Assembly: GCA_006226495.1 (NCBI GenBank)
Contig: SBGU01000008.1
Location: forward strand, 1 to 64,000
DNA from: Alphaproteobacteria bacterium
GTDB taxonomy: Bacteria > Pseudomonadota > Alphaproteobacteria > Sphingomonadales > Kordiimonadaceae
DNA: 64,000 nucleotides
Reading direction: 5' to 3'
The notes under the pieces are model-generated. The model did no database searches and was not told where the DNA came from. It worked only from the letters and a program-made list of their open reading frames with translations. Position 1 is the stretch's first letter; each line of letters opens with the position of its first letter. The translations under genes and the position numbers were made by a program. Shown in pieces: positions 1 through 64,000 of this stretch.

Positions 1-198
1 ATGCAACGTTGCATGCAGTTTTTGTGACACAAAAGGAAAAATGGCCCCGTTCGCTATCTGGACATCAAAGCACCTCGGGGCTGTGCCCCATCTGCCGCAC
101 CCAGCGGCACCGTCGACAAAAATCGTCTGGCACGACACCGCGCGCATTTGAGATGGCTGGGCTTGACCCATCGCAGCAGGAATGCGGGATAAATGCTT

Positions 199-1005
199 CT
201 ATTGGCGCAGAATAAGCCGGTCGCCGCGGAATTCGAAGCTGGCGAAACGGTTCAATACGCTCAGGCCAAGCAGCGAGCCATCCATTTCGGCGCCGTTTAC
301 CGCAACCGGCACATTGTTGAACTGGGCGGGACCAAGATCGAGGCTGTCGACGGTGGCACGGGCAAAGCGCACGGTGCCGTTAGCTGTTGTGGAAATGCCG
401 GTGAATTCCAGGGTTGCCGGGTTCAGGCCGACACGCTTGGCATCTGCGGGGCTCAGAACCACATTAGAGGCACCTGTGTCGACCATCATGCGGATGGGCA
501 CACCGTTGATATCGGCCCGCAACCAGAAATGGCCGTCGATCCCCCTGTGCACCACCAGCCCTTCGCCTGTCGCAACCACGCCCGAGGGGTCAACCGCGCT
601 CATGAAGCGGTCCCCGAAATCGGAGCGGTACAGGTAGAAGACGACAATGCAGAAAATGACCGCGGCCCAAAGGCCGGCCACCTTCATGATGCGCATGAGG
701 CTGGAGCGGCTCCAGAACACGGCGGCACCGCCAAAGATGAACAGCACGATCAGTGCCCGGATCAGGTAGGGATCGCTCATCATGCCTTCGTCCGGGAAGG
801 CAACTGCCAGGCCAAAAAGCAACAGGCCAAGTCCGGTAATGAAGACAAGAAGGCGCGTCAGGCGCGACGGCGGCACCTCGTAGGAGCGGGCATTGGGCGG
901 CGGTGGCGGGCGGTCCCAGACATCATGCCGGCGCGTCAGGTCGCCGGGCGCCTGCTCGTCTTTTTCCGGTTCATGATCAGGCACCTGCCACGGGTCACGG
1001 CTCAT
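199..1005 (-). CDS. Membrane-anchored retropepsin-like aspartic protease (TIGR02281-type)
   Basis: This 268-residue protein has a Pro-rich cytoplasmic N-terminus (about 1-48), three hydrophobic segments (about 50-70, 80-98 and 108-126) and a C-terminal clan AA aspartic-protease domain. The catalytic motif is VDTGAS, with Asp176, followed by the flap-like region and a final GLSVLNRF motif typical of single-domain retropepsin homologs, which act as dimers. The domain should face the periplasm. Substrates of this bacterial family are mostly unknown. The ATG is preceded by AAGGAGAG at about 5 nt. It is the last gene of the minus-strand run and lies 60 nt beyond the MBL hydrolase. The fold assignment is firm; the function is inferred. 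Confidence 0.85.
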   Translation of the reverse strand: MSRDPWQVPDHEPEKDEQAPGDLTRRHDVWDRPPPPPNARSYEVPPSRLTRLLVFITGLGLLLFGLAVAFPDEGMMSDPYLIRALIVLFIFGGAAVFWSRSSLMRIMKVAGLWAAVIFCIVVFYLYRSDFGDRFMSAVDPSGVVATGEGLVVHRGIDGHFWLRADINGVPIRMMVDTGASNVVLSPADAKRVGLNPATLEFTGISTTANGTVRFARATVDSLDLGPAQFNNVPVAVNGAEMDGSLLGLSVLNRFASFEFRGDRLILRQ

Positions 1006-1065
1006 GCATGCTCTCCTTGGCCTTCAGCATACGGAAAGGCCGCAGGGCCGCCAAGCCAAATGCGA

Positions 1066-1818
1066 TCAGAGGCTTATCACCATGCCGTCGTAGGCGGGTT
1101 CAACCCCGGCAGGCAGGCTCTGGCGCAGGGTTTCATAGTCCATGTCCCAGGTCATGTGGGTCAGGATGGAGCGTTCGGGTTTGACCCGTTCGATCCAGCC
1201 GAGCGTCTGCTCGAGATGCGAATGAGTCGGGTGCGGTTCGTACCGGAGCGCATCCACGACCCACACTTTCACGCCTTCCAGCGCCGCGAAGGCGGTTTCC
1301 GGCATGCGGTCCAGGTCGGTTGAATAGGCCATGTCGCCAAAACGGTAACCAAGGCTGATGCCGGCACCATGCCCCTGCTCGAACGGCACCATTGTAATGT
1401 TGCCAACCCGGGTCGGCCCGTCAATCACATGGGCCGCACAGATGGCGGGATAGCCGTTTTGCGAGCGGAACACATACTCGAACCGGTGCCTGAGCACATC
1501 CATGGTCTGCTGATCACCGTAGGTGGGCACCTTCTTGCGTGTCGACTGGAAAAAGCCGCGCAGATCATCAATGCCGTGGGTATGGTCGGCATGGTCATGG
1601 GTATAGAAAACCCCGTCCAGTTTCTGCACGCCGGCCGACAGCATCTGTTCCCTGAGGTCCGGGCTTGTGTCGATCACCAGGCTGGTGTCGCCCTCTTCCA
1701 CCAGCACGCTGGCGCGCCGGCGCCGGTTTTTGGGGTTCGCGGGATCGCAGGCGCCCCAATATTCCGGCATCTTGGGCACGCCACCCGATGTGCCGCACCC
1801 GAGGATGGTCAGCTTCAT
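1066..1818 (-). CDS. MBL-fold metal-dependent hydrolase (PhnP-like)
   Basis: A 250-residue metallo-beta-lactamase-fold hydrolase. The N-terminal MKLTILGCGTSGGVP strand-loop and the metal motif THDHADH (residues 73-79) match the PhnP/RNase Z-like branch, which acts on phosphodiesters and cyclic phosphates. No phosphonate genes are nearby, so a PhnP role in C-P lyase metabolism is unlikely here. Its ATG overlaps the tatD stop by 4 nt (ATGA), so it is translationally coupled in the metG-tatD-MBL operon, a common arrangement in alphaproteobacteria. Substrate is unknown. Confidence 0.88.
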   Translation of the reverse strand: MKLTILGCGTSGGVPKMPEYWGACDPANPKNRRRRASVLVEEGDTSLVIDTSPDLREQMLSAGVQKLDGVFYTHDHADHTHGIDDLRGFFQSTRKKVPTYGDQQTMDVLRHRFEYVFRSQNGYPAICAAHVIDGPTRVGNITMVPFEQGHGAGISLGYRFGDMAYSTDLDRMPETAFAALEGVKVWVVDALRYEPHPTHSHLEQTLGWIERVKPERSILTHMTWDMDYETLRQSLPAGVEPAYDGMVISL

Positions 1819-2630
1819 GCCGACGGCTCCAAGGCCACAGGCGGTGTCGCCTTGGAAAACAGGCGGAAGAAATTCTCGGTCGTTGCCGCTTGCAACTCGT
1901 CGAAGCTTTCGCCGCGCAGGTCGGCAAGGAAGCGGGCCGTGTCCATCACATAGGCGGGTTCACACACCTTGCCGCGGTGCGGCACGGGGGCCAGGAACGG
2001 TGCATCGGTTTCCACCAGCAACCGGTCGAGCGGAATGGTTTTGGCGGTTGCCTGCAAATCGCGCGCACTCTTGAAGGTCACGATACCGGACAGCGAGATA
2101 TAAAAACCCATTTCCAGCATGGCATCGGCCAGCTTCTGGCTTGCGGTGAAACAATGGATCACGCCCGGGAAAGCGCCCTTCTTCATTTCTTCTGCAACCA
2201 TCTCGATACAGTCGTCATCGGCATCGCGGGTATGCACAATCACCGGCAGGCCGGTTTCGCGCGCGGCAGTCATATGGCCGTGGAAGTTGACCTTCTGCAT
2301 GTCCCGGGGTGCGTTATCATAGAAATAATCGAGACCGGTTTCGCCGATACCCACGATTTTCGGATGTTTGGTACGCTCGATCAACGCCGGCACGGCCACA
2401 TCGGGCTCGTTTTCCGCCTCGTGCGGGTGAATGCCCACGGTGCCATAAACGTCCGGATAGGTCTCGGCAATCTGCAGGACCTCGTCATATTCCCGAAGCT
2501 TGGTATTGATGGCCAGCATGCAACCGACACCGGCGGCACGCGCACGCGCCACCACATCGGCCTGCTGTTCCTCCAGTCCGCCATAGTTCAGGTGGCAATG
2601 GCTGTCGACGATATAACCCGGTTTTGCCAT
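1815..2630 (-). CDS. tatD: TatD family metal-dependent hydrolase/DNase
   Basis: A 271-residue TIM-barrel amidohydrolase-superfamily protein. It opens with VDSHCHLN (metal-binding HxH) and contains GIHPHEAE, GETGLDYF, HTRDADDD and VETDAPFL, the usual TatD sequence blocks. Family members are Mg-dependent 3'-5' exonucleases linked to DNA repair and quality control. The ATG overlaps the metG stop by one base (TGATG), and its own stop overlaps the next gene by 4 nt, so the three genes are one operon. The family call is firm; which TatD paralog it is (TatD or YcfH-like) is not resolved. Confidence 0.92.
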   Translation of the reverse strand: MAKPGYIVDSHCHLNYGGLEEQQADVVARARAAGVGCMLAINTKLREYDEVLQIAETYPDVYGTVGIHPHEAENEPDVAVPALIERTKHPKIVGIGETGLDYFYDNAPRDMQKVNFHGHMTAARETGLPVIVHTRDADDDCIEMVAEEMKKGAFPGVIHCFTASQKLADAMLEMGFYISLSGIVTFKSARDLQATAKTIPLDRLLVETDAPFLAPVPHRGKVCEPAYVMDTARFLADLRGESFDELQAATTENFFRLFSKATPPVALEPSA

Positions 2631-4186
2631 CAGGCAGCGCCCTCTTCCGCCGGCAACTCAAGGCGCGGGAACACGCCTTCGGGTTTCGGAATCGCGGTGC
2701 CCGGCTGCAGGCGACCGGCCTCACCGATCATCTCGAACCCGCGCTCGGTCACGCCCATCTGGTCCAGGAGCTTGTCCATAGACTGCGGCATGATCGGCTG
2801 GGCGAGGATCGCGATCTGGCGAATGGTCTCTGCCACCACATACAGAACCGTTTTCATACGCTCGGGGTCGGTCTTCTTCAGGGTCCAGGGCGCCTGGACC
2901 GAGATATAACCGTCTGCGGCGGTCACCAACTGGATCAGCGCTTCGAAGGCCAGATGGAAGGCCTGTTTGTCCAGATGCTCGCGCATGGCTTCAAGCGTTT
3001 GTTTCGCTTTCTCGAGCAAATCATTGTCTTCACTGGTGAAGTCACCAGGCGCTGGTACCTGCTCATCGCAGTTCTTGTGGATCATGGACAGGGTACGCTG
3101 GCTCAGGTTGCCGATGCCGTTTGCAAGGTCGGCGTTGCAGCGCAGGACAAAATTCTTGCGGGAAAAGTCGCCGTCGTTGCCGAACGGAACCTCGCGCAGC
3201 AGGAAAAAGCGCACAGGGTCGAGGCCATAGCTTTCAATAAGCTCGAACGGATCGATCACGTTGCCCAGCGACTTGGAGATTTTCTGGCCTTCGTTGGTCC
3301 ACCAGCCGTGGGCAAACACCCGCCTCGGCAGCGGCAGGTCGGCAGCCATCAGGAAGGCGGGCCAATAAACGGCGTGGAAGCGCAGGATGTCCTTGCCCAC
3401 CATATGCACGTCGGCCGGCCAGAATTTCTTGTAGGCGGCGGCATCGGTGTCCGGGTAGCCAACGGCGGTCAGATAGTTGGTCAGTGCATCGATCCAGACA
3501 TACATGATATGGCCGGGCACATCCGGCACCGGCACACCCCAGTTGAAGGTGGTGCGGCTGATCGACAGGTCCTCAAGCCCGCCTTTGACGAAGCTGATCA
3601 CCTCATTCAGGCGGGATTTGGGCATCACGAAATCAGGGTTGGCTTCATAGAATTCCAGAAGCTTGTCGCCAAAGGCCGACAGCTTGAAGAAGTAGCTGGG
3701 CTCCTCGACCCATTCGACCGGTGCGCCGGTGGGCGCCAGTTTTTCGCCGTCTGCGCCCTTCTGCAGTTCGCTTTCGGCATAGAAGGCCTCGTCGCGTACC
3801 GAATACCAGCCGGCATATTTGTCTTCATAGATGAAGCCCTTGGCCAGAAGTTCGCGCCACAGATGCTGGACTGCCTTCTTGTGCCGCTCCTCCGTGGTGC
3901 GGATGAACTGGTCGTTCGAAAAGTTCATGGCCACCGCCAGATCGCGGAAACGCGCCGAAACGCGGTCACAGAAGGCCTGCGGGTCGACACCGGCCTTTTC
4001 GGCTGACTTCTCGACCTTCTGGCCATGTTCGTCGGTACCGGTCAGGAACATGACGTCAAAACCGTCCAGCCGCTTGAAGCGCGCCAGCACATCCACCGCC
4101 AGGGTGGTGTAGGCATGGCCGATATGGGGCACATCATTCACATAATAGATGGGCGTGGTCGCGTAAAAGGCCGGTTTGTCGGTCAT
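2630..4186 (-). CDS. metG: Methionyl-tRNA synthetase
   Basis: Charges tRNA-Met with methionine in the cytosol. The HIGH signature appears as PHIGHAY near the N-terminus, and the KMSKS loop appears as KISKS. At 518 residues it lacks the C-terminal EMAP/tRNA-binding domain of long MetG forms, and the knuckle region lacks the usual zinc Cys set, so it is the short MetG2-like form common in alphaproteobacteria. The start is the ATG reading MTDKPAFYATTP; an upstream extension in frame has no family similarity. It lies 29 nt after holB and overlaps tatD by one base. Confidence 0.97.
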   Translation of the reverse strand: MTDKPAFYATTPIYYVNDVPHIGHAYTTLAVDVLARFKRLDGFDVMFLTGTDEHGQKVEKSAEKAGVDPQAFCDRVSARFRDLAVAMNFSNDQFIRTTEERHKKAVQHLWRELLAKGFIYEDKYAGWYSVRDEAFYAESELQKGADGEKLAPTGAPVEWVEEPSYFFKLSAFGDKLLEFYEANPDFVMPKSRLNEVISFVKGGLEDLSISRTTFNWGVPVPDVPGHIMYVWIDALTNYLTAVGYPDTDAAAYKKFWPADVHMVGKDILRFHAVYWPAFLMAADLPLPRRVFAHGWWTNEGQKISKSLGNVIDPFELIESYGLDPVRFFLLREVPFGNDGDFSRKNFVLRCNADLANGIGNLSQRTLSMIHKNCDEQVPAPGDFTSEDNDLLEKAKQTLEAMREHLDKQAFHLAFEALIQLVTAADGYISVQAPWTLKKTDPERMKTVLYVVAETIRQIAILAQPIMPQSMDKLLDQMGVTERGFEMIGEAGRLQPGTAIPKPEGVFPRLELPAEEGAA

Positions 4187-4215
4187 AACTCTCTCGTCAC
4201 AATCAGAAAAAGACT

Positions 4216-5319
4216 TCAGCCGCGACAGGCGGCGCCAAGGGATGCGAACAGGTTCACGATGACCTGCCTGCGGTCCAGATTGACGGCGTCGGCGCGGCTT
4301 ACCAGATGGCCCATCTTTTCCCACAGGTCCAGCCACTGATCAAGCCCGCAAAAGGCCGAAATGCGCGCCATGGCCGCGCCTTCGCCTGCCATGATGTCGG
4401 GCATGGCCTGCCCGCTGGCGGCCTGGCGAACCATGCGCTCCAGCCAACCGAGCAGCATTTCGATGAACAGGCGGTATTCGCCGTCTGCCTTGGGGGCGGC
4501 CAGCTTGTCAGCCAGCGCATGGATGCGCGGCATGTTAACGCGCGGCAGGCCCACCAGTTCTTCGGCCATCTGGCGGTAAAGCTGCACGCCGTTCAGGCTG
4601 GCGAGTTCTATTGCCTTGCCGGGCGCGCCTTCGGATAGCCGGGCCAAACTCTTGAGGTCATCTGGCGACAGGCTCGGGAAACGACCGGCCAGCACGGCCT
4701 GCACGCTGTCTTCCGGCAGTGCCTTCAGGTTCAGGGCACGGCAACGGCTGCGGATCGTCGGCAGCAGCCGTCCCGGCGAATGGGACACCAGGAGCAGGAT
4801 CGATTTCGCGGGTGGTTCTTCAAGCAGCTTCAGAAGCGCGTTGGCGGCGTTCGGGTTCATTTCATCGGCGGCATCGACAATCGCGACCCGCCAGCCGCCT
4901 TCGGCGCTGGTCTGGCTGAAAAAGCCGATCAGTTTGCGCACGTCATCGATGATGATGTCGTTCCTCAGCTTACCGGTCTTGTCGTTCATAGTGCGTTCGG
5001 CCACCATGACACCCCCATGGCCACCGGCAATGATACGCTGCACCGCGCTGTCATCCGGACTGACCGCCAGCGACGTCGGGGTACCGAAGGATTCGACGCC
5101 AAAAAAGCCGCCATCATCTTCGTTCGGACGTGTCAGCAGGAATTTCGCGAACTTCCAGGCCAGCGTGGCCTTGCCCACGCCTTTGGGCCCGCTGATAAGC
5201 CAGGCATGGTGCAACCGGTCGCTGTTGAAGGCCTCGAGGAACAGGCGCTCGGCGGCTTCGTGGCCGATCACCTCATGGGTGGCACGCGGATGGCGCAGGG
5301 TTTCGGCGTGTTCGCTCAT
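4216..5319 (-). CDS. holB: DNA polymerase III subunit delta'
   Basis: Clamp-loader subunit of the replicative polymerase, 367 residues. The P-loop-like segment is GPKGVGKA (44-51), followed by an AAA+ core with DAADEMNPNAANALLKLLEEPP (read as two halves, Walker-B-like and sensor regions) and the SRC arginine motif in TIRSRCR. The C-terminus is helical. The ATG overlaps the tmk stop by 4 nt. The tmk-holB-metG-tatD order is widely conserved and supports the call. Confidence 0.95.
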   Translation of the reverse strand: MSEHAETLRHPRATHEVIGHEAAERLFLEAFNSDRLHHAWLISGPKGVGKATLAWKFAKFLLTRPNEDDGGFFGVESFGTPTSLAVSPDDSAVQRIIAGGHGGVMVAERTMNDKTGKLRNDIIIDDVRKLIGFFSQTSAEGGWRVAIVDAADEMNPNAANALLKLLEEPPAKSILLLVSHSPGRLLPTIRSRCRALNLKALPEDSVQAVLAGRFPSLSPDDLKSLARLSEGAPGKAIELASLNGVQLYRQMAEELVGLPRVNMPRIHALADKLAAPKADGEYRLFIEMLLGWLERMVRQAASGQAMPDIMAGEGAAMARISAFCGLDQWLDLWEKMGHLVSRADAVNLDRRQVIVNLFASLGAACRG

Positions 5320-5969
5320 GCGCCCGGTCCAAACCGGTCTGCCACCAATGTGCGGATAGCCTGCTGCAGGACCTCAATGGGCTGTGCGGCGTCAATGACG
5401 GCACAGCGGTCCTGTTCATTGGCCGCGATATCCAGGAACGCCTGCCTGAGCGCGCGGTGAAAACCGATATCCAGCTTTTCGAACCTGTCTTCCATATCAC
5501 TGGCTTTGCCAGCCTCTCGCCCAAGCGCCCGTTCGAGGCCGACTTCGACCGGCATGTCGAGCACGATGGTCAGGTCCGGTTTGAAACCACGCAGGGCAAG
5601 CCGCTGCAGGTCCGCCATCTCAACCATGCCAAGGCCGCGGCCCGCGCCCTGGTAGGCGACGGTGCTGTCAAGGAAACGGTCGCAGATCACCCAGTGGCCG
5701 CGCGCAAGTGCCGGTTTCACTGTGCGTTCAACATGTTCCGCCCGCGCCGCCGTTACCAGCAGGGCTTCGGCCATCGGGGTCCAGCGGTCGCCTTCGCCGG
5801 TGACCAGCAGGTTGCGGATCAACTCGGCACCCGGCGCCCCGCCCGGTTCGCGGGTCTGGCATACCGCGATACCCTGCCCGCGCAGCCAATCGGAAAGAAG
5901 GCGGATCTGGGTCGATTTTCCAACCCCTTCCCCGCCTTCAAGCGTGATGAATTTGGCAACTCCGGCCAT
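5316..5969 (-). CDS. tmk: Thymidylate kinase
   Basis: Phosphorylates dTMP to dTDP in the dTTP pathway. The protein has 217 residues, the normal length. The P-loop is GGEGVGKST (12-20), the DR(Y/F) motif is CDRFLDSTVAYQG, and the REPGG substrate loop is present as TREPGGAPG. It overlaps holB by 4 nt and follows dacC with a 14-nt gap, so co-transcription with replication and translation genes is likely. Confidence 0.96.
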   Translation of the reverse strand: MAGVAKFITLEGGEGVGKSTQIRLLSDWLRGQGIAVCQTREPGGAPGAELIRNLLVTGEGDRWTPMAEALLVTAARAEHVERTVKPALARGHWVICDRFLDSTVAYQGAGRGLGMVEMADLQRLALRGFKPDLTIVLDMPVEVGLERALGREAGKASDMEDRFEKLDIGFHRALRQAFLDIAANEQDRCAVIDAAQPIEVLQQAIRTLVADRFGPGA

Positions 5970-5983
5970 GATCGCCGGCGCGC

Positions 5984-7168
5984 CTATTGTTGCGGTTCGG
6001 GCGCGGCAGAGCCGGACGAGCCGAACAACAGATATTCGAATGCGGCGCCGATCTTGCCAAACCCGCCAACTTCCTCAACGGCTTCGCCTGCCAAAAGGCC
6101 GCGGGTGATAGGCGCACGGTCCGGCACCTCGACCACCAGTTCACCAAGGCGCTGGCCTTTTTCAATGGGCGCGGCGACCGGGTTCACATAACGGATGCTG
6201 ACCTTCATCTGGGCGCGCTGCATGCGCGACAGGGTCAGCGCCAGGTCCTGGTCCAGAACCATGGACACGGTAGCATTCTTACCCAGCCATACCTCGGCAT
6301 GGTCAACCGTTTCACCCGCGCGCAGCAGCGGATAATGATCGAAGTTCCGGAAGGCATATTGCATCAGGCGCTGGCTTTCGCGTTCCCGCTCCGCCCAGGA
6401 CGACAGGCCAGACACAACAAGCACGACCCGGCGGCCATCGCGTTCGGCCGAACCGACAAAACCATAACCTGATTCTTCCGTGTGGCCGGTCTTCAGGCCA
6501 TCTGCACCCGGGAAACGACCCAGAAGCGGATTGCGGTTGAAGCGGTTGCTGGTGAAGTCCTTGTAGAGGAATTCACGCTCGGCAAAGATCGGATACAGGT
6601 CCGGGAAATCATTCACCAGATGCAGCGCCAGTTTGGCCAGATCGCGCGCGCTCATATAATGGTCGTCATGCGGCCAGCCGTTGGCGTTTTCGAAATGGCT
6701 GTTTTCGAGGCCAAGTTCCTTGCCCTTGGCGTTCAGCCACTGGGCGAAAACTTCATGCGAACCGGCCATATGTTCGGCGAGCACCACGCAAGCGTCGTTG
6801 CCGGAAAGCACAATGATACCGCGCAGCAGGTCGCCAACAGTGACCGTATCACCCGCGCGCAGGAACATGGTGGAGCCGCGGTTGTTCCAGTTGCGCCAGG
6901 CATCGTCCGACACGGTGACCGGGTCATCCAGGCGCATCTGGCCATTCTTGATGGCCTCGAACGCCAGATACACAGTCATCAGCTTGCTCATGGAAGCCGG
7001 CGGGAACGGCGTATCGGCGTCTTTTTCATAGAGAACGTCACCCGAATGGGCGTCGACCAGGATCGCATGCTTGGCCGGCGTCGACATGCCCTGCGCGAAT
7101 GACGGCAGGGCAAAGCCCACCAGCGCAAGCCAAATCAAACCCAGCCGTACCATTGTGTTCTTAAACAT
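5984..7168 (-). CDS. dacC: D-alanyl-D-alanine carboxypeptidase (PBP5/6 type)
   Basis: Low-molecular-mass penicillin-binding protein that trims the terminal D-Ala of muropeptides. A signal peptide spans residues 1-25 (cleavage after SFA-Q). The catalytic motifs are SMSK (Ser59, Lys62), SGN (122-124) and KTG (226-228). A PBP5-type C-terminal beta domain follows. There is no clear C-terminal amphipathic anchor; the tail is Gly/Ser/Pro-rich. At 394 residues it is the usual length. It sits between rlpA and tmk, the arrangement common in alphaproteobacteria. The dacC name is by family; dacA, dacC and dacD are not distinguished. Confidence 0.93.
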   Translation of the reverse strand: MFKNTMVRLGLIWLALVGFALPSFAQGMSTPAKHAILVDAHSGDVLYEKDADTPFPPASMSKLMTVYLAFEAIKNGQMRLDDPVTVSDDAWRNWNNRGSTMFLRAGDTVTVGDLLRGIIVLSGNDACVVLAEHMAGSHEVFAQWLNAKGKELGLENSHFENANGWPHDDHYMSARDLAKLALHLVNDFPDLYPIFAEREFLYKDFTSNRFNRNPLLGRFPGADGLKTGHTEESGYGFVGSAERDGRRVVLVVSGLSSWAERERESQRLMQYAFRNFDHYPLLRAGETVDHAEVWLGKNATVSMVLDQDLALTLSRMQRAQMKVSIRYVNPVAAPIEKGQRLGELVVEVPDRAPITRGLLAGEAVEEVGGFGKIGAAFEYLLFGSSGSAAPEPQQ

Positions 7169-7191
7169 TTTCTTCCCTTGGTCTTGTCTGT

Positions 7192-8064
7192 TCAGCGTGA
7201 CGATTCAGTAAAAATCCGGGCCCCATAAAAGCCATCAGCGACCACGCGGTCAAGGCTGCGTTCGGCCAGCATGCGTTCGTCGAACGGGCCGATACGCACC
7301 CGCCAAAGCGTGGCACCATTCTGGCGCACCGGTTCGGTCTGGGCGACATAGCCGCTGGTCTTGAGCTTGCGGATAAGGGTGTCAGCGTTTGCGCGGTTCG
7401 CATAGGCGCCAACCTGGATGAAATGCTGTGTGCCGGCCACAGCGGTCGGCTGCGGGCCAAAATCGGTCGGGGCGGGCAGGCTGTCGCCTTCCACCACTTC
7501 GGTTACCTCCACAGCGTCGGGGCGCGCACCGGCATCGGCCACGGCTACCGGGGGCCGACCGCTCTGGGCCAGCACATTGCCTTTTTCATCGGACGCCTGG
7601 ACCCGGACCTTGGTGACACCCTGTTTGTCAAACCCCAGCAGTTGGGCACCACGGCGCGATACATCGAGGATGCGGCCTTTGACAAAGGGTCCACGGTCGT
7701 TGACCCGCAAAACCAGGGTCCGGCCGTTTTCAAGGTTGGTCACTTTCACATAGGTCGGCAGCGGCAGGGTTTTGTGGGCCGCCGTCAGCGCATTCATATT
7801 ATAAAGCTCGCCGTTCGCCGTGCGTTTGTTGTGGAATTCGGTGCCATACCAGGAAGCATAGCCGACCTCGTCATAAAAGGGGTCTTCCTTCGGGTGGTAC
7901 CATTCCCCGGCCACCTTGTAGGGGTTGCCGACCTTGCGCTGAACCCCCTGGCTGCCGGTCGGCAGTTCGTCATCCCCCGGCGCGCCCGGCCCGCTGGGCA
8001 CCTTGGGCGTGGACGCACAGCCTGCAAGAAGCGCCAGGACCGCAATGCCATATGCCAACCGCAT
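7192..8064 (-). CDS. rlpA: RlpA-family septal lytic transglycosylase lipoprotein with SPOR domain
   Basis: A 290-residue lipoprotein with lipobox LLAGC (acylated Cys16). It has a double-psi beta-barrel domain with YASWYGTEF, the catalytic region RTANGE, and VNDRGPF (conserved Asp) near the middle. A SPOR domain occupies roughly the last 75 residues (HFIQVGAYANRANA onward) and binds denuded glycan strands at the septum. RlpA cleaves such glycan strands in some bacteria. It precedes dacC by 23 nt and follows an MltB-like enzyme by 18 nt, giving a three-gene peptidoglycan-remodelling set. Confidence 0.92.
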   Translation of the reverse strand: MRLAYGIAVLALLAGCASTPKVPSGPGAPGDDELPTGSQGVQRKVGNPYKVAGEWYHPKEDPFYDEVGYASWYGTEFHNKRTANGELYNMNALTAAHKTLPLPTYVKVTNLENGRTLVLRVNDRGPFVKGRILDVSRRGAQLLGFDKQGVTKVRVQASDEKGNVLAQSGRPPVAVADAGARPDAVEVTEVVEGDSLPAPTDFGPQPTAVAGTQHFIQVGAYANRANADTLIRKLKTSGYVAQTEPVRQNGATLWRVRIGPFDERMLAERSLDRVVADGFYGARIFTESSR

Positions 8065-8082
8065 GAACGAACGCTCCCCCGA

Positions 8083-9147
8083 TTATTGTTTGATGATGTC
8101 GGACAGCATGCCGACAGCCAGCGCATATTTGAACGACGGATTATAACGCATGATCGAGCAGAAGTTCCGGTAAACCAGATAGCCTTCGCCGTCGCCCTCG
8201 TCCGCAACCACAAGTGCGGCCGGGATCGACCGTGCTGGCAGGTCGCTGCCGTCGGCGCGCCGCACACCCAGCTTTTGCCATTCCTGCAGGTCGCGCCAGG
8301 TACCCAGGCTTTTATAGGACGCACAGGCCTTGTCCGGGCTCAGGCCGGCTTCCTGCGGTCCTTGCAGGCTTTGTTCGCCACCCTGCGGCAGTTTGACCTT
8401 GCGGCCCCAGGTCTGGTCATTTTGCCAGCCATAGGATTTGAGATAATTGGCAATCGACCCAAAAACGTCGAGCCGGCTGTCCCAGATATCCCTGTGGCCG
8501 TCTGCATCATGGTCGACTGCGAACTTCAGATAGGTTTCCGGCATGAACTGCGGCTGGCCCATGGCGCCCGCCCACGACCCTTTCATGCTTTCATAGGACG
8601 CATAGCCCTTGTCGACGATTTCGAGCGCGGCAAACAGTTCGCGCCGGAACCTCGGCCCGCGGCGCTTGTCATACGCGAGGGTCGCGACCGCATCGAACAC
8701 GGAATAGCTGAGCGGCACCGTGCCATAATTGGTTTCAATGCCCCAGATTGCTGCGACCACCTGCCCCTGCACGCCGTATGTCTTTTCAATCGACTTCAGT
8801 TCCTCCCCGTGCGCCTGCATCATCTCGGCGCCCTTCTTGCGGCGCCAGTCGCTGAGGCGGCTGTTCAGGTAGGTCTGGTAGGTCTGTTTGATTTCAGGCT
8901 GGTTACGGTCGCGTTTGATGACGATATGCACCGGTGTCACGTTCGTGAGCGCCAGCTTGATGGTCTCGTCGCTGATGCCGCGGTCACGGGCTTCGGTGCG
9001 TACATCTTCAAGCCAGGTCTGGAAGGCGGCATCATCAAAAGAGTCTTCGGTATCCTGGGTATCCTGGGCATGGCTGGGCGCGGAAAAAACAAGGCAAGCC
9101 CAAACCGTGGCCGTGATGACGCGCCCCATGAAACGACGAATGTGCAT
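8083..9147 (-). CDS. Lytic murein transglycosylase, MltB-like
   Basis: A 354-residue periplasmic enzyme with a signal peptide (cleavage near SHA-Q, residue 28) and no lipobox. The catalytic Glu is in IWGIETNYG (Glu138), followed by the lysozyme-like SWAGAMGQPQFMP block and HDADGHRDIWDS, all typical of the MltB (SltB1/family 3) group. It lacks a clear C-terminal peptidoglycan-binding domain. It cleaves MurNAc-GlcNAc bonds to give 1,6-anhydro products. It is the first gene of the minus-strand envelope cluster running into rlpA and dacC. Confidence 0.92.
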   Translation of the reverse strand: MHIRRFMGRVITATVWACLVFSAPSHAQDTQDTEDSFDDAAFQTWLEDVRTEARDRGISDETIKLALTNVTPVHIVIKRDRNQPEIKQTYQTYLNSRLSDWRRKKGAEMMQAHGEELKSIEKTYGVQGQVVAAIWGIETNYGTVPLSYSVFDAVATLAYDKRRGPRFRRELFAALEIVDKGYASYESMKGSWAGAMGQPQFMPETYLKFAVDHDADGHRDIWDSRLDVFGSIANYLKSYGWQNDQTWGRKVKLPQGGEQSLQGPQEAGLSPDKACASYKSLGTWRDLQEWQKLGVRRADGSDLPARSIPAALVVADEGDGEGYLVYRNFCSIMRYNPSFKYALAVGMLSDIIKQ

Positions 9148-9280
9148 GCCGCTGAATTCCCTCCTGCTTGATGGATGACCGTTACGTCACTTTAGGCGGT
9201 TGGTGCAGGTAAAAACAAGGGGAGAAAGGCGGCATTTTCAGGGCACAAGCCTTTGTGATTCCACACCCTGTCGCACAAAA

Positions 9281-9312
9281 GGAAAAAGGCCGGCGCGGTT
9301 AGCGCCAGCCTT
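9281..9312 (-). terminator. Terminator of tRNA-Lys
   Basis: Stems 9286-9296 and 9302-9312 pair with a single C/A mismatch. On the minus strand the hairpin is followed at once by a T-run. It lies 8 nt past the 3' end of the tRNA. Confidence 0.7.
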
Positions 9313-9320
9313 CTGGAATT

Positions 9321-9396
9321 TGGTGAGCCCGACAGGATTCGAACCTGTGACCCATTGATTAAAAGTCAATTGCTCTACCAACTGAGCTACGGGCCC
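9321..9396 (-). tRNA. tRNA-Lys (anticodon TTT)
   Basis: A 76-nt cloverleaf. The acceptor strands GGGCCCG and CGGGCTC pair with one wobble, the D-arm GCTCAGTTGGTAGAGC is standard, the anticodon loop is CTTTTAA (TTT), and the T-arm contains GGTTCGAATCC. The 3' CCA is encoded. A terminator follows directly downstream on the minus strand. Confidence 0.97.
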
Positions 9397-9547
9397 CCAA
9401 GGGGTGTTCGTCGGGGTGTCCCCTGCGAACGCGGCGGAACATAGGAGTATCGTTCCGGTGGGTCAAGCAAAAGTATCAGCGAAAATGAATTTTTTCTGAC
9501 GGTTCCCCCGCTTGCCCTTGAAACACAAGGGGTTTAGGCTGTTTTGC

Positions 9548-11032
9548 ATGGGAAGAATTGCCGTTTTTCTGCTCGTTTTCGGGCTTCATTTTGCGGTGCC
9601 GGACACAATTCGTGCCGAAGCACCGGTGCCTGACTGTTTGCCAGCCAGCATAATCGAGGCGGCCCCCGGGGCGGCCACATGCCGGTGGCTGGGCCACGGT
9701 CGCCTGATCCATTTTGCCAGGCCTGCCCTGCCCGCGCGTGACGGCAGGCCGCTCCTTTTCCTGGTCGGGGGCCCGGGCGCCTATGCGGCGCCTTCGAAGG
9801 CGCATATCGCCATGCTTGCCGACCGGTTGGGCCGCACGGTGATTCTGCCGGATATTTTTGGCAGCGATACCAGCGACGAATCATTGCAGCGTGCCCTCAG
9901 ATGCCGGCTGCGGGGCAAATCGTCCGGCCCGGGGGGATTCGCAGAGACGGCCCATGACGCCGAGATCGTGTCGCGGGACCTGGAAGCCGAACTGCTGCAT
10001 GCCTGTCTGTTGCAGCTTGACCTGACACCGGCGCTCAGGGGCGCGATGTCAACCGGCCATACGGCTGCAGAGCTGAAGGCCATGCGACAGATGTTTGCCA
10101 TTGCCGGTTGGGACCTGTTGGCCGAATCGTATGGTGGTCGGCTCGCGCTGGCGCTTGCGGCAGTGGACGGAGATGCAATCGGCAAAATCATACTTGATTC
10201 CCCCGAAACGCCCTGGAACGACGGGTTTTTCCGGACCGGCGAGAATTTTGCCGCGGCGCTGGTCCAGCTCAGTGACTTGTGCCGTGCCAACAGCAAGTGC
10301 CCTGCCCGCAAACTGCGGCTCGAGGAAGTATTGCCTGCGCGCATTGCCAAGTATGCGGCGGACGACCAGCAGGCTGTGGGGGTGCGTAACGGCCGTACAG
10401 GCGCCGTGGAGGCCTATGCCCGGCTCAATCGCGAGCAGATGCTGACCCGTGTCTATATGGCACTGCGCACGCCCTCAGGCGCGGCGCATCTGCCTTTTGT
10501 ATCGCTGGCCTACAGTGACAGCGACCTGCAACGGCGGTTCCTGCCGTTCCTGAGCGGGCTCCTGGACGGTGGTGATGACCTGAGTTTCAGTCTGTATCAC
10601 AGCGTGCGTTGCACTGAATTGCCGCTGGGGCGCTGGTATGCGGCCCTTGAAGCCGAAAAGCAGCGCTATCCGAACCTTGCCCCGTTCCTCGATTATCTTG
10701 GCTGGCGGCAGAGCTATGTCTGCAATGCTCTCGGCATTGTTTCGCCGGATGCCATTGCGGTGCCACAGCGCCCCGATTTGCCGATCCTGGTCCTGAGCGG
10801 AGAACTGGACCCGGTTACACCGCCCGATGTTGTCGCCGGAGCCTTCAGCCCAATGCCCGTCGGTACACAACAGCTACGTTACGCGGCCACCGGCCATATC
10901 GTCCACCGGCAACGCCCGTGCGCGATTGATGATATTGCGGCGTTTCTTGCGGATGGCCCTGCGGCTGTGGAAACCACATGCAGCAAGGCGGACCTGAAGA
11001 TCAGTTTCTTCGTCCCCGTGACCATTCGCTAA
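9548..11032 (+). CDS. Exported alpha/beta hydrolase, S33 aminopeptidase-like
   Basis: A protein of 494 residues starting at the ATG before GRIAVFLLVFGL, which gives a clean signal peptide; a longer TTG start is possible but lengthens the N-terminus without benefit. The oxyanion motif GGPG (74-77), the nucleophile motif ESYGG (Ser194), the Asp in SGELDPVTPP and the His in ATGHIV form the catalytic set of the TAP/S33 branch. Such proteins release N-terminal amino acids or peptides, or act on other small substrates. The gene stands alone, convergent with tgt and separated from its stop by one base. The specific substrate is unknown. Confidence 0.82.
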   Translation: MGRIAVFLLVFGLHFAVPDTIRAEAPVPDCLPASIIEAAPGAATCRWLGHGRLIHFARPALPARDGRPLLFLVGGPGAYAAPSKAHIAMLADRLGRTVILPDIFGSDTSDESLQRALRCRLRGKSSGPGGFAETAHDAEIVSRDLEAELLHACLLQLDLTPALRGAMSTGHTAAELKAMRQMFAIAGWDLLAESYGGRLALALAAVDGDAIGKIILDSPETPWNDGFFRTGENFAAALVQLSDLCRANSKCPARKLRLEEVLPARIAKYAADDQQAVGVRNGRTGAVEAYARLNREQMLTRVYMALRTPSGAAHLPFVSLAYSDSDLQRRFLPFLSGLLDGGDDLSFSLYHSVRCTELPLGRWYAALEAEKQRYPNLAPFLDYLGWRQSYVCNALGIVSPDAIAVPQRPDLPILVLSGELDPVTPPDVVAGAFSPMPVGTQQLRYAATGHIVHRQRPCAIDDIAAFLADGPAAVETTCSKADLKISFFVPVTIR

Positions 11033-11033
11033 C

Positions 11034-12179
<1,146 letters not shown>

Positions 12180-13214
12180 TTAGGCCTTTTTGGGGAACAG
12201 CAGGCTGCTGTCGCCATAGGAATAGAAACGGTAATTTTCGCGGATCGCCAGATCATAGGCAGCCTGCATGCGCTCAAGCCCGGCAAAAGCCGAGACCAGC
12301 ATGAACAGGGTCGATTTGGGCAGGTGGAAATTGGTCATCAGGATATCCACTGCGCGGAACCTGTAGCCCGGCGTGATGAAAATATCGGTATCGCCCACAA
12401 AGGGCTGGATGATGCCGTTTTCGTCTGCCGCGCTCTCAAGAAGGCGCAGGGACGTGGTGCCGACGGCGACAATACGGCCGCCACGGGCACGGGCAGCGTT
12501 CAGTTCGGCGGCGATCTGGGGCGAAACCTCGCCCCATTCGCTGTGCATCTTGTGGTCGCGTGTGTCCTCGGCCTTCACCGGCAGGAATGTGCCGGCCCCC
12601 ACATGCAGGGTGACTGCGCGGCGTTTTACGCCCTTGGCATCAAGGCTTTGAAGCAGCCGGTCCGTGAAATGCAGGCCGGCGGTGGGCGCGGCCACGGCGC
12701 CGTCATGCTTGGCGAACACTGTCTGGTAATCCGACAGGTCGGTTTCGTCGACGCCACGCTGCGACGCGATATAGGGTGGCAGCGGCATTACACCATGGGT
12801 TTCAAGCGCGAGGGTCATCTCTGCGCCCGGCACCCGGAAATCGAGGGTGCGCTCACCTTCGTCGCCCAGGCCGATCACCTCGGCCGCAAGCCCGTCAAAG
12901 TCCAGAATGTCGCCGATGCGACACTTGCGCGCCGGTTTGGCAAACACGCGCCACACAGTTTCGCTTTCGCGCTTGTGCAGGGTCACTTCGATTTTTGCTT
13001 CGCCCCGGCGGCCGGTCAGGCGGCCCGGGATTACCCGCGTGTCGTTGAACACCAGAATGTCGTCAGGGCCAAGATAGCTTGCGAGATCAAGCACACCCTT
13101 GTGCTCGAACGCATCAGGGCCAACAACAAGCATACGGGCCGCATCCCGCGGGCGGGCGGGGCGCAGGGCAATATGGTCCTTCGGCAGGACAAAATCGAAC
13201 AGGTTCACATCCAT
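12180..13214 (-). CDS. queA: S-adenosylmethionine:tRNA ribosyltransferase-isomerase
   Basis: Converts preQ1-34 in tRNA to epoxyqueuosine using the ribosyl part of SAM. The 344-residue protein begins [11 protein letters not shown], the family's usual N-terminus; an in-frame extension of 25 codons is not supported. Characteristic blocks are [32 protein letters not shown] and [10 protein letters not shown]. Its stop lies 3 nt from the tgt start. Confidence 0.97.
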
Positions 13215-13255
13215 GGAGCGGGCTTTTAGCTGAACTCGGATGCCAGAACAAGCAA

Positions 13256-13279
13256 AAGGGCGCCGACATGGGCGCCCTT
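13256..13279 (-). terminator. Terminator after the exported cyclophilin gene
   Basis: A perfect 9-bp stem (13256-13264 with 13271-13279) and a 6-nt loop are followed on the minus strand by TTTTGCTTG. It lies 25 nt beyond the peptidyl-prolyl isomerase stop and upstream of queA. Confidence 0.7.
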
Positions 13280-13303
13280 CCGTCATCACCGATTTGGCCG
13301 GTG

Positions 13304-13837
13304 TCAGTCCTTTACGTCAGCCGCGACGCGCATATGCACGATCTTGGACGGGTTCCGTGGCGGCTCACCACGTTCGATTTCGTCCACAAACTCCATACCG
13401 CCAACCACACGGCCCCATACGGTATAATCACCGTCAAGAAACGCCGCGCGGGTGAAACAGATGAAAAACTGGCTGTCTGCGCTGTTGGGATCGGTCGCGC
13501 GCGCCATGGATACGGTGCCGCGCACGTGCGGCAGGTTGCTGAATTCGGCTTTGATATACTGTCCGGAACCACCCATGCCGGTACCGGTCGGATCGCCGCC
13601 CTGGGCCATGAAGCCTTCGATCACCCGGTGGAAGATCGTGCCGTCGTAAAAGCCCTGGCGCGCCAGTTCCTTGATGCGGGCAACATGGTTCGGTGCCACG
13701 TCCGGGCGCATGGCAATAACCACACGACCGCCTTCAAGGTCCAAATACAGGGTGTTTTCGAGATCCAGTTCCTGGGCAGCCACTTGTTCGCTCATCAGAC
13801 CCACCATCATTGCGATTAACAGAAGAATTCGTTTCAT
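13304..13837 (-). CDS. Exported peptidyl-prolyl cis-trans isomerase (cyclophilin)
   Basis: A 177-residue cyclophilin with an N-terminal signal peptide ([13 protein letters not shown], cleavage near VAA-Q). The fold signatures [19 protein letters not shown] (including the catalytic Arg) and SADSQFFI are intact, as is the region around [11 protein letters not shown]. It catalyses prolyl isomerisation and probably aids periplasmic protein folding. Its start lies 4 nt after the coaD stop, and the hairpin at 13256-13279 ends the unit. Confidence 0.93.
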
Positions 13838-13841
13838 TTTT

Positions 13842-14375
13842 TTACTCGCCTGAGAAGTCACCGCGGATCGGCTGTTCAGCCACACGCGCGACCACGGCCT
13901 TGGCGACATGATCCGGCACAAACGCCTCTATACGGCCACCATAGCGCGCCACTTCCTTCACAAGGCGCGACGCGATGGTCTGGTATTTGGGATCGGCCAT
14001 CAGGAACACCGTCTCGATCGACGGGTTGATCTGATAGTTCATGCCGGTCATCTGGAATTCATATTCAAAGTCGGCTACGGCGCGCAGGCCCCGAATGATG
14101 ATGCTGGCGCCAACACGTTCGGCAAAATGCATCAACAGTTCATCGAACTGCACCACTTCAAACGTCACGCCGGAGCTTTCAGCCAGCGGACGGGTTTCGC
14201 GGTCGACCATGGCCACACGTTCCTCAAGCGTGAACATCGGGTTCTTGCTCGGGTTGGTCGCAACACCGATGACCAGCTTGTCAACAAGCCGCAGGCCGCG
14301 TTTGATAATGTCGATATGGCCGTTCGTGATCGGGTCGAAAGTGCCCGGATAAAGGCCAACACGTTGTTTGCTCAA
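13842..14375 (-). CDS. coaD: Pantetheine-phosphate adenylyltransferase
   Basis: Fourth step of coenzyme A synthesis: 4'-phosphopantetheine plus ATP gives dephospho-CoA. The protein has 177 residues; related enzymes are about 160. The nucleotidyltransferase motif TxGH is in PGTFDPITNGHIDII. RGLRAVADFEYE and SRLVKEVA are the usual CoaD blocks. It is transcribed with the cyclophilin gene and is divergent from the LysE gene. Confidence 0.96.
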   Translation of the reverse strand: MSKQRVGLYPGTFDPITNGHIDIIKRGLRLVDKLVIGVATNPSKNPMFTLEERVAMVDRETRPLAESSGVTFEVVQFDELLMHFAERVGASIIIRGLRAVADFEYEFQMTGMNYQINPSIETVFLMADPKYQTIASRLVKEVARYGGRIEAFVPDHVAKAVVARVAEQPIRGDFSGE

Positions 14376-14494
14376 TGGCTTCCCCTACAAGAAAACTTGC
14401 ATTCCCTCGGTTCCGCAGCAACATTCCCGAATATGGGACAAAAAACAAGGGTCATGTGCCCTGCCCGACCGATTTATCATGCGAGGAAACCCGG

Positions 14495-15133
14495 ATGCCA
14501 CTGCCTGTCGACGCGTTTCTATACTGGCTTTTTGTGGGCGCAACCACGCTTTTGGTGCTGACACCGGGGCCGGTTGTCAGCCTGATCATCGCGGAAACCC
14601 TGACGGAAAGCCCAAAACATGGCCTTGCGGTCGTGGCTGGCGCCGCAACCATGTCGGCCATCATGCTGGCCGTCTATCTTGCCGGCTTTTCAGCCATTGT
14701 CGGACTGTTGTCCGATACGGTGATGCAGGTGGTGCGCTATGTGGGCGCGGCATATCTTGTTTATATGGCGGTGCGAAACTTCATGAAAAAGCCGGCAGCG
14801 CCTGCTGCGGACGGCAGCTTGCCGTTGGCCCGCACGCCCTGGATGGCGTTCCGCACCTCGCTCGCGATTGCGGCAACCAACCCCAAGGCGATCCTGTTTT
14901 TCGCGGCCTTTTTCCCGCAGTTCATCTCGAAGGACCTGCCCGTCAACCCGCAGCTTGTGACCCTTGCCGTGACGTTTGCCATTCTGGCGCCGGTTCTGGA
15001 TGCGCTGTGGGTGCTGGCGGCAAGCCGTGCGCGCAAATTCCTCGAGAACCGCGGTTCTACGCAGCTTATCAGCCGTATTTCGGGGTCGGTGCTGGCATTT
15101 GCGGCGATTGGCCTCTTACTTCTCAATAAATAG
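14495..15133 (+). CDS. LysE/RhtB family amino-acid exporter
   Basis: A 212-residue inner-membrane protein with about six hydrophobic segments. The signature TPGPVVSLIIAE sits after the first helix, and NPKAILFFAAFFPQF is the second family block. The start follows a GAGGAAA ribosome-binding site; in-frame codons upstream are unrelated to the family. Members export amino acids or homoserine-type metabolites, and the substrate cannot be told here. It is convergent with gyrA and shares a hairpin terminator with it. Confidence 0.92.
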   Translation: MPLPVDAFLYWLFVGATTLLVLTPGPVVSLIIAETLTESPKHGLAVVAGAATMSAIMLAVYLAGFSAIVGLLSDTVMQVVRYVGAAYLVYMAVRNFMKKPAAPAADGSLPLARTPWMAFRTSLAIAATNPKAILFFAAFFPQFISKDLPVNPQLVTLAVTFAILAPVLDALWVLAASRARKFLENRGSTQLISRISGSVLAFAAIGLLLLNK

Positions 15134-15165
15134 AAAACGCCCATCCTTCACATGAAGAATGGGCG
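15134..15165 (-). terminator. Terminator of gyrA
   Basis: Stem arms 15138-15149 and 15154-15165 pair over 11 bp with one C/A mismatch and an ACAT loop. On the minus strand it is followed by TTTTCTA. It may also stop the converging LysE transcript, but the plus-strand T-tract is weak. Confidence 0.7.
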
Positions 15166-15188
15166 CTTATCTATTGAATAGTCCGTAA

Positions 15189-17948
15189 TTATTCCGCTTG
15201 CGGTTCGCCCGGTTCCGAGGCAGGCGCATCGGCTGCAGCCTCACCACCATCTGCAACAATACCGTCTTCGAGTTCGTCACCTTCCTCGTCGTCAGTGTCC
15301 TGCAGCTTGGCCACGGAAACGATATGCTCGTCTTCAGCCACCTTGAACAGGGTCACACCCTTGGTGCTGCGCGACGCAATACGCACATCATGCACCGGCG
15401 TGCGGATCAGCTTGCCCTGATCGGTGACCATCATGATCTGCTCGTCCGGCGTGATCGGGAACAGCGCAATCACCGCACCGATCTGTTCACGCAGCCGATC
15501 GTCCGACGGGCCGTTCCAGATACCCTGCCCGCCCCGGTTGGTCAGGCGGTATTCGTGGCTCGAGGTCCGTTTGCCAAAACCACCGTCTGTGACGGTCAGC
15601 ACGAACTGCTCCACTTCGGCCAGTTCGGCCATGCGCTCGTCGCTCAGGGTCTTTTCACCGGGTTCGGCTTTCCAGGCCGCGGCTTTCAGGTAGGCGTCGC
15701 GCTCTTCGGTGCTCGCATTGGTGCCGTTGATCACGCACATGGAGACAACTTCGTCACCTTCGCCGAACTTCATGCCGCGCACACCGGTCGAGGTCCGGCC
15801 CGCAAACAGGCGCACATCGGTCGATTTGAAGCGGATGGCACGGCCGCCTTTGGCGGCCATCAGGATGTCGTCATCTTCAGTGCAGACCGCGACACCGATC
15901 AGCTTGTCATCCTCTTCCGCGAAACGAATGGCGATCTTGCCGTTCGACATGACATTCGAGAAGTCGGACAGCTTGTTGCGGCGCACGTTGCCCTTTGCGG
16001 TCGCGAACATCACATTCAGTTCGTCCCAGGTGGTTTCGTCCTCGGGCAGCGGCAGGATGGTCGCAATGGTTTCGTCCTGCTTCAAAGGCAGCAGGTTGAT
16101 GAAAGCGCGGCCCTTCGACTGGGGCGTGCCCAGGGGCAGCTTCCAGACCTTCATCTTGTAGACCTGGCCGAGGTTCGAGAAGAACAGCACCGGTGTGTGG
16201 GTGTCGGCCACAAACACGGTGGAGAGGAAATCCTCGTCCTTGGTCTGCATGCCGGAACGGCCCTTGCCGCCGCGCCGCTGGGCACGGTATGTGCTGAGCG
16301 GCACCCGCTTCACATAACCCGAATGGGTTACGGTCACGACCATGTCTTCGCGGGCGATCAGGTCCTCGTCCTCGAACGCGCCAATGGCATTCATGTCGAT
16401 TTCGGTGCGGCGGTCATTACCGAACTCGTCGCGCACGGCTTCCAGTTCACCGCGCAGTACTTCGTAAAGACGAATGCGCGAGCGCAGGATTTCAAGATAT
16501 TCGCGAATCTTGGCCGCCAGTTCCTCAAGCTCACCGCCGATTTCATCGCGGCCAAGCGCGGTCAGCCGGTGCAGGCGCAGGTCAAGGATTGCCTTCACCT
16601 GAATTTCGGAAAGCTGGCAGGTGCCATCCTCGTTCAATTGGCCGGATTCGTTGATCAGCTCGAGATATGGCAGGATTTCAGCGGCGTCCCACTTGCGCGC
16701 CATCAGGGACTCGCGGGCTTCCGCCGGCGATTTGGCACCACGGATGATGGCTACCACTTCGTCGATGTTCGAAACCGCAATCACCAGGCCGACCATCACA
16801 TGCGCGCGGTCGCGGGCCTTGGCCAGTTCGAACTTGGTGCGGCGGGTGATCACTTCTTCGCGGAAGGTCACGAAGGCCTTCAGGATGTCCTTCAGGCCAA
16901 GCTGTTCGGGTTTGCCGCCATTCAGCGCCAGCATGTTGATGCCGTAACTGGTCTGCACCGGCGTGAAGCGGAACAACTGATTGAGGACCACGTCGGCCAC
17001 CGCGTCGCGCTTCAGTTCGACAACCACGCGCACGCCGTCGCGGTCGCTTTCGTCGCGGATGTCGGAAATGCCTTCAATACGTTTGGTCTGCACACATTCG
17101 GCGATCTTTTCGATCATCGAGGCCTTGTTCACCTGGAATGGCACTTCGGTGATGACAATGGCCCAGCGGTCCTTGCGCACTTCCTCGACATGGGTGCGGC
17201 TGCGGATCGTGATCGAACCCCGGCCGGTCTCGAACGCCTGGCGGATGCCGCCCGCGCCCAGGATAATGCCGCCGGTCGGGAAATCCGGACCCTTGACATA
17301 TTGCATCAGTTCGAGGGTTTCGATGGCCGGATTGTCGATAAGTGCCAACGTGCCGTCGATCACTTCGCGCAGGCTGTGCGGCGGAATGTTCGTTGCCATG
17401 CCCACGGCGATACCGGTGCCGCCGTTGACCAGCAGGTTCGGGAACCGCGCCGGCAGCACAACAGGCTCGTGCTCGCTTTCATCATAGTTCGGCTGGAAAT
17501 TGACCGTGTCCTTGTCGATATCGGCCAGGATGACCGAGGACACCTTGTCCATGCGGGCTTCGGTGTAACGCATGGCGGCCGCGCTGTCGCCGTCCATGGA
17601 GCCGAAGTTGCCCTGGCCGTCAATGAGCGGCGCACGCATGGAGAAATCCTGCGCCATGCGCACCAAGGCGTCATAGATGGCGCTGTCGCCGTGCGGGTGG
17701 TATTTACCCATCACGTCACCGACGATACGGGCGGACTTGCGGAACGGCTTGTTCCATTCATAGCCGTTTTCATGCATCGAATAGAGAATGCGGCGGTGTA
17801 CCGGCTTCAGGCCGTCGCGCACATCCGGCAGCGCCCGCGACACGATTACGCTCATGGCATAATCGAGGTAGGATGCCTTCATCTCATCTTCGATGGTAAT
17901 CGGCTGGATGTCCCGCTCTTCCGGCGTAATGGGTGTATTGTCGCTCAC
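15189..17948 (-). CDS. gyrA: DNA gyrase subunit A
   Basis: A type II topoisomerase subunit that breaks and rejoins DNA to add negative supercoils. The protein has 919 residues and a GTG start. The catalytic Tyr is in AAMRYTEAR. The quinolone-determining region reads [17 protein letters not shown], so both resistance-linked positions keep Ser and Asp, the susceptible type. The GyrA box is QRRGGKG. The C-terminal pinwheel is followed by an acidic Ala/Asp/Glu-rich tail of about 40 residues. The 283-nt upstream gap to the divergent gene is AT-rich near the start and should hold the promoter. Confidence 0.98.
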
Positions 17949-18231
17949 CAGCTTCAGCCCCCTGATTGCCGTGGTTCAATTTTCCACGGACTTAACAGTA
18001 AACATAACGATATATAGCCTACGCATACGGCATCAGCCGCGAAATCTTGTAGGCGGACAGACTTGTCTAACAAGTCCGGGCGGTGTGTGCAAGGTGCATG
18101 AAGGCCCCGCCGGCCCCCATCGGCAAATATGCTGGACCATGGGGGCGCAAGCCGTTAAAACTTCAGCCGGATCACGACATTTATCCCCCGGAAAACGGGG
18201 GCAATATCAGGCCCGAAAGAAAGGCCCCGCC

Positions 18232-19377
18232 ATGTCAGTTCAAGCCCTTCAACAGGAACTGGAGCAATGCCTGCGCCGCAGCGCGGCAGGCGACGCGCTT
18301 TTGCTGGCGCGCCAGCTTGCCGCCTTGAAAGCCCCTGCCCCCTGGATGCAGATCGCAAAAGCCTGCCATGACGCGGGTGATGCCGCCGGCGAAGAAGAAG
18401 CCCTGAACCGGCGGCTGGCGGAACAGCGCGGCGACCTGGGTGCCATTTCCGCGCTTGCGGAACTCAAGCGCCACCAAGGCGACCGGCGCGCCGCCGAGTC
18501 CTTTTACCGGCTGGGCATGAATACCGTTGCGCAAATGCAAAGCCCGCCGGCGCCTGTGGCCGCCTGGGCTGAACGCGCGCAAGCCTATCTGGCTGAAGGC
18601 AGCGCTGCCTATGCCGAGCATATGGCCGGGCATCTTGCGTCGGCTGGCATCCTGATTGCTGATACCAGCCCGCAGATGCAGGAAGCCTTTCGCCTGTTGA
18701 CCGGTCAGGTGACGCTGTATCTTCAACAGCCCAGCATGTTCTTCTACCCGGGCCTGGCGCACCGCGCCTGGTTCGAACGCGAGGAATTCGCTTGGGTGAA
18801 GGATGTTGAAAGCCACACGGGCGCCATCCGGGCCGAACTGGAACAGCTTGTCGCCGGTGCAACACCTGCGTTCGAGCCCTATGTGACCGGCCAACCCGGC
18901 AGGCCGAAACCGAACAACCCGCTTTTGGACGATCCGCGCTGGGGTGCCGCCTATCTGTGGAAAAATGGCGAGCTTCAGCAGGACCTGGCGGCCCATGTGC
19001 CAAGCGCCCTGAAGGCCCTTGAAGCCGCGCCCATGCCCATGGTGCCCGAACGCGCGCCCATGGCCCTGTTCTCGCGCCTGAAACCCGGCACCCACATCAA
19101 ACCCCACCATGGCATGCTGAACACCCGGCTGATCTGCCACCTGCCGCTGATCGTGCCGGAAGGCTGTGCCCTCCGGGTCGGGGCCGAGACACGGGCCTGG
19201 CAGGCGGGTGAACTGCTGATCTTTGACGACAGTATCGAACACGAGGCCTGGAACCGGGGCAGCGCCGACCGCACGGTGCTGCTGTTCGAAATCTGGCGCC
19301 CGGAAATTCCGCTTGAAGACCGGCTGGTGCTCACCACCCTGTTTGGCGCCATCAGCAAGTTTGGCGAGAATGCCTGA
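18232..19377 (+). CDS. TPR-like plus aspartyl/asparaginyl beta-hydroxylase domain protein
   Basis: A 381-residue protein. Residues 1-160 are helical and Ala-rich, with TPR-like repeats. The C-terminal 190 residues are an Asp/Asn beta-hydroxylase (2-oxoglutarate, Fe(II)) domain. Iron-binding His lie in IKPHHG (292/293) and SIEHEAWN (337). As in AspH, no acidic iron ligand is evident. The Arg in NTRLICHLPL is typical of the family. It has no signal peptide, so it acts in the cytosol. The start was chosen at the ATG after GAAAGAAAGG; the longer upstream frame overlaps the gyrA start. The protein substrate is unknown, and the TPR half may supply it. Confidence 0.85.
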   Translation: MSVQALQQELEQCLRRSAAGDALLLARQLAALKAPAPWMQIAKACHDAGDAAGEEEALNRRLAEQRGDLGAISALAELKRHQGDRRAAESFYRLGMNTVAQMQSPPAPVAAWAERAQAYLAEGSAAYAEHMAGHLASAGILIADTSPQMQEAFRLLTGQVTLYLQQPSMFFYPGLAHRAWFEREEFAWVKDVESHTGAIRAELEQLVAGATPAFEPYVTGQPGRPKPNNPLLDDPRWGAAYLWKNGELQQDLAAHVPSALKALEAAPMPMVPERAPMALFSRLKPGTHIKPHHGMLNTRLICHLPLIVPEGCALRVGAETRAWQAGELLIFDDSIEHEAWNRGSADRTVLLFEIWRPEIPLEDRLVLTTLFGAISKFGENA

Positions 19378-19480
19378 GCGCCGGTTTGCCGGCCTTTATG
19401 GGGCCGGGCTCAATAATGCTGGACGGCTGGCAAGCAAGCCGTTAAAACACCGGCCAGTTTGACGCATTTCCATGGTCCCC

Positions 19481-19570
19481 GGGCAGGTGGCAGAGTGGTT
19501 GAATGCACCGGTCTTGAAAACCGGCGAGGGTGCAAGCCCTTCGTGGGTTCGAATCCCACCCTGCCCGCCA
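19481..19570 (+). tRNA. tRNA-Ser (anticodon TGA)
   Basis: A 90-nt class II tRNA. The acceptor stem GGGCAGG/CCTGCCC is perfect. The anticodon loop reads CTTGAAA (TGA), a long variable arm is formed around GAGGGTGCAAGCCCTTC, and the T-arm has GGTTCGAATCC. The discriminator base is G and CCA is encoded. Confidence 0.97.
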
Positions 19571-19610
19571 TCCTTACGTTCAGGGGCTGCCGCAACAGCT
19601 CCTTTTCCGC

Positions 19611-20696
19611 TTACGGATTTTCCTTCAGGAATTCAGCCAGCTTGTCCTTCCAGAACTCCGGGTAGGTGTGCGTGCCGTGTCCGCGTGTCTTTTCGCTGGC
19701 CGGGATCAGCACAAAACGTGCGTTTGGCATGCGTTTCGCCAGTTCTTCGGGCTGCCCGAGGCCCGGGGGGTTGATGAAATCGTCCGCCGAATTGATCCAC
19801 AGGACCGGCACGGTGATTTCGGCAAGCCTGGGTGCCGGGTTATAGTCCCGCGAGGCATCGAACTGATAGATGGTGTCATTGGGGTCGCGCGGCGCACCCA
19901 GGAACCTTTCCGCGTACTGACGCACCACGTCGGTCGCCTGCGCGCGCGTCGGGGCTTCTTCCTGCATGCGGTAGGGGTTCACACCGGCAAGCAGAAGCGT
20001 ATAGGCCGCAATGCGTTCCCCCGACTTGAGCGCCCCGGCATCCTTGTAGTTACCGCCGTCGTAAGCCGGATCTTTCTCGAAGCCGTCGATCACCATTTGC
20101 CGGAACGCACGGTTGCGGCCCGCGATTTCGATCACGTTGCACGCGAGCGGTACAAGGCGCTTGGCGAAGCCGGGATATTTCGGCCCCCAGACAAAACTGT
20201 GCATGCAGCCCATTGAGGTGCCCAGGATCATTTCAAGGCCCTGCACATTCAGGCCTTCGGTCAGCATGCGGTATTGTGCGTCGACCATGTCGTCATAATT
20301 GTAGCGCGGGAAAGCGGTGCGCAGGCCATCGCTGGGTTTCGAGCTGTCGCCGTGCCCAAGATTGTCAGGTGAAATGATATAGTAGCGTTCAAGGTCTAGC
20401 AGTTGGCCTGGTCCGAACAGAACATCGCCAAACGCGGGGCGCAACAATGACGTGCCATTGCCGCCGGTGCCATGCAGCAGCATAACGGCATTCACAATGT
20501 GCCCGTCAGCATCGCGCATTGGCGTTCCAAGTGTGTAGGCCACCATCTTGACCGCCGGCAGTGTTTCACCGGAGTGGAAGCTGAAATCGGTGAGCTCGAT
20601 TTCGTGTTTCTCGGCCGCCGCGGCCCAGTCGGTGGCACCTGACGGGTGCGCGGCAATCATCGCAAGCACCAGGGTGATAAAACAAGCTAATCGCAT
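19611..20696 (-). CDS. Exported alpha/beta hydrolase of the homoserine-acetyltransferase (MetX) fold
   Basis: A 361-residue protein with a signal peptide (cleavage near SGA-T, residue 21). The nucleophile elbow is GTSMGC, the same GxSMG type as MetX; ISPDNLGHGDSSKPSDG and INSADDFINPPG (acid residue) match that branch; the final His lies in TRGHGTHTYPEFW. Being exported makes a MetX role in methionine synthesis unlikely, so I treat it as a periplasmic esterase/hydrolase of unknown substrate. It ends 41 nt from tRNA-Ser on the opposite strand. Confidence 0.85.
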   Translation of the reverse strand: MRLACFITLVLAMIAAHPSGATDWAAAAEKHEIELTDFSFHSGETLPAVKMVAYTLGTPMRDADGHIVNAVMLLHGTGGNGTSLLRPAFGDVLFGPGQLLDLERYYIISPDNLGHGDSSKPSDGLRTAFPRYNYDDMVDAQYRMLTEGLNVQGLEMILGTSMGCMHSFVWGPKYPGFAKRLVPLACNVIEIAGRNRAFRQMVIDGFEKDPAYDGGNYKDAGALKSGERIAAYTLLLAGVNPYRMQEEAPTRAQATDVVRQYAERFLGAPRDPNDTIYQFDASRDYNPAPRLAEITVPVLWINSADDFINPPGLGQPEELAKRMPNARFVLIPASEKTRGHGTHTYPEFWKDKLAEFLKENP

Positions 20697-20919
20697 GACC
20701 GGTCTCCCTTTTTTGCCATGCTGGTCGATCCCGCGCCGGCGGTCAACCTGTTCCGGGTGCGCCCGGCGCCCGCTTGCCTGTAAACCTGCGCAGATTTAGC
20801 GGTCAGATTGCATGTGGATACTGGTCAAAAGCGGGGTGATGTGTAAGATGCCGGACCGTTGGCCATGCGCGGCGCAAGCAGGACAGGCGCACATGGGCCA
20901 GTTTGGAGATATATCTATC

Positions 20920-22026
20920 ATGTCACGCAATGCCCCGATCGGATGGGGCGAACCGGCACCATGGTTCACTGCCCCGACCCCGATCAACCCGACCTTCCAT
21001 TTCTCCAGCATGGGCGGGCGTTTTGTCGCCCTCGCCTTCATCGGGCATATCGACGAGCCGTCGTCCCGCGCCTTTGTGCAGGCGGTCGCGGATGCACGGC
21101 TGCCGCGCGACGACAGCAATGTTGTTTCTTTTGCTGTCAGCATTCGGGGCCAGGACCTGAAGGACCCGCTGTTGGACCGCGCATTTCCGCCCCAGCGCAT
21201 ATTCCATGATCCCGAATGGGCCATCGCCAAAACTTATGGCCTGATCCGCAAGGCGCCGGACAGCGACCAAAAACGTTTTTATCCGACCTGGGTGATCCTT
21301 GATCCGCAATTGCGGGTCTGGGCATCGGGCAGTGTCGGCAATCCGAACGCCTATATTGCGGCCATGCGTGCCCTGCCCGCAGCCGCCGACCATGCCGGCG
21401 TGAAAGCCGCACCCTGGGCGCCGGTTCTCCTGGTACCGCGCGTGCTGGACCTTGCTTTCTGCAAGGAACTGATCGAGCTCTATAAAGCCGGCCAGCCAAA
21501 ATCTTCGGGTTTCATGGAAAACAGGGACGGCAAGACCGTTGGCAAGCTCGACCCGTCCTTCAAGCGGCGTTATGACGTGGATATTGCCGCTGAACCCTTG
21601 CGCGAAAAACTGCGCTTCGGCTTGCGCCAGCGCCTTATCCCGCAGATCGAAAAGGCGTTCCAGTTTACCGCAACCCGGATCGAGCGCTATATTGTCGCCT
21701 GTTATGATGGCCAGGAAGGCGGCTTTTTCCGCGCGCACCGCGACAATACCACCGCCGGTACGGCCCATCGGCGCTTTGCCGTGACCATCAACCTCAATGC
21801 CGAGGACTATGACGGCGGCGAGCTCTGGTTCCCGGAATATGGCACGACCCGCTACAAGGCCCCCACGGGTGGCGCGATTGTCTTCTCCTGCTCGCTGCTC
21901 CATGAAGCAACGCCGGTGACCCGGGGATTGCGCTATGCCACCCTGCCGTTCCTGTATGACGACGCCGCAGCCGAAATAAGGACCGCCAACCGGCAGTTCA
22001 TCGTCGGGCCGCCGCCGCTGGTCTAG
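20920..22026 (+). CDS. Redoxin-like domain fused to a 2OG-Fe(II) oxygenase (prolyl 4-hydroxylase type)
   Basis: A 368-residue fusion. Residues 5-165 resemble an AhpC/TSA redoxin (GEPAPWFTAPT, then FVALAFIGH, then FYPTWVILDP), but where the peroxidatic TxxC normally lies the sequence is GHIDEPSS and there is no Cys before position 181. Residues 170-368 form a 2OG oxygenase with HxD at His273/Asp275, distal His328 (LLHEATPV) and Arg338 for 2OG, so this half looks active. The ATG follows GGAG at about 9 nt. No signal peptide is present. It is monocistronic, with 223 nt upstream. Redoxin-2OG fusions occur in other proteobacteria; their substrates are unknown to me. Confidence 0.85.
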   Translation: MSRNAPIGWGEPAPWFTAPTPINPTFHFSSMGGRFVALAFIGHIDEPSSRAFVQAVADARLPRDDSNVVSFAVSIRGQDLKDPLLDRAFPPQRIFHDPEWAIAKTYGLIRKAPDSDQKRFYPTWVILDPQLRVWASGSVGNPNAYIAAMRALPAAADHAGVKAAPWAPVLLVPRVLDLAFCKELIELYKAGQPKSSGFMENRDGKTVGKLDPSFKRRYDVDIAAEPLREKLRFGLRQRLIPQIEKAFQFTATRIERYIVACYDGQEGGFFRAHRDNTTAGTAHRRFAVTINLNAEDYDGGELWFPEYGTTRYKAPTGGAIVFSCSLLHEATPVTRGLRYATLPFLYDDAAAEIRTANRQFIVGPPPLV

Positions 22027-22091
22027 GCAACCGGACATTCATTGTCGGTTCATTTGCCGCCGCCGATGATGGCGGTAAATGAACGGCAAGG

Positions 22092-22547
22092 ATGGAGAAA
22101 AAGATGAAGCATTTTGTGATGGCGGTTGTTGCATCTGCAACAGTTCTGTGCACCCTGCCCGCGCGGGCCGACGACAATGACGACCTGTGCAGCTATTATG
22201 GCAACATCGGCGCCTCGGCTGTCGATTTCCTGATGCCGCTGACCTTCCGGCAGGTTGTCGACCTGGTTGCCGGCAAGGACGAAGCGCTGGCCAAGAAGCT
22301 GAATGAACGCCTGCAGAGCCGCGCAAACAGCCGGGTTGTGGCCATTCTGGGCCGCATGGGCGACGATGCCGCAGGCCTGCTGGGTGAATCCGCCGGTTAT
22401 CAGGCATTCCAGATGGCCATTGGCGGCCAGGCCACCAAGGGCTCCGAGATTTTTGCTGCCATGAACAATGCCTGCCTGGAATTGGGTGCCGATACCATTA
22501 TCGAGAACCAGCGCCAGAAACGCAGCCAGGGCCAGCCGACCGAATAG
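22092..22547 (+). CDS. Exported hypothetical protein
   Basis: A 151-residue protein with a signal peptide (hydrophobic MKHFVMAVVASATVL; cleavage near ARA-D, residue 26). The mature part is helical, contains two Cys (CSYYGN near its start and NACLEL near its end) that could form a disulfide, and ends in a polar GQPTE tail. I do not recognise the family. It is 65 nt after the redoxin-2OG gene and has its own terminator at 22621-22644. Confidence 0.7.
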   Translation: MEKKMKHFVMAVVASATVLCTLPARADDNDDLCSYYGNIGASAVDFLMPLTFRQVVDLVAGKDEALAKKLNERLQSRANSRVVAILGRMGDDAAGLLGESAGYQAFQMAIGGQATKGSEIFAAMNNACLELGADTIIENQRQKRSQGQPTE

Positions 22548-22620
22548 ACGGCCATGCCGGCGGTGGCGCGGGGCCGGTGCCATAGCCCTGCCGGCACGAA
22601 ATTAATGACAAAAAACAGAC

Positions 22621-22650
22621 AAGCAGCGAGCAATTTCGCTGCTTAATTTT
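22621..22650 (+). terminator. Rho-independent terminator
   Basis: A 9-bp perfect stem (22621-22629 with 22636-22644), a 6-nt loop, then AATTTTT. It ends the exported-protein gene upstream and insulates the glnK promoter. Confidence 0.75.
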
Positions 22651-22738
22651 TAATCACTTAGTAATATTTATGCACAATTTTAAGCCTATTTTTGCCACAT
22701 TTCTGGCTAAGGGCTTGAAAAACCGACATTTCTTAAAC

Positions 22739-22754
22739 TGGCACAGAAGCTGCT
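22739..22754 (+). promoter_or_regulatory. Sigma-54 (RpoN) promoter of glnK-amtB
   Basis: The sequence TGGCAC-AGAAGC-TGCT has GG at 22740-22741 and GC at 22752-22753 with exactly 10 bases between, the invariant spacing of -24/-12 promoters. Transcription should begin about 12 nt later, leaving a leader of about 30 nt before glnK. glnK-amtB operons are classically NtrC/sigma-54 controlled. I did not find a convincing NtrC palindrome upstream, only a TGCAC half at 22671. Confidence 0.85.
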
Positions 22755-22794
22755 CTTAAGCTCCCTGGAACCACAGCAACCATAGGGAGCCGTT

Positions 22795-23133
22795 ATGAAA
22801 TATATCATAGCCATCATCAAGCCTCACCGGCTAGACCCGGTCAGGGACGCCCTCGCTCAGATCGGCATCAATGGCATGACGGTCACGGAAGTTCAGGGGT
22901 ATGGACGTCAGCGCGGTCAGAAAGAGATCTACCGCGGTGCCGAATATGAAGTGCATTTCCTGCCGAAAGTGAAACTCGAAGTCGCGACCGACGACGCCGT
23001 CGCCGAACAGGCTGTCGAGGCCATCCAACAAACCGCCCACACAGGCCAGATTGGCGATGGCAAGATTTTTGTCCTCGACCTCAATCAGGTCGTGCGTATC
23101 CGCACGGGCGAAACCGACGCCGCGGCGCTTTAA
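22795..23133 (+). CDS. glnK: PII nitrogen regulatory protein GlnK
   Basis: A 112-residue trimeric signal protein that senses ATP/ADP and 2-oxoglutarate. Tyr51, the uridylylation site, is present in YRGAEY at the T-loop tip. The B-loop TGQIGDGKIF and the C-loop region are intact. The RBS AGGGAG precedes the ATG. It is followed 11 nt later by amtB, whose channel GlnK blocks when nitrogen is plentiful. Linkage to amtB favours glnK over glnB. It is expressed from the sigma-54 promoter at 22739. Confidence 0.96.
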   Translation: MKYIIAIIKPHRLDPVRDALAQIGINGMTVTEVQGYGRQRGQKEIYRGAEYEVHFLPKVKLEVATDDAVAEQAVEAIQQTAHTGQIGDGKIFVLDLNQVVRIRTGETDAAAL

Positions 23134-23144
23134 GGAGTTTTAGA

Positions 23145-24479
23145 ATGATTTCCAAATTCATGCCCAAGAAGCTATTCGTCGCCGCGGCAGGCGCGGTTAT
23201 GCTGTCGGTTCCCGCAGCCGCCGAAGTCAGCGCCGAAACAGCTTATGTCTTCAACACCCTCCTGTTCCTGGTGGGTGGTTTTCTCGTTATGTGGATGGCC
23301 GCCGGCTTTGCCATGCTGGAAGCCGGCCTCGTGCGCTCCAAGAACGTTGGTGAAATCTGCCTGAAGAACATCTCGCTCTTCGGCGTTGCCTGCATCATGT
23401 ATCTGCTGATGGGCTACAACGTCATGTATAATGGCGTGGACGGTGGCTATATCGGCACCTTCCTGCCCTGGAGCGCAGACGATGCGGCCGCAACCGCCGC
23501 TGAAGGCGCGACCTTCGATGCCAACTATGCAGCCGCATCCGACTTCTTCTTCCAGGTCGTGTTCGTGGCAACCGCGGCATCGGTCGTATCCGGCACCGTG
23601 GCCGAGCGTATCAAGCTCTTCCCGTTCCTGATCTTCACCGTTGTGCTGACCGGTGTCATCTACCCGATCCAGGGTGCATGGCAGTGGGGCGGCGGCTGGC
23701 TCTCGGAAATGGGCTTTGTCGATTTCGCCGGCTCGACCATCGTGCACTCGTGCGGCGGCTGGGCAGCGCTGATCGGCGCCATCATCCTGGGCCCGCGTAT
23801 CGGCAAATTCACCGAAGACGGCAAGGTTCGCCCGATGCCGGGTTCGAGCATGCCGCTTGCCACCCTCGGCACCTTCATCCTGTGGGTCGGCTGGTTCGGC
23901 TTCAACGGTTCGTCGCAGCTTGCCCTCGGCAGCGCTGTTGATGCCGTTGCCATCTCGAACGTGTATCTGAACACCAACATGGCAGCGTGCGGCGGCCTGA
24001 TCGCAGCCATGCTCGTCACCAAGCTTGTCTACAAGAAAGTCGACCTGTCGATGGTCCTGAACGGCGCCCTTGCTGGCCTCGTATCCATCACCGCCGGCCC
24101 CGACACCCCGACCCCGCTGATCGCCACCCTGATCGGTGCCGTTGGCGGCGTGCTGGTTGTCTTCGCCGTACCGGCAATCGACAAGCTGAAAATCGACGAC
24201 ACCGTTGGTGCCATCTCCGTTCACCTGATCTGCGGTATCTGGGGCACCATGGCTGTGCCGCTCACCAACGCAGATGCCAGCTTCGTCACGCAGCTTATCG
24301 GCGTGGCATCGATTGGCGCTTTTGTGTCCCTCACAAGCGCCATTGCCTGGTTCGCCCTCAAAGCGACCGTAGGCATCCGCCTGTCGGCGGAAGAAGAGGA
24401 GCTTGGTTCCGACCTTGCGGAACTGGGTCTTGAGGCCTACCCCGAATTCGGACGTGGGTCTCAGAAGCTTAGCTTCTAA
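23145..24479 (+). CDS. amtB: Ammonium transporter
   Basis: A 444-residue Amt/Rh channel with a cleavable signal peptide (cleavage near PAAAE, about residue 24) and eleven membrane helices. The twin-His pore pair sits in STIVHSCGG and AISVHLICG. GFAMLEAGLVRSKN and the pore-lining FNGSSQLA are conserved. The final GRGSQKLSF is the cytoplasmic tail next to the GlnK docking surface. It is the second gene of the glnK operon and ends in a terminator at 24509-24542. Confidence 0.97.
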   Translation: MISKFMPKKLFVAAAGAVMLSVPAAAEVSAETAYVFNTLLFLVGGFLVMWMAAGFAMLEAGLVRSKNVGEICLKNISLFGVACIMYLLMGYNVMYNGVDGGYIGTFLPWSADDAAATAAEGATFDANYAAASDFFFQVVFVATAASVVSGTVAERIKLFPFLIFTVVLTGVIYPIQGAWQWGGGWLSEMGFVDFAGSTIVHSCGGWAALIGAIILGPRIGKFTEDGKVRPMPGSSMPLATLGTFILWVGWFGFNGSSQLALGSAVDAVAISNVYLNTNMAACGGLIAAMLVTKLVYKKVDLSMVLNGALAGLVSITAGPDTPTPLIATLIGAVGGVLVVFAVPAIDKLKIDDTVGAISVHLICGIWGTMAVPLTNADASFVTQLIGVASIGAFVSLTSAIAWFALKATVGIRLSAEEEELGSDLAELGLEAYPEFGRGSQKLSF

Positions 24480-24508
24480 AGCCTTTAGGCTCTTCTACCC
24501 TGGAACTT

Positions 24509-24542
24509 GGCAGTCGCTCTCGGGCGGCTGCCTCTCTTTTTT
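24509..24542 (+). terminator. Terminator of glnK-amtB
   Basis: Stem arms 24509-24517 and 24524-24532 pair over 9 bp (one G-T) with a 6-nt loop, followed by TCTCTTTTTT. Confidence 0.8.
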
Positions 24543-24651
24543 CAAGGCCTCCCCATCTTTATTGATAAATATGTCATTTGCCGATCCCGCTCATTGCTGC
24601 TATTTTCTGGACCATAAGGTCTAATATTGCTGTGATGACAGGGAGGGAAGC

Positions 24652-25734
24652 ATGGCTCTTGATCCGCTTTATGCGATTGCACTTGAAGATGCACAGTGGG
24701 AAGTGCCCCAGGACTATGAGACCCTGTTCAACTGGAACTATAGCGACGACCGCAAGGACCTTTTGAACCTGTATCACAAGGGCAAGACCATGCAGTGGGA
24801 TGCGGAAACCCGCATCGACTGGTCGCATGACATGGACCCCGACAATCCCCTCGGCATCCCGATCGAATATTTTCCGCTCTATGGCGCCGATTTCTTCATG
24901 AAAATGTCGAAGAAGGAACAGGGTGAAGCGCTGAGGCACCAGGCGGCCTGGTCGAACAGCCAGTTCCTGCACGGCGAACAGGGTGCCCTGATCTGCGCCG
25001 CCAAGATTGTGCAGAATGTGCCCGATACCGAAGCCAAATTCTATGCCGCCACCCAGGTGATGGACGAAGCGCGCCATGTGGAAAGCTACAAGATGCTGGT
25101 CGAAAAGATCGGTGTCTCCTACCCTATCACCGGGCCGTTGAAGACCCTCCTCGACCAGGTGCTGTCGGACAGCCGCTGGGACATGACCTACCTTGGCATG
25201 CAGGTGGTGATTGAGGGACTGGCGCTGGCCGCGTTCGCCAATATCCGCGACAATGCCGCAGACCCGCTTGCCGCCGCCGTAAATGCCTATGTGATGCAGG
25301 ATGAAGCCCGCCATGTGGCTTTCGGCCGCCTTGCGCTCAGGGAATTCTATCCGTCGCTGACACAGGCCGAGCGCAACGAGCGCGAGGAATTCCTGATCGA
25401 GGCCTGTTACCTGATGCGGGACCGGTTCAAGAACAGCGAGGTCTGGAAGCTTCTGGGCTATCCGGTGAAGGAATGTGACGAATTTCTGGAGAAAAGCGAA
25501 GGCATGCGCATGTTCCGGACCGGGCTCTTTAGCCGGATCGTGCCGATTGTGAAGGATATCGGGCTTTGGGGGGACAAAATCCAGAGGGCTTATGGAGACA
25601 TGGGTATTCTGGGTTTTGCCAATATCGATATCGAAGCCATGCAGGCAAACGATATGCGGGTTGCTGCCGAACATGATGCCCGCAAGGCCCATGTCGATGC
25701 AGCCATTGATACCGGCCGAAGCGCCGCTGAATAG
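24652..25734 (+). CDS. Ferritin-like diiron protein of unknown function
   Basis: A 360-residue cytosolic protein of the ferritin-like/ribonucleotide-reductase R2 fold. A complete diiron ligand set is visible: Glu109 (HGEQGA), Glu139 and His142 (DEARHVES), Glu188 (IEGLAL), Glu218 and His221 (DEARHVAF). That is two EExxH-like pairs, as expected for an oxygen-activating centre. It is longer than ferritins and lacks R2's radical-site context, so an N-oxygenase/AurF-like or R2-like oxidase role is possible but unproven. The ATG follows GGGAGGGAAGC. It is a single-gene unit between two terminators. Confidence 0.8.
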   Translation: MALDPLYAIALEDAQWEVPQDYETLFNWNYSDDRKDLLNLYHKGKTMQWDAETRIDWSHDMDPDNPLGIPIEYFPLYGADFFMKMSKKEQGEALRHQAAWSNSQFLHGEQGALICAAKIVQNVPDTEAKFYAATQVMDEARHVESYKMLVEKIGVSYPITGPLKTLLDQVLSDSRWDMTYLGMQVVIEGLALAAFANIRDNAADPLAAAVNAYVMQDEARHVAFGRLALREFYPSLTQAERNEREEFLIEACYLMRDRFKNSEVWKLLGYPVKECDEFLEKSEGMRMFRTGLFSRIVPIVKDIGLWGDKIQRAYGDMGILGFANIDIEAMQANDMRVAAEHDARKAHVDAAIDTGRSAAE

Positions 25735-25771
25735 ATTTCTTTAGACCACCCCGGCCCACGGGGTCACGCCT

Positions 25772-25799
25772 GGGGTGGCTTGGCCACCCCTTTCTTTTT
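25772..25799 (+). terminator. Terminator of the diiron-protein gene
   Basis: An 8-bp GC-rich stem (25772-25779 with 25783-25790) and a TTG loop are followed by TTTCTTTTT, 37 nt beyond the stop codon. Confidence 0.8.
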
Positions 25800-25817
25800 G
25801 CGCATGGTGCGGGGCCA

Positions 25818-25906
25818 TAAAAAAAGACCCGGAGGGCGATGGGGGTAAGCCCTCCGGGTCTCGTAACGGGCGTCTGTACAAATTCATGCCAGCGGTCGTT
25901 ACATGC
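25818..25906 (-). ncRNA. Candidate small RNA with its own promoter and terminator
   Basis: Minus-strand unit in the 333-nt gap between the diiron gene and glpK. A perfect TATAAT -10 lies at 25912-25917, with a weak -35 (TTTAAG/TTAAGA) 17-18 nt upstream. The predicted transcript of about 85 nt has a 6-bp stem (25897-25902 with 25863-25868) enclosing a 28-nt loop, then a perfect 13-bp stem (25849-25861 with 25825-25837) with an 11-nt loop and seven U. The terminator might instead serve glpK, 207 nt upstream, but no gene lies beyond it, so attenuation is excluded. The rest of the gap (25918-26067) is AT-rich and otherwise empty. Confidence 0.5.
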
Positions 25907-26067
25907 AGGCTATTATAGTGCCGATTGTCTAAAATCTTAAACAAATATTTCAAAGTATAAAGTTTAGCGAATATTACGCACGTCGCCATACTGGCCTATC
26001 CTGTTCTTGACTCAGAAGACAGGAATCAGGTCTGCTTTTTCATTGTCTGTTGAAATAATCGCCTTCA

Positions 26068-27558
26068 TTAAGAAAGGCACTGTTTCAGTGCGCCCTGCCA
26101 ACCCTTCAATACTGTCTGGCGGCGTCCGGTCTCCATACCCGGTTCGAACCGCCGGTCCAGTTTCCATGATTTTGTTGCGGCATCGAGGTCCGCCCAGATA
26201 CCCACACCAATACCGGCACAGAGCGCGGCCCCAAGAGCCGTGGTCTCGACCGAAACCGGTCTTTCGACCGGCACATCACAGATGTCGGCCAGATACTGCA
26301 CAAACCAGTTGTTGGCGGCCATGCCGCCGTCTACCCGCACCACATTGGCCGCCTGGGCGCCATCTGCCTTCAGGGCGCGGAACAGGTCAGAGGTCTGGTA
26401 AACCACCGATTCAAGCCCTGCCCGCACAATATGGCCGGCGGATGTATCGCGTGTTATGCCGGCCACGATGCCACGGGCGTCTGCACGCCAGTGCGGGGCG
26501 CCAAGGCCCGTGAAGGCCGGCACCATATAGACACCGCCCGTGTCTTCAAGGGCCGAGACAATGTCCTCGGTTTCCGATGCGGACGAGATAATGCCCAGTT
26601 GGTCGCGGAACCATTGCACCACGGTCCCTGCATTGAAGATGCTTCCCTCAATCGCATAGGAGGTGACCCCGCCAAGCCGGTAGCCAATGGTCGACAACAG
26701 CTTGTTCCGGCTATAGACGAGCTCGCGCCCGGTGTTCTGCAGCACAAAACAGCCGGTTCCGTAGGTGCTTTTCACCTGCCCCGGCGCGATGCAGGCCTGG
26801 CCGACCGCCGCAGACTGCTGGTCGCCGATCATCCCGGCGATCGGCACGCCAGCGGCTGGCAGACCATCGGCTACCACTGCAAAACGCCCGGCATTGTCGA
26901 CAATTTCGGGCATCAGGGCGTGCGGAACCTCCAAAAGGCCAAGCAGTTCGTCTGACCATGTTGCTGAACGAATATCGCACAGCAATGTCCTTGATGCGTT
27001 GGTGGCATCTGTCGCATGGCGAGCGCCGCCGCTCAGCCGGTACAACAGATAGGATTCGATCGTGCCAAAGGCCAGCTCACCGGCGTCAGCGCGGCGCCGC
27101 AGGTCGGGCTCTGCCGTCAATATCCAGGCAATCTTGGTGCCGCTGAAATAGGGATCAAGCAAAAGGCCGGTCTGGCGGTTCACACGGGCGGCAATGCCCT
27201 CCTGGCCGTTCAATTGGTCACAGCGCGCTGCCGTGCGGCGGTCCTGCCATACGATAGCCCGGTGGACGGGTTCGCCGGTCTTGCGGTCCCACACCACGGT
27301 GGTTTCGCGCTGGTTGGTAATGCCAAGGGCAATCGGGTGTCGACCGCTCTCGGCCAGTTCACCGACCACCTGGTCAAGCACCTTGACCGCCGTCGACCAG
27401 ATTTCGGCGGCGTCATGTTCAACCCAGCCGTTGGCCGGGTAATATTGTTTGAATTCCATCTGGGCAACCGCGAGGACGCTGTGGTCTTTCCCGATGGCCA
27501 GGGCCCTTGTGCTGGTTGTGCCTTGGTCCAGCGCCAGCAAATAACCTGTGTCTGCCAC
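26068..27558 (-). CDS. glpK: Glycerol kinase
   Basis: Phosphorylates glycerol to sn-glycerol 3-phosphate. Starting at the GTG before ADTGYLLALDQGTTSTR, preceded by GGGGAGGG, the protein has 496 residues, close to the usual 500. FGGY-kinase blocks seen are DQGTTSTR (phosphate 1), NQRETTVVWDRKTG, MIGDQQSA and VDGGMAANN. No glpF, glpD or regulator lies alongside; the neighbour is a divergent DksA-like gene 105 nt away. Confidence 0.96.
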   Translation of the reverse strand: MADTGYLLALDQGTTSTRALAIGKDHSVLAVAQMEFKQYYPANGWVEHDAAEIWSTAVKVLDQVVGELAESGRHPIALGITNQRETTVVWDRKTGEPVHRAIVWQDRRTAARCDQLNGQEGIAARVNRQTGLLLDPYFSGTKIAWILTAEPDLRRRADAGELAFGTIESYLLYRLSGGARHATDATNASRTLLCDIRSATWSDELLGLLEVPHALMPEIVDNAGRFAVVADGLPAAGVPIAGMIGDQQSAAVGQACIAPGQVKSTYGTGCFVLQNTGRELVYSRNKLLSTIGYRLGGVTSYAIEGSIFNAGTVVQWFRDQLGIISSASETEDIVSALEDTGGVYMVPAFTGLGAPHWRADARGIVAGITRDTSAGHIVRAGLESVVYQTSDLFRALKADGAQAANVVRVDGGMAANNWFVQYLADICDVPVERPVSVETTALGAALCAGIGVGIWADLDAATKSWKLDRRFEPGMETGRRQTVLKGWQGALKQCLS

Positions 27559-27663
27559 GATGTGCCCTCCCCTTGGTCCGGTACCTCTGTCGGCTGTGAT
27601 GGCGTCACAACCTTGACCTTGGGGCGATATTGCGCGACGTCTGGATCGGAAGGAAAGGCAAAA

Positions 27664-27999
27664 ATGGATGAACCTGCAATCAGGGCGCGCCTTGCCCATC
27701 TGAAGGCCGAACTTCAGGACGTCGACGCCAGTGCCGGCGAAAGCCGGGGTGCGGTCGAGCTGGACCAGCAAAAAGTGGGGCGCCTGTCGCGCATGGACGC
27801 TCTCCAGGGCCAGGCCATGAACCAGGCTATCGCCGGGCGGCGCAAGCAGGCTTTGCAGAAAATTGATGCAGCGCTGGCGCGGCTCGATGACGGCGATTAT
27901 GGCTGTTGCGTCAGGTGCGGGGACGACATTGCAAAAAAACGGCTGGCAGCCGACCCAGCGGCCGCGTTCTGCACACGCTGCCAGTCGGGTGCGGGTTAA
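27664..27999 (+). CDS. DksA/TraR-family zinc-finger protein
   Basis: A 111-residue protein with a helical N-terminal coiled-coil half and a C-terminal C4 zinc finger: CVRC (first pair), FCTRC (second pair), 17 residues apart. The block VGRLSRMDALQGQAM is characteristic of the short TraR/YbiI-like DksA relatives, which lack the DxxDxA tip of full-length DksA. It could bind the RNA polymerase secondary channel; this is inferred from the family. It starts at an ATG after GGAAGGAAAGG, and its stop overlaps the converging chorismate mutase stop by 4 nt. Confidence 0.85.
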   Translation: MDEPAIRARLAHLKAELQDVDASAGESRGAVELDQQKVGRLSRMDALQGQAMNQAIAGRRKQALQKIDAALARLDDGDYGCCVRCGDDIAKKRLAADPAAAFCTRCQSGAG

Positions 28000-28301
28000 T
28001 CCGTGGCGCTGTTATCGTTCGCCTTGTCCCAGACGACAAATTCGTGCGCGATGCTCCAGTCGATCAGGTGGCGGTAGATATCCTCGATATAGGCACTGTT
28101 ACCGCCAAGGCCCTCGGCGGTTGCCTTGGCCTTGTTGACCACATCCTCGATACGCCATTCGTCGCGCACGGCACCCCGGTCGGACTTGATATGGCCGGCC
28201 TGCGCAATATAGCCCAGCCGCTCAAGTAGCAACGGTACAATCAGGCGGTCGACGCGGTCGATTTCGGCGCGGACTTCAGCCATGTCACGACATGTTTTCA
28301 C
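27996..28301 (-). CDS. Chorismate mutase, AroQ class
   Basis: Converts chorismate to prephenate for Phe/Tyr synthesis. The GTG start (preceded by AAGGGG) gives 101 residues, the usual size for a stand-alone AroQ domain. The helix-1 motif RAEIDRVDRLIVPLLLER, then the catalytic Lys in HIKSD and the Arg/Glu region VRDEWRIEDVV, match the family. There is no signal peptide and no fusion to prephenate dehydratase or dehydrogenase. An isochorismate-pyruvate lyase of the same fold cannot be fully excluded. Confidence 0.88.
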   Translation of the reverse strand: MKTCRDMAEVRAEIDRVDRLIVPLLLERLGYIAQAGHIKSDRGAVRDEWRIEDVVNKAKATAEGLGGNSAYIEDIYRHLIDWSIAHEFVVWDKANDNSATD

Positions 28302-28371
28302 GAGAACCCCTTGTCGGTCTGTTTCATTGTGCGGGGCCTTCGTAACTGCCCCGGCCCGCGCATTCAAGGGG

Positions 28372-29250
28372 TCATTTTGCCGCGTTGCCGTCAAGACCCT
28401 TAAGCACATCCGTCGGAACCCGGTTGAACATCAGCGCCTCGGCCTTCTGGCGCCTGTCCAGTTTCGGCAGCAAGGCATAATAGAATTGCATGTTTCGGGC
28501 TTCGTCGACCGGCATGATCGCCCGGGCAATATGCAGGGCGGCATTCAGTTGACCGGACAGCGCATAAACCAGCGCCAGGTTTTCCTGTGCTTCCATCTGC
28601 GTGTCCGCCCGGTCCATGCCGGCCTGCAACAGGGCGACAGCCGTTTCATAGTCGCCCCCCAGCGCGAAGGAAAGCGCCAGATGCCGGCTTGCTGCCGTAT
28701 AGGTCGGCGCGGCTTTCAGTGCCCGGTCGAAATACCCTCGCGCCTCCATGGTGGCGCCGCGAACCTCGGCCAGGCGGCCTGCGAGGTCCAGAAATTCGGG
28801 CGGCGGGGTGTTGGCACTGATAATGGGGGTGACGAGCTCTGATGCGCGTTCATATTGCCCGACCAGGATCTGGGCCTGGATCAGGTCGCGCCGCACATCG
28901 GCATCCGCCGGAAATTCCGCCAGCAGTGTCTCAAGCATGGCGATACCTGCGTCCTGCCTGCCAAGCTTGACATAAACCCGCGCAATGGCGCGCCGAGCGG
29001 ATACCAGGACCGGGTCCGCGGCCTGGGCCTGCATATAAAGCTTCAGGGCGCCGGACAGGTCGCCCGCGCGTTCGAAGCCCTCGCCGACCTTGACAAGGCC
29101 GTCGGGATTTTCGCCCGCGAGTGCATTGCGGGCGCGGACCGAAACCGGACCCGCATCCTCTGTCGCGCGCTTTTCCGGGCCGCTGGAACAGGCCACCAAC
29201 AGCAGCGCCAGGCTCAGGGGAATGATTCGGTTAGATAAAATTTTAGCCAA
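28372..29250 (-). CDS. Tetratricopeptide-repeat lipoprotein
   Basis: A 292-residue protein with a lipobox (LLLVAC, Cys21) and TPR-type helical repeats from about residue 55 to 250 (DLSGALKLYMQAQAADP; AIARVYVKLGRQDAGIAML; ALSFALGGDYETAVALL). The only start available is a TTG, supported by AAGGA about 8 nt upstream. TadD-like lipoproteins of Flp pilus systems look similar, but no tad genes lie in the window, so the partner is unknown. The stop is 71 nt from the chorismate mutase start on the same strand. Confidence 0.8.
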   Translation of the reverse strand: MAKILSNRIIPLSLALLLVACSSGPEKRATEDAGPVSVRARNALAGENPDGLVKVGEGFERAGDLSGALKLYMQAQAADPVLVSARRAIARVYVKLGRQDAGIAMLETLLAEFPADADVRRDLIQAQILVGQYERASELVTPIISANTPPPEFLDLAGRLAEVRGATMEARGYFDRALKAAPTYTAASRHLALSFALGGDYETAVALLQAGMDRADTQMEAQENLALVYALSGQLNAALHIARAIMPVDEARNMQFYYALLPKLDRRQKAEALMFNRVPTDVLKGLDGNAAK

Positions 29251-29342
29251 ATCCCGGGTCCTTTTTCAGGCCATTGACAGCGTTGTCCGTGCGCGCGGAC
29301 GCTGTATTTGACGCGCATTAGCCGCGATTCGCCACTATAGCC

Positions 29343-29371
29343 TTGGGTAAAAACGCAGTTTCGGCTATAGT
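29343..29371 (+). promoter_or_regulatory. Candidate sigma-70 promoter of the small-protein gene
   Basis: TTGGGT and TATAGT are separated by 17 bp. The -10 differs from consensus at one position. Transcription would start near 29378, just ahead of the leader hairpin. Confidence 0.45.
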
Positions 29372-29386
29372 TGTACGTGCTGAGAG

Positions 29387-29413
29387 GGCGTGTGTCATGG
29401 GTTATCACACGCC
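29387..29413 (+). promoter_or_regulatory. Leader inverted repeat upstream of the small-protein gene
   Basis: A perfect 8-bp inverted repeat (GGCGTGTG and CACACGCC) with an 11-nt spacer ends 3 nt before the probable TGGAG ribosome-binding site at 29416. It could be an RNA hairpin that hides the site or a DNA operator. Confidence 0.45.
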
Positions 29414-29428
29414 GCTGGAGTGATAAAA

Positions 29429-29611
29429 ATGGACATTCAAGGTTCATCTGCTGCCAATGCGCAGACCGTCTCTGTACAGGGGCGGAGCGGTTCGATTGAA
29501 TCTGCGGCTACCGAACGCAAGGCTGCCGAGGATTCGGAAATCGAACGCAAGGAAGCCGAGCCGTCTGCTACCGCCTCGGGTGTTGGCGAACGTGTAGACA
29601 TCCAGGCCTGA
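29429..29611 (+). CDS. Small hypothetical charged protein
   Basis: A 60-residue reading frame starting MDIQGSSAANAQ and ending GVGERVDIQA, with a charged repeat-like centre (ERKAAEDSE, then ERKEAEPSA). It has no signal peptide, Cys or membrane segment and looks disordered or helical. Support comes from the RBS-like TGGAG, the plausible promoter at 29343 and the leader inverted repeat. I do not recognise a family. The similar DIQ triplets at both ends are notable. Confidence 0.5.
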   Translation: MDIQGSSAANAQTVSVQGRSGSIESAATERKAAEDSEIERKEAEPSATASGVGERVDIQA

Positions 29612-29698
29612 TCGGCCTGTTTCCGACTAAACAGCCTGCCGGCCCTGTGCCTGCGGGCTTTTGGTCGTTTATCAATGTGTCGTTTTATCGAAGGTTGG

Positions 29699-30541
29699 TC
29701 AGGGCCTGCGGCGGAAAGACGCTGCCAACAGGGCCAGAAGGCGCCTGAGGCTCGAGGGCTCGACATCCGGGAGCTTGAAGGGATTGTTGCCGACCTTCGC
29801 CAACTGCTTCAGATACAGTTTGCTCAGGCCATTGATTGCGAGCGCCGGTTTGGCCTTTTTGCCGGCGGCTGCCACCTGTTCCCTGCTTTCGTCAAGAGCG
29901 CGGCCCACATGCTGCAGCATCGAGGCCAGGACCGGCTCCAGTGCAACAAAAAGCTTGTCCGCATCCTGAAACGCGCTTGGGTCCGCTTCCGACTGCGGCA
30001 CATAATTGCGACCGGACTGCCAGTGATAAGGCAAGGCACGCACAAGCCCGAGCATGGCCCATGCCCTGCCCGACGCCCGCGCCGCCTTGCGGGCAGACAC
30101 GGGCGCATCGGACCAGCAGATCAACTGGGCCGCTTCCGACAGCGCCCCGCCCACACCGTCGGCATAGGCTTCGAGCGCGGCAAAATCCGCCAGGCCTTCG
30201 TCATACATATCCTGCCGGCGTGCTTCGAGGACCTCGGCCATCAATGGCAGTACCGCGGGAAGGCCCGGGATCTCGGCCAGTGCCTGCACAACAGGATGTT
30301 CCCGCACCCTGCCCTCCGACAGCCCGTCCAGGGCTTCCTGCCACCATTGCAGCCGGATTTCACCCAGCATGGGCTCGGACACCGTTTCGCGGGTCTTGGC
30401 CACTTCCTGATTGAAAGCAAACAGCGCAAACAGACCCGCTTGAGCATCGCGCGGGGCGAACAGCGCCGCAAAATAGCGGTCACCGTCGTCCTTCCGGACC
30501 ATTTCAAGGCAGTAGCGGGTGTTTTCGTCAGGGTTTTGCAT
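29699..30541 (-). CDS. Squalene/phytoene-synthase family protein, NDUFAF6-like
   Basis: A 280-residue protein starting at MQNPDENTRYCLEMVR. It has the isoprenoid-synthase helical fold, but the first Asp-rich motif is replaced by FAFNQEVAKTRETVSEP and the second by YADGVGGALSE, so prenyl-diphosphate-Mg binding is not expected. IRLQWWQEALD and the pattern of substitutions match the mitochondrial complex I assembly factor NDUFAF6 and its alphaproteobacterial relatives. A role in complex I assembly is inferred; no nuo genes are in the window. It is divergent from the PuuD-like gene. Confidence 0.85.
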   Translation of the reverse strand: MQNPDENTRYCLEMVRKDDGDRYFAALFAPRDAQAGLFALFAFNQEVAKTRETVSEPMLGEIRLQWWQEALDGLSEGRVREHPVVQALAEIPGLPAVLPLMAEVLEARRQDMYDEGLADFAALEAYADGVGGALSEAAQLICWSDAPVSARKAARASGRAWAMLGLVRALPYHWQSGRNYVPQSEADPSAFQDADKLFVALEPVLASMLQHVGRALDESREQVAAAGKKAKPALAINGLSKLYLKQLAKVGNNPFKLPDVEPSSLRRLLALLAASFRRRP

Positions 30542-30707
30542 GGCGGCAAGATGGCGATGCGGGCCCGGATTTGCAACTGAATTCAACGGTCCCGCACCGG
30601 CCATATGGCACAGGCCATGTCGCCCGCTTGTAATAATATCGGGTCGGGACTAAGATTCGCGCGGGGTACTGAGTATCTGATGCTCATACAAAGAGGGGAG
30701 ACAACTG

Positions 30708-31286
30708 ATGGCCAAAATCCTTGGCTCGTTGCAGAATACGGTTATCGCCGGTTTTATCCTGATGGGAATCCTGCTGGCGCTGATGCTTCAGGCCGGGTCC
30801 AGCTACGACCTGTCCTTCTATGCGCGCTATGTGCATGTGCTGTCGGGCGTGATGTGGATCGGGCTTCTGTGGTATTTCAACTTCGTGCAGATCCCGACAA
30901 TGCCGGCGATCCCGGACGAAATGAAACCCGCCATCGGCAAACATATCGCCCCCAAGGCGCTGTTCTGGTTCCGCTGGGGTGCCATGTTCACCATCGCGAG
31001 CGGCCTGGTGCTTGCCTATGCAAACGGCTATCTGGTTGACGCCCTGACCGTGCAGGCCGGCACCCGCGGCATCGGCATCGGCATGTGGCTTGGCATCATC
31101 ATGTGGTTCAATGTCTGGTTCATCATCTGGCCGAACCAGAAAATCGCCCTTGGGCTCGTCGAGGCTGATGCCGCCGCCAAACCGGCTGCCGCGCGCAAGG
31201 CGATGCTGTTCAGCCGCACCAACACCCTGCTGTCGGTCCCGATGCTTTATTGCATGGTCAGCGCCCAGAACGGCGCTGCCTGGTAA
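30708..31286 (+). CDS. Urate-oxidase-N-like (PuuD-type) integral membrane protein
   Basis: A 192-residue protein with about four membrane helices (10-30, 38-58, 85-105, 118-140) and a fifth near the C-terminus. His43 and Trp50 in YARYVHVLSGVMWIGLLWYFNF and the FRWGAMFTIASG block match the N-terminal membrane domain of PuuD, a heme-containing urate hydroxylase module. The C-terminal cytochrome c part of full PuuD is missing, so the activity is uncertain. No purine catabolism genes are nearby. It lies opposite sodB across a terminator hairpin. Confidence 0.75.
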   Translation: MAKILGSLQNTVIAGFILMGILLALMLQAGSSYDLSFYARYVHVLSGVMWIGLLWYFNFVQIPTMPAIPDEMKPAIGKHIAPKALFWFRWGAMFTIASGLVLAYANGYLVDALTVQAGTRGIGIGMWLGIIMWFNVWFIIWPNQKIALGLVEADAAAKPAAARKAMLFSRTNTLLSVPMLYCMVSAQNGAAW

Positions 31287-31310
31287 AGGCGGGCGATGGG
31301 AATACAAAAA

Positions 31311-31340
31311 GAAAGGGCCGGAGATTTCTCCGGCCCTTTC
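31311..31340 (-). terminator. Terminator of sodB (possibly bidirectional)
   Basis: A hairpin of about 13 bp (31311-31323 with 31328-31340). On the minus strand a T-run (TTTTTGTATT) follows, 24 nt past the sodB stop. Confidence 0.8.
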
Positions 31341-31363
31341 CCGTTTCAGGGTCGCGCGCCCGC

Positions 31364-31972
31364 TTATGCGGTGGCGTCGGCGAAATTCTTGGCCGCAAAG
31401 TCCCAGTTCACCAGCTTTTCAACGAAGGTGGCGATATAGTCCGGGCGGCGGTTCTGGAAGTCCAGGTAATAGGCATGTTCCCATACATCCATGGTCAGGA
31501 GCGGGGTTTTGCCATCGGTCAGCGGGCATTCGGCGTTCAGGGTCTTGACCACCTCCAGCTTGCCGGAAGCGTTCAGCACCAGCCAGGCCCAGCCTGAACC
31601 GAACTGGGTTGCGCCAGCGGTCTTGAAGGCCTCGACAAAGGCGTCATAGCTGCCGAAATCTTCGTCGATTTTGGCCGCGAGTGCGCCCGAAGGCTTGCCG
31701 CCACCATTCGGTGCCATCGAATGCCAATAGAAGGTGTGGTTCCAAATCTGGGCGGCATTGTTGAATACGCCAGCTTTCGAAGCATCACCTGCGGTGGCCT
31801 TCATGATGTCTTCAAGCGATTTTCCGGCAAAATCAGTGCCTTCGATCAGCTTGTTCAGGTTAACGACATAGGCGTTATGGTGTTTGCCATGGTGAAAACC
31901 GAGGGTTTGCGCGGAAATATGGGGCTCAAGTGCCGTATCGGAGTACGGCAGCGCAGGCAATTCGAAACTCAT
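31364..31972 (-). CDS. sodB: Superoxide dismutase [Fe]
   Basis: Dismutates superoxide to oxygen and peroxide in the cytosol. The protein has 202 residues and no signal peptide. Metal ligands are visible in [11 protein letters not shown] (first His), [10 protein letters not shown] (second) and [11 protein letters not shown] (Asp and third His). The Gln in [12 protein letters not shown] is typical of iron rather than manganese types. The upstream region has repeated TGGGGCTA elements. It is a single-gene unit ended by the 31311 hairpin. Confidence 0.95.
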
Positions 31973-32014
31973 GGGAATACCTCTTGGTTAAAGACTGACA
32001 GTAACGCGAATAGC

Positions 32015-32056
32015 TATGCCCCATAATGGCTGGGGCTACCTAACCATTTGGGGCTA
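32015..32056. repeat. Repeated TGGGGCTA motif upstream of sodB
   Basis: TGGGGCTA occurs at 32031-32038 and 32049-32056, 18 bp start to start, and a related inverted copy (TATGCCCCA) lies at 32015-32023. Together they span the likely sodB promoter region. This could be an operator array; no known regulator consensus was recognised. Confidence 0.4.
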
Positions 32057-32107
32057 TCTGCTATAGAAACAACCCCAAGAATGCAACGATTCTATGGCAA
32101 TTTTGCT

Positions 32108-32695
32108 TCAGGGATAAGGATTTGCGGTTAATTGGCCGAGGCCGTCGGCCTTGTGCTGCTCGGCCAGCAGGCGGTAATGTTCGGCCATGCCGCGGTTCTT
32201 GGTCAGTTCGGCATCGGTCAGCATGCGCACGAATTTTGCGGGCCGGCCCGCCCACAGTTCGCGTTCGCCCACCGTCTTGCCCGGCGTCAGCATGGCGCCT
32301 GCCGCCAGCATGCCGTCTTCCTCGATCGTGCAATTGTCCATGACCATGGCACCCATGCCGACAAAAGCCCGGTCCTTCAAGGTGCAGCCATGCAGCATGA
32401 CCATGTGCGCGACCAGACAGTCGCGCCCGATGGTGGTCGGGTATGTACGGGTGCTGACATGGATGACCGTGCCATCCTGGATGTTGCTGCGTTCACCAAC
32501 CACGATCGAGTTCACGTCGCCCCTGAGCACACAATTGTGCCAGATGCTGACATGTTCACCCAACGTGACATCACCCACCACCTGCGCACCATGGAAGATA
32601 TAGGTGCTGTCCGGCACGGACGGCCACATGCCCTTGAAGGGGCTCAGCCGCCCGCCAAGCGCCGTGTCCCGGCAAAGGGGCTTCACGTCACTCAC
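32108..32695 (-). CDS. Gamma carbonic anhydrase family protein
   Basis: A 195-residue left-handed beta-helix (hexapeptide repeat) protein. IWHNCVLRGDVNSI, NIQDGTVIHVS and HMVMLHGCTL carry the Arg/Asp and His positions used for zinc in gamma carbonic anhydrases. The alphaproteobacterial subgroup resembles the complex I-associated CA-like subunits of mitochondria, but activity cannot be judged here. The GTG start overlaps the argC stop by 4 nt (GTGA), so translation is coupled to argC. An internal Met at residue 23 is an alternative start. Confidence 0.87.
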   Translation of the reverse strand: MSDVKPLCRDTALGGRLSPFKGMWPSVPDSTYIFHGAQVVGDVTLGEHVSIWHNCVLRGDVNSIVVGERSNIQDGTVIHVSTRTYPTTIGRDCLVAHMVMLHGCTLKDRAFVGMGAMVMDNCTIEEDGMLAAGAMLTPGKTVGERELWAGRPAKFVRMLTDAELTKNRGMAEHYRLLAEQHKADGLGQLTANPYP

Positions 32696-33819
32696 GGGAA
32701 CATCGGCGCCTGCATGAGACCCGTGGTTTCGTCGAGCCCGAACATCAGGTTCATATTCTGCACCGCCTGGCCGGACGAGCCTTTCACAAGGTTGTCGATG
32801 GCGGAGACGATGATCGCACGGCCCGGAATACGGTCTGGGAACACGTTCAGCACACAGTTGTTCGAGCCGCGCACCATGCGGGTCGCGGGCGCTATACCCT
32901 CCCCGAGCACATGCACAAAAGCCTCATCGGCATAGGTTTCGATCAGATGACCCCGCAGGTCCTCGACTGTGGTGCCCTCACTCAGGCGCACATAGATGGT
33001 CTCAAGCTCGCCCCGGTTCATGGGCACCAGATGCGGCGTGAAACTGATGGTCAGGTTTTCGCCAGCGGCAACCGCCAGCTCCTGCTCGATTTCCGGCATA
33101 TGGCGGTGGTGGCTGACACCGTAAGGATGCATGGCTTCCGCCACTTCTACAAACAGGTTGCTTTCCTTCAGCGACCGCCCTGCCCCTGACACGCCGGATT
33201 TGGCATCGATAATGATATCATGCGGGCTGATCAGGCCGGCCTTCAGCACAGGCACAAGGGCAAGCAGCGCCGCGGTGGGATAACAGCCAGGGCACGCGAC
33301 AAGAGACGCAGACCTGATTGTCTCGCGGTACACTTCGGGCAGGCCGTAGACAGCCTTCGGCTGCAACTCCGTGGCCTGGTGGGTCCGCCCATACCATTTG
33401 GCATAGGTTTCGGTATCGCGCAGGCGGAAATCCGCCGAAAGATCGACCACCTTCACTTCGCCCTGAATGCTGGACGCCAGGTCTGCCGGCGTCTCGACAA
33501 TCAGTTCGTCCAGAAGACTGTGGTTGGTGGCGTGCAGCAGGCCCTTGATCACTTCCTGACTGGTGGCGTGCGGCAAGGCGCAGAAAACCACATCCAGCTC
33601 GACAGCAGGCCATTCCACTTCGTCGAGGCCGATCAGGTCCGGCAGGTCGTAACCGACAAAATGCGGGAACACATCCACGAGCGGCAGGCCGGCCTTCCGC
33701 TCTGCTGTCATCAGGGTAATTTCCACATCCGGGTGGGTAATCAGAAGGCGGACAAGGTCGGCCCCCGTGTATCCGCTGGCTCCCAAAATTCCGGCACGAA
33801 GTTTCCTGGACTGAGGCAT
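32692..33819 (-). CDS. argC: N-acetyl-gamma-glutamyl-phosphate reductase
   Basis: Third step of arginine synthesis: NADPH-dependent reduction of N-acetylglutamyl phosphate to the semialdehyde. The protein has 375 residues. The nucleotide-binding GASGYTGADLVRLL is at the N-terminus, and the catalytic Cys is in VACPGCYPTAALL. SGVSGAGR and HRHMPEIEQEL are conserved. The stop overlaps the carbonic-anhydrase-like gene; rpsI-rplM, the gene pair that often neighbours argC, is about 13 kb away here. Confidence 0.96.
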   Translation of the reverse strand: MPQSRKLRAGILGASGYTGADLVRLLITHPDVEITLMTAERKAGLPLVDVFPHFVGYDLPDLIGLDEVEWPAVELDVVFCALPHATSQEVIKGLLHATNHSLLDELIVETPADLASSIQGEVKVVDLSADFRLRDTETYAKWYGRTHQATELQPKAVYGLPEVYRETIRSASLVACPGCYPTAALLALVPVLKAGLISPHDIIIDAKSGVSGAGRSLKESNLFVEVAEAMHPYGVSHHRHMPEIEQELAVAAGENLTISFTPHLVPMNRGELETIYVRLSEGTTVEDLRGHLIETYADEAFVHVLGEGIAPATRMVRGSNNCVLNVFPDRIPGRAIIVSAIDNLVKGSSGQAVQNMNLMFGLDETTGLMQAPMFP

Positions 33820-33916
33820 GGCTAGCTCCGATCTCGTTAGTGTGAAACACGGCCATTCTGACGAATGGCCGGCAACAAGTCATTGATTTTATGAAAAAGT
33901 GAACGCGGGTCCGCGC

Positions 33917-34786
33917 TTAGATGTCAGGCGGCAGCTCTGCAATGGCTTCCTCGAGCTCGATGAAGCCGGGCATCAGCGCCGACGGGACATTTCGTCGGCC
34001 GATCTCTACCGAAATCTGCGGCGGATTGCCCTGCAGGTGCGACACCAGCACGATCTTGATCAGGTTCATGAACTGGCCATCCTGCTCCAGAATCTGGTTC
34101 AGGCGACCCGCGATCGGCGCCACGATCAGGTAGGACAGGAAAATACCCAGGAAGGTACCAACCAGGGCGCCGCCCACCATGCCGCCCAGCACTTCCACCG
34201 GCTCGGCAATGGCGGCCATGGTTTTCACGATACCCAGTACCGCTGCCACAATGCCCACAGCCGGCAGGCCGTCTGCCATGGTTTGCAGCGAATGTTGCGG
34301 TTCGTGCAGTTCCTTATGGTGTTTTTCGAGGTCCATGTTCATCGCGTCTTCCATTTGCATGGGGTCTTCGAAGTTCATGGTCATCATGCGCACATAGTCG
34401 CAGATGAACTCGACCACATGATGGTCTGCCACGATGCGCGGGAACTGCTGGAAAATCTTTGATTCTTCTGGGTTTTCGATATGGGCCTCGATGGCCACGA
34501 CACCCTTGGTCCGTATCGTTTTGGCGATCAGGAACATCAGGCACAGAAGATCGCGGTAATCTTCTGCCTGCCAGTGCGGTCCCTTGACCACCGTCACGAC
34601 GCCCTTCAGGGCCCCGGAGATGACGCCACCCGAGTTGGCGCTGATAAAGGCGCCGGCGGAGCCGCCAAAGATCATCATCAGCTCGGTCGGCATGGCTTTC
34701 AGGATGATCCCGAAATTGCCGCCCGACAGCCAAAAGGCGCCGAACACCATCACAAGGACGACAATCAGACCGATGAATAGAAACAT
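33917..34786 (-). CDS. motA: Flagellar motor stator protein MotA
   Basis: A 289-residue inner-membrane stator subunit that, with MotB, conducts protons to drive rotation. It has four membrane helices; the conserved prolines lie in LPAVGIVAAVLG and LSYLIVAPIAG. The cytoplasmic loop between helices 2 and 3 carries the charged residues that touch FliG. No motB or other flagellar gene lies in the window, so motA stands alone here. Confidence 0.94.
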   Translation of the reverse strand: MFLFIGLIVVLVMVFGAFWLSGGNFGIILKAMPTELMMIFGGSAGAFISANSGGVISGALKGVVTVVKGPHWQAEDYRDLLCLMFLIAKTIRTKGVVAIEAHIENPEESKIFQQFPRIVADHHVVEFICDYVRMMTMNFEDPMQMEDAMNMDLEKHHKELHEPQHSLQTMADGLPAVGIVAAVLGIVKTMAAIAEPVEVLGGMVGGALVGTFLGIFLSYLIVAPIAGRLNQILEQDGQFMNLIKIVLVSHLQGNPPQISVEIGRRNVPSALMPGFIELEEAIAELPPDI

Positions 34787-34933
34787 GGGCGCGCGCCTGC
34801 CTGAAAAAATTGTTGGTTGGCCGTATCTTACAGGTCAACCAGTCTCAATCAATAGGTTTAACACATCATTAATTTTGCTGGCGGACGCGCGAGCCGCAAA
34901 AAAAAGCGGCGGCGTCCGCCAGGCATCCCGGCA

Positions 34934-35548
34934 TCAATCACCATATTTGACAGAGCAGCCATAGGGCCGTGTCGAGGCGGGCTCGACGGTCTGGCCGTCC
35001 CGCACGGCGGCCCAGGCATTTGCGACATAGTTGGTGGCGCCGTCCAGGGACGCCTTGTTTGCAGACGGTTTGTCGTCGATTGCACCCATATAGCGCAAGG
35101 TGCCGTCGGTATCGATCAGAAACATGTGCGGCGTGGTGCGGGCTTCGTAGGCCCGACCAATCGCGCCTTCCGGATCAAGAACCACATGGTCGGCATAAAC
35201 ACCGCGGCTGGCGGTCAGATTGTCGGCTTCTGCGGGGCTGACGAAACCCTGGGTCCCCGGCGCAGACGAAATCACGGAAATCCACACCGCCCCTTCTTCT
35301 GTCAGGGCGCGCTGCAGGCGCTGCATGTTGCCGCTTTCATAATGTTTGCGCACATAGGGACATTCATGGTTGGTCCACTCGATCACCACACGCTTGCCCT
35401 TGAAATCCGAAAGCGAGATGCTTTCCCCCTTGCTTGTGGTGCCGGTGAAAGCCGGTGCCGGCTGGCCGGGCACCGGTGCTGCATTGCCGGCAACGGAGGT
35501 CAGGGCCAACGCAGCCGCAAAACAGGTACGTATCCAGATATTACTCAT
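34934..35548 (-). CDS. Periplasmic peroxiredoxin-like (PRX_like1) protein
   Basis: A 204-residue exported thioredoxin-fold protein (signal peptide cleaved near GNA-A, residue 24). The active-site region NHECPYVRKHY has a single Cys, the PRX_like1 signature; a further Cys lies in the C-terminal PYGCSVKYGD tail. TTPHMFLIDTDGTLRYMG contains the cis-Pro. It follows the ScsB/DsbD gene by 17 nt. In Caulobacter, ScsB-type reductases are known to reduce a periplasmic peroxiredoxin of this sort, so it is probably the partner. Confidence 0.85.
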   Translation of the reverse strand: MSNIWIRTCFAAALALTSVAGNAAPVPGQPAPAFTGTTSKGESISLSDFKGKRVVIEWTNHECPYVRKHYESGNMQRLQRALTEEGAVWISVISSAPGTQGFVSPAEADNLTASRGVYADHVVLDPEGAIGRAYEARTTPHMFLIDTDGTLRYMGAIDDKPSANKASLDGATNYVANAWAAVRDGQTVEPASTRPYGCSVKYGD

Positions 35549-35565
35549 GTTTGTCCTCCAATCGT

Positions 35566-37674
35566 TCAGGGGTTGGTTGCAAGAGCGTCTTCAATGGCGC
35601 CCAGGGTCAGTACTTCGGGCAGGACGACGGCCTTCCTTTGGCCGGGTGCATAATAAAGATACAGCGGCACGCCGGCACGGCCATATTCGGCCAGCACATT
35701 GGCAATGGCAGCGTTCTTGTTGGTCCAGTCACCCTTCAGGATGCGTACCCTGTTCCGGCTGAACAGGGCCGCGGTTTCGTCCCGGTCCAGCACCAGCTTT
35801 TCATTCACCTTGCAGGTGATGCACCAGTCGGCGGTAAAATAGACGAAGACCGGTTCACCAGCCGCCAGCAGGCGGTCCAGGGCCGCGGGACTGTAGGCAT
35901 TGTCGTCGCCCGCCTCCACCTGCGCCGCGGGGGACGTGCGTGCGAGTGGCAGCATGCGCACAAAGCCGAACACAGCGGCCAGCAACAAGGCGACACAGAT
36001 CAGCCGCAGCACCGGGCCTGTGCCCTGTTGCCACAGCCAGACGGCGAAGGCCGCTGTTATGATCATGGCGATCAGCAGAAAGGTTGCGGCACTGCCGGCT
36101 TGCTGGTCGAAGATATAGACAAGCCAGGCTGCGGTCAGCAGCATCGGGAAAGCCAGAGCTTCCTTGACCTTTTCCATCCAGGCGCCAGGCCGCGGCATCA
36201 TCCGGGCCAGGGTTTCGCTGTAGGACAGCGCCAGGAACGGCAGCGCCAGACCCAGCGCGAGCAGGCTGAAGATCGTAAATACCACAACAGCGGGCTGGGT
36301 GAGCGCAAAGCCGATGGCCGGCGCCATCAGCGGCGCCGTGCAGGGCGTGGCGACCAGTGCCGCCAGCACGCCTTTGAAAAAGGCGCCTTTGCTGCCCTCT
36401 TCCGCAGCAAGGCCGGCGCCCGCATTCTCGATACCCAGCCGGATATGGAACATGCCGCCCAGCGACAGGGCCACGAACACCATCAACAGCGCCAGAAAGG
36501 CAACGAACAGCGGTTCCTGAAGCTGGAAGCCCCAGCCGATGGCGGCGCCACCGGCCCGAAGCAGCATCAGGATGCCGACGATGACCATGAAGCTGACCCA
36601 GATACCGCCGGTATAAGCCCAGCCATCGGCCCTGCGGCTCGCGACGCTGCGCTGGTTGGCCGAGATGAAGGCGAAGGCTTTCAGGGACAGGATCGGGAAC
36701 ACACAGGGCATGAGATTGAGGATCAGGCCGCCCAGCAATGCAAACAGCGCCGCTTGCCACAGCGGCAGGCCGAAGCTATCGGTCCCGACCCCGGCGGGAT
36801 CGGCGGTGCTTGTACTGGCTGCGCTCAGGACCAATTCGGGGCTGAGGTCATAACTGCCATGGGTGCCGTCTCTGAAACCGAGAACAAGCACACCGGCAGC
36901 ACTGCCGGGCTGCGGGGCACCGGGCGCGCGTTCAAGCCTGACACCAAGGCCTTCACCGGTCAGTATCCAGGCCTGCGGCGCGGCATAGGTCAGCACACCT
37001 TCTGCTGCCGGAAAAAACTGGACGCTTTCCAGGCCATCGGCCTCGTCAGTGGCCATGAACACCGTCAGGCCGGACTGGCCGGCGCCCACTTCCAGCCGTG
37101 CGTCCCAGTATGACGGTTCGGGCAGTGCGCTGCGGGCCTTGGAAAATATGCCGGCATTGGCCGGGTCCATGGCACCTGCACCTGCCGTAAACGACAGGTC
37201 CAGCTCTGCAAACTGGGGCACACATTCGGTGGCGCACACCAGCCACTCGGCATAGAGATGGACCGGCATGGCACTGGCAACGTCCCCGGTTGCATCAAGG
37301 CGCACCAGAAGGCTCGATGGTCCGTCATAACCATAATTCACCAGGGGGCCGGTTGGAATGGCATGCGGTGTACCATAAAGCGGCGCTGCGGCCTGCAGGC
37401 CGGCAGGCAAGGTCCAGTCCAGGATCGGCGCGGCACCACTGTCCCCCGGGTTCAGCCAGTATGTATGCCAGCCATCCCGGGGTTCGATATGCACCGCAAG
37501 CCAGGCTGACCGGCCGGGCGCAATATTGTCGGTTTCCAGATAGACCGCAAGCTTGCTGTGGCTGGCTTCTGTTTCCACAAGCGGTGTTGCCGTCGCGCCG
37601 ACGGGCGCGCACAGGCACAACGAGACAAGCCAGATGAGGCACAAAGTGCCACGACGGAAAACATTCAAGACCAT
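35566..37674 (-). CDS. Thiol:disulfide reductase of the DsbD/ScsB family
   Basis: Moves electrons from cytosolic thioredoxin across the membrane to periplasmic partners. The 702-residue protein has a signal peptide, an N-terminal periplasmic immunoglobulin-like domain with a Cys pair (VCATEC), a membrane domain with the two redox Cys in LMPCVFP and ATPCTAP, and a C-terminal thioredoxin domain with WCITCK. The start at MVLNVFRRG is favoured by GGGA upstream; an ATG 8 codons earlier is possible. The partner peroxiredoxin gene is 17 nt downstream. Confidence 0.9.
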   Translation of the reverse strand: MVLNVFRRGTLCLIWLVSLCLCAPVGATATPLVETEASHSKLAVYLETDNIAPGRSAWLAVHIEPRDGWHTYWLNPGDSGAAPILDWTLPAGLQAAAPLYGTPHAIPTGPLVNYGYDGPSSLLVRLDATGDVASAMPVHLYAEWLVCATECVPQFAELDLSFTAGAGAMDPANAGIFSKARSALPEPSYWDARLEVGAGQSGLTVFMATDEADGLESVQFFPAAEGVLTYAAPQAWILTGEGLGVRLERAPGAPQPGSAAGVLVLGFRDGTHGSYDLSPELVLSAASTSTADPAGVGTDSFGLPLWQAALFALLGGLILNLMPCVFPILSLKAFAFISANQRSVASRRADGWAYTGGIWVSFMVIVGILMLLRAGGAAIGWGFQLQEPLFVAFLALLMVFVALSLGGMFHIRLGIENAGAGLAAEEGSKGAFFKGVLAALVATPCTAPLMAPAIGFALTQPAVVVFTIFSLLALGLALPFLALSYSETLARMMPRPGAWMEKVKEALAFPMLLTAAWLVYIFDQQAGSAATFLLIAMIITAAFAVWLWQQGTGPVLRLICVALLLAAVFGFVRMLPLARTSPAAQVEAGDDNAYSPAALDRLLAAGEPVFVYFTADWCITCKVNEKLVLDRDETAALFSRNRVRILKGDWTNKNAAIANVLAEYGRAGVPLYLYYAPGQRKAVVLPEVLTLGAIEDALATNP

Positions 37675-37745
37675 CGATATTCCCAAATCCGCTATCATGC
37701 TGCTGCTATAGCATAGCGCGCGATCGCCTGACCATCACATGTCTG

Positions 37746-38987
37746 TCAGTGGTCCGGCACACCAACGGCAATCGCACGCAGGTCGTTGACATTGGTCAGG
37801 GTGGGCTTGGTTCGGAACAACGCACCAAGCCGTCCGAAGTAACCGAAACTGTCATTGCGGTCGAGCCACGGACCGGGCGCCGGTGCGCGGGCTCGTATCT
37901 CGGGCGTGAACCAGGCCCCTGCCGCGCCGCCAGTGCCGTCCATGCCGTCGGTGTCGGCGGCAAAGGCATGCACGGGTGCGCCGGCTGGCAATGCCTGCAA
38001 CAGCGCCAGCAGATATTCCTGGTTGGGGCCGCCCTGCCCGTCGCCCTTGACCGTGACCGTCAGTTCACCACCAGACAACAGCAGGACCGGGCGGGTGTGC
38101 GTCCCGGCCAGCAGGGACTGAACCATCGCTGCATGTTGTGCCGCGATATCCCGCGCTTCCCCAACACAGTCGTCCGCAAGCACCCGGACATCAAAGCCCT
38201 GCCCGCGCCCGTAAGCGACCGCCGCAGCAATGGCCTGCGGTCCGGACGCGATGATATCAAAACGGCTTCTGGCGAACACCGGGTCATCGGGTCCGATCGA
38301 TTCGCACAATGATTCGGGTGCCTGTATACCATAGCTTCTCAGCACCCTGGCGGCATCGGCAATGCTGCTGCTGTCCGGCACCGTGGGCCCCGACGCGATT
38401 GCGCTGGGGCAGTCGCCAACAACGTCCGATATCGCAAGGGTGCGGATACAACCGGCCTTGCCGGCCGCGCGCGCAAGCCGCCCGCCCTTGATGGCAGACA
38501 GGTGGCGGCGCACGCAGTTGATATCGGAAATCGGCGCGCCCGCGTTCAGGAGGGTGCCGGTGATACGCTGTTTGTCCTGGAGCGATATACCCGCTGCCGG
38601 CGCGCACAGGAGCGACGAGCCACCCCCGGACACCAGAACGAGCAACATCTCATCCGGACCTGTTGCATGTGCAACAGAAAGCGCGCGGTTTGCTGCCGCG
38701 ACACCCGCAGCATCCGGCACCGGGTGTGCACATTCCAGAACCTCGATCCGGTCGCAGGGCACGGCATAGCCATACCGGCACACAGCAATGCCACCAAGCG
38801 GCACGTCGGGCCAGGCCAGTTCGAAGGCGCGAGCCATCGCAGCCGCGGCTTTGCCGAACGCGATCACCCGAACCGCGCGCCAGGGCGACGGGTCCGGCAG
38901 GGCGGGCGGCACAACAAGCAAGGGATCGGCCGACCTGACAGCCGCAGCATAAAGACCGCGACAGAATTCCGGCCAATCCCCGTGCAT
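37746..38987 (-). CDS. Glycerate 2-kinase (MOFRL family)
   Basis: A 413-residue protein of the GckA/TtuD group, once called hydroxypyruvate reductase. Signature blocks: FGKAAAAMARAF, VSGGGSSLLCAP, DVVGDCPSAIASGPTVPD and, near the C-terminus, the MOFRL domain with LSGGELTVTVKG and DTDGMDGTGGAAG. It phosphorylates D-glycerate at C2, as in serine-cycle or glyoxylate pathways. No pathway partners are adjacent; the M28 peptidase precedes it by 9 nt. Confidence 0.92.
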   Translation of the reverse strand: MHGDWPEFCRGLYAAAVRSADPLLVVPPALPDPSPWRAVRVIAFGKAAAAMARAFELAWPDVPLGGIAVCRYGYAVPCDRIEVLECAHPVPDAAGVAAANRALSVAHATGPDEMLLVLVSGGGSSLLCAPAAGISLQDKQRITGTLLNAGAPISDINCVRRHLSAIKGGRLARAAGKAGCIRTLAISDVVGDCPSAIASGPTVPDSSSIADAARVLRSYGIQAPESLCESIGPDDPVFARSRFDIIASGPQAIAAAVAYGRGQGFDVRVLADDCVGEARDIAAQHAAMVQSLLAGTHTRPVLLLSGGELTVTVKGDGQGGPNQEYLLALLQALPAGAPVHAFAADTDGMDGTGGAAGAWFTPEIRARAPAPGPWLDRNDSFGYFGRLGALFRTKPTLTNVNDLRAIAVGVPDH

Positions 38988-38996
38988 CTGGTTTTC

Positions 38997-40397
38997 CTAT
39001 TCTGCGGCGGGCGCCGGCAGTTGGTCGAATGCGCCCATCGACCCCGGGAACACAACAGGCGTTTCAAGTCCGTCATTCGCGACCGCGGCAACCCCGAAGA
39101 AATAATTGTCGATCACGACATTGTCGAGGGTCAACGACCTGGCGTCCTTGCCGACAAACCGGCTCCAGCGCCACTGTGCATCGGTGGTCAGGCGCCAATA
39201 GATGCGGAAGCCGCGCAGATTGGCGGTTTCCTTCTCGTCCGGCCGCATCTGCCAGGAAATCGTGGTCGAGGGTTCGACCGCCCCTGTGAGTTCGACCTTC
39301 ACGGGCGCAGGTGGCGCACCGGCTACGGATGCCAGGGTCACCACATTCAAGGCCGTCAGTTTGGCGGCATAGTCGAAATCGACACCATCGATGGTATCGC
39401 CATAATTGATACCGTTTTCGACCCGGATATCCTGATGCTGGCGATTGTAGTTTTCATTGGTTTCCATGATGCGCACGCCCGGCCAGCCGGCTTCGTTGAA
39501 CGGGCGGTGATGGCCACCACGGCCGAAGCGGTCCAGGCGATAGACCATCATGACATCAAGGTTGGGGATATACTGGTCGGCCAGGCGGTCGACAAGCCGG
39601 GCCAGGTTGCGGCTCGGGCTGTCCACTTCACCACCGGCATAGCGCCGTTCCGTGGCTTCTTTCTCTGTTTCGGTCGCCCGTGTGCCTTCCGAAAATACCC
39701 GCGCTGTCGTGTTGTCGATCACACCATTGATACCAGCGATATTGCCGATCATGTCGTTGTTCAGCACGCCCATGATGCGCCAGCCTTTTTCGTGGGCGTG
39801 TTCTGCCAGCACCTTGCCGCCATACAGTCCCTGCTCTTCGCCCGACAGGCCGGAATAGACGATGGTGCCGGGGAATTTGGTCTGGCACAGCACTCGCGCC
39901 GCTTCCATGGTACCCGCCATGCCCGAGGCATTGTCGTTGGCCCCCGGTGAATCGTCGGTGAAATTGACCGGATCGGAGATGCGGCTATCGATATCGCCCG
40001 ACATGATGATCACCCGGTCGGGATCAAGGATGCCGCGCTGCACGGCGATGACATCGACAATCTCGGTCGGCGTCGGGATGCGCTTGCCGGTGAATGTGCC
40101 CGAAATGGTATAAACCTCAAGCGGTGCCGCGCAGGTGTCGCTGATCTTCCTGAACTCGGCCTCGATCCAGCGGCGTGCGGCACCAATGCCGCGGGTATCG
40201 GATTTTGTATCGGACAGGCTGTGGCGTGTGCCGAAGCCCACCAGCTTGCGAATATCTGCCTCGATGCGTTTGGCCGATACGTCCGCGACCATCTGGTGCA
40301 GGCGCGGCACTTCGGTGGGTGCAGGTTCGTCCGGCGCGGCGGCGACACCGGCGGTCGCCAGCAGGCACAGGCCCGGAATGGCAAGAAATCTGTTCAT
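38997..40397 (-). CDS. Exported M28-family zinc peptidase with C-terminal beta domain
   Basis: A 466-residue protein with a signal peptide (MNRFLAIPGLCLLATAGVAA). The M28 zinc ligands can be traced: SPGANDNASGM (bridging Asp), SGEEQGLYG (catalytic and metal Glu), NNDMIGN (Asp) and GGHHRPFNEAGWP (His). The last 120 residues resemble a fibronectin-III-like domain (VKVELTGAVEPSTTISW). It should act in the periplasm or outside as an aminopeptidase. It is 9 nt from the kinase gene, possibly one transcript. Confidence 0.88.
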   Translation of the reverse strand: MNRFLAIPGLCLLATAGVAAAPDEPAPTEVPRLHQMVADVSAKRIEADIRKLVGFGTRHSLSDTKSDTRGIGAARRWIEAEFRKISDTCAAPLEVYTISGTFTGKRIPTPTEIVDVIAVQRGILDPDRVIIMSGDIDSRISDPVNFTDDSPGANDNASGMAGTMEAARVLCQTKFPGTIVYSGLSGEEQGLYGGKVLAEHAHEKGWRIMGVLNNDMIGNIAGINGVIDNTTARVFSEGTRATETEKEATERRYAGGEVDSPSRNLARLVDRLADQYIPNLDVMMVYRLDRFGRGGHHRPFNEAGWPGVRIMETNENYNRQHQDIRVENGINYGDTIDGVDFDYAAKLTALNVVTLASVAGAPPAPVKVELTGAVEPSTTISWQMRPDEKETANLRGFRIYWRLTTDAQWRWSRFVGKDARSLTLDNVVIDNYFFGVAAVANDGLETPVVFPGSMGAFDQLPAPAAE

Positions 40398-40420
40398 GGC
40401 TTGGTCCTCCCCTGTTTTTG

Positions 40421-40762
40421 TCAGGCGGTCCGTTTGCTGTAAGCCGCCCGGTTCATGTCCCTGATATCGACGCTCAGTGACGCCACAGGCGGCACGATGT
40501 CGTCAATCCGGTCCAGGACCCGCATGGCCAGATCCTTCTTGGCCGCGTCATCCCGCCCGGACAGCAGGTATACAGTAACATGAATAAATTTCTCGTCCCG
40601 GCCAGCCACAAGTGCGTGATCACACGGATAGGCGCGCACCTTGATGTCCAGTTCGTCGAACAGGCCGCTGTCGAGGGATGCCCTGTGGGCGGCATTCATC
40701 ATGGCAGGGACAAGGACTTCAATATCATCATCGCGCGAATGTTCGATCACGAGGTGCGGCAT
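40421..40762 (-). CDS. 5-carboxymethyl-2-hydroxymuconate delta-isomerase-like protein
   Basis: A 113-residue tautomerase-superfamily protein starting MPHLVIEHS, so Pro2 becomes the catalytic N-terminal proline after Met removal. The start is chosen for this reason; a longer frame lacks it. RAYPCDHALVAG and FIHVTVYLLSGRD match the CHMI family. No homoprotocatechuate genes are near, so the real substrate is open. Confidence 0.85.
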   Translation of the reverse strand: MPHLVIEHSRDDDIEVLVPAMMNAAHRASLDSGLFDELDIKVRAYPCDHALVAGRDEKFIHVTVYLLSGRDDAAKKDLAMRVLDRIDDIVPPVASLSVDIRDMNRAAYSKRTA

Positions 40763-40936
40763 GGTCAGCTCCTTTAATGGCACAGGCGGGTCGGTGGCTT
40801 TTCGGCACGGCTGCAGAGTAGCCATCGGCACACTGCCATTAAAGCAGAAAACTCTTTACCGCGCTGGTTTTGCCAAGCACAATCAAGCCGAGCAGTGTTT
40901 CCCGATTAGGCTTTACCCCATTGAGGAGGTCCGGAC

Positions 40937-41515
40937 ATGAAGATACTCGCCCTTGCCGCACTTGTCGCAATCACAGACCCGACCGTTCCGCAACCGGACG
41001 CCAGTCTTGAGGCTGCGCTCGCCGAACTCCCCAGCCTAGTTGAGCTGTGTGGCGAAGTGCCGGAAGCGCCCAATAATGTTCGGCGGTATAACCCTATAAA
41101 ACCGTTACAGAAATCTGTATCCAGATTTGTTGATGCGACCGAGGACCGGATCGCCTGTGCAAATGACGTGTTTGCCGATACCCGCGATATCCTGCTGACA
41201 GTCCGGGACCAAAAGGCGCTTGTTGCGATCATTGACCATGTGAACAAGGATTTCACAGACTATTTCGCAGCGCTGAATAGCCAGTCGGAACTGCTTGCGA
41301 CCCGGATTTCCCATCAAGTGGACTGGAAGGATAAAACACTGGTTGCACCCGAACAGCGCCTGCGGAGCTGTGTCAGAAACAGCGTTGAAAGCGCGCGGCT
41401 GTGCGACCTGCGCAATGCAACCTTCGCAAGCCATATCAACATGCCAAAATTCAGAGGGCGCATTTCGCCCGCACACTGGGAAGCGGTGGACCCGCCCCAG
41501 TTTGTCCTGGAATAG
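40937..41515 (+). CDS. Hypothetical protein, probably exported
   Basis: A 192-residue protein with a short hydrophobic N-terminus (MKILALAALVAITDP) that may be a signal sequence. The mature region has four Cys (LCGEV, IACAND, LRSCVR, LCDLR) spaced as if paired by disulfides, and long helical stretches. GAGGAGG precedes the ATG. I do not recognise it. It is monocistronic and ends at the 41527 hairpin. Confidence 0.7.
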   Translation: MKILALAALVAITDPTVPQPDASLEAALAELPSLVELCGEVPEAPNNVRRYNPIKPLQKSVSRFVDATEDRIACANDVFADTRDILLTVRDQKALVAIIDHVNKDFTDYFAALNSQSELLATRISHQVDWKDKTLVAPEQRLRSCVRNSVESARLCDLRNATFASHINMPKFRGRISPAHWEAVDPPQFVLE

Positions 41516-41526
41516 GCTTCAAAAGC

Positions 41527-41555
41527 AAAACGCCGGCCTGATGCGCCGGCGTTTT
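41527..41555. terminator. Bidirectional terminator
   Basis: A perfect 11-bp stem (41527-41537 with 41545-41555) with A-tracts and T-tracts on its two sides sits between two converging genes. Confidence 0.85.
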
Positions 41556-41578
41556 CATTTGGAGACGATGGTTTTCCC

Positions 41579-42016
41579 CTATTCCGTGACGGTAATGGTG
41601 ATCTTCTGGGAATAGACTGGCGGGTTGTGCGGGATGTGGTTCTGGTCGGCAAGCAACAGTTGCAGGGTGTGTGTGCCCGGCGCCAGCGTGACTTCAGTTT
41701 CGGTCTGACCGCCCCCAAAATGCCGGTGCTGGTCGTCCATCGGCACATTTTCGTCAAACGGCGGCAGGTCGACATCAATGATCAGATGGTGGTGCCCGGT
41801 GTTGGCTTTTTCCGTGCCGGCCGGCGCAACTCCCATGCCCTTCAGGCCAAAGACGACATGCACAGGACCCTTTACCGTGTCCCCGTCTTGCGGGCTGATG
41901 AAATAGACGGCTGCACCTTCGGGGGCCGGGGTGCGGTCGTCGGCCAGTGCAGCACCGGCAAAAAGTCCGGTTCCCAGCGCCAGACCCGCGATCAGATTGG
42001 TGATTCCGGTGGTCAT
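41579..42016 (-). CDS. DUF4399 exported protein
   Basis: A 145-residue protein with a signal peptide (cleavage near ALA-D, residue 25). The mature beta-rich domain contains VYFISPQDGDTVKGPVHV, HHHLIIDVDLP, HRHFGGGQTE and LLLADQNHIPH, the His-rich DUF4399 pattern. The many His suggest metal binding, but no activity is established. Confidence 0.88.
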   Translation of the reverse strand: MTTGITNLIAGLALGTGLFAGAALADDRTPAPEGAAVYFISPQDGDTVKGPVHVVFGLKGMGVAPAGTEKANTGHHHLIIDVDLPPFDENVPMDDQHRHFGGGQTETEVTLAPGTHTLQLLLADQNHIPHNPPVYSQKITITVTE

Positions 42017-42131
42017 ATGTCACTCCTGTGTGTCTGTTGCGGTATGTTGGCCCGTTTCGGCGCCGAGCTTTCCACGCATGAAAAGGCTTGTCAATTCACG
42101 GCGCCGGCATCCGGGCCGACGGCGGCGCCGG

Positions 42132-42503
42132 TCAGTCGCCGACGGCGCAAATGACATAAAGCTTGCGGCAGGCTTCAACAGTTTCCCATGTGCCAACAAA
42201 GCCTTCCGGGATAACGAACCTGTCGCCCGCGACGAAGCGGCTGATATTTCCGGCTTCATCCGCAAGTTCGACAACACCTTCAAGCAAATGACAGAATTCC
42301 TCGTCCCCGGCGCAATTGATGCGCCATTTCCCGGGTGCGGACGACCAGTAGCCGGTGAAGAAGCGGCCGCGTGTATCCGCATATATGTTTTCGGTAATCT
42401 GGATTGGCTGGCCGGAGATCAGCTTTTCGTCGGCAGGCAGGCTTTCCTCCCTGACCGGTTTGACCGCGCCAAAATCGACAATGCCTTTTGCGCCCGTATC
42501 CAT
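42132..42503 (-). CDS. Cupin-domain protein (cupin_3/EutQ-like)
   Basis: A 123-residue single-domain cupin. INCAGDEEFCHLLEGVVELAD and DRFVIPEGFVGTWET form the two cupin motifs; Glu and His are present in the first, but the second His is missing, as in the ethanolamine-type cupin_3 group. Function unknown. It is 115 nt from the DUF4399 gene, same strand. Confidence 0.8.
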   Translation of the reverse strand: MDTGAKGIVDFGAVKPVREESLPADEKLISGQPIQITENIYADTRGRFFTGYWSSAPGKWRINCAGDEEFCHLLEGVVELADEAGNISRFVAGDRFVIPEGFVGTWETVEACRKLYVICAVGD

Positions 42504-42587
42504 TGTTCAACGGCTCCCCTTTTGCACAGGATGTGCAGACTGCCCGAGGGCCGGGACCTTGGCAATCAAAAGCTTGTACGGTCTGGC

Positions 42588-43412
42588 CTACTCTGCCGGT
42601 TTAGGCGCCGTGCGCGGCGCGGTCCGTTGCCGGGCCCAGATTCTGAAGGGATAGAGGATCTGCCCCCACCAGGCCGCGGGATAATCCGTCTCGGTAACAC
42701 CCAGGTTTTCAGCAGGTGCCGCCGGGCTGTAGAAGGTTCCGAACAGCAGGTCATAAAAGGCAAACACGGTGGCAAAATTCTTGTCGATTGCCTCCCTGTC
42801 CCTGGCATGGTGCCAGCGGTGCAGGTGCGGGCTCACAAATACATACCGCAATGGCCCGTACCGCCAGCCCAGGTTGGCGTGAACATAATAGCCATAGAAA
42901 TGACGCACCCAGCCGTCGATCACCACGGCCCAGACGGGAAAGCCGAGCGCGGTCAGCACCACTGCGTTGAGGCCCACGGCAACCAGCCGGTTGATGGGGT
43001 GGAACCGGATCAGCGTAAGCCAGCCGACATGCCGGTCGCTGTGGTGCGCGGCATGCACAGGCCATAAGGCCGGCAGATGCATCAGCCTGTGGCGCCAGTA
43101 GCCAACAAGGTCCGAGACCGCGACGATCAGGAGCACCGTCACCCAGGCGGGCAGCTTTGCGATGTGATCGCTGGCCATGCCGGCGATGCCGGCACCTGCC
43201 ATGAAAGCGACGATGCCTTGGCTCATGAGGGTCAGGACAGGCACCATCAACACAAGGTCGGTGATGAAATATATCAGGTTGGTCCGCCATTCGGCGCGCG
43301 CGGCTTTCCAGTCGACAAGCGCACGCGGACCCCGCACCACAAGGCTTGCGAGCGTGAAAAATCCTGCCAGGATGACAAGTTCCTGAAAGCCGCCTGCCAA
43401 ACGGTCCAGCAT
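42588..43412 (-). CDS. Sterol desaturase / fatty acid hydroxylase family protein
   Basis: A 274-residue membrane protein with about five helices and the three His clusters of the diiron hydroxylase family: HRLMH, HAAHHSD and HLHRWHH. The start (MLDRLAGGF) is supported by GAGGGG; the longer frame begins with TTG. Substrate cannot be told: relatives act on sterols, carotenoids, hopanoids or alkyl lipids. Confidence 0.9.
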   Translation of the reverse strand: MLDRLAGGFQELVILAGFFTLASLVVRGPRALVDWKAARAEWRTNLIYFITDLVLMVPVLTLMSQGIVAFMAGAGIAGMASDHIAKLPAWVTVLLIVAVSDLVGYWRHRLMHLPALWPVHAAHHSDRHVGWLTLIRFHPINRLVAVGLNAVVLTALGFPVWAVVIDGWVRHFYGYYVHANLGWRYGPLRYVFVSPHLHRWHHARDREAIDKNFATVFAFYDLLFGTFYSPAAPAENLGVTETDYPAAWWGQILYPFRIWARQRTAPRTAPKPAE

Positions 43413-43584
43413 GGGTAATCCCCTCAATCCAATGAGGGTATGTTAGCGCTTGCAGGTTAACAGAGTGCGATCAGAAAGCTAAAATTGCGCCGAACACGGC
43501 CAACATTACCCTACCGAAAGACCGTGACACGCGCAGGGCCGCACGATATAGAAACAGCGTTCAACGCCAGCTCAGGAAAATGCC

Positions 43585-44178
43585 ATGGCCGTCTTGCCGC
43601 TTGTATATGCACCCAACCCCATCTTCCGCAAAAAGGCCGAACCGGTCGAGGCAGTGGACGACAGCATCCGCGCCATCATCGACGACATGCTGGAAACCAT
43701 GTATGCCGAACGCGGTGTGGGCATTGGCGCCAACATGGTCGGCATCCTGAAGCAGATTATCGTGCTCGACCTGCAGCCTGAGGGCGTGCGGGACCCGCTG
43801 GTGTGCGTGAACCCGAAGATTGTCTGGTATTCGGAGGAAAAGAGCAGCATGGAAGAGGCCTCGCTGTGTTTCCCCGGCATCTCGGCGGAAGTCAGCCGCC
43901 CGCGCGCGATCCATGTCACCTATCTGGACCGCGACGGTGTCGCGCGTGAACTGGAAGCCGAAGGCGACCTGGCGACCGTGATCCAGCATGAAATGGATTA
44001 CCTGGAAGGCATGACCTACCTGGACTATCTGTCGAAAATGAAGCGCGACCTGCTCATGAAAAAAATGGCCAAATATATGAAATCCGGCCACCATCATGTG
44101 CATGGCCCGCACTGCAACCATGGCCACGACCATCACCATGATCATGGCCATGTACACGGCCCGGACTGCAATCATTAA
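43585..44178 (+). CDS. Degenerate peptide-deformylase-like protein with His-rich tail
   Basis: A 197-residue protein aligned along its first 168 residues with peptide deformylase (YAERGVGIGA, VNPKIV, LDRDG and QHEMDYLEG match by position). Key residues differ: the active-site Gln position is Met51, the metal Cys position is Ser93 (EASLC instead of EGCLS; Cys95 lies two later), and the second metal His is Tyr139. His135 and Glu136 remain. Residues 169-197 hold 14 His and 2 Cys and contain the repeat HVHGPxCNH twice. An active deformylase is unlikely. A metal-binding or chaperone-like role is possible. RBS CAGGAAAA. No canonical def is in the window. Confidence 0.85.
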   Translation: MAVLPLVYAPNPIFRKKAEPVEAVDDSIRAIIDDMLETMYAERGVGIGANMVGILKQIIVLDLQPEGVRDPLVCVNPKIVWYSEEKSSMEEASLCFPGISAEVSRPRAIHVTYLDRDGVARELEAEGDLATVIQHEMDYLEGMTYLDYLSKMKRDLLMKKMAKYMKSGHHHVHGPHCNHGHDHHHDHGHVHGPDCNH

Positions 44179-44196
44179 GACTGAATCAGTGCGTCT

Positions 44197-44757
44197 TCAG
44201 CGTGCCGCCGCGGCTGCGGGATTCGGCGGCACATAATCGAAGATCAGGTGATAGCGATCCTCGTCGCTGTCGTTCAGCACAGCATGATACCTGAGATTGT
44301 TGATCTCGTAGGCTTCGCCCACCTTCAGGGTATGGAGCTGGCCGTCAATTGTGAAGCGTACACCCGGATTCGTTTGCAAGGGCACATGAATGCGGTGACC
44401 GATCGCAAAGGACGGCCCTGCGTCATAATGCTCCTCGATCTCGCCACCAGCTACCAGGTTCGCCACCATCGACCGGATAACATGGCCGCCAGGCGGATAA
44501 TGTTTTGACAGGACCCGGTCGATCACCGGATTGACGACGTCCGCCAAAATGGGCCAACCCGCAAAGGGGCGAACCTTCAGGTTTGGCCAGCCTTCCGCAA
44601 ACAGCAGAACGATCGATTTTGTGCGGCGATGCACGTCGAAAGCCTGCTGGCGAATATCGCAGCGGTCCCAGACCGCCGCATCCAGGCCTTTAACAGCGTC
44701 AATAAGCGCGCCACATTCAACAGCGCCGAGTTCCCGGATCGGGACTCCGATATCCAT
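44197..44757 (-). CDS. Aspartyl/asparaginyl beta-hydroxylase family dioxygenase
   Basis: A 186-residue single-domain 2OG-Fe(II) oxygenase. EEHYDAGPSFAIGHRIHVPL carries the first His with a nearby Asp and the Arg-His strand, and RYHAVLN the distal His. It has no signal peptide. The substrate (a protein side chain or small molecule) is unknown. It is convergent with the deformylase-like gene, 18 nt apart. The family call is firm; the role is open. Confidence 0.85.
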   Translation of the reverse strand: MDIGVPIRELGAVECGALIDAVKGLDAAVWDRCDIRQQAFDVHRRTKSIVLLFAEGWPNLKVRPFAGWPILADVVNPVIDRVLSKHYPPGGHVIRSMVANLVAGGEIEEHYDAGPSFAIGHRIHVPLQTNPGVRFTIDGQLHTLKVGEAYEINNLRYHAVLNDSDEDRYHLIFDYVPPNPAAAAAR

Positions 44758-44890
44758 GTCTTTCCCCCGGTAAGACGAGCTTTGATTTTATGGTTTTAAA
44801 CCAAAGTTCATTGTCCATACCGGGAGGCCGCAGTCAATCACTCGGGCCCACTTTATTTCGCACCCGACGGCGTGCTTTTCCGCAGAACGG

Positions 44891-45553
44891 CTATTCCACA
44901 ACCGGGGAAAGAGCAATTTCCACACGGCGGTTCTGGGCCCTGCCCTCGGGCGTGCCATTGTCCGCAATCGGATACTGTTCGCCCAGACCACGCACGATCA
45001 GCCGTTCGCGGATAACCCCATTTGCAGCCAGTACATCGGCCACCGAAGCCGCGCGGCGTTCCGACAGTTGCTGATTATAGCTTTCCGCACCGGTAGAATC
45101 GGTGTGGCCCAACACGTCCACATAGGTCTTGTTATATTCCTTGAGCACAAGGCCGACAGAATGCAGCACGTCGGTGAACTGGGCCTTGACCACCGTGCTG
45201 TCGGTATCGAACGTCACATTGCCCGGCATGTTCAGGATGATATTGTCCCCGTCGCGCACCACCTGTACGCCTGTGCCCTGGAGTTGCTTCCTGAGTTTGG
45301 CTTCCTGCTGGTCCATATAGAAACCGACGCCGCCACCCACGAGCGTGCCGATACCAGCGCCGATGAGCACGGCCTTGCGCTTGTTGGAACCGCCAACGAT
45401 GGCGCCGCCAAGGCCGCCGGCCGCGGCACCGATAGCCGCACCGATGGCGGTGTTGGAGACCTTGCGTTCCCCGGTATAGGGGTCGGTTGCGCAGGCCTGG
45501 AGCACAAAGATACTGCCAACAAGAAAACTGATCTGCCCGATATTCCTGGTCAT
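44891..45553 (-). CDS. OmpA-family lipoprotein with glycine-zipper domain (YiaD-like)
   Basis: A 220-residue protein. Lipobox VLQAC (Cys21), then a glycine-zipper membrane-active region (GAAIGAAAGGLGGAIVGG, then GAGIGTLVGGGVG), then an OmpA C-terminal domain with GHTDSTG and AQNRRVEI for peptidoglycan binding. The start chosen is the second of two close ATGs because GGAGAGGA fits it best. It links the outer membrane to the cell wall. Confidence 0.9.
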   Translation of the reverse strand: MTRNIGQISFLVGSIFVLQACATDPYTGERKVSNTAIGAAIGAAAGGLGGAIVGGSNKRKAVLIGAGIGTLVGGGVGFYMDQQEAKLRKQLQGTGVQVVRDGDNIILNMPGNVTFDTDSTVVKAQFTDVLHSVGLVLKEYNKTYVDVLGHTDSTGAESYNQQLSERRAASVADVLAANGVIRERLIVRGLGEQYPIADNGTPEGRAQNRRVEIALSPVVE

Positions 45554-45682
45554 GTTCATTCCTCTCCATGGTTTTGGTGCAGGCTGTCTCTGCGGTGGCC
45601 TTGCACGGTTCCCGAAACATTGTGTGACACACAATTCGGGCGGGAAATGTGCAGGCGGCGTGGCAAGATCATGGCAAGGAAA

Positions 45683-45706
45683 AAGCCGCCCGGTGGCGGG
45701 CGGCTT
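45683..45706 (-). terminator. Terminator of the DUF2059 gene
   Basis: A 9-bp stem (AAGCCGCCC with GGGCGGCTT, 6-nt loop) is followed on the minus strand by TTCCTT. It lies 25 nt past the DUF2059 stop. Confidence 0.65.
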
Positions 45707-45730
45707 CCAGAAAGCAGGTCGGCAAAGCGC

Positions 45731-46228
45731 CTACTGGAACATCGGATAGTCTTTCATCATCTCGCCAACGACTTCCATCGCGACTTCCTGGCCCAGTTTC
45801 TGGCCCTTCGTCTGAAGGGATTCCATCACGGCCGGGATTTTGGAAGCATAGGCCTGGAAGACCGGCGTTTTCATCAGCTCGGTCAACTGCTGCAATTCAT
45901 CGAGGGTGAAATGAAGCCGGTACTGTTCGGTAATTGCGGGGACAAGCTTTTCGCTGAAACGGGCGACCGCGCGCACACGGAAATCGTCGAGGAAATTGTC
46001 CAGGTCTTCCTCGTGGTATGACTTGCCCTGTTGTTTGAGGCTGGTGCTCAATTGTGTTTTGAGGAGCGGTGTCATGGACCGGAACATCTGGTCCATCAGT
46101 TTGACCGAAGGCTCCAGGGAATGGCTGAGGTCGAGCAGTTCCTTGACCTCATCGGCAAATTCGTCCGCATGGGCGGCAGGCGCCAGCATGACCAGCAGCA
46201 CGGCGGTTCGCATAAAGTGTTTAATCAT
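45731..46228 (-). CDS. DUF2059 exported protein
   Basis: A 165-residue protein with a signal peptide (cleavage near AHA-D, residue 22). The mature region is helical, with FTLDELQQLTELMKTPVFQA, the hallmark DUF2059 block. Periplasmic, function unknown. The next gene on the same strand is the OmpA-like lipoprotein, but a terminator separates them. Confidence 0.87.
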   Translation of the reverse strand: MIKHFMRTAVLLVMLAPAAHADEFADEVKELLDLSHSLEPSVKLMDQMFRSMTPLLKTQLSTSLKQQGKSYHEEDLDNFLDDFRVRAVARFSEKLVPAITEQYRLHFTLDELQQLTELMKTPVFQAYASKIPAVMESLQTKGQKLGQEVAMEVVGEMMKDYPMFQ

Positions 46229-46301
46229 TTAAAATCCCCCAAGAAAAAACAAATCAGGCGCTGATGATGCCTGTTTCCCGGGCGCGGTCAACAGCCCAAG
46301 C

Positions 46302-46331
46302 AAAAAGGCTGCCCCGGATGGGACAGCCTTT
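46302..46331 (-). terminator. Terminator of rplM-rpsI
   Basis: Stem arms 46304-46311 and 46324-46331 pair over 8 bp, with extra CCC/GGG pairs inside beyond a C/A mismatch; the minus strand continues with TTTTTGC. It lies 64 nt past the rpsI stop. Confidence 0.7.
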
Positions 46332-46395
46332 CGCACTCTGAACAGAATTTTGTGATACTCGAAACAGAAACTCGGAACAGAAAACTTGTGTTCGC

Positions 46396-46869
46396 TTAAC
46401 GCTTGGAGAACTGGAACGAACGACGGGCTTTTGCCTTGCCGTATTTTTTCCGTTCTACAACGCGGCTGTCGCGGGTCAGGAAGCCAGCGGCCTTCAGCGC
46501 GCCACGCAGGTCCGGCTCGGCCAGTTGCAGGGCTTGCGAAATGCCGTGCTTCACCGCGCCGGCCTGACCCGAAAGGCCACCACCGGTTACAGTCGCAACA
46601 ACGTCATACTGGTCTACGCGGCCAGCAACCTGGAAGGGCTGGTTCACGATCAGACGCAGGGTCGGACGGGCGAAATAAACGTCCTGGTCACGACCGTTGA
46701 CCGTGATTTTGCCCGAACCCGGCTTTACCCATACGCGGGCAACAGCGTCTTTACGCTTGCCGGTGGCATAGGAACGGCCCTGGGCGTCAACAACCGGCTT
46801 GCGCTCTTCGCTCACTTCGACAGCTTTCGCCGTGCCGGTGATTTCCTTGAGATCCTGAAGATCGGCCAT
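46396..46869 (-). CDS. rpsI: Ribosomal protein S9 (uS9)
   Basis: A small-subunit protein whose C-terminal tail reaches the P-site tRNA. It has 157 residues; the N-terminal 27 are an extension usual in alphaproteobacteria. [17 protein letters not shown] and the tail [11 protein letters not shown] are conserved. It lies 5 nt after rplM, the standard rplM-rpsI operon. Confidence 0.98.
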
Positions 46870-46874
46870 GTTGA

Positions 46875-47333
46875 TTACCTCTTGTTCTTCACGTTCATGC
46901 CGCCGACATCAAGAACCGAAGGCTCCTGGGCTGCATGGGGGTGTTCGGTACCGGCGTATACACGCAGGTTGCGCATTTGCTGACGGCCAAGCGGGCCTTT
47001 CGGGATCATGCGCTGTACAGCGAGCTCGATCACGCGCTCCGGGAAACGGCCATTCAGGATTTCGCCAGCAGTGGCTTCCTTGATACCGCCCGGGTGGCCG
47101 GTGTGACGGTAGTAAACCTTGTCCGACAGTTTCTTGCCGGTCAGTTTCACTTTGTCAGCGTTGATAACGATCACGTTGTCGCCGCAATCCATGTGCGGGG
47201 TATACGTGGTTTTGTGCTTGCCACGGAGAACGACGGCAATTGCCTGTGCAAGACGGCCGAGTACAACGCCTTCGGCGTCAACAACAAGCCACTTCTTTTC
47301 GATCTCCGAAGGTTTTGCGCTATAGGTTTTCAT
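46875..47333 (-). CDS. rplM: Ribosomal protein L13 (uL13)
   Basis: A large-subunit assembly protein, 152 residues. [43 protein letters not shown] and [16 protein letters not shown] are the family blocks. It is the first gene of the rplM-rpsI operon; the 284-nt upstream gap to the divergent curA-like gene should hold promoters for both. Confidence 0.98.
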
Positions 47334-47617
47334 CGCAATTTGCCTCGGTTACCGGAATTTCCGGTGTTACTGTTCAACTAGAGCCTGACGCCTGCCAAAC
47401 ATGGCCCAGGCCCCAAAATCCGTAATAGGCGCGGAATATATGCATAATCGGGGCGCTGTCAACGGCTATTTTCGAGGTATGTTTTGAAAAATATACGTAA
47501 ATTCAATGGCTTGAAAAAACGGTAATTAAATACCCCATTGTTTTTGACCGGTTTCTTGCACTTCCCCGCCCCTGCTCCATATCATGCCCAGATATAATCC
47601 GCTTGGGGACGTACCAA

Positions 47618-48631
47618 ATGAGCAATAAACAGATCCTTCTGAACAGCCGCCCCGTCGGCTGGCCGACCGCCGAAAACTTCAAACTTGCCGACGCGCCGAT
47701 CCCGGAGCCGGCTGCAGGCCAGATGCTTCTGCAGGTCATCTGCATGTCGGTCGATCCCTACATGCGCGGCCGCATGAATGACGTCAAAAGCTATGTGCCA
47801 CCCTTCCAGATCGGGGAGCCGCTGCAGGCAGGTGTGGTTGGCAAGGTTGTCGCCTCCAATGGTGGCAAACACCCGGTCGGCACGTACCTGACCGGCATGG
47901 GTCTGTGGGCCAACTATATGGTCACGGACGGCAAGGGCTTCCAGCCGGTCGATCCCGCGCTTGCGCCCCTGTCCTATTACCTTGGCATCCTTGGCATGCC
48001 GGGCATGACCGCCTATGTGGGCCTGAAGGGTGTTGCCGAGATGAAAGAAGGCGAAAACCTGTTTGTCTCCGCTGCGTCCGGCGCTGTGGGCCAGGTTGTC
48101 GGCCAGATCGGCAAGATCATGGGCTGCCATGTTGCCGGCAGTGCCGGCGAGGACAGCAAGGTCGCCTACCTGAAGGATGAGCTCGGTTTCGATGCCGCCT
48201 TCAATTATAAAACCGCCGGCAACCTGCCCAAGGCAGTGCGCGACGCCTGCCCGAACGGCGTCGACGTCTATTTTGAAAATGTTGGTGGCCCGATCATGGA
48301 AGCCGTGTTCGCCAACCTGAATTTCAACAGCCGCGTGGCGCTGTGCGGCCTGATCGCGGCCTATAATGCCACCATGGACGACATGCCGGCCGGGCCGCGC
48401 AACATGTTCATGCTGGTGGGCCGCAGTGTGCGCATGCAGGGCTTTATCGTCTCCAACTATCCGGACCTGTGCCGCGAATGGGTCGGTGTTGGCGCCGGCT
48501 GGATCAGGGAAGGCAAGCTCAAGTATCGTGAAAGCATCGCCGAGGGCATCGAAAACGCCCCGCAGGCCTTCATCGACATGCTGGCCGGCAAGAATTTCGG
48601 CAAACAGGTCGTGCGGCTCGCCGATGACTGA
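47618..48631 (+). CDS. NADP-dependent oxidoreductase (CurA-like MDR family)
   Basis: A 337-residue zinc-free medium-chain dehydrogenase/reductase. VDPYMRGRMND is the family N-terminal motif. FVSAASGAVGQVVGQIGKIMG is the Rossmann nucleotide-binding turn, and YFENVGG is the third block. Relatives reduce activated alkenes (prostaglandin reductase, curcumin reductase). The ATG after TTGGGGAC is used. The substrate is unknown. Confidence 0.9.
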   Translation: MSNKQILLNSRPVGWPTAENFKLADAPIPEPAAGQMLLQVICMSVDPYMRGRMNDVKSYVPPFQIGEPLQAGVVGKVVASNGGKHPVGTYLTGMGLWANYMVTDGKGFQPVDPALAPLSYYLGILGMPGMTAYVGLKGVAEMKEGENLFVSAASGAVGQVVGQIGKIMGCHVAGSAGEDSKVAYLKDELGFDAAFNYKTAGNLPKAVRDACPNGVDVYFENVGGPIMEAVFANLNFNSRVALCGLIAAYNATMDDMPAGPRNMFMLVGRSVRMQGFIVSNYPDLCREWVGVGAGWIREGKLKYRESIAEGIENAPQAFIDMLAGKNFGKQVVRLADD

Positions 48632-48636
48632 GCGGC

Positions 48637-49779
48637 ATGCGGCATAAGAAAAAGCTGATAACCCTGGCGGTAGCTGTGGCCGCCGCCTTTTACCTTTTCT
48701 GGCCGGGATTCAGCCCGGACCTGAGCACCCCGCGCTCCCTTCACCTTAAAAATATTGAAAGCTTTGGCGCCAACCGTGGTGCTGGCAATGTGGTTGGCAT
48801 CGAGCCCTTCATGGAACCCGCGGACTATGCGACCGCAGATCGTTTCCGTGCCAAACTCGCCGGCTATTTCGAGGCCGCACGGGACAAGGGCTGGTTTGGC
48901 GACAATACGGTTGTCCTGTTGCCCGAGCATCTGGGCACATGGCTTTTGGCCGCGGGCAGCAAAAGCCGGGTTCTGGACGCGGGCGATATGGAGGGCGCCA
49001 TGCTGCCACTTGTGATCAGGCGCCCTATCACTTTCCTTAAAAATTACTTTATCTTTGATGACAAAGACATTGTTTCTGCATCACTTTTACGAAGTTACGC
49101 CGATCAGATATCCGCCGTCCAGCAGTCGGTTTACGGTGATCTTGCGAAGGAATATGGTGTCACGATCGTGGCAGGGTCATCAGCCCTGATGACCGCCGGC
49201 ATCTATGACGACGGCCTGAGCTACGGCCATGGCCCGATCTTCAATGCAAGTTTTGTATTCCGCCCTGACGGCCAGCCCGAAAATGACGCCGTCCGCAAGG
49301 AGCACCCGATCCCGTCCGAGGCCGGATTCACCACGCCCTGGCGCGCCGGCGGCCAGCCGACCTTTGCCCTGGGCAGCCACCGGTTCGGCGTGCTGATCTG
49401 TGCGGATAGCTGGTTTGAAGACAGCGCGGCACCGCTGGTGGCGGACGGCGCCGATATTCTGCTGGTGCCCGCCTTCCTTGATGGCCACGACTGGGACAGC
49501 CCGTGGCGCGGTTACCTGAATGACCAACCGGCAGACGATGGCTGGCGTGCCGATGTCGGCAAGATCACGGAAGGTGAAGCCTGGTTGAAATATGCGCTGC
49601 CGGCCCGAACACAAGCCGCCGGCCTGCGTTGGGGTATGACAGTGTTCCTGAAAGGCGAGCTTTGGGGCCTGAAGGGCCACGGCCAAGCCATCATCATTGA
49701 GGATGGTACTGTCCATACAGGAAAAGGCGGCACCGATGGCGCCGCCCTTTATAATCTCTGGCTCGATCAGTCCTCGTAG
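48637..49779 (+). CDS. Nitrilase-superfamily (carbon-nitrogen hydrolase) protein, membrane-anchored
   Basis: A 380-residue protein with an N-terminal hydrophobic segment (7-22) that may anchor or export it. The Glu-Lys-Cys triad of the superfamily can be placed at Glu97 (LLPEHLG), Lys221 (VRKEHP) and Cys255 (LICADSW). It is not Lnt: multiple membrane helices are missing. Location outside the cytosol is unusual for the superfamily. It lies 5 nt after the oxidoreductase gene and overlaps the converging cutA stop by 13 nt. Confidence 0.82.
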   Translation: MRHKKKLITLAVAVAAAFYLFWPGFSPDLSTPRSLHLKNIESFGANRGAGNVVGIEPFMEPADYATADRFRAKLAGYFEAARDKGWFGDNTVVLLPEHLGTWLLAAGSKSRVLDAGDMEGAMLPLVIRRPITFLKNYFIFDDKDIVSASLLRSYADQISAVQQSVYGDLAKEYGVTIVAGSSALMTAGIYDDGLSYGHGPIFNASFVFRPDGQPENDAVRKEHPIPSEAGFTTPWRAGGQPTFALGSHRFGVLICADSWFEDSAAPLVADGADILLVPAFLDGHDWDSPWRGYLNDQPADDGWRADVGKITEGEAWLKYALPARTQAAGLRWGMTVFLKGELWGLKGHGQAIIIEDGTVHTGKGGTDGAALYNLWLDQSS

Positions 49780-50120
49780 GACGGATGCGCTTCCTGGCCA
49801 ACCTGCTTGGCAACCCAGTCGAGATACATCTCGTTGCCGCCCACGATGGGCAATACGGTGATGCAGGGCACTTCATAGCTGTGCAGCGCCTTCAGCCGCT
49901 CAACCGCCGCGCTGACCTTGTCGGCGGTGGTTTTCATGAAGATGGTCACTTCGTTATCCAGTTGGATAATGCCGTCCCATTCATAGATCGACCGTGTACC
50001 GGTGTTGACATTGGCGCACGCCACCAGGCGCTCTTTCACCAGCGCCGTGGCCATATGCACGGCAACATCCTCGTTTTCAGCCATCACATAGATGGTGACG
50101 AACTCTTTATCCTCGCTCAT
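49767..50120 (-). CDS. cutA: Divalent-cation tolerance protein CutA
   Basis: A 117-residue trimeric, PII-like-fold protein. ALVKERLVACANVN and the KTTADKVSAAVERLKALHSYEVPCI region are the usual CutA1 blocks, containing the conserved Cys and the Tyr-Glu-Pro triplet. Early work linked it to copper tolerance; its role is still debated. The ATG overlaps the ctaA stop by one base (TAATG). Confidence 0.95.
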   Translation of the reverse strand: MSEDKEFVTIYVMAENEDVAVHMATALVKERLVACANVNTGTRSIYEWDGIIQLDNEVTIFMKTTADKVSAAVERLKALHSYEVPCITVLPIVGGNEMYLDWVAKQVGQEAHPSYED

Positions 50121-51154
50121 TATCGGCTTTCCCCTCGCCTTTGTTTATGTATCAGGTTTACCAGGGCCGCGAGCACAAGCACGCCACCACCCTGGTGGGC
50201 GGTTCCCCAGTCCACGGGAACTTCCTTTATTAACATGATGATGCCAAGCGTCATTTGCAAACCCACAGCGGCAAAAACTGTCCAGGCGGCACTGCGGATG
50301 GCTGGTGCGGCGTGGCGCGCGCACCAAACGATGGTGATAACAAGCGCGGTCAGGACATAGGCTCCCATGCGGTGGTCGAACTGCACGGTAATGGCATTGT
50401 CGAAGAGGTTGCGCCACCAGGGCTCCATATGCATCAGGCCGTCGGGCACCAGACCGTCCCCCATCAGGGGCCAGGTATTGAAGATGTGCCCGGCCTTCAG
50501 GCCCGCGACAAGCGCGCCCATCACCAGTTGCAGCACCAGCACCAGCATGGCGGTGTGGGTAAGCGGTTTCAGCGGCCCGCGTGCCTGTGCGGGCGGGCGC
50601 GGGTTCAGAAGCGACAGTGCGGTCCAGAAGATGGCGGCAAAGATGAACAGGGCCAGCGACAGGTGCGCCGCAAGCCGGTAATGGCTGACAGCGGGTTCCT
50701 TCACCAGGCCCGAAGCGACCATGTACCAGCCCAGCGCACCCTGCGCGCCCCCCAGCAGGAACAAGGCTATCAGGCGTGCCTTGTAACCATAGGGAATGCG
50801 CCGCCGTATCCAGAACCATATAAGGCCCGCAAGGAAAAACAGCCCGATCAGGCGCCCGAGCAGCCGATGCGCCCATTCCCAGTAGAAAATACCCTTGAAG
50901 TCCTCAAGGCTCATGCCGAGGTTCTTGAGCTTGTATTCCGGGCTGAGCTGGTATTTGGCGAACTCGGCCTGCCAGTCGCTTTCCGACAGCGGCGGTAAGG
51001 CACCGGTAACCGGCTTCCATTCGACAATGGACAGGCCGGATTCGGTCAGCCGTGTCGCACCACCCACAACCACCATGGCAAATACCATGAAGGCCATGAA
51101 CAGCAGCCAATAGCCAACGGCACGACGGTCTCTATCGCGGGTCTGGTACATCAT
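50120..51154 (-). CDS. ctaA: Heme A synthase (COX15/CtaA)
   Basis: Oxidises heme O to heme A for aa3-type oxidases. The 344-residue membrane protein has eight helices. The four heme-ligand His lie in YWEWAHRLLGRL, VSHYRLAAHL, VQFDHRMGAY and GTAHQGGGVL. GGATRLTESGLSIVEWKPVTG is the N-terminal signature of the alphaproteobacterial/mitochondrial type. Two ATGs stand next to each other and the first is used. No cox genes are in the window. Confidence 0.96.
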   Translation of the reverse strand: MMYQTRDRDRRAVGYWLLFMAFMVFAMVVVGGATRLTESGLSIVEWKPVTGALPPLSESDWQAEFAKYQLSPEYKLKNLGMSLEDFKGIFYWEWAHRLLGRLIGLFFLAGLIWFWIRRRIPYGYKARLIALFLLGGAQGALGWYMVASGLVKEPAVSHYRLAAHLSLALFIFAAIFWTALSLLNPRPPAQARGPLKPLTHTAMLVLVLQLVMGALVAGLKAGHIFNTWPLMGDGLVPDGLMHMEPWWRNLFDNAITVQFDHRMGAYVLTALVITIVWCARHAAPAIRSAAWTVFAAVGLQMTLGIIMLIKEVPVDWGTAHQGGGVLVLAALVNLIHKQRRGESR

Positions 51155-51303
51155 GGCTCGCTTGCTAGCGTGGATACGGCAGGCGCACAAGGTCTATTGT
51201 GTCGCACCTTGCCGCTGCGGGGAAAATATCGCTGCGCGATTGCACACCCGCTGTCAGGTGTTACAATGTTGTCCTGCGGGCCTCCGTCAAGAAAGGGAAT
51301 AGA

Positions 51304-51687
51304 ATGAGCACCCTGATGGATCGAATTGGTGACGAAGGCACCCTTGACGATATCATTGCGCGGTTTCATGAAAAGCTGCTGGTTGACGATCTGACCAGTC
51401 CCTTTTTCAAAAATGTCGATAGCGAACGCCTGCACCGCAAGCAGCACTGGTTCCTCACCATGGTCTTTTGCGGCAAGTCCGAGGGTGTGGCCTACTATAT
51501 GCAGGAATCGCATGCCGAACTGGTACGCAACATGGGGCTGAATGAAACCCATTTCAAACGCACGCTCGAACATCTTGAAAGCTCACTGGTCGAAGCAGGC
51601 CTGGGGGCCGACCTTATCGCCGAAATTATGGCGTTAACGGCCAGCCTTGAGGACCCGATCCTGAACCGGAACGCCAAAAAGCTCTAG
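51304..51687 (+). CDS. Truncated hemoglobin (group I-like)
   Basis: A 127-residue globin of the 2-over-2 fold. MSTLMDRIGDEGTLDDII is the N-terminus, PFF lies at 33-35 in the B-helix region, and the proximal His is His70 in MQESHAELV. The ATG follows AAGAAAGGGAATAG. Such proteins handle O2, NO or small redox ligands. The stop overlaps that of the converging permease gene by 4 nt. The group is judged from length and motifs and is not certain. Confidence 0.88.
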   Translation: MSTLMDRIGDEGTLDDIIARFHEKLLVDDLTSPFFKNVDSERLHRKQHWFLTMVFCGKSEGVAYYMQESHAELVRNMGLNETHFKRTLEHLESSLVEAGLGADLIAEIMALTASLEDPILNRNAKKL

Positions 51688-52445
51688 CGACGACCGCGGC
51701 GCATGAGCACCCATTCCAGCAGGCTGAAACCATAGAAGATCAGGACGCCCATCAGGCTCAGGATCATCAGGCCTGCAAACATTTTCTCGATCTGCAGGCG
51801 GTTGCCGGCTTCAAGAATTTTCCAGGCAAGACCGGTTGCGCCACCGGAACCCGCCACAAATTCTGCGACCACAGCACCGATGAGCGCAAGGCCGCCACTG
51901 ACCTTCAGGCTGGCCAGCAGGTACGGCAAGGCCGTGGGCCAGGAAAGCCGCCAGAAGCGCTGCCAGCGGCTTGCGCGGTACAGGGTGAAAAGCTCGTTCA
52001 GGTTACCATCGACTGCTCTCAATCCCGCCGACATGTTGGCAAGGATAGGGAAAAAGGCCGCAAGCCAGGCAATGATGACCAGGGCGCGGTCGACATGGTC
52101 GATACCGACCCAGATCAACACAAGTGGCGCGACCGAGACAATGGGGGTTACCTGCGCCACAATGGCAAAGGGATAAACAGTCATTTCAAAGGTGCGGCTG
52201 AGGCTGAACAACAGTGCCAGCAACACGCCGGTGCAGATCGCCAGCCCGAGCGCAAACAAGGTGATCCTGAGCGTGCCCCAGGCTGCTGCCATAAGCCCCC
52301 CGAAATTGTCCAGAAGGGCCTGGAACACGGCCACCGGCGTCGGCAGCACAAATTTGGGCACACCCGTTGCAACGACAGCGACATGCCAGCCGACCAGAAG
52401 CACGACCAGTGCAGCGATGGGCAGCAGTATGGCCTTCAGCTTCAT
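51684..52445 (-). CDS. ABC transporter permease (SsuC/TauC/ThiX type)
   Basis: A 253-residue inner-membrane permease with six helices. The EAA-type loop facing the ATPase is in ELFTLYRASRWQRFWRLSWPTALPY (interrupted here), and VAEFVAGSGGATGLAWKI follows. It overlaps the ATPase gene by 4 nt. Together with the ATPase and the NMT1-type binding protein it makes a complete importer. Confidence 0.92.
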   Translation of the reverse strand: MKLKAILLPIAALVVLLVGWHVAVVATGVPKFVLPTPVAVFQALLDNFGGLMAAAWGTLRITLFALGLAICTGVLLALLFSLSRTFEMTVYPFAIVAQVTPIVSVAPLVLIWVGIDHVDRALVIIAWLAAFFPILANMSAGLRAVDGNLNELFTLYRASRWQRFWRLSWPTALPYLLASLKVSGGLALIGAVVAEFVAGSGGATGLAWKILEAGNRLQIEKMFAGLMILSLMGVLIFYGFSLLEWVLMRRGRR

Positions 52446-53155
52446 GGTGTTTCCTCCAGAAGCTGGCCGATTTGCGCCACGGCGGCCATGAACGGGGCCG
52501 ACGCACGCTGCGCGGCGGGTGCCAGGCTGCGGTCAAGCCCGGGCACGATCTCGCCGGCGATACGCCCTGCCCGCATCACCAGCACGCGGTCCGACAGGAA
52601 TGCCGCTTCATAGAGGCTGTGGGTCACAAACAGGCAGCCCCAGCCGCGCTCTGCCGTCAGGTCGAGAAGCAGCCTGTTCATCTGGAAGCGCAGGATTTCA
52701 TCCAGGGCTGCGAAGGGCTCGTCCATCAGCATCAGGTGGGGCGCGCTGGCCAAGGCCCGTGCGATCGACACCCGCATGCGCTGGCCGCCCGACAGCATAT
52801 CGGGATAGCGGCCCGCCAGGTCATCAAGACCGACAGCCCCAAGCGCGCGCTGGATCGCTTCAGGGTTTCTCTCGCCAGCGAGGGTCAGGGGCAGCGCGAC
52901 ATTGTCCGCCACGGTGGCCCACGGCATCAGCGCCGCATCCTGGAACACGAAGCCGACCTTATGGTTGGCGGCGTCCCACGCGATTGATCCGGAATTCGGC
53001 GCAAGCAAGCCGGCAACCAGCCGCAGAACGGTCGATTTGCCACAGCCGGACGGGCCAAGAAGCGACACGATTTCACCCTTGCACACCCGAAAGTCCACAT
53101 CGGTCAGGACGGGGCTGTCGCCATAACTGAAGGCAAGCCCCTGTGCCGTGAGCAT
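52442..53155 (-). CDS. ABC transporter ATP-binding protein
   Basis: A 237-residue nitrate/sulfonate/taurine-class ATPase. Walker A GPSGCGKST (about 33-41), Q-loop QDAALMPWATV, signature LSGGQRMRVSIARAL, Walker B LMLMDEPFAALD and the switch His in VTHSLYEAA are all intact. It overlaps the binding-protein gene by one base and the permease by 4 nt. Confidence 0.95.
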   Translation of the reverse strand: MLTAQGLAFSYGDSPVLTDVDFRVCKGEIVSLLGPSGCGKSTVLRLVAGLLAPNSGSIAWDAANHKVGFVFQDAALMPWATVADNVALPLTLAGERNPEAIQRALGAVGLDDLAGRYPDMLSGGQRMRVSIARALASAPHLMLMDEPFAALDEILRFQMNRLLLDLTAERGWGCLFVTHSLYEAAFLSDRVLVMRAGRIAGEIVPGLDRSLAPAAQRASAPFMAAVAQIGQLLEETP

Positions 53156-54120
53156 CAGTCCTCAGCCCCCGGCAGGTATTCCAGCGTGTAGGCAGCCCCC
53201 ACATCCAGCCCCCCGGGCAGGATGCCAAGGCCGGACATCTGGGCGTAAAAGTCCTGCCAGCGTGCGTCGGTCATGGTGCCGACACCGGCTTTGTCGCCCA
53301 GCATGGCGTTGGCAAGCATTTCCTTGCGGGCATAAGCCAGCAACTCCGGTGTCATTTCAGGGTTATCCTTCAGGATCAGGGCATTGCCAGCCGATGCATC
53401 ACCCCAGATATAGTCCTGCCAGCCAAGGATGCTGGCTTCAACAAAGGCACGCACGGTATCGGGGTTTTCGTCCAGATAGGCGCTGCGTACCATCACCATA
53501 CCGGCATACCCCGGGTAGCCCGCGTCTGCGAACAGGAACACCTTGGGTGTCACACCTGCCTGTGCCGCCGAATAAGGTTCGGACGACAGATAGCCTTCCT
53601 GTACTGTGCCCTTGTTCACAAGCCAGGGTGCCAAGGAATAGGTATATTTGCGGATCTGGCTGTCGTCATAGCCGAACCGGGCCTTGAGCCAGGGCCAGAA
53701 GGTCGCAACCGCGCTGTCGGAAATGAAGATCGGCATACCCTTCAGGTCGCCGAATCCGGTTGCCGGCACCTCCGGATGCACCATCAGCACCTGCGGGTCC
53801 TTCTGGAAGCTGGTCATCACCACCTTGACCGGGGCACCGGACGCCAGAAGGTTCAGGGGCTGGAAACTGTTGGACGCCATGCCGATGTCAAGCGCACCAG
53901 CGGCCATCAGGCGCGGCAGGTCGGTTTGCGGCCCACCCGGACGGATGCGGACATCAAGGCCGCGTTCCTTGTAAAAGCCTTTGGCCACGGCCTGATAGAA
54001 ACCGCCATGTTCGGCCTGGGCCTTCCAGTCGGTCGCAAATGTGATGGCCGTATCGGCTGCGCGCGCGGCGGGCACGGCGAAGGTGGCCACCAGGGCCAAT
54101 ATGGTAAACAAGCGTTTCAT
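53155..54120 (-). CDS. ABC transporter substrate-binding protein, NMT1/THI5-like
   Basis: A 321-residue periplasmic binding protein with a signal peptide (MKRLFTILALVATFAVPAARA). FATDWKAQAEHGGFYQAVAKGFYKERGLDV is the NMT1 opening; ALDIGMASNS and YLSSEPYSAAQAGV follow. In this group ThiY binds the thiamine pyrimidine precursor and RibY binds riboflavin; either is possible. The gene starts 42 nt after der, too short for a TPP or FMN riboswitch, and so is likely transcribed with it. Confidence 0.88.
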   Translation of the reverse strand: MKRLFTILALVATFAVPAARAADTAITFATDWKAQAEHGGFYQAVAKGFYKERGLDVRIRPGGPQTDLPRLMAAGALDIGMASNSFQPLNLLASGAPVKVVMTSFQKDPQVLMVHPEVPATGFGDLKGMPIFISDSAVATFWPWLKARFGYDDSQIRKYTYSLAPWLVNKGTVQEGYLSSEPYSAAQAGVTPKVFLFADAGYPGYAGMVMVRSAYLDENPDTVRAFVEASILGWQDYIWGDASAGNALILKDNPEMTPELLAYARKEMLANAMLGDKAGVGTMTDARWQDFYAQMSGLGILPGGLDVGAAYTLEYLPGAED

Positions 54121-54162
54121 GGCCCGACTATAAGCCAGGCCATGCAAAGGTCCAAACGCTTC

Positions 54163-55605
54163 CTAACGCTTCTTGCGCCGGCTTTCGTAGGGGTTTGCAC
54201 CCTTCTTCATCACGAACCTGAGCGGTACGCCCGGCAGGTCGAACGCGCGGCGCAGTTCGTTTTCCATATAGCGCACATAGCTGTCCGGCAGGTCATCGGG
54301 ACGGTTGCAGAACAAGAGAAATGTCGGCGGACGCGACTTGATCTGGGCACCATAGCGGATCTTGATGCGGCGGCCGTTCACGGACGGTGCCGGGTGCTTT
54401 TCAAGAATTTCGCTGAGCCAGCGGTTGAAGGCCGCCGTAGGGATGCGGGCGTTCCAGATTTCATAGGCTTCGGCCACAGCCGGCATCAGGCGCTGCACAC
54501 CCTGCCCGGTCAGCGCCGAGAAATTGATCACCTGCACACCCTTGAGCTGCGGCAGGCTGCGGGTCAGGGTGTCCTTGAGCTGGCGGGTCGCTTCCAGCCG
54601 GTTCTCGACAACGTCCCATTTGTTGAGGGCAATCACCAGCGCGCGGCCTTCATTGACCACCAGTTCGGCGATCTTCAGATCCTGGCGCTCGATGCCCTGT
54701 TCGGCGTCCAGCAAAAGCACGACCACTTCAGCGAACTGGATGGCGCGCAGGCTGTCTGCAACAGACAGTTTCTCCAGCTTTTCATTCACGCGGGCGCGCT
54801 TGCGCATGCCGGCGGTGTCGAACAGCTTGACCGGCAGGCCGTCCCATTCCCAGTCAACGGCGATGGAATCGCGCGTCAGGCCCGCTTCGGGGCCGGTAAT
54901 CATGCGATCGTCTTCAATCAGCATGTTGATCAGCGTCGACTTGCCGGCGTTTGGACGGCCAACAACCGCCAGCCTGAGCGGGCGGATGACTTCATCGTCC
55001 TCCACGTCGACATACTGGTATTCAAGGTCGCCTTCGGTCGGGCCGGTGTCCCTGCCCTGGCCTTCGCGCACCAGTTCAGGCTCCAGGTCCTCGTAAGGAT
55101 CGATGCCTTTTTCCTTCAGCGCGTCGACAATGGCGGCATACAGTTCACCCAGGCCTTCGCCGTGTTCGGCAGAAAGGCCGATCGGTTCGCCAAGGCCAAG
55201 GGTGTAGGCTTCATAGATGCCGTCGACGACAGCACTGCCTTCGCACTTGTTGGCACACAGGATGACGGGCGTGTTGCTGCGGCGCAACCATTTGGCAAAA
55301 TGCTCGTCCGCGGGTGTGACACCGGCGCGGGCATCATACAGCATCAGGGTAATGTCGGCTTCCTCGACCGCGCGTTCCGTCTGCTTGCGCATGCGGTCGG
55401 ACAGCGAACCGGGTTCACCCTCTTCAAGGCCTGCCGTGTCGATAAGGCTGAATTCAAGGTCCGCAATGCGGCCCTCGGCTTCACGCCGGTCACGGGTTAC
55501 ACCCGGGGTGTCATCAACAATAGCGATCTTCTTGCCAACCAGGCGGTTGAACAAGGTCGATTTGCCCACGTTGGGGCGCCCAACAATGGCAAGGGTAAAG
55601 CTCAT
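54163..55605 (-). CDS. der: Ribosome-assembly GTPase Der (EngA)
   Basis: A tandem-GTPase essential for 50S maturation; 480 residues. The first G domain has GRPNVGKST (10-18), DTAGLEE and NKCEG; the second has GRPNAGKST, DTAGMRK and NKWD. A C-terminal KH-like domain carries PPTFLLFCNRPDDLPDSY. The yfgM-like, bamB, der order is conserved in many proteobacteria. Confidence 0.97.
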   Translation of the reverse strand: MSFTLAIVGRPNVGKSTLFNRLVGKKIAIVDDTPGVTRDRREAEGRIADLEFSLIDTAGLEEGEPGSLSDRMRKQTERAVEEADITLMLYDARAGVTPADEHFAKWLRRSNTPVILCANKCEGSAVVDGIYEAYTLGLGEPIGLSAEHGEGLGELYAAIVDALKEKGIDPYEDLEPELVREGQGRDTGPTEGDLEYQYVDVEDDEVIRPLRLAVVGRPNAGKSTLINMLIEDDRMITGPEAGLTRDSIAVDWEWDGLPVKLFDTAGMRKRARVNEKLEKLSVADSLRAIQFAEVVVLLLDAEQGIERQDLKIAELVVNEGRALVIALNKWDVVENRLEATRQLKDTLTRSLPQLKGVQVINFSALTGQGVQRLMPAVAEAYEIWNARIPTAAFNRWLSEILEKHPAPSVNGRRIKIRYGAQIKSRPPTFLLFCNRPDDLPDSYVRYMENELRRAFDLPGVPLRFVMKKGANPYESRRKKR

Positions 55606-55631
55606 TGGCCACTAATCCGAAAAGTGGCCTA

Positions 55632-56975
55632 TCAGCGATAGGCCACCAGTTCACCTTCGCGCGTCAGCACGATAAACGTCCCGTCTACTACAATCGGGTC
55701 GGTTTCCGAGCCGGCCGGCATCTCAATGCCGCTCAGCACTTCGCCGGTATAGGGCGAGAGGCTCAGCAGATAACCATGGGAGCTGGTGACAAGAAGCCTG
55801 TCGCCCGCCAGCACCGGCCCGTTCCATTTAACGAGATCACGGCGCTTTTCCTGGTCCTGGAACCGCTGAAGCTGGGATACCCAGCGCACGCGGCCGTCGC
55901 CTAGTGCCACACAAACCACCTGCGCGTCAATGGTTGTGACAAATGCGAAGTTGCCGGCAACCGCAGGCGTGTTCACACCGGCAATATCGGCTTCCCACGA
56001 ACGCTCGCCGTTCCGCATGTCGATGGCGACCATCCGGCCCGAGTGGCTGATGGCATAAACCTTGTTGCGGTCGATTACCGGGCTGCCGTCAATGTCGGCA
56101 ATGGTGGCCAAAGGCGTCAGGCGGCGCGAGCTCGACAGCGAATCCTGCCACAGGATACGGCCGTTGCCGCCGCGGAGGGTGATCAGTTCGCCCGACGACA
56201 GCGCGGCAACCATGGCCGAACCGTCATACGCGGGGCTTGCAGCCCCCAGCATGCCGGCGTTTTCGGCAATACCGACCTGGTCCCACAGGCGTTCGCCGTT
56301 TTCGGCATTCAGGGCCAGCATCTGGTTGTCGTGGGTCAGCGCGAACACCTTGCCGTCAACGGCGGTCGGCGCACCCCGGAACGGCACCAGGTTCTTGAAG
56401 CGCCAGACTTCACGGCCGGTTGAGGCATCAAGGGCGACCAGAATGCCATAACCCGAGGTCACATAAACACGACCGGCATGATAGGCAACACCGCCCCCGA
56501 AGCCGACCTTGCTGCGCTCATCCGGATTGTCGATTTCGGTGTGCCACAGGCGCTTGCCGTCCGCGAGCGACACGGCGGTGACATCACCCTTGACGTCAAC
56601 CGCATAAACGCGACCGTCCGCAGCCACGGGGCCACTGATGATGCGCTGGTATTTTTCGTCGCCCTCACCGATTTTGGTGCGCCAGGCCTGCGAAATGGTG
56701 TCCGCCAGTGCCAGATGCTGCACGGTGTGGGTGGCATTGCCGCCAACCTGCGACCAGTTGCCGTTGCGGTACGGTTTCGGCAGCACGACCGCCAGGTCGG
56801 CAATTGCCGAATCCGCATTCAGGAACTGGGTCGAGCTCAGCACCGGAATACGTTCCCGGCCACCATCGTCATATTTGTTCTTGGGTTTGCTGCCACCGCC
56901 ACAGGCGGCGAGGCTCAGCGCCGAGCCAAGAATGAGGGCAGCCCGGAGACCGGCCTGGAGGGCAGATTTTGTCAT
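55632..56975 (-). CDS. bamB: Outer-membrane assembly lipoprotein BamB
   Basis: A beta-propeller scaffold of the BAM complex that inserts outer-membrane proteins. The lipobox LSLAAC gives Cys25. Eight-blade PQQ-like repeats follow (VYAVDVKGDVTAV, VYVTSGYGILVALDASTGREVWRF, VYAISHSGRMVAIDMRNGERSWEA). The protein has 447 residues, slightly longer than E. coli BamB. It overlaps the YfgM-like gene by 4 nt and is followed by der after 26 nt. Confidence 0.95.
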   Translation of the reverse strand: MTKSALQAGLRAALILGSALSLAACGGGSKPKNKYDDGGRERIPVLSSTQFLNADSAIADLAVVLPKPYRNGNWSQVGGNATHTVQHLALADTISQAWRTKIGEGDEKYQRIISGPVAADGRVYAVDVKGDVTAVSLADGKRLWHTEIDNPDERSKVGFGGGVAYHAGRVYVTSGYGILVALDASTGREVWRFKNLVPFRGAPTAVDGKVFALTHDNQMLALNAENGERLWDQVGIAENAGMLGAASPAYDGSAMVAALSSGELITLRGGNGRILWQDSLSSSRRLTPLATIADIDGSPVIDRNKVYAISHSGRMVAIDMRNGERSWEADIAGVNTPAVAGNFAFVTTIDAQVVCVALGDGRVRWVSQLQRFQDQEKRRDLVKWNGPVLAGDRLLVTSSHGYLLSLSPYTGEVLSGIEMPAGSETDPIVVDGTFIVLTREGELVAYR

Positions 56976-57718
56976 TGAGCGGGCTCCTCGCTGGCCGGTG
57001 CTTCTTCTTCGGTATCCTGGCTCGTGGGCGCGGCATCTGTTGCCGGTGCAACAGTTTGGCGCGCTTCCACGAAGCTGCGGAACTGGCCAGCGCGGGCTTT
57101 GATGGACTGCGGGCTGTCGGCATCGTCCGCCAGCAGGCTGAATTTTTCATGGGCCGATTCAAGATTGCCGGCTTTGAGGTCCAGAAGAGCAAGCTGCTCC
57201 AATGCACTGAAATACCAGGGCTTTCCTTTAACGGCGACAAGCGAAAGCCGGCTGCGGGCATCGGCGGCATTGTCGCCTTTCGAAACTTGCAGCATACCGG
57301 CCAGGAAGGTTGCAAGGTCACGCATGCTTTCGTCGGCACCCGTATCGGCCGCAACCGCGTCATAGGCGGCAAGTGCTTCTGCCACATCGCCTTTTTCAGC
57401 GGCGGCTGCCGCAAGGCGCAGCTCGGCAAGCGTCTTGTAGCTGCCATCCAGGTTCTCGACCGCGCCTTTCCAGGTGTCGAATTGTTCGGCGCCCTGGTCG
57501 GCCGCGGTGGTCATGGCCTCCGAGAAAGTGTTCGAAGCCGCCTCTTCCTGTACCTTGACCTGATACTGGTAGATTTCGCGACCGGCGACCAGGATCACAA
57601 TACCGATCGCGGTCCCGAAAATATATTTACGATAGGCTTTCCAAGCCTTGCGCATGCGCTCGCGGCGCACTTCCTCATCAACTTCTTGAGTCAGAAGATC
57701 GGAATGAAGGTCCGACAC
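56972..57718 (-). CDS. YfgM-like tetratricopeptide membrane protein
   Basis: A 248-residue protein with a GTG start preceded by GGGGAG; a TTG six codons earlier is the alternative. An N-terminal charged cytoplasmic part (VDEEVRRERMRKAW) leads into one membrane helix (about 33-51), then periplasmic TPR-like helices, then an acidic Pro/Thr/Ala tail rich in Glu. YfgM links the SecYEG translocon to periplasmic chaperones and is usually coded just before bamB, as here (4-nt overlap). Confidence 0.9.
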   Translation of the reverse strand: MSDLHSDLLTQEVDEEVRRERMRKAWKAYRKYIFGTAIGIVILVAGREIYQYQVKVQEEAASNTFSEAMTTAADQGAEQFDTWKGAVENLDGSYKTLAELRLAAAAAEKGDVAEALAAYDAVAADTGADESMRDLATFLAGMLQVSKGDNAADARSRLSLVAVKGKPWYFSALEQLALLDLKAGNLESAHEKFSLLADDADSPQSIKARAGQFRSFVEARQTVAPATDAAPTSQDTEEEAPASEEPAQ

Positions 57719-58062
57719 ACCATACTCCCCAGACAAAACCGCCGCCCCGTGGGCCCTGCGATACCGTTATTCTGTTCATCCACCGGGCACAATGCCCGAA
57801 ATTGCGGCTACCATAGCCAAAGCCGACCATATAAGCAAACCCGAAGACAACCCTATAGACACCAGCGGAATGTGGTGAATTTTCGGCAGGGCCCCTGGTG
57901 TTCCGACACAGCCATTTCCTGATACGCCCGGACAACCCGCGCCCGTCGCAGGTGCGCGACACCATTTGTCCTCCACAAGGGTCGAACCACCGCATTTCTG
58001 CACCGCGGAGCACCACCATATGTTAGACAAACCGGGATTAGACACAGAAACGGGAGCGCGCC
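57719..58062. other. Intergenic gap, no supported gene
   Basis: This 344-nt gap between the divergent YfgM-like and NIPSNAP genes should hold both promoters. Overlapping minus-strand frames here (for example one ending in an LLIWSALAMVAAISG stretch) lack clear start signals, and I do not call them. No tRNA, terminator or strong inverted repeat was found. Confidence 0.6.
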
Positions 58063-58509
58063 ATGAACACCGGATTTTTTCGTCTATCACCGGGTCTGCT
58101 GCTTGCCATTGCCTTGACTGCCCCCGGCGGCACCGCGCAGGCGGGCGAAATCAGCCTCACAGACAGCGGCGTGCAGCAGTTGCGCATCTATGAAATTCCG
58201 GAAGCGAACCAGCAGGTGTTCCACACCCGTTTCCGGGACGACGCAGCCCGCATCATGAAAAAATACGGCTTCCGTATAAAGGCGATCTGGGAAAGCAGGT
58301 TCGACGGAAAGTTGGAATTTATCTATCTGCTGGACTGGCCGGACGAAGCCACAATGAAGGCAGCCTGGGCTGCTTTCATGGTGGATGAGGAATGGAAAGC
58401 GATCAAAAAACGCACGGGCGCGGAACATGGCCGATTCGTCAACAGTATCGAGGACCGGACGTTGCACCCGGTCCCCTATTCCCCGGCTCTTGACGCTATG
58501 CCGGACTGA
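58063..58509 (+). CDS. Exported NIPSNAP-family protein
   Basis: A 148-residue protein with a signal peptide (cleavage near AQA-G, residue 27). The mature dimeric alpha/beta-barrel-like domain has QQLRIYEIPEANQQVFHTRF, RIKAIWES and YLLDWPDEATMKAAWAAFMVDEEW, the NIPSNAP pattern. Function is unknown. It stops right at the converging panB stop. Confidence 0.88.
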   Translation: MNTGFFRLSPGLLLAIALTAPGGTAQAGEISLTDSGVQQLRIYEIPEANQQVFHTRFRDDAARIMKKYGFRIKAIWESRFDGKLEFIYLLDWPDEATMKAAWAAFMVDEEWKAIKKRTGAEHGRFVNSIEDRTLHPVPYSPALDAMPD

Positions 58510-59361
58510 TCAGCTATTGGCGCCGCGCATCTTGTAGGTATGTTCCTCGGCCGGGAATGCCCGCGAGCGCACCTCGCCCGCATAGGCTTCGATCGCGCCT
58601 TCGATATCGCGCCCGATTTCGGCGAAGCGCTTGACGAATTTGGGGTTGATGGCAAAAAGCCCGAGCATGTCTTCGGTCACCAGGATCTGGCCGTCGCATT
58701 CGTGGGAGGCACCGATACCGATCACCGGTACGGGCACTTCCTGCGTGATCTTGCGGGCCAGCGGTTCAGCGACACCCTCGAGCACCACGGCAAAAGCGCC
58801 GGCCTCTGCAATCGCCTTCGCGTCTTCGATGATCGGCTGCCATTCGTCGACCGTGCGGCCACGCGCGCCATAGCCGCCATGGGCATGCACAGACTGCGGC
58901 ATCAGGCCGACATGGCCCAGGACCGGAATGCCCCGGTGGGTCAGAAAGCGCACGGTTTCCGCCATTTCGGTGCCGCCTTCAAGCTTGACGGCCCCCGCCC
59001 CGGTTTCGGACAGCGCACGGGCCGCGTTCCTGAAAGCCTGTTCTTTCGATTCTTCATAGGTACCGAATGGCAGGTCGATGACGACCAGCGCCTGTTTGGC
59101 ACCCCGGCACACCGCACGGCCATGCCGGATCATGGTATCGAGATCGACACCGAGTGTGCTTTCCATGCCGTACAGCACCATGCCGACACTGTCGCCCACC
59201 AGCAAAAGGTCGCAATGCTTGTCCAGTCGCGCCGCCATGGGTGTGATATAGGCGGTCAGGCACACGATCGGTGTCGTGCCCTTCATGCCGCGGATATTCT
59301 TCGCGGTCTGCTGGCGTTTCGGACGGGCGTCGACAGAAATGTCTTTAGGGCTTGTGGACAT
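58510..59361 (-). CDS. panB: 3-methyl-2-oxobutanoate hydroxymethyltransferase
   Basis: First step of pantothenate synthesis: adds a hydroxymethyl group from methylene-THF to 2-oxoisovalerate, giving ketopantoate. The protein has 283 residues. Blocks seen: [27 protein letters not shown] (Asp for Mg), [23 protein letters not shown] and [15 protein letters not shown]. The start at [11 protein letters not shown] is used; a 24-codon upstream frame is unsupported. panC is not adjacent. CoaD at 13.8 kb serves the same CoA pathway. Confidence 0.96.
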
Positions 59362-59497
59362 GGAAGCCTCTCCTAACTGGAACGCGGGTGCGCGTGTTCC
59401 CGAAGATATAGTGCGGTGCAGCACAAAAAGCAAAACCTGTACATACTAGAGCGCTTCCGTTGGCTGAACGGGCAGACGGCACCGGGTGTGCCGGCGA

Positions 59498-60337
59498 TTA
59501 CCGTCCCTTTTCCACCGGCGGTTTCGAGGGTGTGGCAAGCCCCAGCTTTCGCTTCCATTTGTCCAGCCGTGTCGGGATCGGCTTGATCCAGTTCGGATCG
59601 CGGAACGCCGGGACAAATGGAGTGCTGTTCATCGGTGTGAAATAACGGCACCCTTCAAAAAAATAGTGCGTTACCTGGCTGTGCCGGGTGCGGGTCTTGT
59701 CCTTCTGGCGCGAGCCGCCATGCAACAGGTTTGCGTGCCAGATGATGGCCTGCCCTTTTTTAATCTGACCATACTCCGGCTTCAGGTCGTATTTCCCGAT
59801 CAGGCGCTCGATCGCCTGTTCATATTGCCCATAATCGTCATAGCTGGGGCGCAGGCCAAAATCCTGCATGCGGTATTCCGGCAATTTGTGACTGCCGGGA
59901 TAATAGACCAGCGGCCCATTGTCGGCGTCGATATCTTCGAGTGCAACCCAGACACCGACCATATAGCCGCTGGGCATGCTGTTGAAATGGATGGTGTCGG
60001 AATGGGCCTTTTGCTCGGTACCAATGGGAAAATTCAGGACCTGGAACGCATGGGCCTTGCGACCAAAAAGCTGTTCCAGCCCTCGCATGATGCGCGGTGC
60101 CGTTGCGACCCGCCGGGCGGCACGAGCCCTGTGATGCGCATCCTGTACACGGGTGCCATGGCCAAACTGCAAACCGTCTGCCCGATTAAGGGACGGACCA
60201 TAAAGCGGGGTCAATTGTTCGATAACTTCATCAAGAACGGATGCCTTGAAGCCAGGATCAAAGATCAGATAGCCGTTTTCATGAAAGCTGCGCACCTGCC
60301 TCTTTGAAAACACGGGCAGAAATGAAATGTCGATCAT
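59498..60337 (-). CDS. Phytanoyl-CoA dioxygenase family protein
   Basis: A 279-residue 2OG-Fe(II) oxygenase of the PhyH fold. The iron motif HxD is in QKAHSDTIHF, the distal His in WHANLLHGGS, and the 2OG-binding Arg in KTRTRHSQV. YYPGSHKLPEY is typical of the family. There is no signal peptide. It has no pathway partner next to it; substrates of bacterial PhyH proteins range from fatty acyl to ectoine-type molecules, so none is assigned. Confidence 0.88.
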   Translation of the reverse strand: MIDISFLPVFSKRQVRSFHENGYLIFDPGFKASVLDEVIEQLTPLYGPSLNRADGLQFGHGTRVQDAHHRARAARRVATAPRIMRGLEQLFGRKAHAFQVLNFPIGTEQKAHSDTIHFNSMPSGYMVGVWVALEDIDADNGPLVYYPGSHKLPEYRMQDFGLRPSYDDYGQYEQAIERLIGKYDLKPEYGQIKKGQAIIWHANLLHGGSRQKDKTRTRHSQVTHYFFEGCRYFTPMNSTPFVPAFRDPNWIKPIPTRLDKWKRKLGLATPSKPPVEKGR

Positions 60338-60492
60338 AGACCCCCTCGTCCCATCGAGCCGCCCAGGTCAACCGGGCTGCTGCCGATACGCCAGATATAG
60401 GTTGCGGTGCCCCAAAATGCAAAAACCTTGAATGACATGCAACGGGTATAGAAAACGGGGCGCAACCGGTTGGTGCGCCCCGCTGGGTCAGC

Positions 60493-62040
60493 CTATTCCC
60501 ACTCGATGGTTCCGGGTGGCTTGGACGTAATATCATAAACCATGCGGTTGACGCCGCGCACCTCGTTGATGATGCGGGTGGCAACCCGGCCCAGGAAGTC
60601 GTGCGGGAACGGATAATAGTCGGCGGTCATGCCGTCCGTCGATGTCACGGCCCTGAGCGCACAGACATGGTCATAGGTGCGCGCGTCGCCCATCACGCCG
60701 ACGGTCTTGACCGGCAGCAGCACGGCAAACGCCTGCCAGATGGTGTCATAGAGACCGGCGTTGCGGATTTCCTCAAGGTAGATCGCATCGGCCTTCCTGA
60801 GGATATCGCATTTTTCACGGGTGATTTCGCCGGGGATGCGGATCGCAAGGCCCGGCCCCGGGAAGGGATGACGACCGACAAATGTGTCCGGCAGGCCGAG
60901 CTCGCGGCCCAGTGCCCGCACTTCGTCCTTGAACAGTTCCCGCAGCGGTTCGACCAGTTTGAGGTCCATGCGTTCCGGCAGGCCGCCCACATTATGGTGC
61001 GACTTGATGGTGACCGACGGACCGCCGATGAAGGACACACTTTCGATCACGTCCGGATACAGGGTGCCCTGTGCCAGGAACTTGGCGCCGCCCACCTTGC
61101 GGGCTTCTTCCTCGAACACGTCGATGAACAGCTTGCCGATGGTCTTGCGCTTGACCTCGGGGTCGGTGACGCCGGCCAGTTCGCCCAGGAACAGGTCGCT
61201 GGCGTCCTTGTGGATCAGGTTGATGTGATAATGTTCGCGGAACAGGCTGACCACCTGCTCTGCCTCATTCATGCGCATCAGGCCATGGTCGACGAACACA
61301 CAGGTCAGTTGGTCGCCAATGGCTTCATGCAACAGGACGGCAACAACCGAACTGTCGACACCACCAGAGAGACCGCAGATAACTTTGGCGTCGCCCACCT
61401 GCTCGCGGATTTCCTGGATCTTGGTGTCGCGGAAGCTGGCCATGGTCCAGTCGCCCTTGCAGCCGCAGATATTCAGCACGAAATTGCGGATCAACTGGGC
61501 GCCATGAGGCGTGTGCACCACTTCCGGGTGGAACTGGACACCATAATAGCGGCGTTCATCGTTGGCGACGACGGCAAAGGGCGCGCCTTCGCTGGTGGCG
61601 ACGGTCTTGAAACCTTCCGGCAGCCGGTCGACATGGTCGCCGTGGCTCATCCAGACCTGTTCCCGGTCACCGGTGGCCCAGACACCGTCGAACAGCGCGC
61701 AAGCTTCCTTCACATCCACGAAGGCGCGGCCGAATTCCTGGTGGTCTGAGGCGGTAACGCTGCCACCCAGTTGAGCCACCATGGTCTGCTGGCCATAACA
61801 GATGCCCAGGATCGGGATATTCATGCTGAACAGCCGCTCAGGCGCGCGCGGGGTGTCGGAATGGGTCACACTGGCCGGGCCACCACCAAGGATCACGCCC
61901 GCGGGCTTGTAATCATCGATGATTTCATCGGCTTTGTTGAAAGGCACAATCTCGCAATAAACACCGGCTTCGCGCACACGGCGTGCGATCAACTGGGTTA
62001 CCTGCGAACCGAAATCGAGAATAAGGATTTTATCGCTCAT
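60493..62040 (-). CDS. guaA: GMP synthase (glutamine-hydrolysing)
   Basis: Converts XMP to GMP, using ammonia from glutamine. The protein has 515 residues. The class I amidotransferase nucleophile Cys lies in GICYGQQTM, with His/Glu in QFHPEVVHT. The ATP pyrophosphatase loop is SGGVDSS. The C-terminal dimerisation region ends in KPPGTIEWE. The start is the ATG before [10 protein letters not shown]; the codon before it is TTG. Confidence 0.97.
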
Positions 62041-62133
62041 CAACTGGTCCTGTTGTTAAAGCGTTTCACGTCAGCTTGGGCGGCCCATTGTCCGGGGCCA
62101 ATGGCAAGATGGGGCCGCTTGGGCCCCATCTCG

Positions 62134-63921
62134 TCACTCGGATTTTTCTTTCTTCGGCGGCTCGACGCAGCGAATGTGCAACTCGCGCAGTTGCTTCGCG
62201 GTCACCTCGGCGGGCGCGCCCATCATCAGGTCTTCGGCCTTCTGGTTCATCGGGAACAGAATGACCTCGCGGATGTTCGGCTCGTTCGCGAGCAGCATGA
62301 CCATACGGTCCACACCCGGCGCCAGACCACCGTGCGGCGGTGCGCCATATTTGAATGCGTTCAGCATGCCGCCGAATTTTTCTTCAACAACCGACTGGTC
62401 GTAACCGGCGATCTCGAACGCCTTGATCATGATGTCAGGGCGGTGGTTCCGGATCGCGCCCGACGACAGTTCGATGCCGTTACAGACGATATCATACTGG
62501 AAGGCGTTGATTTCGAGCGGGTTCTGCTCCAGCAGCGCTTCCATGCCGCCCTGCGGCATCGAGAACGGGTTGTGCGAGAAGTCGATCTTCTTGTCTTCCT
62601 CGTTGTATTCGAACATCGGGAAGTCAACGATCCAGCAGAACTTGAATTCGTCATCGGCGATCAGGCTCAGGTCTTCACCAACCTTGGTCCGGGCAAGGCC
62701 TGCCAGTTTGGCAGCACCGGCTTCCTTGTCGCACGCGAAGAACACACCGTCGTTGGCTTCGAGGCCAAGCTGGTCGATGAGCGCCTTGGTGCGCTCGTCA
62801 CCCAGGTTCTTGGCGATCGGGCCGCCGGCAACGCCGTCCTTGAAGTTGGTGTACCCCAGGCCGGCATAACCTTCACGCTTGGCCCAGTCGTTCATCTTGT
62901 CGAAGAAGGAACGCGGCAGCGCGCCGGCACCCGGTGCCGGAATGGCGCGGACGACAGAGCCATTTTCGATCATGCGGGCAAAGATGCCGAAACCGCTGTC
63001 GCGGAAGATTTCGGTCACGTCCTGGATTTCGATCGGGTTCCTAAGGTCCGGCTTGTCGTTGCCGTACTTCAGCATCGATTCCTTGTAGGGAATGCGCGGG
63101 AACGGCGCTTCGGTGACCTTCTTGTCGGAGAATTCCTTGAACACACCAACCATCACCGGCTCGATGGCGCCAAAGACGTCATCTTGCGTCACGAAGCTCA
63201 TTTCGACATCGAGCTGGTAAAATTCGCCGGGGCTGCGGTCAGCGCGGGCATCTTCGTCGCGGAAACAGGGCGCGATCTGGAAATAACGGTCGAAACCCGA
63301 AACCATGATCAACTGCTTGAACTGCTGCGGCGCCTGCGGCAGGGCATAGAATTTGCCCGGATGCTGACGGGCCGGCACCAGGAAGTCGCGCGCACCTTCA
63401 GGCGACGAAGCGGTCAGGATCGGGGTCTGGAATTCGGTGAAGCCCTGCTCGATCATACGGCGGCGCAGGCTGTTGATAACACCGGAACGCAGGATGATGT
63501 TCTTGTGCAGGCGCTCGCGGCGCAGGTCCAAGAAGCGGTACTTCAGGCGAATATCTTCCGGATATTCGGTATCGCCAAACACCGGCATCGGCAGTTCGCC
63601 GGCAGCCGACAGCACTTCCATGTCGTCGATATAGATTTCGACTTCACCGGTCGGCAGATCGGCATTCACGGTTTCCTGCATACGGGCTTTCACGCGGCCA
63701 TCAACACGGATCACGCTTTCGGCGCGCACGCCTTCGGCCAGTTTGAAGGCCGGGCTGTCCACATCGAACACACACTGGGTGATGCCATAGTTATCCCGAA
63801 GGTCGATGAACAGCAGACCGCCATGGTCGCGTTTCCGGTGAACCCAGCCCGACAGGCGGACGGTTTCACCAACATGGGATTGACGAAGCTCGTTACAGGT
63901 GTGCGAACGATATGCGTGCAT
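62134..63921 (-). CDS. aspS: Aspartyl-tRNA synthetase
   Basis: A class II synthetase, 595 residues, the bacterial length. The OB-fold anticodon domain is N-terminal ([23 protein letters not shown]). Class II motif 2 is [24 protein letters not shown] and motif 3 is [13 protein letters not shown]. The GAD insert lies between. Alphaproteobacterial forms often charge both tRNA-Asp and tRNA-Asn; whether this one does depends on gatCAB elsewhere. It lies 93 nt before guaA on the same strand. Confidence 0.97.
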
Positions 63922-64000
63922 GGTGTCCTACATTCATTTTCTGGTCCCACGGGGCGTTAATGACGTCCCCGCTCCGTACAATTTGTGTACAGACTTTGGC

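Follow-up and report, generated by a model that had tools for sequence, protein, structure and literature searches.

The catalytic and metal residues of the peptide deformylase (PDF) family are Gln50, Cys90, His132, Glu133 and His136, numbered here through alignment to the E. coli PDF, which is also the basis for all residue equivalences given below. PDF is an oxygen-sensitive iron enzyme, and its metal supply in cells is not known to have been settled. In the excerpted text of PMC12690207, deformylase is described as essential and as a drug target, the three PDF motifs are set out, and accessory (type 3) PDFs are reported as inactive in Staphylococcus aureus and Streptococcus pneumoniae, while those of T. 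brucei are cited as active. The same excerpts list the ribosomal contacts of the E. coli enzyme, with L149, K150, R153 and K157 facing uL22 and K160 and R163 facing the 23S rRNA. According to a portion of PMC8712518, PDF and methionine aminopeptidase occupy overlapping sites on the ribosome. We infer that a non-catalytic protein docking there could affect both.

Two further groups of proteins provide a background for what follows. In the available part of PMC11198818, SlyD is presented as a prolyl isomerase and chaperone with a nickel-binding, His-rich C-terminal domain. Furthermore, a PyrC paralog, HemB2 and DksA paralogs that have lost metal ligands are described, in the sections of PMC2770081 at hand, as being located near predicted Zur sites; the word “deformylase” is absent from the main text of that article.

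The window, by which we mean the whole 64,000-nucleotide stretch of alphaproteobacterial DNA that was analysed, contains an open reading frame at 43585-44178 (+ strand) that encodes 197 amino acids plus a stop, with a translation that agrees with an earlier description made from the letters alone (hereafter the sequence-only reading). The features of the locus are collected in Table 1. The Pfam model PF01327 covers residues 4-154 of the protein (E 2.3e-47), and the best relative by sequence in the PDB is 1ix1 (E 3.3e-40), a P. aeruginosa PDF according to its title. An AlphaFold2 model built from a 23-sequence alignment placed 156 residues at a pLDDT of at least 90 and the tail, residues 170-197, below 50 and disordered. 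The best 50 PDB chains found with this model in Foldseek were all PDFs, with a TM by target of 0.79-0.97. The protein thus belongs to the PF01327 family both by sequence and by fold (TM by target up to 0.97), and the deformylase fold claimed in the sequence-only reading is borne out.

Table 1. Features of the pseudo-deformylase gene and its product, with positions counted from the first nucleotide of the window; clade refers to the 48 pseudo-deformylases and canonical to the 117 canonical PDFs of the alignment.
Feature	Position	Strand	Basis
Possible ribosome-binding site, a purine-rich AGGAAA upstream of the ATG	43574..43579	+	Sequence reading, position only
Pseudo-deformylase CDS	43585..44178	+	ORF, Pfam match, orthologs
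Met51 codon, replaces catalytic Gln50 (E. coli)	43735..43737	+	M 48/48 clade, Q 117/117 canonical
Ser93 codon, replaces metal ligand Cys90	43861..43863	+	S 48/48 clade, C 117/117 canonical
Cys95 codon, aligned with Ser92, variable in the clade	43867..43869	+	C 28/48, S 20/48
His135 and Glu136 codons, retained from HExxH	43987..43992	+	H and E 48/48
Tyr139 codon, replaces metal ligand His136	43999..44001	+	Y 48/48 clade, H 117/117 canonical
Basic C-terminal helix, residues 151-166, equivalent to the E. coli PDF docking helix	44035..44082	+	Alignment, model, net charge +6
Disordered tail, residues 169-197, 14 His and 2 Cys	44089..44175	+	Composition, AlphaFold2 model
Tail unit 1, HVHGPHCNH	44095..44121	+	Translation, DNA pattern
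Tail unit 2, HVHGPDCNH	44149..44175	+	Translation, DNA pattern

Among the NCBIfam models, the protein passes TIGR00079 (147.8 bits, cut-off 103.95) and NF001159 (140, cut-off 125), but not the top-scoring model NF009484 (155.2, cut-off 190), and automatic annotation would therefore probably label it “deformylase.” A second open reading frame of 204 amino acids spans the whole gene on the minus strand (43561-44175), with a Met/His/Val-rich stretch opposite the tail. It is probably an artefact of codon use, since it is the plus frame that matches Pfam and that is under the purifying selection described below.

The active site has been altered in a consistent manner. Of the three motifs of a functional PDF, motif I lacks the catalytic Gln, motif II reads EASLC instead of EGCxS, and motif III reads HEMDY instead of HExxH, with a Tyr at the second metal His. 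The E. coli-numbered alignment confirmed the three replacements and the retained His135 and Glu136 that the sequence-only reading had proposed, and it added a change from Gly89 to Ala92 that was absent from its list. We read 48 pseudo-PDFs in total, and M51, S93, Y139, Q134, H135, E136, E91 and R105 are identical in all of them; E91, Q134, H135 and E136 are pocket residues that have thus been retained. The mostly alphaproteobacterial canonical PDFs in the alignment invariably contain Gln, Cys and His, respectively, where the clade has Met, Ser and Tyr (117/117). Deformylase activity from a reshaped metal site, for example one using Cys95, had been named in the sequence-only reading as an outcome that would speak against a dead enzyme. 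We consider Cys95 unlikely as a rescue ligand, given that the position is divided between Cys (28) and Ser (20) in the 48 proteins.

The pseudo-PDFs also form a group of their own. In a tree of 41 pseudo-PDFs, 54 canonical PDFs and 4 other sequences, the 41 fell on one side of a single branch (support 100/99). With the motif columns removed, all 48 remained on one side of a branch (SH-aLRT 100) in a quick tree without bootstrap, for which the 118 canonical rows, E. coli included, had been thinned to 80. The Met/Ser/Tyr set, which the sequence-only reading had proposed to trace in a tree, is thus fixed in one clade. The mean column identity is 52% in an alignment of 36 pseudo-PDFs, and only seven columns (6, 14, 39, 51, 93, 132 and 139) are fixed at the 80% level in both the clade and the canonical proteins with a different residue in each. 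Three of these seven are catalytic or metal positions, which argues for a local and shared change rather than a general decay.

Estimates of dN/dS for the deformylase domain ranged from 0.048 to 0.107 in the five of seven pseudo-PDF pairs with a finite value, and were 0.132 and 0.027 in two canonical pairs; the ratio was saturated in the other two pseudo-PDF pairs and in one of the three canonical pairs, and several dS values are above 1, so that the pseudo-PDF ratios are uncertain there. In both trees, the pseudo-PDF branches are longer than those of the canonical copies, and the constraint is strong nonetheless. Judged from these comparisons of sequences, the gene is a conserved pseudo-deformylase under strong purifying selection and not a decaying gene.

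Absence of a second, canonical def had been put forward in the sequence-only reading as a reason to doubt that the protein is dead. This doubt does not apply, because the assembly (4.32 Mb, 60 contigs, 96.8% complete) matches PF01327 at two places, namely this gene and C19:90386-90841, and the latter is a canonical def of 172 amino acids with GLAAIQ, EGCLS and QHEIDH. The adjoining open reading frame at C19 was recognised by eye as fmt-like, and it putatively encodes a methionyl-tRNA formyltransferase. An accessory copy with altered motifs next to a canonical Def is the arrangement described for the inactive type 3 PDFs. PDF matches were obtained in all genomes of a 40-genome search that included the window's own and its relatives.

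A profile search combined with sequence reading identified the pseudo-PDF in 40 of 296 genomes of the order. These belong to the window's own family (f1, 24/29) and to families f2 (2/8) and f8 (14/32), with family sizes counted by hand; no pseudo-PDF was recognised by score in the other families of the order, including the largest, f5 (0/213). The score gap behind these counts is thin, with 203.8 bits for the lowest pseudo-PDF and 197.6 for the highest canonical copy read, and the matches below it were read in part. All 40 carriers have a second PDF match, and the 20 second copies that were read are all canonical. In a sample of 385 genomes from the class, seven carriers were found outside the order, and the 16 matches comprised eight pseudo-PDFs (the window's included) and eight canonical PDFs. 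Among 398 genomes of the phylum, the carriers found were limited to the window's genome and two others from f1. Both samples were searched at a strict limit of E 1e-58, at which weaker members would be missed. Sneathiella glossodoripedis carries a pseudo-PDF (1 of 80 among the matches listed in a GTDB contig scan), and a plasmid search yielded 996 matching records, all below 60% identity.

Five of the 29 f1 genomes (G001, G008, G019, G022 and G094) had no pseudo-PDF in the profile search of the order, and the gene thus seems dispensable in parts of this family; two of the five are about 76% complete and three at least 93%. A PDF homolog of another kind, L181 (G034:C9), is 33% identical, has ESCLS for EGCLS and an intact QHEMDH, and its genome also carries a canonical def (L111).

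The basic helix at the C-terminal end of the domain may bear on where the protein acts. The equivalents of K150, K157 and K160 are K or R in 47 of the 48 pseudo-PDFs each, and the equivalent of R163 is K or R in 39, while the L149 position varies (M 19, V 12 and L 9 of 48). The R153 equivalent is Leu156 in the window protein and R in 16 of the 48. Loss of this Arg does not separate the clade from the canonical enzymes, because all 30 canonical PDFs of the order that were compared have M or I at this position. As far as the aligned residues tell, the clade has retained the basic part of the putative docking interface to about the same degree as the order's canonical PDFs have.

The helix is followed by a tail for which the sequence-only reading gave a length of 29 residues, a content of 14 His and 2 Cys, and two HVHGPxCNH units, all of which were confirmed by composition and by a pattern search. 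A degenerate DNA pattern for the core VHGPxCxH hits only the two places in the tail in the whole 4.32-Mb assembly, and its reversed control has no match there. The binomial probability of 14 His in 29 residues is about 2e-14 at 3% His and 2e-11 at 5%, and residues 1-166 contain two His. No PDB chain matched the tail up to E 10. The tail also seems to be under selection, as suggested by a dN/dS of 0.101 between the window and its closest ortholog over 27 codons.

When a tail is defined as three or more His plus Cys after the helix, it is present in 25 of the 48 pseudo-PDFs, namely all 24 of f1 and one of f2 (L097), and in none of the 117 canonical PDFs. The co-occurrence of tail and substitutions that the sequence-only reading had raised therefore stands in so far as the tail is confined to the clade, and fails in that 23 of the 48 members are tail-less. 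The tail cannot thus be the core function, which proteins with the Met/Ser/Tyr set perform without it. Tail-less members include L132, L136-L138, L161-L163 and L166-L172 in f8, where motif II is often E[AG]S[VI]CFPG, and L202-L208 in other families.

His, the residue stressed in the sequence-only reading, gives way to Cys as the constant core when the f1 tails are compared. All 24 contain at least two Cys, whereas the number of His ranges from 0 to 19, with none in two tails, and 17 of the 24 have the spacing C-x-D-P/R-x-C. Five of the tails are long, with 29-41 residues and 11-19 His, and the HVHGPxCNH form in the window belongs to them.

A module of similar make-up was observed in the canonical PDFs of f5 (L198, L224-L251), where a Cys/His-rich insert occupies an internal loop after the strand that ends in IDLQ, as in DCGDEGCGHDHRP and ACDHDGHHHHHQP. 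In 28 f5 genomes from 26 genera, chosen for weak and split profile matches in the search of the order, the main PDF always contained the insert (28/28) and had preserved all three motifs. One of these genomes (G212) has a second PDF that lacks the insert, and none of 20 f5 PDFs with unsplit profile matches has His or Cys in that loop. Among 165 other PDFs in the insert alignment, 164 have at most two His/Cys in the loop, and the remaining one, L198, is the insert gene of genome G033 under another locus. The insert bears a striking resemblance to the pseudo-PDF tails (ACGDPHCGHDHH), and this likeness may be a case of convergence. Taken together, the insert and the tails suggest one possible reading, in which metal-binding modules have been acquired more than once by the PDFs of this order.

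The gene stands between genes on the opposite strand. From crude calls of open reading frames, no conserved operon partner was seen, and the surroundings differ between the families; the longest frame was called first, and the antisense frame was picked instead in the window and at three other loci. Seven of eight scanned neighbors in the window matched Pfam (DUF4399, cupin, fatty-acid hydroxylase, Asp/Asn hydroxylase, DUF2059, zinc-binding dehydrogenase and carbon-nitrogen hydrolase) and one had no match; no metal transporter, metallochaperone or nickel gene was found among the eight. From recall of their sequences, we presume that a nearby pair is rpsI/rplM. In 14 upstream regions, out of 48 genes, no shared block was discerned by eye and no shared Zur- or Fur-like site by a simple scan, which is a weak test. 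Single matches consisted of a Zur-like palindrome near the start codon of L103 and a Fur-like half site in L101. Elsewhere in the genome, at G000:C41:74044-77472, matches to the urease alpha subunit and to a CobW/UreG-type GTPase are located about 3 kb apart.

The fixed set of residues and the tail together suggest a conserved job, perhaps at the ribosome. Our preferred reading, which we hold tentatively and rate slightly short of an even chance, is that the protein is a PDF paralog which has lost catalysis, docks on the ribosome and carries a tail that responds to metal or to its thiol state. With the PDF metal site presumably gone, the protein would no longer deformylate. Its C-terminal helix would dock it near uL22 at the tunnel exit, where it would occupy or sense the binding site of Def and methionine aminopeptidase. 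The tail, in turn, would bind metal, most likely Zn2+ because it combines Cys with His, or sense its thiol state, and could thereby tune the docking or hand metal to a partner, plausibly Def itself.

Several other explanations for these patterns have been considered. One is that the gene is a duplicate on its way to becoming a pseudogene, as the loss of two of the three metal ligands and the long branches might indicate. We rejected this on the selection and distribution data and give it next to no probability, since the frames are open in 48/48, dN/dS is about 0.05-0.11, the substitutions are fixed and the gene is present in 24 of 29 f1 genomes. The protein could alternatively be a hydrolase still, in which Ser93, His135, Glu136 and Tyr139 make up a metal-free (Ser-His type) or differently metallated center that acts on N-termini or other acyl substrates. 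The invariance of these four residues makes a rebuilt active site possible, and together with Glu91 and Gln134 they amount to more conservation than the fold seems to need; moreover, the excerpts of PMC12690207 indicate that altered motifs do not always abolish PDF activity. Met51, however, removes a Gln that none of the 117 canonical PDFs has lost, and we regard an active hydrolase as rather unlikely.

The tail, for its part, might be a zinc-structured docking element that binds a partner rather than a supplier of metal, with precedents in the C-terminal zinc motif of SecA and the zinc finger of eukaryotic methionine aminopeptidase 1. The two or more Cys of all f1 tails, their recurrent spacing, the variable His and the position directly after the docking helix would all fit such a role, but the five longest tails contain more His than a docking motif should require and the tail in the window is predicted to be disordered, so that we consider it unlikely, if a serious contender. 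A nickel store or chaperone for urease or hydrogenase, similar to SlyD or UreE, is in our view very unlikely, and we rejected it as the main role. It could be argued from the urease alpha subunit match in the window's genome and from the resemblance of the His-rich tail to nickel-binding tails (SlyD, in the available part of PMC11198818). Nickel was also the first metal named in the sequence-only reading, and it is not favored by our data. In the 24 f1 genomes, a small sample and hence a weak test, clear urease matches (about 189-195 bits) accompany two of the five long tails and five of the 19 other tails (Fisher p 0.61), and the numbers become 4/5 and 11/19 (p 0.61) if eight genomes with weak partial matches just over the Pfam cut-off are added. 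In G011, the genome of the closest ortholog, a long tail is accompanied by no more than a below-cut-off urease match (E 5.7e-4), no NiFe hydrogenase match was obtained in the window's genome, and the scanned neighbors include no nickel gene.

Returning to the reading of a non-catalytic, ribosome-docking paralog, a more daring extension is that deformylation in this order has gained metal handling more than once, in cis through the f5 insert and in trans through the tail of a docked dead twin that buffers, senses or delivers metal, and that the Met/Ser/Tyr pocket of the twin serves as a metal-free reader of nascent N-termini. We offer it as speculation that is distinctly unlikely to hold as a whole. 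A fixed and selected pseudo-deformylase with a uniform active-site replacement would represent a case in nature where docking on the ribosome and recognition of N-termini are uncoupled from catalysis. Should the tail bind metal, the metal status of the cell would be tied to the first step of protein maturation, a link that is directly testable.

In comparison with the canonical type 1 PDF (Def, PF01327), the window protein is similar in its fold, length and basic C-terminal helix, with 42% identity between residues 1-166 and the canonical copy of the same genome, and differs by Met/Ser/Tyr for Gln/Cys/His, by the Cys/His tail and by its separate locus. Like the type 3 PDFs of S. aureus and S. 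pneumoniae, it is an additional copy that exists next to an active Def and has altered conserved motifs. Since inactive accessory PDFs are already known from the excerpted text of PMC12690207, which reports those two as inactive, a dead PDF as such has precedents. Type 3 PDFs have changes in motifs I and II, whereas the window's clade has one fixed set of changes in I, II and III; this comparison is by description as given in those excerpts. Among the papers listed in full-text searches of the open-licence literature, none deals, as judged from titles and the openings of abstracts, with the pseudo-PDF clade or with a Cys/His tail on a PDF.

The likeness to SlyD, as far as the available part of its description goes, is that of a protein-biogenesis factor with a variable, here putative, metal-binding C-terminal part that is absent in many orthologs; the folds are unrelated, and isomerase and chaperone functions are known for SlyD. 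The paralogs of PyrC, HemB and DksA, as portrayed in the sections of PMC2770081 at hand, similarly represent ligand-less copies retained beside a metal-dependent one. They are predicted to be zinc-regulated, whereas the Zur-like site expected of a Zur-regulated, metal-free paralog is not shared in the clade, as judged from the weak test of 14 upstream regions. The canonical PDFs of f5 provide the comparison within the order, in that a PDF-family protein carries a Cys/His module of similar make-up in both cases (for example CGDEGCGHDH against CGDPHCGHDHH). In f5 the module interrupts a loop inside an enzyme whose motifs are all preserved, and in the clade it forms the tail of a pseudo-deformylase.
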